24,922 nucleotides of DNA, from positions 1 to 24,922 of the forward strand of contig JAUXFG010000045.1 in the NCBI GenBank assembly GCA_030620115.1, in the 5' to 3' direction. The notes beneath the pieces are model-generated. The model saw only the letters and a list, made by a program, of their open reading frames with translations. It did not search any database and was not told the origin of the DNA. The stretch comes from Candidatus Fermentibacterota bacterium. Lineage in GTDB: Bacteria > JAFGKV01. Position numbers and translations under genes: made by a program. Shown here in pieces: positions 1 through 24,922 of this stretch; position 1 is the stretch's first letter; every line of letters begins with the position of its first letter.

Positions 1-491
1 CCCACCCCGCTCACAACCCAACCAAACCGCCCCCGCTCCTCCTCACAGGGAGATTCCAGCGTGTGCAGTACCTCTCCGTTCCCGCCGCTGAACACATATG
101 CCCGCCCCGAATCCCAGGTCGTGGGGCACGAATCTGGTTCCTCCTCAATCGCTCCCAGAATCACATCGGGCCAGCCATCTCCATTCAGATCATCGACACC
201 ATCCACGGACCAACCAAAGCCAGCAGGAGGGTTCGGAGAGTACAGAGTATCAAGAGCGCTTCCGTCTAACCCACTGAACAGGTACACCCTGGCCGGGTAG
301 GTGTACTTGAGTCCAACTACCGTTTCCCCTATCCCGTCTCCGTCAAGATCCCCCAGGCTGGAGAGTGATCTTCCAAAGCGGCTCCCCGACTGCAACTCAA
401 GAGTGTACAAGACAGCGATCTCCTCATCTCCAAACCCAGCACCGCCCACAAGCATCACAACAAATGCTGACGCTGCCATGATACGCGACAT
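1..491 (-). CDS. Secreted FG-GAP (integrin alpha-like) repeat protein, N-terminal part
   Basis: Read on the minus strand, an open frame runs from an ATG at 489-491 off the left edge of the window, giving 163 residues without a stop. Residues 1 to about 21 look like a signal peptide (hydrophobic AASAFVVMLVGGAGFG, then acidic DEE). The rest contains FG-GAP units with calcium-binding-like cores: SRFGRSLSSLGDLDGDGIGE, then GFGWSVDGVDDLNGDGWPD, then a third beginning RGRFGWVVSGV. Such repeats form beta-propeller blades in exported or surface proteins. A G-rich stretch (AGGGGGA) about 8 nt before the ATG serves as ribosome-binding site. The next gene on the same strand, at 896-2260, is also a secreted propeller protein. 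The C-terminus, and so any anchor or sorting domain, lies outside the window. The domain class is secure; the role is unknown. Confidence 0.85.
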   Translation of the reverse strand, partial: MSRIMAASAFVVMLVGGAGFGDEEIAVLYTLELQSGSRFGRSLSSLGDLDGDGIGETVVGLKYTYPARVYLFSGLDGSALDTLYSPNPPAGFGWSVDGVDDLNGDGWPDVILGAIEEEPDSCPTTWDSGRAYVFSGGNGEVLHTLESPCEEERGRFGWVVSGV

Positions 492-895
492 CTGTCCATC
501 CCCCTGTTCGCTTCTTTTCGTCTGACACCATTTCCGGACTCGAATACCGAAGGCCGATTCCCGTGCCATGGGATCTCTCTTCACGTAGCTATCTGATCGT
601 GGTAGTCGAGACACATCTGTTGCACCATGACGACGAATGCTCAACCCAAGATCGAGCACAGGCATCAGGGGACCTCCCCCAGCGGCCTATCACAAGGCTG
701 ATGCGTTCGTAAAAACCCAGGAAGCGGATAGTTGGTCCGATTGGTGGGGGTTCTTTTACCTTCCTCACGTCGAGAAAACCGATTCTAGGGGCATCTACGG
801 GCTTCGTTTTTTGGAGCGGATTCCGCCTCGTCTCTCTCATGGGGTTCTTACGAGACCATCAAGGCTGACGGTTGTCTCCACTACGGTCATTGCTT
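492..895. other. Intergenic stretch between two secreted-protein genes
   Basis: About 400 bases between the start of the FG-GAP gene and the stop of the Asp-box gene, both on the minus strand. It should hold the promoter of the FG-GAP gene, but I see no convincing -35/-10 pair. Short open frames here have no good ribosome-binding site and no recognisable protein character. I see no RNA gene and no strong terminator hairpin. Confidence 0.5.
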
Positions 896-2260
896 CTATC
901 TCCTGAGTTTGACTACTCGTTTGCTCTCTTGAGCCTTGCCGCTCCTGATGGTCAGGATGTACACCCCGGGTGGGCTTACTCTGCCCAACTCGTCGCGACC
1001 GTTCCAAACGAGAAACATTTGTCCGCCTGGATCTCCATTTCCCCATAGTCTCCTGACAAGCCGACCTTCCAGAGTATACATCCCCGCGGTGACATCCGAT
1101 CCGTTCATGCCAACTGCCCATGCTCGCAGCATATCCACGAACGGATTCGGAGCCATCTCCAGCCGCAATGACTCTCCTTCTATGAGATCCACGACCTCGG
1201 CACCTACTCCGTCCGTCCACAACCACAAGCCATCGTAACCTGCTGCCATCAGCTCCCCCGGCCTTCCCTTAACCGGAACCATCCAGCTGATCACCGTCGT
1301 ATCCCCAAAACCCTCGTTCATCGGCCCCCACGTTCCACCTCCATCCATGGATCGGTACACCCCAAGACGTCGAGTACCGGGATAGCCGGGTGCCCACGGA
1401 TCAACCAGGTAGATCGTGCCGGGCTCATACAGATCAAACACCATCTGCTTCACGTACCATATGCTGTCAGGGAGGACCCTTGTCTCCCACGTGGTTCCGT
1501 TGTCCCCCGACTCCGCAAACCACGCCCGATCCGTCAAATCCTCTTCCCGAATACTCACTGCACCCCAATGCGAACCATTGAGCGGATCCTGATCAAATGC
1601 CGGTATCTCCCCCTCCAACACTCCTTCCCATGTGAACCCTGCGTCCTCACTTCGCCCCAACCAGGCTCCGCCATCCCGGTGAAGTCCCGCAAAAACAAAG
1701 AGCGAGTCTTCCCTGTGGAATACCATATTGTCGCTCATGTGCGACATCGGGCTCCCAGTCAAGCCCTCCCACGTAACCCCATCATCTACGCTTCTGTACA
1801 GCCAATAGTAGTAGTAGTATGCCTGGATACCGAAGACCATCCCAGGGATCCAAGGACTCGGTATCAACCGGTTCATGGGCGCCTCGATCTCTTCCCAATG
1901 CTCCCCCGCATCGCGGCTTCGCTTCGGCCATGTCCCGGGGCTACACGAGCTTGACCATGACCCACAGTAAATCTCTTCTTGCCTTCTCGGGTTCACCGTC
2001 AAGAGATCCGAGAAGAAGCTCTGGCTCTCAGGTAGAAACCGCCACGTCTGGCCCCCATCAGTACTCTTGTGAACACCACGATCAAGCCCTTGATCGACCG
2101 ACACGTAGATCACGTTCCCTGAATCGGGCAGAGAGACCACCGACCTCACCCGTGTCCCTTCCCACCCTATCCGCCGCCATCGCCATTCCTCAGCCTGGGT
2201 GGTACTGGCGCCAACCACTATGACTATTGTGCTAGCGATCAGGAGCGGCGTTCTATTCAT
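896..2260 (-). CDS. Secreted Asp-box (BNR) beta-propeller protein with FlgD-like / T9SS-like C-terminal domain
   Basis: A 454-residue protein. Residues 1-23 form a signal peptide (h-region LLIASTIVIVVGAS, cleavage probably after TQA). The body carries six Asp-box motifs of the S-x-D-x-G-x-x-W type: KSTDGGQTW (65-73), then RSRDAGEHW, RSVDDGVTW, RSEDAGFTW, ESGDNGTTW and RSMDGGGTW. These mark a sortilin- or sialidase-like propeller, but no sialidase catalytic Arg/Tyr set is recognisable. The last 90 residues (from about LEMAPNPF to the end GVYILTIRSGKAQESKRVVK) match the FlgD-Ig / Por-secretion tail pattern, in which APNPF opens the domain and G-V-Y-x-L closes it. This predicts export across the outer membrane or surface attachment, by analogy with type IX secretion. 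The ribosome-binding site is weak (TAGG). A run of five Tyr is encoded by four TAC and one TAT at 1806-1820. Substrate and role are unknown. Confidence 0.85.
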   Translation of the reverse strand: MNRTPLLIASTIVIVVGASTTQAEEWRWRRIGWEGTRVRSVVSLPDSGNVIYVSVDQGLDRGVHKSTDGGQTWRFLPESQSFFSDLLTVNPRRQEEIYCGSWSSSCSPGTWPKRSRDAGEHWEEIEAPMNRLIPSPWIPGMVFGIQAYYYYYWLYRSVDDGVTWEGLTGSPMSHMSDNMVFHREDSLFVFAGLHRDGGAWLGRSEDAGFTWEGVLEGEIPAFDQDPLNGSHWGAVSIREEDLTDRAWFAESGDNGTTWETRVLPDSIWYVKQMVFDLYEPGTIYLVDPWAPGYPGTRRLGVYRSMDGGGTWGPMNEGFGDTTVISWMVPVKGRPGELMAAGYDGLWLWTDGVGAEVVDLIEGESLRLEMAPNPFVDMLRAWAVGMNGSDVTAGMYTLEGRLVRRLWGNGDPGGQMFLVWNGRDELGRVSPPGVYILTIRSGKAQESKRVVKLRR

Positions 2261-2650
2261 GCCTACGCCTGCCCTATCCGGAAGCGGGGCAGGAGACCGT
2301 TCTCCTTTGTCTCTGCCGATGAAAGATCGCGGATCGCAAATAACAGAGTTGGATATGTATTGGGATCACGAGGCAGATGGTCTGCGTACCGTCTCCTGGG
2401 ATTGGCCAATGGGATTGTGTGCTCCAGCACATCATCCGGCAGTCTCCTCGGCATGGTGGAGCAGGAAGGAAAGCGCAATGGCGCCTGTGTGGCTGGGGAT
2501 TCGATTCGATGGACAGCGATTTCGATACCTTTGGCACCCTGTGTCATACGGCTACCCTCCCGAATGAAGATATAAGTTTATTCGCTGTTGCCTCCTCTGT
2601 CAATGGTTTCTTGAGTACAGAGAGAATCTGGGATCTGGGAACCTATGATC

Positions 2651-2794
2651 GTAACCGTTCATGGGTTCAGCGGGTCTCACACCGATGTCCAGAGTGAGCT
2701 TTGCGTGGTGTTGGATCAACATATAATGAGAGCTGACTTCAGGGAACCTTGAATCCCGCTTCCAGCGGGAAACCCTGAACCCGTGAGCCGTTAC
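2651..2794. repeat. Inverted pair of CTGAACCCGTGAACGGTTAC-type repeats
   Basis: A 20-base arm at 2651-2670 is the reverse complement, at 17 of 20 positions, of an arm at 2775-2794. A related copy (CAACCCGTGAACGGTTAC) lies at 16848-16865, just before the zinc-ribbon gene, and a degraded one near 24067-24092. Each copy is itself nearly palindromic (AACCGTTCACGGGTT). The 100-odd bases between the arms encode nothing recognisable, so the pair may bound a small non-autonomous element or may be two independent copies. Confidence 0.6.
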
Positions 2795-2829
2795 CCAGAA
2801 TCTGGCAGTCCGGGGAAGGTATGAAGAGA

Positions 2830-2927
2830 GATTCTTCGCTCCCGTGGGTCGCTCGGAATGACAGGGATGCTTGGCATTGCACGTAGCAGCACATGTCATT
2901 CTGAGGGAGCGGAGCAACTGAGGAATC
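2830..2927. repeat. Dispersed inverted-repeat element (TCATTCTGAGGGAGCGGAG family), copy 1
   Basis: The left arm at 2830-2863 and right arm at 2894-2927 are imperfect reverse complements of each other (GATTCTTCGCTCC...GGAATGACA against TGTCATTCTGAGGGAGCGGAG...GGAATC). In RNA or single-stranded DNA they would make a long hairpin. The same arm-loop-arm unit recurs at 17233-17328, and a single right arm lies at 3341-3372. Similar TCATTCTGAG...GAAGAATCT repeats are common in many uncultivated bacterial genomes; their function is unknown. Confidence 0.8.
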
Positions 2928-2946
2928 TGGGAGAGGGGGAAAATGC

Positions 2947-2978
2947 GAATTGCTGAATTGCTGAATTGCTGGATTGCT
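2947..2978. repeat. 8-bp tandem repeat, four units of GAATTGCT
   Basis: Three exact GAATTGCT units are followed by GGATTGCT and then by a G-rich stretch (ATGGGGGAATGAGGG). A related C-rich array on the opposite strand sense lies at 5181-5211. This is a simple microsatellite in non-coding DNA. Confidence 0.85.
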
Positions 2979-3097
2979 GAAATGGGGGAATGAGGGATTG
3001 AACATCCTTTCGCCTACGCTCGAGGCAATCCCACGCAAGAAGCGTAGATGTGAGGAGGAGTTCGGGACAAAGTTCGAGACGAAGTTTGTGGGGATCA

Positions 3098-3165
3098 TGG
3101 AGGGCCATGCTCCGTCATGGCCGTAGATGCTCGATACCACGGACGCGACGGAGCGCGTCCCTCCA
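3098..3165. repeat. 68-bp double-hairpin repeat, copy 1
   Basis: An outer 7-bp stem (TGGAGGG 3098-3104 with CCCTCCA 3159-3165) encloses two hairpins with 7-bp stems and 6-base loops: GGCCATG/CATGGCC at 3103-3122 with loop CTCCGT, and GGACGCG/CGCGTCC at 3141-3160 with loop ACGGAG. The two loops are exact reverse complements. An inverted copy of identical length is at 5071-5138, and half a copy is at 14979-15003. Confidence 0.85.
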
Positions 3166-3340
3166 GAGGGTCTGTTGAGCTGGCGATTCGGAGAAAGGGG
3201 ATGCGGGAATGAACATCCAACGGCGAAGAGGGAAGCTGTTGAGCAGGAAGGAGGGAGGAAAGGAAAACATCGAACGCCCAACATCGAATGAGAAGAGGGG
3301 AGCTGACAGCTGATAGCTCGTATTGGACATGGCAACACGC

Positions 3341-3372
3341 GTCATTCTGAGGAGCGGAGCAACTGAAGAATC
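3341..3372. repeat. Half copy of the TCATTCTGAGGGAGCGGAG family
   Basis: Only the right arm (GTCATTCTGAGGAGCGGAGC then AACTGAAGAATC) is present, preceded by GGCAACAC as in the copy at 17286-17293. The missing left arm suggests decay or recombination between copies. Confidence 0.7.
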
Positions 3373-3470
3373 TGGGCAAGAGGGAGGAGAGAAGCAAGAA
3401 TCCAGAAGAGAAGACAAGAATCGAGATCACCGACGATAGATCAACAGATGAATGGAGCCCATCAGAAATC

Positions 3471-3496
3471 TCTAGTATTCCTATGGATTTACTAGA
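3471..3496. promoter_or_regulatory. Short inverted repeat upstream of murF
   Basis: TCTAGTA at 3471-3477 and TACTAGA at 3490-3496 are perfect 7-bp inverted repeats separated by 12 bases, about 120 bases before the murF start in an AT-richer patch. It could be an operator or part of a promoter, but no clear -35/-10 pair can be assigned. Confidence 0.3.
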
Positions 3497-3602
3497 CTAT
3501 TCATTTCAACCTTCTGAAAACCTCTCCAGGGTCTGATCGCCAAGTCTGAGACAAGGAAGGTTGCAGGTGCGGGCCTTGTGATTAGCTTGGGGTGCGGTGA
3601 TA

Positions 3603-3609
3603 GAGGAGG
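3603..3609 (+). promoter_or_regulatory. Ribosome-binding site that sets the murF start
   Basis: GAGGAGG lies 8 bases before the ATG at 3618. An in-frame GTG at 3597 lies upstream of this site and would place the Shine-Dalgarno sequence inside the coding region, so the ATG is preferred. Confidence 0.7.
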
Positions 3610-3617
3610 TACTCCCC

Positions 3618-5039
3618 ATGGGAATAGTGGAGATGCGGACTGAGTGTGTGATCGATATCCATGATGCTGAACATTGGACTAGGGGTCGGTGGACGCATCA
3701 ACCGGCAGATGCCCCTGGAGCCGTGACGCTCGACTCGCGTGCCGTACGGGAAGGCGATCTTTTCGTGGCTCTAAAGGGAGCGATCAGTGATGGGGAAGAA
3801 TTTGTGGCAGACGCGGCGTCCCGTGGCGCCTTGGCTGCTGTCGTGTCGAAGATCCCGGCGGGCGTTGATCCTCGCTTCCCGTGCCTCGTTGTAAAGGACA
3901 CCATGGATGCCCTTCACCGCCTGGCCGGTGGATGCAGGGATCGATTCAAAGGCAGCGTGGTGGCCATTACAGGAAGTGTGGGCAAGACCACGGTCAAGGA
4001 GATGACTGCGGCCATCCTTCAGGTTGAAGGCAAAACCGTATTCACCGCGGGGAACTTCAATAACATCACGGGAGTGCCTCTTACGGTGCTCAGGATGTGG
4101 CAACCAGCATCATATGCGGTAGTGGAAATCGGCATGAGTAAACCCGGCGAGATCAGTCTCCTCGTGCCTCTCGTCCGCCCGCATGTAGCCGGCGTCTTGA
4201 ACGTCCGCCCGGTTCATATGAAAAACTTCTCGGATCTGGGGCAGATTGCCGGCGCCAAGAGGGAAATCTTTGAGGGGCTTGAACCCGGCGGTGTGGCAGT
4301 ACTCAATGCTGATGACCCCCTGGTGAAAGGGATGCACCCCGGGCCAGAGCGTGAATGCCTGTACTTTGGCAGAACACCAAGGGCCGACCTGCGTTTGGGA
4401 AGGGAAGGCTCCTCTGATCTCCACACGCAACGCTTCGAACTCCTCTGGCGCCACGAAAAACTTCCCATAGAGCTGAGAGCCCCTGGTCTCCATAATCGCT
4501 ACAACGCCGCCGCAGCAGCCGCACTTGCATTGGCAGCAGAAGTCGGTTCAGCCTCAATCATCGAAGGCCTCGCCAACTACGACCCTGGAATGATGCGTTC
4601 AAAGCTATGGGAACTTTCTGATGGAAGTGTACTGCTTGAGGACTGCTACAACTCCTCCCCCGCCGCCTTCTCCGCTGCGCTGAATGCGCTTACGCATCTT
4701 CCCGTCCCGGGACGGCGAGTGGTGGTTATGGGTGATATGCTGGAGTTAGGGGATGAAGCTGAGGAATTCCATCGGAATGCCGGCAGAGAAGCGGCGGCAA
4801 AAGATGTCAACTGTCTTCTCGGCTTTGGCCCCCTCTCTGCCTACGCCGTCGAGGAGTTCAGGCGATACGCGCACGGCGCGATGGCGGAGAGTTGTACTGA
4901 TATGGAAGTCCTGAAGGAGCTTTTTGTCCAGGATCACAAACCCGGCGATATTTTGCTCGTAAAAGGTTCCCGCGGGATGTCTCTCGAACGGCTTACCAAG
5001 TATCTCCTTGCGCTCTGGCCGCCGAGGAATCAAAGATAG
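3618..5039 (+). CDS. murF: UDP-N-acetylmuramoyl-tripeptide--D-alanyl-D-alanine ligase MurF
   Basis: This cytoplasmic ligase adds D-Ala-D-Ala to the UDP-MurNAc-tripeptide, the last cytoplasmic step of the peptidoglycan stem peptide. From the ATG at 3618 the protein has 473 residues, usual for MurF. Visible family marks, in order: the N-terminal DSRAVREGDLFVALKG region that binds the uridine nucleotide, the ATP loop GSVGKTT (119-125), GNFNNITGVPLTVL, VEIGMSKPGEI, VLNADDP, EDCYNSSPAAFSAAL (matching the family D-x-YNANP motif), VVMGDMLELGDEAEEFH and the C-terminal LVKGSRGMSLERL. The start is set by the ribosome-binding site at 3603-3609. The gene stands alone rather than inside a division/cell-wall cluster, and converges with engB. 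Confidence 0.96.
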   Translation: MGIVEMRTECVIDIHDAEHWTRGRWTHQPADAPGAVTLDSRAVREGDLFVALKGAISDGEEFVADAASRGALAAVVSKIPAGVDPRFPCLVVKDTMDALHRLAGGCRDRFKGSVVAITGSVGKTTVKEMTAAILQVEGKTVFTAGNFNNITGVPLTVLRMWQPASYAVVEIGMSKPGEISLLVPLVRPHVAGVLNVRPVHMKNFSDLGQIAGAKREIFEGLEPGGVAVLNADDPLVKGMHPGPERECLYFGRTPRADLRLGREGSSDLHTQRFELLWRHEKLPIELRAPGLHNRYNAAAAAALALAAEVGSASIIEGLANYDPGMMRSKLWELSDGSVLLEDCYNSSPAAFSAALNALTHLPVPGRRVVVMGDMLELGDEAEEFHRNAGREAAAKDVNCLLGFGPLSAYAVEEFRRYAHGAMAESCTDMEVLKELFVQDHKPGDILLVKGSRGMSLERLTKYLLALWPPRNQR

Positions 5040-5070
5040 CCCGGATATTCAACCGGCTCATCAGCATCTC

Positions 5071-5138
5071 TGGAGGGACGCGCTCCGTCGCGTCCGCCGT
5101 ATCGAGCATCAACGGCCATGACGGAGCATGGCCCTCCA
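5071..5138. repeat. 68-bp double-hairpin repeat, copy 2, between convergent genes
   Basis: The inverted counterpart of the element at 3098-3165. The outer stem TGGAGGG (5071-5077) / CCCTCCA (5132-5138) encloses GGACGCG/CGCGTCC (5076-5095, loop CTCCGT) and GGCCATG/CATGGCC (5114-5133, loop ACGGAG). It lies between the stop codons of murF and engB, where it could act as a bidirectional terminator or mRNA 3'-end stabiliser, although neither hairpin is followed by a T tract. Confidence 0.8.
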
Positions 5139-5147
5139 TCATCTCCA

Positions 5148-5211
5148 CTTCGATGTTGAATGTTCGATGTTCGACGTTCAATTCCCCCATCCCCCCATTC
5201 CCCCATTCCCC
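5148..5211. repeat. Low-complexity repeat patch (TTCGATGTTGAATGTTCG, then C-rich CCCCCATT array)
   Basis: A run of GTTGAATGTTCGATGTTCGAC-like sequence is followed at 5181-5211 by CCCCCAT/CCCCATT units. The first part recurs at 15013-15045 next to another double-hairpin half copy, and in opposite sense near 3266-3292. The two repeat types therefore travel together. No coding potential. Confidence 0.6.
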
Positions 5212-5214
5212 AGC

Positions 5215-5814
5215 TCAACGCATCTCCATCATGTCCAAAAGCACCTTGATCACACGTCTTTTGCCTTCACCCCTCTTTGCTGAGAACTCCACCACATCGG
5301 CTGTTTCGACTCCGGTCCCTCGGGCCAGCGGCCCAAGGAGCGCGCGGCGACGCCCCCGCGGCACTTTGTCGACCTTCGTTGCAACAACCGCGTAGGGCAT
5401 CTCCATGGTGCGGAGCCAATGGGCCATCTGTTCATCCAGCACATTGTGCCCCCGTCGCAGATCCGTGACCAACACCACACCCTTGAGAGCGGCTCGTTGG
5501 ATGAGGTACCCTTCAACAAGCGCCTTCCATCTTTCCCTGAACTCGTCGGGAAGTCGAGCCCATCCATAGCCCGGCAGATCCACCAGGTTTATCCGCCGCC
5601 CCGCGAGAACAGACTCATAGAAACGGAGGGAACGGGTCTTCCCGGGAGTGCGGCTGATGGGGGCCAGAGCGCGACCAAGCACCACATTGATCAGGGAAGA
5701 CTTCCCCACATTCGATCTGCCCGCAAAGGTAATCTCCGGGAACAACTCCTTCGGGAGCTCATCAAGAGTGCGGACCGTTCTGATTCCCGGTGAACCACCC
5801 CCCCTGCGGACCAT
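5215..5814 (-). CDS. engB: Ribosome-biogenesis GTPase EngB/YsxC
   Basis: A 199-residue TrmE-Era-EngA-EngB-family GTPase, needed in other bacteria for assembly of the large ribosomal subunit. The motifs are G1 GRSNVGKSS (32-40), the switch region with RTPGKT, G3 DLPGYG (79-84), G4 TKVD (146-149) and G5 SAK (178-180). The length is typical of the family. The ATG lies 8 bases after the lon stop codon, with GAGGG just before it, so engB is the last gene of the tig-clpP-clpX-lon operon. A lon-ysxC order is also known from Bacillus, which supports both names. Confidence 0.95.
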   Translation of the reverse strand: MVRRGGGSPGIRTVRTLDELPKELFPEITFAGRSNVGKSSLINVVLGRALAPISRTPGKTRSLRFYESVLAGRRINLVDLPGYGWARLPDEFRERWKALVEGYLIQRAALKGVVLVTDLRRGHNVLDEQMAHWLRTMEMPYAVVATKVDKVPRGRRRALLGPLARGTGVETADVVEFSAKRGEGKRRVIKVLLDMMEMR

Positions 5815-5822
5815 TCCAGCCC

Positions 5823-8225
5823 TCAGATTACTACCGCTTTTGCCAAATCCGCGTGCAGAGGATTGCTGACAAACGAGAGGGCGAGCACCTCATCCATGGT
5901 TTTCACCAAATGAAATTGCATCCCCTTCTTTGCCTGCTTCGGGATGTCGCTCAGCTCTTTCTCATTATCGGCGGGAAGGATTATCTCGGTGACGCCACCT
6001 CGCTGCGCGGCCACCGTCTTCTCCGCAAGTCCTCCCACGGGAAGCACGCGCCCTCGCAGTGTTACCTCGCCGGTCATTGCGAGTGCGCGTTTGGTTGGCT
6101 GCGACGTCAGAGCGGAAATCATCGCCGTAGCCAATGTAATCCCGGCGGACGGGCCATCCTTGGGTATCGCCCCTTCGGGAATATGCACATGGATATCGTG
6201 TTCCAGATGGAACTTCGGGTCCAGATCCAGCGAAGTCGCTCGGCTCCTGATGTAGGTCAGTGCGGCGCGAGCACTCTCTTTCATCACGTCACCAAGCTGC
6301 CCGGTGAGCTGGAGTTCTCCCTTTCCAGGAGTGATCATCACTTCGATAGTGAGCAGCTCTCCGCCGACCTCAGTCCACGCAAGCCCTGTTGCAATGCCTG
6401 GGCTTTGCTCTCCATCGAGCTCCTTCTCCCGATATATGGGAACACCGAGCAGGGCAGGAAGGCGGGCTGGGGTTATCCTGCCAGGTCGAGCGAGCCCGTT
6501 CTTCGCCACACGCGTGGCCACCTTCCGCGCGATTGTCGCCAACACTCGTTCCAATTCCCTGACCCCGGCCTCTCTTGTGTATCGGCCAATGATAGTGTTG
6601 AGCGCCCCATGACTGAGCCTCAACTGCTCGGTCTTGAGACCATGTGATTCGAGAAGCTTGGGGATAAGGAAGCCTTGGGCAATGGCGATCTTCTCATGGC
6701 GAAGATACCCGGGCATCCGAATGATCTCCATCCGATCACTCAGTGCGGGAGGGATTGCGTGGACAGTGTTCGCCGTGGTGATGAACATGACCTCGGAAAG
6801 ATCGAACTCCACCTCCAAGTAATGATCACTGAACGAGTCGTTCTGCTCAGCATCCAGGACTTCCAAGAGCGCCGCCGAAGGATCGCCACGAAAGTCCATG
6901 CTCATCTTATCGACTTCGTCCAGGAGAAAGACAGGATTCTTCGATTCCGCCTTCTTGATGGACTGGATAATCCTTCCGGGGAGCGCTCCTACGTACGTCC
7001 TCCGGTGTCCCCGTATCTCAGCTTCGTCCCTGACACCACCCAGGCTGATTCTTACGAAATTTCTCCCCAGTGCGCGGGCCACAGACTTCCCCAAGGAGGT
7101 TTTCCCCACTCCGGGAGGCCCTACCAGACAAAGGATGGGCCCCTTCATCTTCTTCACCAGCTTCAACACGGCCAGATACTCTATTATGCGTTCCTTGACC
7201 TTCTTCAGACCGTAATGGTCTTCATCAAGGATCTTTGCCGCCGCTCCGATATCCAGTCTATCGGTGGTTCTTATCTCCCATGGAAGGTTGATCAACCAGT
7301 CAAGGTACTGACGAACCACGCCGGTCTCCGGGCTCATGGGCGGAAGTCGTTTCAGTCGAGCCAGTTCATGCTCGACCTTCTCCCGGACCTTCTTGGGCAT
7401 CTCGGATTTGGCAATCTGCGCTTCAATCTCCGCGACATCGTCTCCGTCCTCTTGATCCTGCCCCAGTTCTTTCTGTATGGCCTTGAGCTGCTCATTGAGA
7501 TAGAACTCGCGCTGGTTCTTCTGAACCTGATTCCTGACCTCCTCCTCGATTTTTCGCTCAAGCCTGAGAATATCAAGCTCCTGGGCAAGAAGAAACGCCG
7601 TGAACTCGAGCTGCTGTTTGATATCCAATTCCTCAAGCAACGACTGCTTCACACTTGTGGGGAGGACCATGTGGGCGCCGACCACGTGGGCCAATCTTGA
7701 GGGTGAGATGATATCCTGAACAGAAGCAAGAAGATCATCAGGAAGCCGATGTTGCAGCGTGACGTATTCGGCAAAACCATTCCGAACCGTTCTCACCAGC
7801 GCCTCAAGTTCAGCGACGCCCGCCGTGGGCTCCGGTTCTCCGTTATAGAGAATCACCTCTTGGAGCTTCCCCCGTCTGATGAATCTTTTGACTCTGGCCC
7901 GGCCGATCCCTTCCACCATGACTTTTGCGGAACCGTCACCTATTCTGAGGATCTGCAGAATGCTCACTACGCAACCCACGCGGTAGAGATCCCTGCTGCG
8001 AGGTTCCACCACCTCGGGATCCTTTTGACACACCAGAAAAAGAAGCCTGTCCCCATTGAGTGCCCGCTCCAGCGAAGACAACGATCTGTCTCTGCCCACA
8101 AGAAGAGTAGTCATCATATAGGGGAACATGACAAGATCTCTGACCGGCAGAACGGGCATACGAGATCTGATCTCTATGATATCGGTGTCGCGATACAATC
8201 TCAGGATGGATTGGTCCACGGACAT
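5823..8225 (-). CDS. lon: ATP-dependent protease Lon (LonA type)
   Basis: A cytoplasmic AAA+ serine protease that degrades misfolded and regulatory proteins. With the ATG at 8225 it has 800 residues. Order of parts: N-terminal substrate domain opening with MPVLPVRDLVMFP (23-35), coiled region (about 215-300), Walker A GPPGVGKTS (369-377), Walker B VFLLDEVDK (432-440), and the protease domain with the catalytic Ser693 in PKDGPSAG and Lys736 in VGGLAEK, 43 residues apart as in E. coli Lon. An ATG 87 bases upstream (8312) is in frame but would overlap clpX by about 60 bases and add residues without Lon character, so 8225 is preferred. An AGGGAG site is about 17 bases ahead, rather distant. The clpX stop is 26 bases upstream. 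Confidence 0.95.
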   Translation of the reverse strand: MSVDQSILRLYRDTDIIEIRSRMPVLPVRDLVMFPYMMTTLLVGRDRSLSSLERALNGDRLLFLVCQKDPEVVEPRSRDLYRVGCVVSILQILRIGDGSAKVMVEGIGRARVKRFIRRGKLQEVILYNGEPEPTAGVAELEALVRTVRNGFAEYVTLQHRLPDDLLASVQDIISPSRLAHVVGAHMVLPTSVKQSLLEELDIKQQLEFTAFLLAQELDILRLERKIEEEVRNQVQKNQREFYLNEQLKAIQKELGQDQEDGDDVAEIEAQIAKSEMPKKVREKVEHELARLKRLPPMSPETGVVRQYLDWLINLPWEIRTTDRLDIGAAAKILDEDHYGLKKVKERIIEYLAVLKLVKKMKGPILCLVGPPGVGKTSLGKSVARALGRNFVRISLGGVRDEAEIRGHRRTYVGALPGRIIQSIKKAESKNPVFLLDEVDKMSMDFRGDPSAALLEVLDAEQNDSFSDHYLEVEFDLSEVMFITTANTVHAIPPALSDRMEIIRMPGYLRHEKIAIAQGFLIPKLLESHGLKTEQLRLSHGALNTIIGRYTREAGVRELERVLATIARKVATRVAKNGLARPGRITPARLPALLGVPIYREKELDGEQSPGIATGLAWTEVGGELLTIEVMITPGKGELQLTGQLGDVMKESARAALTYIRSRATSLDLDPKFHLEHDIHVHIPEGAIPKDGPSAGITLATAMISALTSQPTKRALAMTGEVTLRGRVLPVGGLAEKTVAAQRGGVTEIILPADNEKELSDIPKQAKKGMQFHLVKTMDEVLALSFVSNPLHADLAKAVVI

Positions 8226-8251
8226 GGGGCAGGCGAGAGAGAATGCTCCCT

Positions 8252-9505
8252 TTAGGAAGCCTTCTTCTCCTCCGAGAGCATCAGAATGGGTGTTGCCTTG
8301 CGCAGAATGCAATCCTCAGTGATGACACATTCCTTCACGTCATTCCGTGAAGGCAACTCAAACATAATGTCAAGCATGGCATCTTCGAGAATCGCGCGAA
8401 GACTTCGCGCCCCTGTCCCGCGCTCTATGGCCTGTTGGGCAATAGCCAGGAGTGCTTTGCCCTTAAAGCGTAAGCCAATGCCCTCCATCTCGAAGAGCTT
8501 CTCATATTGCTTGACCAAGGCGTTCTTCGGCTCCTGCAGTATCCGAACCAGTGCGTCGGCATCAAGCTCATGGAGGGGCGCCACCACGGGGAATCTACCT
8601 ACGAGCTCCGGAATCATGCCGTACTTCAGCAGATCTCGAGGCTCAACCTCCTGGAGCAAGTCGTCCATTTCACCGCTGTCCTTCTCTGGAACCCTGGCCT
8701 CGAAGCCGGCGATTTTCCGGCCCAAGCGCCGTTCCACGATCTTCTCGAGACCATCAAAAGCTCCTCCCGCAATGAAGAGGATATTCTTCGTGTTCACTTC
8801 GATGAACTCTTGCTGCGGATGCTTCCTCCCGCCACGCGGAGGGATGTTGGCAATGGTTCCTTCAACCAGTTTCAACAATGCCTGCTGAACACCTTCTCCT
8901 GAAACGTCCCTGGTGATGGATGGATTGTCGGACTTCCTTGCGATCTTGTCTATCTCATCGATGTAGATGATGCCCCGCTCCGCATCACCAAGGCTGAAGT
9001 CTGCAGCCTGGAGAAGCTTGGAAATTATGCTCTCGACGTCCTCCCCCACATAGCCGGCTTCCGTGAGCGATGTCGCATCCGCGATGGCGAACGGTACATC
9101 AAGTATCTTGGCCAACGTCTCCGCCAGGAGGGTCTTTCCTGTCCCTGTGGGGCCGATGAGCATGATATTGCTCTTCTCGATCTCCACATGGTCCCGAAGC
9201 CGTCTGCTTCTGATCCTCTTATAGTGGTTGTATACCGCGACGGCCAATGTCCTCTTGGCATGTTCCTGATCAATTACATAGTCATCCAGAGAGCTTTTGA
9301 TTTCCCTGGGTTTTGGAAGGCCGTCTCGTCCTTTCTCGGCATCCTTGCCTGCCTCCTCGGCGAGGATATCGTTGCAGAGGGCAACACATTCGTTGCAGAT
9401 GTAGACGGATGGCCCCGAGATGAGCTTCTCCACCTCGGACTGATCTCGCCCACAGAAGGAACACCGCAAAAGACGAGTCGTCGAGGCTCCGTCACGCCGG
9501 GTCAT
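8252..9505 (-). CDS. clpX: ATP-dependent Clp protease ATP-binding subunit ClpX
   Basis: A 417-residue AAA+ unfoldase that feeds proteins to ClpP. The N-terminal zinc domain has Cys15, Cys18, Cys37 and Cys40. Walker A is GPTGTGKT (118-125), the pore loop GYVG (151-154), Walker [10 protein letters not shown] (179-187), and the RKH loop lies in GGRKHPQ (225-231). The loop that docks on ClpP reads A266-G267-F268 (in [12 protein letters not shown]) where ClpX normally has IGF; the codons at 8702-8710 are unambiguous. The start follows AAGGAG at 8 bases, and only 2 bases separate it from the clpP stop, so the two are co-translated. The C-terminal end overlaps no other gene once the shorter lon start is accepted. 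Confidence 0.96.
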
Positions 9506-9507
9506 GG

Positions 9508-10116
9508 TCAGACTCCTTCATCTCTCCGCGTTGTGTCGGGGATAGCCATCACGGTATCGATGAGACCGTACTCCTTCGCTTCCTCTGCGGACATGAAGAA
9601 ATTACGATCACTGTCACGCTCGACGATTTCCACGCTCTGACCCGTATGCCGCGAGAGGATTTCGTTCAGACAGCGCTTGATGGTCACGATCTCTTTCGCG
9701 TGAATGGCGATGTCCGCTGCCTGACCGGAGATCCCTCCAAGAGGCTGATGGATCATGATTCGCGAATTCGGCAACGCGACACGTTTTCCATGAGTCCCCG
9801 CGGCGAGCAACAGCGCACCCAAGCTGGCGGCTTGGCCTATACAGACCGTTGCGATATCAGGTTTCAGATACTGCATCGTATCATAGATCGCCAAGCCCGC
9901 AGTCACAATTCCCCCGGGTGAATTGATATAGAGCGAAACATCGGCATGCGGATCCTCAGCTTGGAGGAAGAGCAGCTGCGCGATGACTAGGTTGGCAATT
10001 TGATCATCGATGGGTGTCCCTATGAAAATAATCCGGTCTTTCAAGAGCCGGGAGTATATGTCGTAGGATCGCTCGACGCGTCCGGTCTGCTCAACTACAA
10101 AGGGTATATATGTCAT
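9508..10116 (-). CDS. clpP: ATP-dependent Clp protease proteolytic subunit ClpP, with Asn in place of catalytic Asp
   Basis: A 202-residue ClpP-family serine protease subunit, expected to form heptameric rings capped by ClpX. The nucleophile Ser98 is in GQAASLGA and His123 in MIHQPLGG. The position of the catalytic Asp (E. coli Asp171, in ERDTERD) is Asn172 here, in [12 protein letters not shown]; the codon at 9601-9603 is AAT on the coding strand. Nearby Asp168 and Asp170 are not at the triad position by alignment. The family length is normal and nothing suggests decay. The start codon overlaps the tig stop in an ATGA, which implies coupling. Listeria ClpP1 is a known Ser-His-Asn ClpP that works best in mixed complexes with a second ClpP, so this could be a similar paralogue. 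Confidence 0.95.
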
Positions 10117-11489
10117 GCTTCCAAGACCCCGTCGGTACTATACTCCGAAACATCAATATCAGCTTCATTCTCAACAAAGCTCTCCACATTGGCTCTTGTG
10201 ATCTTAAGTGCCAACGATTCTGTACCATCCTTATCAAGCTTCTTCCTCATTCTCTTGGGCGAAATATCGTTCTCCCGCGCCAAGGCTGCAATGGCAGCAC
10301 TGAACTGCTCCTCAGTCGCTTCGAGCTTTTCGGCACGTGCGATCTCATCCACCACGAGAAATTCCTTTACGATCTGCTCCATGGATTCCCGGTGCTTGTC
10401 GAGGAAGAAACCCTCGTCTATCCACTCGGCTTCCGGCTCTCTCCCCGCCGATCGAGCCCGTTCGATGAGAGAATTCCTGAACTTGTTCGCTCGTTCCTTG
10501 ATAAGAGAAGGAGGCACGGCAATCTCCGCATCACGGGCAATCCGCGCAACCAGCTCCTCTTTCAGTGTCCTCCTCGCACGTTCCTCCACATCATCCTCCA
10601 ACATGATGCGAGCCCTGATCGGTATCTCCTCCGGATCATCAAGCCCAAAGATCGATAGGAGAGCTTCCTCGTCGGGCGCCTTGATGAGGAAGGCTCCATC
10701 CACATGTACCGCGTAGGTTTCGTACCCCTCGGAAGACGAAGCAGTTTCCACGTAGGGAGACCGATCAGTCGGGAGCTTCACTTCCCGCGATTCCCCCTTA
10801 CTGAGACCCATCAGTGCAGAAAGAAGCTGCTCCGGCAGCGCATCGGACTTCAGCGTTACCGTGTGCCATCGATCCTCTTCGCCTATGAGGACCACGCCGC
10901 CAGGACCCACTCGTCGCATGCGTATCCGGGCGACATCCCCCTCACCCAATGGACCATCCTTGGCTTCCAGCCGCGAGTGACGCTCCCCTAGCCGCTCGAG
11001 AAAGGCCGCCACCTCCGCCTCGGCGATCTTCTGCTTCCGAAGCGTGCCCTTCACCCCTCTGTACTGGGGCGAGTCGAAATGGGGAACAACATCCGCCTTG
11101 ACGATGAAGGTGTTCTTTTCGTCTCCAGTGGAGTCAAATGAGAAGTCAGCTTCACGCATCAATTTAAGCGATTCACGTTCCTTCAGAAAGGGAAGCAATC
11201 CCATACCGATCTCGTCCATGACAAGCCGCTCGAATTCCTCACCCAATTGCCGTTTGACCATCTCTAGAGGGATCTTTCCCTTTCGAAATCCCGGAAGCTC
11301 TATTCTCCTGCCATAGCTCCTAAGAAAAACCTTCTTCAGCTGGTCAACATCCTCTGACGCAAGAGCTACCTCCCAGATCCGTTGCCAGGGTTCCGGTTCC
11401 GAAACCGTAATCTCTGCGCGTTCCAAGATCTTCTTGTCTATCTTCAATCGTTCACTCCAGTCTAGATCATAAGAGACAACTCCCGCCAC
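10113..11489 (-). CDS. tig: Trigger factor (ribosome-bound chaperone, peptidyl-prolyl isomerase)
   Basis: A 458-residue protein that meets nascent chains at the ribosome exit. The ribosome-binding signature GFRKGKIP is at 67-74, within an N-terminal domain beginning around [20 protein letters not shown] central FKBP-like isomerase region spans roughly 175-270, followed by the charged helical C-terminal chaperone arms. The frame opens at a GTG (11487-11489), about 20-25 residues longer at the N-terminus than usual for trigger factor. No ideal ribosome-binding site precedes it, and TTG codons at 11444 (after TGGAG) or slightly later could be the real start. First gene of tig-clpP-clpX-lon-engB. 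A weak promoter-like TTGAAA...TATGGG lies in the roughly 100 bases upstream. Confidence 0.92.
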
Positions 11490-11589
11490 CAGCGGAAGAA
11501 ATCCTCGAGAAAGCCGCTTCCCTTCCGAGAAAACAGGCTTCTCCCATAAGAATTAACCTGCGCCTTTCAATCTCCGCCAGCCTTTTTGC

Positions 11590-12510
11590 TTATACCCCCG
11601 GTTCCTCTGCGGTCTTCATGGGCTTGTAGACCGGATGGGAAGAGGGGAAGGAAGAGATAATTCGCCTCTGTGCAAGCACAGCTCGACGCCGAGAATATCT
11701 CGTATACTCCAATGGCACTCCCAACGTATCTTGGAGCGACGAACTCTGTTGCCCACGCGGGAAGTCATCGGTGCATGAGACATTCGGTTCGACACTGCTG
11801 ACAGAACTGACCTCCCACGTCACACCGCCAAGCATGCGGCGGATCTTAGTTCCCCATTCTCCGCTCTCGCTCGAATCTGCTCCATAAAGCTCCAGGATTA
11901 CTCTGCTCGGTGACAATTCACTGAGGAGACGTCTGAGCAGCTTCAGGTGTGGCATATGGTCGTTCATCTGCGCCACAATCGTCGATTCGATCCACAACTC
12001 CCCCTGGTACTCCTTGCTGAACCCGATCAGCCCGTCACGGTATCGCCCATAGGTCAGGCCACGGCGAGACCTATTGATCTTCTGGAAGACAGCCCGATCA
12101 GCAGCGTCCACTGCGAGGACGACCATCGATGATTGCGCCAAAGCGTCTCGAATCGATGGCCGGGAAAGCAGGGTCCCAGGGCTTCTCACCACAGCCGTCA
12201 ACCCCGTTCTTGTGGCTATTCGTCTCAGGAGATCGCCTAATCCGGTGAACTGGGTTGGATCCCCCATCCCTGCAAGCAGTATATGCTCCAATGGGCCATG
12301 GCGATCCCTAAGCTCGAGAATCTCCTCAACTGCACGTCCCGGCTCGAAGTATCTTCGCCTTCGGGCTCTCCTCCAACCGGCATCTCCGTACTGGCAGTAG
12401 ACACAGTTGAAGGAACATGACGGATATGGCGGCACCGCCGCCACGATACAGCGCCCGAACATTGTCGAGGTGGCAACACGCAACAACGGCAGATCTCCTT
12501 GCGTATACAT
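11590..12510 (-). CDS. Radical SAM protein of the COG0731 (TYW1-like Fe-S oxidoreductase) type
   Basis: A 306-residue radical S-adenosylmethionine enzyme. The [4Fe-4S] cluster triad is Cys32-x3-Cys36-x2-Cys39 in CSFNCVYC. GMGDPTQF and the stretch NRSRRGLTYGRYRDGLIGFSKEYQGELWIES match the COG0731 group (family pattern with INRP, a short spacer and a lysine-rich KGKLWLE segment). The substrate is unknown. ATG 12510 is the longest start, but AAGGAG sits 8 bases before an in-frame TTG at 12484-12486, which would shorten the protein by 8 residues and begin near the point where family similarity begins. A promoter is visible at 12562-12590. The gene lies upstream of, and on the same strand as, tig, with a 100-base gap, and is divergent from recD2. 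Confidence 0.85.
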   Translation of the reverse strand: MYTQGDLPLLRVATSTMFGRCIVAAVPPYPSCSFNCVYCQYGDAGWRRARRRRYFEPGRAVEEILELRDRHGPLEHILLAGMGDPTQFTGLGDLLRRIATRTGLTAVVRSPGTLLSRPSIRDALAQSSMVVLAVDAADRAVFQKINRSRRGLTYGRYRDGLIGFSKEYQGELWIESTIVAQMNDHMPHLKLLRRLLSELSPSRVILELYGADSSESGEWGTKIRRMLGGVTWEVSSVSSVEPNVSCTDDFPRGQQSSSLQDTLGVPLEYTRYSRRRAVLAQRRIISSFPSSHPVYKPMKTAEEPGV

Positions 12511-12561
12511 CGGATCCCATGGCCCTCAGCTCTTTTCTGCGCGAAGTCGCAGATAGAATCT

Positions 12562-12590
12562 ATTATCTTGCGCCCGAAAGATGAGAGCAA
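12562..12590 (-). promoter_or_regulatory. Sigma70-type promoter for the radical SAM gene
   Basis: On the minus strand TTGCTC (12585-12590) is followed after 17 bases by GATAAT (12562-12567). The spacing is ideal and each hexamer matches the consensus at 4-5 positions. It lies about 50-75 bases ahead of the start codon. Confidence 0.55.
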
Positions 12591-12642
12591 GTGGGATCAT
12601 GCACAAGCAACGAAACAGCAGATGAGTGGAAACATTCCCTCT

Positions 12643-12660
12643 TAACCCGGACTTCTCACC
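12643..12660. repeat. Solo terminal repeat TAACCCGGACTTCTCACC
   Basis: An exact copy of the left terminal repeat of the MITE-like element at 16584-16785, here alone in the leader of recD2 with no partner within several hundred bases. It may be a remnant of an insertion or an independent dispersed motif. Confidence 0.6.
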
Positions 12661-12705
12661 GAGCTAGTATCGATTACTCGTGCGATCTACCAGGGAAACA
12701 TCACC

Positions 12706-14898
12706 ATGATTCGTGGAGACAAGGACCGATCCGGCGAGCATCGGGCTGGAGAACCGAATATCGGAAAATCATCCCCGGAAGAAACCATTTCGGGCATAAT
12801 CAAGCATGTGGTCTTTCTGAACAAGGAGACCGGTTGGGGAGTGCTTCGTATGAAACTCGCAGACCAGAGACAAGCCACGCTTGTCGGGCCGGTGGGTGGC
12901 GTTGACGCGGGAGAAACCATCGAGGCACAAGGAAAGTGGGTCACCAACCCGCGTTTTGGACAACAATTCGATGCCAGGGTCATCCTTCCTCAAGGGCCGG
13001 CCACCATCGCAGGGCTGACCAGATACTTGTCATCCGGGGCCATCCATGGCGTGGGAACTGAGCTGGCTGAACGAATCGTGGAGCATTTCGGCGAGCAATC
13101 CTTCCATATCCTTTCGAAAGAACCGAAGAAACTCACCAAGATCAGGGGCATTGGGAAAAAAACGGCGAAGAGGATCGCGTCATCATGGTCGAAAGCCCAT
13201 GCTGAACGACAGCTTCTCATACAGTTGTACGGCATGGGGATAGGCCCGGGTCTCGCGCGAAGGATCCTGGCTCGATATGGTGACTCGGCCCCTCTGGTAA
13301 TCAAGTCAAATCCCTACGTGCTTGCCGAAGAGGTCGAGGGAATCGGATTCTTGACCGCTGACGCCATGGCCATGGATTTGGGAATCGCGCCGGATTCCGA
13401 GTTTCGAATCGCGTCCGGTCTCATCTACTCCATGCGCAAGGCGGTTGAGGAGGGAAATACCTTCCTTCCCAAGGAAAAGCTCCTCAAACGCGCAAAGACG
13501 ATTCTCGATGTGGATGAAAAGATCATCTCAAGCTCTCTCCATGATCTTCTGGCCGACTCACGGCTGGCGATGGAGGGAGACGCCGTTTATCTGCCTGATC
13601 TGCTTCGATTGGAGCAAGTGACCGCGGAGAGATTCACCGCGCTGTCCACGGGGACCGTCGTCTCCGATACCACAGTAAGCCAAGAGGACACGCTGTTGGG
13701 CGAGCTCGATGCACAGCAAAGAAAGGCGGTCCGCGTGGCGCTGTCCACGGGACTGGTCGTGGTCACCGGAGGTCCAGGCACCGGCAAAACAACCCTCGTA
13801 CGACAAGTCTGTCGATTGGCCCGTGCAAGAGAGCTTCGCGTACTGCTGTGTGCCCCCACGGGTCGTGCCGCCAGGAGGCTCCAGGAGGCCACGGGGCGCA
13901 ATGCAAAAACAATTCATCGACTCTTGGAGTTCGACCCTGCGTCAATGTCCTTCGGAAGGAATGAAGATCGCCCATTGAAGGCCGATCTTGTAGTTGTTGA
14001 CGAGACTTCCATGGTTGACCTTCCGCTCATGGCCAGTCTCCTGCTGGCGCTTCCCAAGAACGCCAAGTTGATGCTGGTGGGCGACGCTGATCAGCTTCCT
14101 CCCGTAGGTCCTGGAGCAGTACTCAGAGAACTGGTGACCTCAGGGCACGTTCCCGTGGTTCGTCTCAGCCATGTGTACAGACAGGCACTGAAGAGCCTCA
14201 TAGTGGCCAACGCCCACAGGGTGAACCAGGGGCTGCTCCCTGCAGCGGGGTCAGATGAAACAGCAAAGGACTACTTCTGGATCAGGCGGGAAGACCCCGA
14301 CGAGCTGGTGGAGACCATAATGGAACTCGTAGGTACAAGAATCCCGGCACGAGAGAATGTCGATCCCATCGAAGCCATCCAGGTCCTCACTCCCATGAAC
14401 AAAGGCCCCCTGGGCACTGCAGCACTGAACAGAAGACTGCAAGACTTGCTCAATCCGAGCCAGATTGAGGTTTGCAAGGGCGAAAAAACACTCCGGCTCG
14501 GTGACAGAGTTATGCAGATTCGGAACGACTATCAGAAGATGGTCTTCAATGGCGAGCAAGGCACGATTGTCTCTATCGACGGATCCGAAGAAAAGCTGCA
14601 CGTCGAATTCCCCGACAGAATGGTGGAATACGATTCCAATGAGTTGGATGCGCTGGTATTGGCGTATGCATCGACCATACATAAGGCACAGGGAAGCGAG
14701 TTCCCCGTGGTCGTGGTGGTTCTGCACACCCAGCATTATGTGATGCTCCGGCGCAACCTGTTGTATACCGCATTGACACGGGGCAAGGAGTTGGTGGTAG
14801 TAGTAGGAAACGACCGCGCAATGGCGATTGCCGTCAAGAATGATCGAGTCGACCGCCGCTATTGTCAATTGGGCATGCGACTCTCGCGCACACCCTGA
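12706..14898 (+). CDS. recD2: RecD2/RecD-like superfamily 1B DNA helicase
   Basis: A 730-residue 5'-3' DNA helicase of the RecD2 (YrrC) type found in bacteria that use it outside RecBCD, in DNA repair and replication-fork maintenance. An N-terminal OB-like domain (about 27-95, from SGIIKHVVFLNKETGWGVLR) is followed by tandem helix-hairpin-helix segments (about 105-225, including IRGIGKKTAKRI and VEGIGFLTAD), Walker A GGPGTGKTT (355-363), Walker B VVVDETSM (429-436) and GDADQLPPVGPG (459-470). The C-terminal helicase motifs are VLTPMNKGPLGT, ASTIHKAQGSEFPVVVV and LLYTALTRGKELVVVVG. The length fits the family. The start ATG has only a weak AGGGA ahead of it. No recB or recC neighbour is visible, as expected for RecD2. 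Confidence 0.95.
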   Translation: MIRGDKDRSGEHRAGEPNIGKSSPEETISGIIKHVVFLNKETGWGVLRMKLADQRQATLVGPVGGVDAGETIEAQGKWVTNPRFGQQFDARVILPQGPATIAGLTRYLSSGAIHGVGTELAERIVEHFGEQSFHILSKEPKKLTKIRGIGKKTAKRIASSWSKAHAERQLLIQLYGMGIGPGLARRILARYGDSAPLVIKSNPYVLAEEVEGIGFLTADAMAMDLGIAPDSEFRIASGLIYSMRKAVEEGNTFLPKEKLLKRAKTILDVDEKIISSSLHDLLADSRLAMEGDAVYLPDLLRLEQVTAERFTALSTGTVVSDTTVSQEDTLLGELDAQQRKAVRVALSTGLVVVTGGPGTGKTTLVRQVCRLARARELRVLLCAPTGRAARRLQEATGRNAKTIHRLLEFDPASMSFGRNEDRPLKADLVVVDETSMVDLPLMASLLLALPKNAKLMLVGDADQLPPVGPGAVLRELVTSGHVPVVRLSHVYRQALKSLIVANAHRVNQGLLPAAGSDETAKDYFWIRREDPDELVETIMELVGTRIPARENVDPIEAIQVLTPMNKGPLGTAALNRRLQDLLNPSQIEVCKGEKTLRLGDRVMQIRNDYQKMVFNGEQGTIVSIDGSEEKLHVEFPDRMVEYDSNELDALVLAYASTIHKAQGSEFPVVVVVLHTQHYVMLRRNLLYTALTRGKELVVVVGNDRAMAIAVKNDRVDRRYCQLGMRLSRTP

Positions 14899-14978
14899 GC
14901 CCACATTTCTCATCCCGCGTCCACCGCGGGACTACAGCGTTGCATTTGGCCCTGCCTGTCATCTTCCCGCGCATCAAC

Positions 14979-15045
14979 GGCCATGACGGAGCATGGCCCT
15001 CCATCATCCCCACTTCGACGTTGAATGCTGAATGTTCGACGTTTC
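14979..15045. repeat. Half copy of the 68-bp double hairpin plus TTCGACGTTGAATG patch
   Basis: Hairpin GGCCATG/CATGGCC with loop ACGGAG (14979-14998) and the outer arm CCCTCCA (14997-15003) are intact. The companion GGACGCG hairpin is missing and replaced by diverged sequence. It is followed by the same CTTCGA-GTTGAATG-type run seen at 5148-5180. The patch lies after recD2 and could mark its transcript end. Confidence 0.75.
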
Positions 15046-15094
15046 CGCCAGCCGGCGGATTCATCCCCCATCCACCCATTCCTCATCATGCGCC

Positions 15095-15123
15095 TTGACA
15101 TGGCACGCCACGGCATGTATCAT
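15095..15123 (+). promoter_or_regulatory. Strong sigma70-type promoter of the padR operon
   Basis: A perfect -35 TTGACA (15095-15100), a 17-base spacer and a -10 TATCAT (15118-15123). It lies about 50 bases before the padR start. This is the best promoter in the window. Confidence 0.8.
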
Positions 15124-15125
15124 CT

Positions 15126-15142
15126 ATGTGCATGATGCATAT
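15126..15142 (+). promoter_or_regulatory. Palindromic operator candidate at the padR transcription start
   Basis: ATGTGCATGATGCATAT is an 8+1+8 palindrome with one mismatch. It sits immediately downstream of the -10 box and so spans the expected transcription start, ideal for repression. ATGT/ACAT-type half sites are typical of PadR regulators, so autorepression by the adjacent gene product is the simplest reading. Confidence 0.6.
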
Positions 15143-15174
15143 AGCTGCACAGAGAAAGGAGCAACATTACGCAC

Positions 15175-15585
15175 ATGAGGTCAGGAAGACGACGCGGTCC
15201 CTACGGCAAGGCATGCCCGAGACGAATTGGCCGCTTCCTGGAACCCTGCCTCCTTCTTCTCCTGAGATCCCGTGAAGTCCACGGATACGAGCTTCTTGAG
15301 GGCCTCAGAGAATTCGGCTTCGGCGAAAACCCTGTGGACTCCAGCACGGTCTACCGCATGCTTCGTGCACTCGAGGCTGGCGGACAGGTGATCTCGCGAT
15401 GGGAGGTCGAAGGTTCAGGGCCACCGCGGCGATTGTACCGACTAACGCATGTTGGCGGGCAATCCTTGAACGCGTGGGTCGCGGATCTCAGGGAAACCGA
15501 TAAGGTGCTCCACCATTTTCTTCACGTGTACGATGGCCATGCTGCTATAGAGTATCTATCATCAAAAAAGGAGAATTCACTATGA
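15175..15585 (+). CDS. PadR-family transcriptional regulator
   Basis: A 136-residue winged-helix protein. After a basic, glycine-rich N-terminus, residues about 20-95 carry the PadR fold: LEPCLLLLLRSREVHGYELLEGLREFG, then DSSTVYRMLRALEAGGQVISRWEVEGSGPPRRLYRLT, where SSTVYRMLRALE is the recognition helix region. A short helical C-terminus follows (LRETDKVLHHFLHVYDGH). Cys14 and Cys25 could sense redox state or metal, but this is speculative. AAGGAG lies 13 bases before the ATG, a little far. The stop overlaps the next ATG (ATGA), so the regulator is co-translated with the COG1433 gene and heads the operon. The promoter and palindrome upstream suggest autoregulation. Confidence 0.9.
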   Translation: MRSGRRRGPYGKACPRRIGRFLEPCLLLLLRSREVHGYELLEGLREFGFGENPVDSSTVYRMLRALEAGGQVISRWEVEGSGPPRRLYRLTHVGGQSLNAWVADLRETDKVLHHFLHVYDGHAAIEYLSSKKENSL

Positions 15586-16088
15586 AGATTGTTGTTGCTA
15601 CTGAGAATGACGGGCTTGGCGCGCAGGTCAGTCCCGTATTCGGCCGAGCCCCAAAGTTCTGTTTTGTAGACTCGGAATCATTTGAATCAGACTGCGTGGC
15701 CAACCCAGCAGTCACGCAGGCAGGAGGCGCTGGCATTCAAGCGGCTGAATTCGTGGTCAAGAGTGGTGCGGAAACAGTTTTGGCCGGGGACATAGGCCCC
15801 AACGCCTTTCAGGTGCTTCAGGCGGCCCAGATTCCTTGCTACAATGTGGAAGCAACCACCGTGGAGAAGGCGGTGGCCGCATTTCGTCAAGGTAGTCTCA
15901 AGCCCTTGGGAAATGCCAGCGCCGCGTCACACTCGGGCATGTCCGGCGCCACGGCATCACCTGCTGCATCACATCTCTCTGCGCAACCCCAGGATGAAAT
16001 GGCTGCGCTCCACGAAACGCTCAAAGATCTCCGGCACAAGCTTGCCGAGACAATGGAAAGAATCGAAAAACTCGCAAAGGAGAGCTGA
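15582..16088 (+). CDS. NifX/NifB-family (COG1433, ORP-like) protein with coiled-coil tail, copy 1
   Basis: A 168-residue protein. Residues 1 to about 108 form a dinitrogenase iron-molybdenum cofactor biosynthesis domain (MKIVVATENDGLGAQVSPVFG at the start, GAETVLAGDIGPNAFQVL in the middle), the fold that binds metal-sulfur clusters in NifX, NafY and the orange protein ORP. An Ala/Ser-rich linker (about 110-137) joins it to a heptad-like helix (DEMAALHETLKDLRHKLAETMERIEKLAKE), probably for dimerisation. No nif genes are nearby, so a nitrogenase role is unlikely. Neighbouring ferredoxin-MinD ATPases suggest an ORP-like system. AAGGAG precedes the ATG at good spacing, and the start overlaps the padR stop by 4 bases. 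Confidence 0.88.
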   Translation: MKIVVATENDGLGAQVSPVFGRAPKFCFVDSESFESDCVANPAVTQAGGAGIQAAEFVVKSGAETVLAGDIGPNAFQVLQAAQIPCYNVEATTVEKAVAAFRQGSLKPLGNASAASHSGMSGATASPAASHLSAQPQDEMAALHETLKDLRHKLAETMERIEKLAKES

Positions 16089-16091
16089 CAA

Positions 16092-16586
16092 ATGAGAATC
16101 GCCCTTTCTTCGGACGACAAGAATGGTCTCGATAGTATCGTGAACCCCCATTTTGGTCGTTGTCCGTTTTTTGTTCTGGTGGATGTTGAGGAGGGACACG
16201 TACAATCAGTTCGTGAGGAAAAGAATCCCCACTACCCCAATCATCAGCCGGGACAAATACCACGATTCATTGCCAGCCTTGGGGCCAACGTAATGATGGC
16301 CGGCGGCATGGGACGAAGAGCCATCATGATGTTCAATGAATTAGGCATCGAGGGAGTGACTGGAGCCCACGGAACGGTACGGCAAGCAATTGAACGCTAC
16401 TTGGGAGGCGAGCTGAAAGGCGCGGCTCCATGTACGGAAAGCCAAATGCACACCCTTGGCGAGAGCGATCACCACAACATATATGAAGAGGATGAGATCG
16501 GACGGCTCCGAGAGGAAGTCGCCATGTTGAAGACCCAGCTGGATACTGCATCAAGCAAGTTGCGGAACATAGAAAAAGGAACATAA
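16092..16586 (+). CDS. NifX/NifB-family (COG1433, ORP-like) protein with coiled-coil tail, copy 2
   Basis: A 164-residue paralogue of the preceding gene, starting 3 bases after its stop with AAGGAG 9 bases ahead. The COG1433 domain covers about 1-118 (VNPHFGRCPFFVLVD, then GANVMMAGGMGRRAIMMFNELGIEGVTG, then TVRQAIERYLGGEL). A short His-containing linker (ESDHHN) and a C-terminal coiled coil (EIGRLREEVAMLKTQLDTAS, then SKLRNIEKGT) follow. The stop TAA (16584-16586) is also the first three bases of the left terminal repeat of a MITE-like element, so the present C-terminus may have been created by that insertion. Two similar proteins side by side could form a heterodimer through their tails. Confidence 0.88.
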   Translation: MRIALSSDDKNGLDSIVNPHFGRCPFFVLVDVEEGHVQSVREEKNPHYPNHQPGQIPRFIASLGANVMMAGGMGRRAIMMFNELGIEGVTGAHGTVRQAIERYLGGELKGAAPCTESQMHTLGESDHHNIYEEDEIGRLREEVAMLKTQLDTASSKLRNIEKGT

Positions 16587-16785
16587 CCCGGACTTCTCAC
16601 CGGCTTTCGAAGCGAAGCCCCGCGTCGGACGCGGGGTTCTGAATGCGAGGCTTGCGACCGAGGACACCGCCGGCGTATCCTCTGCGATACGTCGAGGAGG
16701 CCGACGGAGCGTAACGAAGTCCCGCGGCGGACGCGGGATGCCATATCGGAGGCTGCAGCCGCCAGTTGGTGAGAAATCCGGGATA
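16584..16785. mobile_element. 202-bp MITE-like element with 18-bp terminal inverted repeats
   Basis: TAACCCGGACTTCTCACC (16584-16601) and GGTGAGAAATCCGGGATA (16768-16785) are inverted repeats matching at 16 of 18 positions. Both ends carry TA, as expected for insertion at a TA dinucleotide. The interior is non-coding and holds hairpins CCCCGCG/CGCGGGG (16618-16636) and CCCGCG/CGCGGG (about 16723-16739), plus a GTATC/GATAC stem between them. It has no transposase, so it would be non-autonomous. The left end is repeated alone at 12643-12660. It lies inside the padR operon and may alter expression of the genes downstream. Confidence 0.65.
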
Positions 16786-16847
16786 GCCATTCAGAAGTTC
16801 AGGAGGCCTTCTCTGGTTAATTCGGAATCTTTGAACCTTGAACCTTT

Positions 16848-16865
16848 CAACCCGTGAACGGTTAC
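16848..16865. repeat. Copy of the AACCCGTGAACGGTTAC repeat
   Basis: It matches the arms at 2651-2670 and 2775-2794 and ends 24 bases before the zinc-ribbon start codon. It is preceded by TTGAACCTTGAACC, also seen near 2749. Confidence 0.6.
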
Positions 16866-16875
16866 AAAAACAGAC

Positions 16876-16882
16876 AAGGAGG
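16876..16882 (+). promoter_or_regulatory. Ribosome-binding site that sets the zinc-ribbon gene start
   Basis: A perfect AAGGAGG 7 bases before ATG 16890. An earlier in-frame ATG at 16854 lies within the dispersed repeat and lacks such a site. Confidence 0.75.
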
Positions 16883-16889
16883 ATTGAAC

Positions 16890-17084
16890 ATGCAAGCACA
16901 ACAAGGCGGCAGAGGGATAGGCCGTGGCGGTATGGGCCGTGGCAGGATGGGTGGCCCCAAGGCCGCAGGCCCTGCTGGCTCCTGCGTCTGCCCCAATTGC
17001 GGCGCCACCTCACCGCATCAAGTCGGTCAACCCTGTACCCAACAACAATGCCCAAAGTGCGGCGCAACCATGACAAGGGCGTAG
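16890..17084 (+). CDS. Small Gly/Arg-rich zinc-ribbon protein
   Basis: A 64-residue protein. Residues 1-30 are Gly/Arg-rich (QQGGRGIGRGGMGRGRMGG), flexible and basic. The rest is a zinc-ribbon or rubredoxin-like knuckle pair: Cys34-x2-Cys37-G and Cys54-x2-Cys57-G, with additional Cys32 and Cys49. Small proteins of this kind commonly sit beside COG1433 and ferredoxin-MinD genes in anaerobes; their function is unknown, and metal or cluster delivery is a guess. The gene is small but has the best ribosome-binding site in the operon. It is separated from its neighbours by repeat-filled gaps of about 300 and 358 bases. Confidence 0.8.
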   Translation: MQAQQGGRGIGRGGMGRGRMGGPKAAGPAGSCVCPNCGATSPHQVGQPCTQQQCPKCGATMTRA

Positions 17085-17442
17085 GGGAATCTGTAATTTG
17101 GCAATCTAGAATCTATAATCTGACCATCTGAGGAATAGGGGGATTCCAAGATGCTGGATTGCTGGAGAGAGCCTCCCGCATCCGCCTTCGCCGAGGCTTC
17201 GTCGTGACAAGAAAGCGCAAAGAATGAAGAGAGATTCTTCGCTCCTGGGTCGCTCAGAATGACAGGGATGCCTGGCTTTTTGTGTGGCAACACCTGTCAT
17301 TCTGAGGGAGTGGAGCGACCGAAGAATCTGCATTTGGGACAAAGAAGGTAATCGACGAAGTTTGTGGCGGGGAAAATCCTGAAGATAGAAGACCGTCGAA
17401 CGACAACCAACAACTGACAACGAAGAACAAGGAGTTCCTGAT
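17085..17442. other. Repeat-filled gap within the ORP-like operon
   Basis: 358 bases between the zinc-ribbon and first MinD genes. They contain the inverted-repeat element at 17233-17328 and low-complexity fragments (GCTGGATTGCTGG near 17155, CAACTGACAACGAAG near 17410). No gene is supported, and no promoter is obvious before the MinD gene. Its ribosome-binding site AAGGAG lies just upstream of the ATG. Confidence 0.6.
17233..17328. repeat. Dispersed inverted-repeat element (TCATTCTGAGGGAGCGGAG family), copy 2
   Basis: Left arm 17233-17264 and right arm 17295-17328 pair into a long hairpin. Sequence and layout match the copy at 2830-2927, including AGGGATGC after the left arm. In an operon transcript this would be a strong secondary structure between the zinc-ribbon and MinD genes. 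Confidence 0.8.
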
Positions 17443-18318
17443 ATGATTATTGCAGTGGCCAGCGGCAAGGGAGGAACCGGGAAGACCACCATTGCCACGA
17501 GCCTAGCCCTCATCGCGCAGGAACAGACCACGAATTCGGATAGCGTCCTATTCTTGGATTGCGACGTGGAAGAGCCCAATGCTTCGATCTTCCTCAAGCC
17601 AAGCTTCAGTGAATCTGTGGACACGGGCGTACTGGTGCCACATGTCGACCTCGACAAATGCACCTACTGTGGTCGGTGCGCGGAGGTCTGTGTGTGGCAT
17701 GCCATTGCCGTGGTGCCAAAAAATGTCCTTGTCTTCGCCTCACTCTGCCATGGCTGTGGAAGCTGCGCTCTCGTCTGCCCCGAGAACGCGATCACCGAAT
17801 CACTCAATGTCACGGGAAAGCTGGAGCGCGGCAACGCCGGCCCGATCCGCGTTGCCCGCGGCATCATGAATGTGGGAGAATTGATGGCGGTCCCCATCAT
17901 CAGAGAACTCAAGAAAGCAAATCCGCCCTCTCCTCGAGGCATCACGATCCTCGATGCCTCACCAGGTACGAGCTGCCCGGTGGTGGAGACCATAAGCGGC
18001 GCGGATTTTGTGCTTCTCGTGACAGAGCCAACGCCGTTTGGGCTCCATGATCTGCGTGCGGCAGTAGACGTTGCCAGAGGCGAGATGGGCCTTCCTGTGG
18101 GCGTGGTGATCAACAGAGCCGGCGTAGGCGACGATGGTGTAGAGCTCTATTGCCAAGAGAAGAACATATCAATCCTTGCCTCCATACCTCTGGACAGACG
18201 TATTGCGGAAGCAGTTTCGGAAGGCACGATGCTGGTTGAAGCTCTTCCCGAGTATCGGCCCGTGATCGAGGAAATACTCGCCGGCATTATGCGGCAACTC
18301 GCCGAGGTAACCTCATGA
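17443..18318 (+). CDS. MinD-superfamily P-loop ATPase with inserted 2x[4Fe-4S] ferredoxin domain, copy 1
   Basis: A 291-residue protein of the COG1149 type. The deviant Walker A loop GKGGTGKTT (8-16) carries the signature Lys9, followed by LDCDVEEPN (38-46). A bacterial ferredoxin domain is inserted with Cys73, 76, 79, 83 and Cys102, 105, 108, 112, each set C-x2-C-x2-C-x3-C, for two [4Fe-4S] clusters. The ATPase core resumes with ILDASPGTSCPV and ADFVLLVTEPTPFGLHD. Members are thought to couple ATP hydrolysis to cluster or electron transfer; in Desulfovibrio two such proteins accompany the orange protein ORP. AAGGAG lies 8 bases before the ATG. The stop overlaps the next gene's start (ATGA), so both are made together. 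Confidence 0.93.
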   Translation: MIIAVASGKGGTGKTTIATSLALIAQEQTTNSDSVLFLDCDVEEPNASIFLKPSFSESVDTGVLVPHVDLDKCTYCGRCAEVCVWHAIAVVPKNVLVFASLCHGCGSCALVCPENAITESLNVTGKLERGNAGPIRVARGIMNVGELMAVPIIRELKKANPPSPRGITILDASPGTSCPVVETISGADFVLLVTEPTPFGLHDLRAAVDVARGEMGLPVGVVINRAGVGDDGVELYCQEKNISILASIPLDRRIAEAVSEGTMLVEALPEYRPVIEEILAGIMRQLAEVTS

Positions 18319-19202
18319 AACAGCTTGTGATCTTGAGCGGCAAAGGAGGAACGGGCAAGACTTCTCTGGCGGCGGCCCTCGCTTCTCTGGCGGCGGCTGA
18401 CATGAAAATCGTTTTAGTCGATGCGGACGTTGACGCCGCCAATCTTGAACTCATCACCCAGATCACGCGGCTGGAGGAAACCCCATTCTGGGGAGGCAAA
18501 GTCGCCACCATAGACCCAGCGCTATGCACTTCGTGCGGCATATGCGAGGAAATCTGCAGATTTGAGGCGATTCACCACTCAGACAATGAGTACCGTATTG
18601 ATCCCATCTCCTGCGAAGGCTGCGATGCATGTGTGTATCAGTGTCCTGTGAGCGCCATCCAGAGCGAAGAACAGCAAGCAGGGGTTTGGTTCAGATCCTC
18701 CACACCATTTGGCGCCCTGTTTCATGCGCATCTATTTGCAGGCATGGATAACTCCGGCAAGCTCGTGACCACAATCAAGCAGCGGGGTCGGCAGGAGGTG
18801 CTGGACAACCGTGGAGATCTCCTCCTGGTGGACGGTCCGCCGGGTATAGGGTGCCCAGTGATCTCCGCGACAGCAGGCGCTGACTTTGCTCTCCTGGTTG
18901 TCGAACCCTCGGTCTCGGCCATTCATGATCTTGAACGTATTTTGGAAACGGTCCGTCATTTCGGCGTACCGGCACTGGTAGTCATCAATAAGGCTGATCT
19001 CAATCCCACGAACACAAGGGTCATCCGCGTTTTCTGCAAAGAACACGATGTTGGGCTCGTCGGCGAGATCCCATTCGACACCGTGGTTACCGAGTCAATG
19101 GCACAGGGTCTTGTGGTGACTGAATATCGACCAGATTCCGCAGTATCCCGTTCGATTCGAGGCATCTGGCAGGAACTCCGGGAACAACTATCCCTCGGGT
19201 AA
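18315..19202 (+). CDS. MinD-superfamily P-loop ATPase with inserted 2x[4Fe-4S] ferredoxin domain, copy 2
   Basis: A 295-residue paralogue of the preceding gene, overlapping it by 4 bases. Walker A is GKGGTGKTS (9-17), followed by LVDADVDAANLEL. The ferredoxin cysteines are 71, 74, 77, 81 and 100, 103, 106, 110. Switch region LLVDGPPGIGCPVISATAGAD and specificity loop VVINKADLNPTN follow. The strict pairing of two ferredoxin-MinD proteins suggests a heterodimeric ATPase, as proposed for ORP loci; this is inference. The next gene, an envelope protein, begins only 4 bases after its stop, which makes transcriptional and probably translational linkage likely. Confidence 0.93.
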   Translation: MKQLVILSGKGGTGKTSLAAALASLAAADMKIVLVDADVDAANLELITQITRLEETPFWGGKVATIDPALCTSCGICEEICRFEAIHHSDNEYRIDPISCEGCDACVYQCPVSAIQSEEQQAGVWFRSSTPFGALFHAHLFAGMDNSGKLVTTIKQRGRQEVLDNRGDLLLVDGPPGIGCPVISATAGADFALLVVEPSVSAIHDLERILETVRHFGVPALVVINKADLNPTNTRVIRVFCKEHDVGLVGEIPFDTVVTESMAQGLVVTEYRPDSAVSRSIRGIWQELREQLSLG

Positions 19203-19206
19203 GACC

Positions 19207-21186
19207 GTGACCAACTCGATAACCTGGAAGCCGGGACCATTCTCTTGGCTCTATCTGATCATTGTCGCGCTTTCAGCATCACCGCTTCATGCGGATACGC
19301 ACGCGAAGAGTTTGGTATTCCTCTACGGGCCTGCGGTATCCATCGCCCGCGAAACCCTATTCAAGACATCAATACCCGAGTCCACTTTGCTCGAGCCGCC
19401 CCGGAGCTCCCGCATCTTCAGCAATGAAACAAGAGCGCATTTTCTGCTCTGTGAAGGACAAATCCTGGAGCTGGAAAAGCAGTCGTCCTTCTCTCTCGAG
19501 AGATCACGAAAACGGCTGATTCTGCATGGCGGAACCATGACGCTCCATGCTGAGGAAACGGCGGATACGCTCTGCTACGAGCTCGATAATCGTGGGGCCC
19601 TGATACGATATGCATCTCCGGGCATTGTCTGGCTTACGGTAAGTGACAGCACTTGCATATGCCTTTCAACAGGGCAGATGCTTGCTGCGGGAGCAAGCCC
19701 GGTACTCAAGACCGGCTGGTTCAGGAAACCTGCCCTGGATGCCTTCTACCTTTTCGGACTGCTTCGCCGGGGGACATTTCCCCGCAATCCATCGCTCCTG
19801 GTTTTCCCAAGCGCTCGCCGCCCGGCGCTCCGGCAGAGGAGCAGAGGCTCCGCCGGTGTAGCTACGTATGATGGACAACGCTACTACCTTGCCGATATCC
19901 TCTACAGACTCAACTACCGGCAGCTCGAGTTTGCCTACAATTTCTGGTTCGCGTTCGCAAAGGATGGCACATTTTATTCAGAAGCCTGGAATGAATGGAA
20001 GGATCTGGTAGACCACATCCATCATATCCAACTGTTCAAGCCTGACAGGCCGGTGTATCTGCGAATCGGTCTCATCGAACATCTTACATTTGGGCAGGGA
20101 CTCCTCGTGAGGGATTACCTCAATGGCATGTTCCTTCCTTTCGAGCAACACAGTGGGCTGGAGACACGGCTTCAGGCGGGACGGTTTCGCTGGAAAATGT
20201 TCGTCAATGATATTGGCCGCCCACGTGTAATGGGAACTACGGTGTCCTGGCATCGGGGCGAAAAGACAAGGATGGCTCTCTCCTATGTGGGCGACATGAA
20301 CCAGTACTCGAACATCTCGGATGATGACGGCGATTCGTATCCTGACGTAGTGGATCCGGAGCCTGACATATTCAATGCCCCTGAAGACAGCATCATCCAG
20401 GCAACAGAACCGCCGCGATTGGATGAGGCTTCATCCCGGCAGCTTCATGGCCTGTCTCTTGGCGCCCGCTACCAATGGATCGACACCGACGATCTACGCC
20501 TCGCAGTGCGCGGTGAAGCAGCAGTCTATTGGGACGCCGGCTCGGGGTTGAGCTTCCCGGACGTGACAGTGGGCTACAAATGGATCGACGTCGCCATTGG
20601 ATTGGATTTCCAGTCACCGCATTTCATTGCCACGCTATTCAATCGTACCTACGAACGCCGCAAGGCTCATTTCGTAGAACGGGAAGAAGGTGGCTATGAC
20701 CTCGTCTCCATCGGACATGAACTTGACGATACGGGAGATTGGCTGTACGGATGGAACAACGCCATTACCATCCATGTACCGCCCCATGCACGACTCCGGA
20801 CGCGATTCAGGGACATCTACCGCGGAGACGAAAGAGACAAGAGCTTCGCGCTGACAGTGGAGAGTTTCCACGCGTTGACGAGGCTCAATCTCAAAGGGTC
20901 GTTCTTCGTTGAGCAAAGAAATGTATCATTGCTGTTCCGGAAAAAGACCGATGGGGAGAGTTGGGGACTTCAGATCAAGCTTCAGCCGCATCACACTATC
21001 CAGGGGAAGATCCGATATCGTGAACGGTACAGCGACGACAACGGCAACCTCATCATAGATGAGGCCGAAATCGAGCGCAACATCACCGCTCTCGCCACTG
21101 TCAGAGGAGACTATTGGTGGAAAAAATTGCGTGTGTGGTGGAAGAATCGAAAACACCAAGATCCTGAAGCTACAGACTCCTCATGA
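19207..21186 (+). CDS. Exported outer-membrane-like protein with possible FecR-like N-terminal domain
   Basis: A 659-residue protein starting at GTG, 4 bases after the MinD-2 stop. Residues 1-29 form a signal peptide (LYLIIVALSASPLHA, cleavage before DTH). Residues about 33-165 look like a degenerate FecR-type beta domain (SSRIFSNETRAHFLLCEGQI, ERSRKRLILHGGTMTL, IVWLTVSD, CICLSTGQMLAAG). From about 215 onwards the alternating aromatic/polar pattern resembles a transmembrane beta-barrel. Residues 284-306 (YLRIGLIEHLTFGQGLLVRD then YLN) match a segment of the barrel protein at 21510-22748. DDDGDSYPDVVDPEPD (372-387) resembles a calcium-binding thrombospondin-type-3 loop. The C-terminus is polar and lacks a terminal aromatic residue. 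Function is unknown; the coupling to the ORP-like genes is notable. Confidence 0.8.
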   Translation: MTNSITWKPGPFSWLYLIIVALSASPLHADTHAKSLVFLYGPAVSIARETLFKTSIPESTLLEPPRSSRIFSNETRAHFLLCEGQILELEKQSSFSLERSRKRLILHGGTMTLHAEETADTLCYELDNRGALIRYASPGIVWLTVSDSTCICLSTGQMLAAGASPVLKTGWFRKPALDAFYLFGLLRRGTFPRNPSLLVFPSARRPALRQRSRGSAGVATYDGQRYYLADILYRLNYRQLEFAYNFWFAFAKDGTFYSEAWNEWKDLVDHIHHIQLFKPDRPVYLRIGLIEHLTFGQGLLVRDYLNGMFLPFEQHSGLETRLQAGRFRWKMFVNDIGRPRVMGTTVSWHRGEKTRMALSYVGDMNQYSNISDDDGDSYPDVVDPEPDIFNAPEDSIIQATEPPRLDEASSRQLHGLSLGARYQWIDTDDLRLAVRGEAAVYWDAGSGLSFPDVTVGYKWIDVAIGLDFQSPHFIATLFNRTYERRKAHFVEREEGGYDLVSIGHELDDTGDWLYGWNNAITIHVPPHARLRTRFRDIYRGDERDKSFALTVESFHALTRLNLKGSFFVEQRNVSLLFRKKTDGESWGLQIKLQPHHTIQGKIRYRERYSDDNGNLIIDEAEIERNITALATVRGDYWWKKLRVWWKNRKHQDPEATDSS

Positions 21187-21509
21187 GAAGTTCGGGCTAG
21201 GACCCGGGGTCATCGCGAGCGACAGCGCGGCGATCTCAATGGGCGGATGAGATTGCTTCGTCACGGACTCTATCCTGAGCTTGCCGAGGGGCTCCTCGCA
21301 ATGACTGAGGGTGATGCCACGGTTCCGGGATCTCTCTATTTGCAGCGACGTTTATAGGTGAGCTGCGAGCTGATGCTGGATGCTTGATACTGGAAGGAGA
21401 ACTGAACGATCCGGGTTCCATCCAGTATCCAGTGACCAGCAACCAGTATCGCTGCGCCTCGATCAATGGGCCAGGTCATCATCACTCGTCGGTTTGAGGC
21501 GCAGCTTCG
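21187..21509. other. Gap between convergent genes, mostly repeats
   Basis: 323 bases separating the stop codons of the two beta-barrel-type genes. They contain the repeat at 21209-21305 and a low-complexity stretch around 21360-21450 with CCAGTATCCAGTGACCAG-like direct and inverted units. No gene is supported. Any transcription termination here probably relies on the large hairpin of the repeat. Confidence 0.6.
21209..21305. repeat. Dispersed inverted-repeat element (GTCATTGCGAGGAG...GAAGCAATCTCA family), copy 1
   Basis: Outer arms GTCATCGCGAG (21209-21219) and CTCGCAATGAC (21295-21305), and inner arms CGATCTCA (21231-21238) and TGAGATTG (21248-21255), nest into a hairpin. The reverse complement of its core (GAAGCAATCTCATCCGCCCA) recurs at the right edge of the window. 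A segment GGACTCTATCCTGAGCTTG is inserted relative to that copy. Such repeats are widespread in many uncultivated bacterial genomes. Confidence 0.75.
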
Positions 21510-22748
21510 CTAGAATTCCATGGAAATGGCGAGCCGCGGCTTGATGACTTCAACGGCTCGATAGCTCCCATCTTCCTGCCTTTCAAAGGTCTTCCTGTAC
21601 AGGACATACAGCATGGTGTAGACATTGAGTCGATACCCCATCTCGGCTTCCATCAATGTGCTCTCATCTTCGTCGAATAGATCAGACGCTTTCTCGATTC
21701 CCGTCTTATCAAGGCTCGCCCGAAACGAGATTCCTCCAGGAAACCCCTCGAGCGTTCCATCAAAGTGGAGCACCCCACTATGCGGACGCTCGTCGATATA
21801 CTGATAGCCTCCCATGACGGTGACTACACCAAGAATGGTGCCTCTTAGCTCCCCGTATACAGCGCGACCACTCTCAACGGAATCCAGGAGCGCCTTCTTG
21901 TTCAGTCCGGTGGAGGGGTCATAACGCTGCAATCCGTAGAATGCATCGAAGTAAGCCGGAATGAAGGCATCGCCGAGAAACCTTCGTTCCAGCCTCGCCT
22001 GGATGTCGGACACTCCGGCGAATCGACCAAGGTTTGAGCCAACCCCCACAGCCTGCCCACTGCCATAATCGAGAATGTGGGCATGGTCGGCATAGAGGTA
22101 GAGCCCGATCGGTGGGCCCGCCAGCAGCGGCAGTTCGGCATCAACCCCTGCGATCCGTATCTCATCCGACGTGTCCCAGTCATTGTCTGGATCCAGATCG
22201 ACAGCGGCCGTTCCTCCGAGGCGCAGACATCTGATCAGCGGCATGGACAGTGAGCCTAGCGGTGCCATCCAAACGCGTGCTCCCACGACCTCCCACATAG
22301 CAAGGTTGCTCGAGAAGCACGCACCGCCAAGAACATTGCTGTTGCCCCGGAGGTGAAGCCCCAGCCGCTGATAGTCCTCATCGTACCAGTTCTTATAGTG
22401 ATTCACGATGAAACCATGGCCGATGGTCAGATCGTCCAATGCTCCGGCCCGCGCATAGAGAATACCCTCCGGATATCCGTATCGCACATAGCGGATAAGG
22501 CGTATCCACTTGTGATCCTCATCCCAGTCTGCGTCTCGGATTCCCTCTTCCTCGCCCATGAGAAGCTCGATATCCAAGCCCACTCCGAGCTTGCCCAGGA
22601 TGAGTTCGGGCTGAAAGCGGACTACCCAGTAGACCTTGTCATCGATAATTGTCGCTCCCAACTCACCACCGATTACTTCCAGCCCCCAACTAGCCGAGGA
22701 GAAGAGAGCCAGCGCGAGCAGCGCTTGCATGAGTCGTGATGCCATCAT
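21510..22748 (-). CDS. Predicted outer-membrane beta-barrel protein
   Basis: A 412-residue protein. The signal peptide covers about 1-22 (MQALLALALFSSASWG). The mature part alternates hydrophobic and polar residues in strand-sized runs and ends in RLAISMEF, a terminal Phe strand of the type recognised by the BAM machinery. Residues 98-120 (YARAGALDDLTIGHGFIVNH then YKN) align without gaps to residues 284-306 of the convergent gene at 19207-21186 with 10 of 23 identities. An Asp-rich loop DLDPDNDWDTSDE could bind calcium. The start is supported by GGAGGG 8 bases upstream. The stop faces the other barrel gene across a repeat-filled gap. No known family name is recognised; a channel or a structural role are both possible. 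Confidence 0.82.
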   Translation of the reverse strand: MMASRLMQALLALALFSSASWGLEVIGGELGATIIDDKVYWVVRFQPELILGKLGVGLDIELLMGEEEGIRDADWDEDHKWIRLIRYVRYGYPEGILYARAGALDDLTIGHGFIVNHYKNWYDEDYQRLGLHLRGNSNVLGGACFSSNLAMWEVVGARVWMAPLGSLSMPLIRCLRLGGTAAVDLDPDNDWDTSDEIRIAGVDAELPLLAGPPIGLYLYADHAHILDYGSGQAVGVGSNLGRFAGVSDIQARLERRFLGDAFIPAYFDAFYGLQRYDPSTGLNKKALLDSVESGRAVYGELRGTILGVVTVMGGYQYIDERPHSGVLHFDGTLEGFPGGISFRASLDKTGIEKASDLFDEDESTLMEAEMGYRLNVYTMLYVLYRKTFERQEDGSYRAVEVIKPRLAISMEF

Positions 22749-22844
22749 TCCTTGAGCCCTCCATCATAAGCCTATCGCCGTCTGTCCGTAGCATAGAGAC
22801 TCCGGCGTGTTGCGGCAATAGAATACAGGAGAAAAGAGCTTGCA

Positions 22845-24041
22845 GTGACATCCCATTCCCCCGTTATCGCCCTCTACGTCACCGGCCATGGCTTCGGGCA
22901 CGCCGTGCGCTGCGCCACAGTCGTGTCGCAGCTCTGTGCCCGCATCCCTGATCTCAAGGTGTTCGTGAAGACGGAAGCACCTCAGTGGCTCTTCAGGGGA
23001 ATCGAATGCGCGGAGCTCTGCTATCTCCAGCAAGTTGTCGATGCATCGCCTATCCAGGTGGATGCATTCACTATGGACCTACCCAAAACTACAGAATATG
23101 TTCTGCAATGGTTTGCCCGAAAGGACAAGTGGATTGAGGATGAGGCTCAATGGCTGAATGGAATCAATGCCGCTCTGGTCATTGCGGATATCAGTCCGCT
23201 GGCCTTGGTGGCCGCACGTCAGGCCGCCGTGCCCTCGGCCCTTGTGGCAAACTTCACGTGGGATTGGATCTATGGGAATCTCGGGCATGCTGATGCTCAC
23301 TTTGGTCCGATTGCCGAAGAGTTGCGCCCATACTCCCGCTTGGCGGATTGGGCATTTGTCCCAAAACCGGCAGCTCCTCCCCACTGGCATGCATATCCCA
23401 TCCTCGTGGACATCGTGGGAAGAGCATGCCCGATGTCACGCTCCGAAGCTCGGAAACATCTCGGCATCCATCCCAGCGATCAGGCAGTACTGTTGACCTT
23501 TGGCGGCATCGGCGCAGGGCGGTTTGACTTCACTCAGCTGAACGACTTGGAGAACTACCGATTCCTCAGCACCGAACCCCGGCCCGGTCTGAACAACTGC
23601 ATCGTCTATCAACCATGGGACGTTGACCACGCGTGCCTGGTCAACGCAGCTGACATCATCGTGGGCAAACTCGGCTACGGCACTGTGGCGGAGGCACTGA
23701 TTCACGGCACCCCTGTACTCTATTCCCCAAGAAAGGATTGGCCCGAAGGGCTCGTCTTGCGTGAAGCGGTCCACACGGCCTTACCCTCGATCTCCATGCC
23801 GCGTGAACAGTTCGAACAATGTCTGTGGAAGCAGGCGCTTGGCGAGCTGGCCGGGGCGAAACGACCGGAGCGCCAACCAGGATATGGCGCAGTTCAGATC
23901 GCCTCGATGCTCGCCGCGTTTCTGCAGGATCCCAAGTCGATCTCGCCAGGATACTATCCTGCACAAGACAAGCTCTCCAAAGCTCGGAGCCGCATTTGCT
24001 CGCAGGTGTCAGGCAAGAAAAAAAACGCACGCGTGTGCTGA
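22845..24041 (+). CDS. Glycosyltransferase-like protein related to the N-terminal domain of plant arabinokinase
   Basis: A 398-residue GT-B-type protein from a GTG start, with AGGAG 13 bases ahead. YVTGHGFGHAVRC (11-23) opens the N-terminal Rossmann domain. QVDAFTMDLPKTTEYV, EAQWLNGINAALVIADISPL and VANFTWDWIYGN follow in the same order as in the N-terminal half of plant L-arabinokinase. The C-terminal domain contains SRSEARKHLGI, LLTFGGIG and GKLGYGTVAEAL, the nucleotide-sugar-binding segment. No galactokinase-type (GHMP) domain follows, so it is a stand-alone version; the substrate is unknown and catalysis is not proven. It is divergent from the barrel gene, with about 95 bases between them. 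The basic tail GKKKNARVC is unconserved-looking. Confidence 0.85.
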   Translation: MTSHSPVIALYVTGHGFGHAVRCATVVSQLCARIPDLKVFVKTEAPQWLFRGIECAELCYLQQVVDASPIQVDAFTMDLPKTTEYVLQWFARKDKWIEDEAQWLNGINAALVIADISPLALVAARQAAVPSALVANFTWDWIYGNLGHADAHFGPIAEELRPYSRLADWAFVPKPAAPPHWHAYPILVDIVGRACPMSRSEARKHLGIHPSDQAVLLTFGGIGAGRFDFTQLNDLENYRFLSTEPRPGLNNCIVYQPWDVDHACLVNAADIIVGKLGYGTVAEALIHGTPVLYSPRKDWPEGLVLREAVHTALPSISMPREQFEQCLWKQALGELAGAKRPERQPGYGAVQIASMLAAFLQDPKSISPGYYPAQDKLSKARSRICSQVSGKKKNARVC

Positions 24042-24534
24042 ATGGCTCTGAAAATCCTCTGAATGCTGAACCTCCGAACCCGTTCGAAACCCAGATATCT
24101 ATGTGTCATATCGATACAGATGAAACAGTTCGCTAAAGCAAAATGTATCGGCTCCTCGCCTCCCTTCATCCGGCAGCATCTTGGCGGACATGGTCCCCAG
24201 CCTAGCTTGAGACACGGCATGGTTCATGCATGATATCAAGAGCGTTCGTGTTGCCGATCATCGAGACTCCTACGGGTTTCTCGCGCAAGGAGAGGAGGTT
24301 TCCAGGTACTCGCATGGCAGGCGATCTCTACGATTTCACTTGCAGATCTCGATCTTGCATATTATCTTGGTTCCGTTGTGCTGTTTCGTCTAGTCATGTG
24401 TGAGACTCCTCACGGTGTCTCAAGTCTGCGGTACTAATTTTGCACACTGTTGCAATTACGATATGAAGGTAGTATTTTCGCGCCTTCCAATTGGAGAGCT
24501 CCGACGAACTCAGCGGTGCAGAAAACGTGTAGAT
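24042..24534. other. Non-coding stretch after the glycosyltransferase gene
   Basis: About 490 bases without a credible gene; short frames lack ribosome-binding sites and protein-like composition. It includes a degraded CTGAACC...AACCCGTTCG repeat near 24067-24092 and the inverted repeat at 24112-24150. The stretch is more AT-rich than the genes. I find no tRNA-like T-arm or cloverleaf. Confidence 0.5.
24112..24150. other. Inverted repeat downstream of the glycosyltransferase gene
   Basis: CGATACA (24112-24118) and TGTATCG (24144-24150) form a 7-bp stem around an A-rich 25-base loop, about 70 bases after the stop codon. There is no T tract, so a role as terminator is uncertain. Confidence 0.3.
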
Positions 24535-24758
24535 AATTCCGGCGACATCGCCGGAATTCAATAGACCCCACGGAAGGAGGAGAGGAGCAAGCATACTTCA
24601 TAGCAAGCCTCCTGGGATGTGGCAACCCTCCCGGTATCCGTGACCCCAGGCCGCCCCCCTACCGATACCGGGGTTATGTCCCTCACTCCTGGCTTGCATC
24701 TTCTCCTCCTTCCATCCCCCTCCTGAGGGCCAAGGCTTGCAGCAAGCCTTGGCCCTCA
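24535..24758. ncRNA. Candidate structured RNA or structured DNA block of three consecutive hairpins
   Basis: Three structures follow each other. First, AATTCCGGCG/CGCCGGAATT (24535-24558) is a perfect 10-bp stem with loop ACAT. Second, a branched or rod-like fold is closed by GGAAGGAGGAGA (24572-24583) and TCTCCTCCTTCC (24702-24713), a perfect 12-bp stem. Inside it are GCAAGC/GCTTGC (24587-24592 with 24692-24697), GGGA/TCCC and CCCGGTATC/GATACCGGG (24630-24638 with 24664-24672). Third, there is a perfect 17-bp stem at 24724-24740 with 24742-24758. GCAAGC occurs three times and GCTTGC twice, so alternative pairings exist. I recognise no known riboswitch, SRP, 6S, RNase P or tmRNA signature, and the strand cannot be decided. 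The type label is a hypothesis. Confidence 0.4.
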
Positions 24759-24869
24759 TTCATGAGCAACCCAACCGATCTTTAGGGTTCACTCAGAAAT
24801 AGCTTCACATTCTCTCATTTTACGATCTCGACCTCGCGCTACCGCTCACGATGACCAGCTCCACCACCT

Positions 24870-24922
24870 GTCATTGCGAGGAGGGTAGCGACGAAGCAAT
24901 CTCATCCGCCCATCGAGATCGC
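24870..24922. repeat. Dispersed repeat (GTCATTGCGAGGAG...GAAGCAATCTCA family), copy 2, cut by window end
   Basis: GTCATTGCGAGGAG, then GACGAAGCAATCTCATCCGC, then CCATCGAGATCGC are the reverse complement of the core of the element at 21209-21305, without its inserted segment. The nested CAATCTCA/GAGATCG arms are visible; the outer closing arm would lie beyond position 24922. Confidence 0.75.

Follow-up and report, generated by a model that had tools for sequence, protein, structure and literature searches.

The 24,922-nucleotide window analyzed here, from a Candidatus Fermentibacterota bacterium, contains a locus that probably encodes an ORP-type metal-sulfur system in a variant under PadR control. 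The orange protein (ORP) system of Desulfovibrio handles metal-sulfur clusters, and systems of its type are common in anaerobes. The locus encodes, on the same strand and in this order, a PadR regulator, two COG1433 proteins (NifX1 and NifX2), a zinc ribbon protein (ZnR), two MinD-type ATPases (MinD1 and MinD2) and an exported protein. Most likely its products use ATP to assemble or deliver metal-sulfide clusters, and PadR keeps the genes repressed in the absence of a signal from a metal, a metalloid or sulfide. A preliminary description had proposed a variant ORP-type system with duplicated COG1433 subunits and a possible envelope partner; the ORP-like gene set, the PadR regulator and the sigma-70-type promoter withstood our analysis, while the local COG1433 duplication and the envelope partner did not.

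Organization and recurrence of the locus

Every gene of the set was confirmed on a single strand, and the four tight junctions reported earlier are present: PadR and NifX1 overlap by 4 nt, NifX1 and NifX2 are separated by a 3-nt gap, MinD1 and MinD2 overlap by 4 nt, and a 4-nt gap lies between MinD2 and the exported protein. The preliminary description does not mention that ZnR is isolated by 303 nt on the NifX2 side and 358 nt on the MinD1 side, largely of repeat-like sequence.

Table 1 Features of the locus (window coordinates)
Feature	Position	Strand	Evidence
Sigma-70-like promoter, TTGACA-17-TATCAT	15095..15123	+	11/12 matches, the region's best
Predicted 21-bp palindromic PadR operator, CTATGTGCATGATGCATATAG	15124..15144	.	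Directly 3' of the -10
Small-type PadR regulator, 136 aa	15175..15585	+	PF03551, E 1e-14, 54.5 bits
NifX1: COG1433, ORP/MTH1175 group, C-terminal helical tail	15582..16088	+	PF02579, E 2e-20; 2wfb ORP, rmsd 1.0 Å
NifX2: COG1433, TM1816/PH0822 group, HFGRC, HxPGQxP, coiled-coil tail	16092..16586	+	PF02579, E 1e-21
ZnR: Gly/Arg-rich segment and six-cysteine ribbon, CxCPxC-x13-C-x5-CPxCGxxMxR	16890..17084	+	Motif; start best placed at 16890
MinD1: P-loop ATPase, inserted two-[4Fe-4S] ferredoxin domain	17443..18318	+	Motifs; MinD2 pairing in most surveyed genomes
MinD2: P-loop ATPase, inserted two-[4Fe-4S] ferredoxin domain	18315..19202	+	Motifs; MinD1 fusions in L090, L105, L107
Exported protein, barrel-like	19207-21186	+	

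MinD1 and MinD2 each carry KGGTGKT and two C-x2-C-x2-C-x3-C motifs. Of 60 sampled genomes, 21 contain relatives of MinD2 (E 1e-30 or better), which almost always have an adjacent MinD1, and 34 contain COG1433 genes. Gene maps of 21 loci commonly place NifX1, MinD1, MinD2 and NifX2 together, and the genes recurring nearby encode DUF5320-like small proteins, Zn ribbons, Mrp/MrpORP, NifU_N-Mrp, NifS-like, DUF59-like and DUF89-like proteins and a radical SAM protein; neighbour family names that lack a Pfam match were assigned by reading the sequences. The genes are not scattered, as the neighbourhoods are conserved across the surveyed genomes, and all of them except that of the exported protein form a real, recurrent locus. 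A contig scan with the single MinD2 protein returned mostly ferredoxin-only matches and one useful relative, L062.

Several components also occur as natural fusions. MinD1 and MinD2 are joined into one protein of about 600 residues in three loci (L090 2980-4827, L105 401-2212 and L107 614-2473), and a NifU_N scaffold domain is fused to an Mrp P-loop carrier in two (L092 6363-7784 and L091 8717-10018). ZnR is a separate protein in L090, L093, L102 and L156, forms part of a NifX2 fusion in L149 and of a fusion with a NifX-like protein in L092, and is absent from several PadR-type loci.

Searches revealed no tRNA in the window and no Rfam match for a riboswitch or other RNA at the locus. The intergenic stretches at 16590-17440 and 2600-3340 of the window are repeat-like and include CCTGTCATTCTGAG-type pieces together with GC-rich palindromes; similar pieces lie between other genes of the same genome (L172, L147). 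On the opposite strand, 3 kb from the locus, the window encodes a radical SAM protein (11590-12510, minus strand) that resembles a protein encoded within, or next to, the NifX/MinD loci L090 and L092 of the same family.

Promoter and predicted PadR operator

The palindrome CTATGTGCATGATGCATATAG has 10-base arms with one mismatch, and such a palindrome arises in 2.5% of shuffles of the upstream region. The pattern CTATRTGN7CAYATAG has a single exact match in the 4.1-Mb genome, which is this site, and none with one mismatch. With 0-1 mismatches it is found upstream of PadR at ten other loci (L149, L148, L160, L163, L152, L153, L155, L161, L197 and L198), a result equalled in 0 of 300 shuffles, although the pattern was drawn up after some of these sites had been seen and the figures for those are somewhat optimistic. 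In L148 and L149 a promoter-like TTGAC...TATC(A/T)T, recognized by eye, directly precedes the operator. The f7 PadR loci (L150, L151) have no such palindrome (5 mismatches), though PadR heads the same locus there. The PadR gene and the promoter support the control proposed in the preliminary description, and the winged helix-turn-helix, short C-terminal part and ATGT/ACAT-like operator place the regulator, by its sequence, among the small PadR (PadR-s2) repressors. The locus appears to be switched by PadR at a conserved predicted site and not by sigma-54 control.

No GG-N10-GC sigma-54 promoter was found at the locus. A TGGCACG is present between the -35 and -10 elements, but with the -12 GC one base off, and the sequence is absent in L148 and L149; sigma-54 itself is encoded in the genome. 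A genome-wide regulon defined by the operator was likewise rejected: elsewhere the genome holds only 2-mismatch sites, 18 versus 30 for the reversed control, and the best-looking of these, C110:28956 (L172 1501-1521), lies in front of an apparent Phd/VapC-type toxin-antitoxin pair and is probably unrelated.

The two COG1433 proteins

NifX1 and NifX2 are the sole two PF02579 matches in the genome. The best sequence matches of NifX1 are MTH1175 and D. gigas ORP, and ORP is also its best structural match, whereas NifX2 matches PH0822 and TM1816. In a tree of 58 COG1433 domains, which has only 114 columns and many unresolved forks, the two proteins fall on opposite sides, and both sides include most of the surveyed loci. 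Judged from the tree, NifX1 and NifX2 are thus an ancient pair, one from each of two old subfamilies (ORP/MTH1175-like and TM1816/PH0822-like), and not the product of local duplication. The grouping of NifX1 with D. gigas ORP and MTH1175 also argues against placement of these proteins in unrelated NifX clades.

The coiled-coil tails noted previously are borne out by the AlphaFold models, which end in a C-terminal helix of 32 residues in NifX1 and 36 in NifX2, and by a heptad periodicity reached by no more than 0.05% of shuffles. NifX2 is closer than NifX1 to the COG1433 part of MrpORP, with 70 and 21 bits, respectively, against the MrpORP model (cut-off 450). It retains HFGRC, HxPGQxP and a C-terminal Cys, which overlap in part with the MrpORP motifs CxHFGHCE, PPPHxPGxxP and CDH (PMC6345978).

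PadR relatives and exchange of control

Our PadR search found a match in 35 of 386 genomes. The four best matches outside the genome itself (G242, G105, G295 and G156) head NifX1-(NifX2)-MinD1-MinD2, and L148 and L149 have the exact order seen in the window, PadR-NifX1-NifX2-MinD1-MinD2. Several of the remaining PadR relatives stand at the head of, or next to, genes for NifX, DUF5320-like proteins or ArsP_1 permeases, and others lie by unrelated genes. In the MinD2 tree the PadR-headed loci of f7, f104 and the window group together (99/97), apart from the window's own family, and f104 is the sister group of the window (96/90); f16 is a second, separate PadR-headed MinD2 group. Two relatives from the family, G001 and G002, have a PAS-sigma-54 activator beside the locus in place of PadR, and activators of this kind adjoin five further loci. 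Because these relatives carry the PAS-sigma-54 activator instead, the simplest reading would be an exchange of control between sigma-54 activator and PadR within the family, probably accompanied by horizontal transfer. This swap among close relatives, together with the natural MinD1-MinD2 and NifX2-Zn ribbon fusions, indicates which parts work together. Our literature search, which covered open-licence papers, found none evidently linking PadR with COG1433 genes.

Mrp, the ORP component missing from the locus, is encoded elsewhere in the genome. There a paralogue of PadR, PadR2 (50% identical; G000:C195), heads an operon and is followed by Mrp, a DUF5320-like protein and a two-cluster ferredoxin; the Mrp has a DUF59-type domain, a P-loop and CPKC. 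Since PadR2 heads the Mrp operon and L156 carries PadR-NifX1-ZnR-MrpORP in one run, Mrp too is associated with a PadR-type regulator. The candidate PadR2 operator is weak, with 3 mismatches, and is reached in 2.7% of shuffles. A larger and rather doubtful proposal is a two-operon ORP regulon governed by paralogous PadRs, one on NifX/MinD and one on Mrp-DUF5320-ferredoxin, that would directly sense metal-sulfide species or a metalloid, set apart a subfamily of PadR proteins serving metal-sulfur homeostasis in anaerobes and replace sigma-54 control within one bacterial family.

The exported protein

Orthologues of the exported protein in G001 and G002 (41-43% identity) are found on stretches of contig that lack NifX and MinD genes and are followed by the same convergent outer-membrane protein and glycosyltransferase as in the window. 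The family-conserved block consists of the exported protein, the convergent outer-membrane-like protein (21510-22748), which weakly matches ImpL63, and the glycosyltransferase (22845-24041). In the sister genus (G001) the orthologue is directly 3' of murF, with no MinD gene nearby; the window has its murF-like gene at 3597-5039 (54% identical). As the orthologues are unlinked to NifX and MinD, a rearrangement in a single lineage accounts for the 4 nt between the gene and MinD2. The exported protein may be co-transcribed with MinD2 today, but comparison of the genomes marks its gene as a chance neighbour only, with no conserved partnership seen, and the envelope partner suggested before is not upheld.

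Discussion

By analogy with published work on ORP and IssA, and from the neighbouring genes, we infer that the system handles Fe-S or metal-sulfide clusters; NifS-, DUF59-like and NifU_N-Mrp genes near the loci of relatives support such a role, and NifX-fold proteins are known cluster carriers (PMC13128457). In the proposed mechanism a PadR dimer would bind the palindrome over the transcription start and block RNA polymerase on its own operon, until a metal, metalloid or sulfide-type signal, which we guess from the neighbours, releases it. NifX1 and NifX2, oligomerized through their tails, may then hold the anionic cluster, and ZnR could be a partner of NifX2. A MinD1/MinD2 heterodimer could couple ATP hydrolysis and electrons from four [4Fe-4S] clusters to the loading or moving of the metal-sulfide cluster, and the Mrp of the PadR2 operon might supply [4Fe-4S] clusters to the two ATPases, a role that MrpORP fills in Desulfovibrio. 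The inducing signal of ORP-type systems could be sought through this small repressor and its defined, predicted 21-bp site, which offer a simple handle.

Neighbours of the PadR relatives hint at a metal or metalloid signal: short ArsP_1-type permease genes are headed by PadR at L152, L153 and L159 (with a DGC protein), an SBF-family transporter, NifX2 and ArsP_1 accompany PadR at L163, and the f16 loci run NifX2-ArsP_1-DUF1980. The same neighbours could point to a stress response, in which PadR would respond to a toxic metal or metalloid, with the NifX and MinD proteins sequestering or detoxifying it as a sulfide complex. This is unlikely, given that the window locus has no permease, that other PadR relatives have unrelated neighbours and that the function of ArsP_1 is known for few members.

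Slightly less likely still is iron-sulfur storage of the kind described for IssA and IssX, in which NifX1 would hold a polymeric thioferrate, ZnR stabilize it and the MinD ATPases mobilize it. IssA belongs to the MTH1175 clade (PMC5524996), whose COG1433 domain NifX1 resembles, and Gly/Arg-rich tails are found on NifX1 of some relatives (L149, L062), with such a segment in ZnR. However, IssA has a long cationic Gly/aromatic tail, whereas that of the window NifX1 is a predicted coiled coil, and storage is described without the ATPase pair that the window encodes (PMC5524996).

That the ATPases act as Min proteins in cell division or positioning, with the exported protein as membrane partner, is very improbable: they have a MinD-family P-loop, and ORP is putatively linked to division in Desulfovibrio (PMC6345978), but the MinD models score 85 against a cut-off of 202, MinD1 does not end in a basic amphipathic helix, and in the sister genus the gene of the exported protein lies apart from the ATPase genes. 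Nitrogenase-type cofactor maturation, suggested by the NifX fold and by structural matches that include NifX and NafY, can be virtually dismissed (the preliminary description had called it unlikely), because a search of the genome found no nifDK-type gene (PF00148) and NifX and NafY are distant matches.

The favoured reading, a PadR-controlled ORP-type system, is best compared with the ORP complex of Desulfovibrio vulgaris, which comprises Orp3, Orp4, Orp5, Orp8 and Orp9 and in which MrpORP passes Fe-S clusters to apo-Orp3-Orp4-Orp8 (PMC6345978). Both have a pair of ferredoxin-MinD ATPases with two [4Fe-4S] motifs each, an ORP-type COG1433 protein (Orp8; NifX1 falls in the same half of the tree), a second COG1433 domain from the other subgroup and an Mrp carrier in the genome. 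In Orp9/MrpORP the Mrp P-loop is fused to COG1433, whereas the window genome has a stand-alone Mrp and NifX2 in separate operons. The Desulfovibrio genes form sigma-54-dependent divergent operons with a cognate activator, in contrast to the single operon, PadR and sigma-70-like promoter here, and the coiled-coil tails of the window COG1433 proteins are a further difference. Orp5 is homologous to a [2Fe-2S] protein; ZnR, at most a tentative counterpart, has six cysteines. The Desulfovibrio ORP binds a Mo-Cu sulfide cluster. PadR-s2 repressors such as LmrR recognize a canonical ATGT/ACAT site (PMC3506622), to which the window palindrome, ATGT-N9-ATAT, is close. Like them, the window PadR is short and, by its position, would autoregulate its operon; LmrR-type regulators target a drug pump, whereas the window PadR heads metal-sulfur genes.
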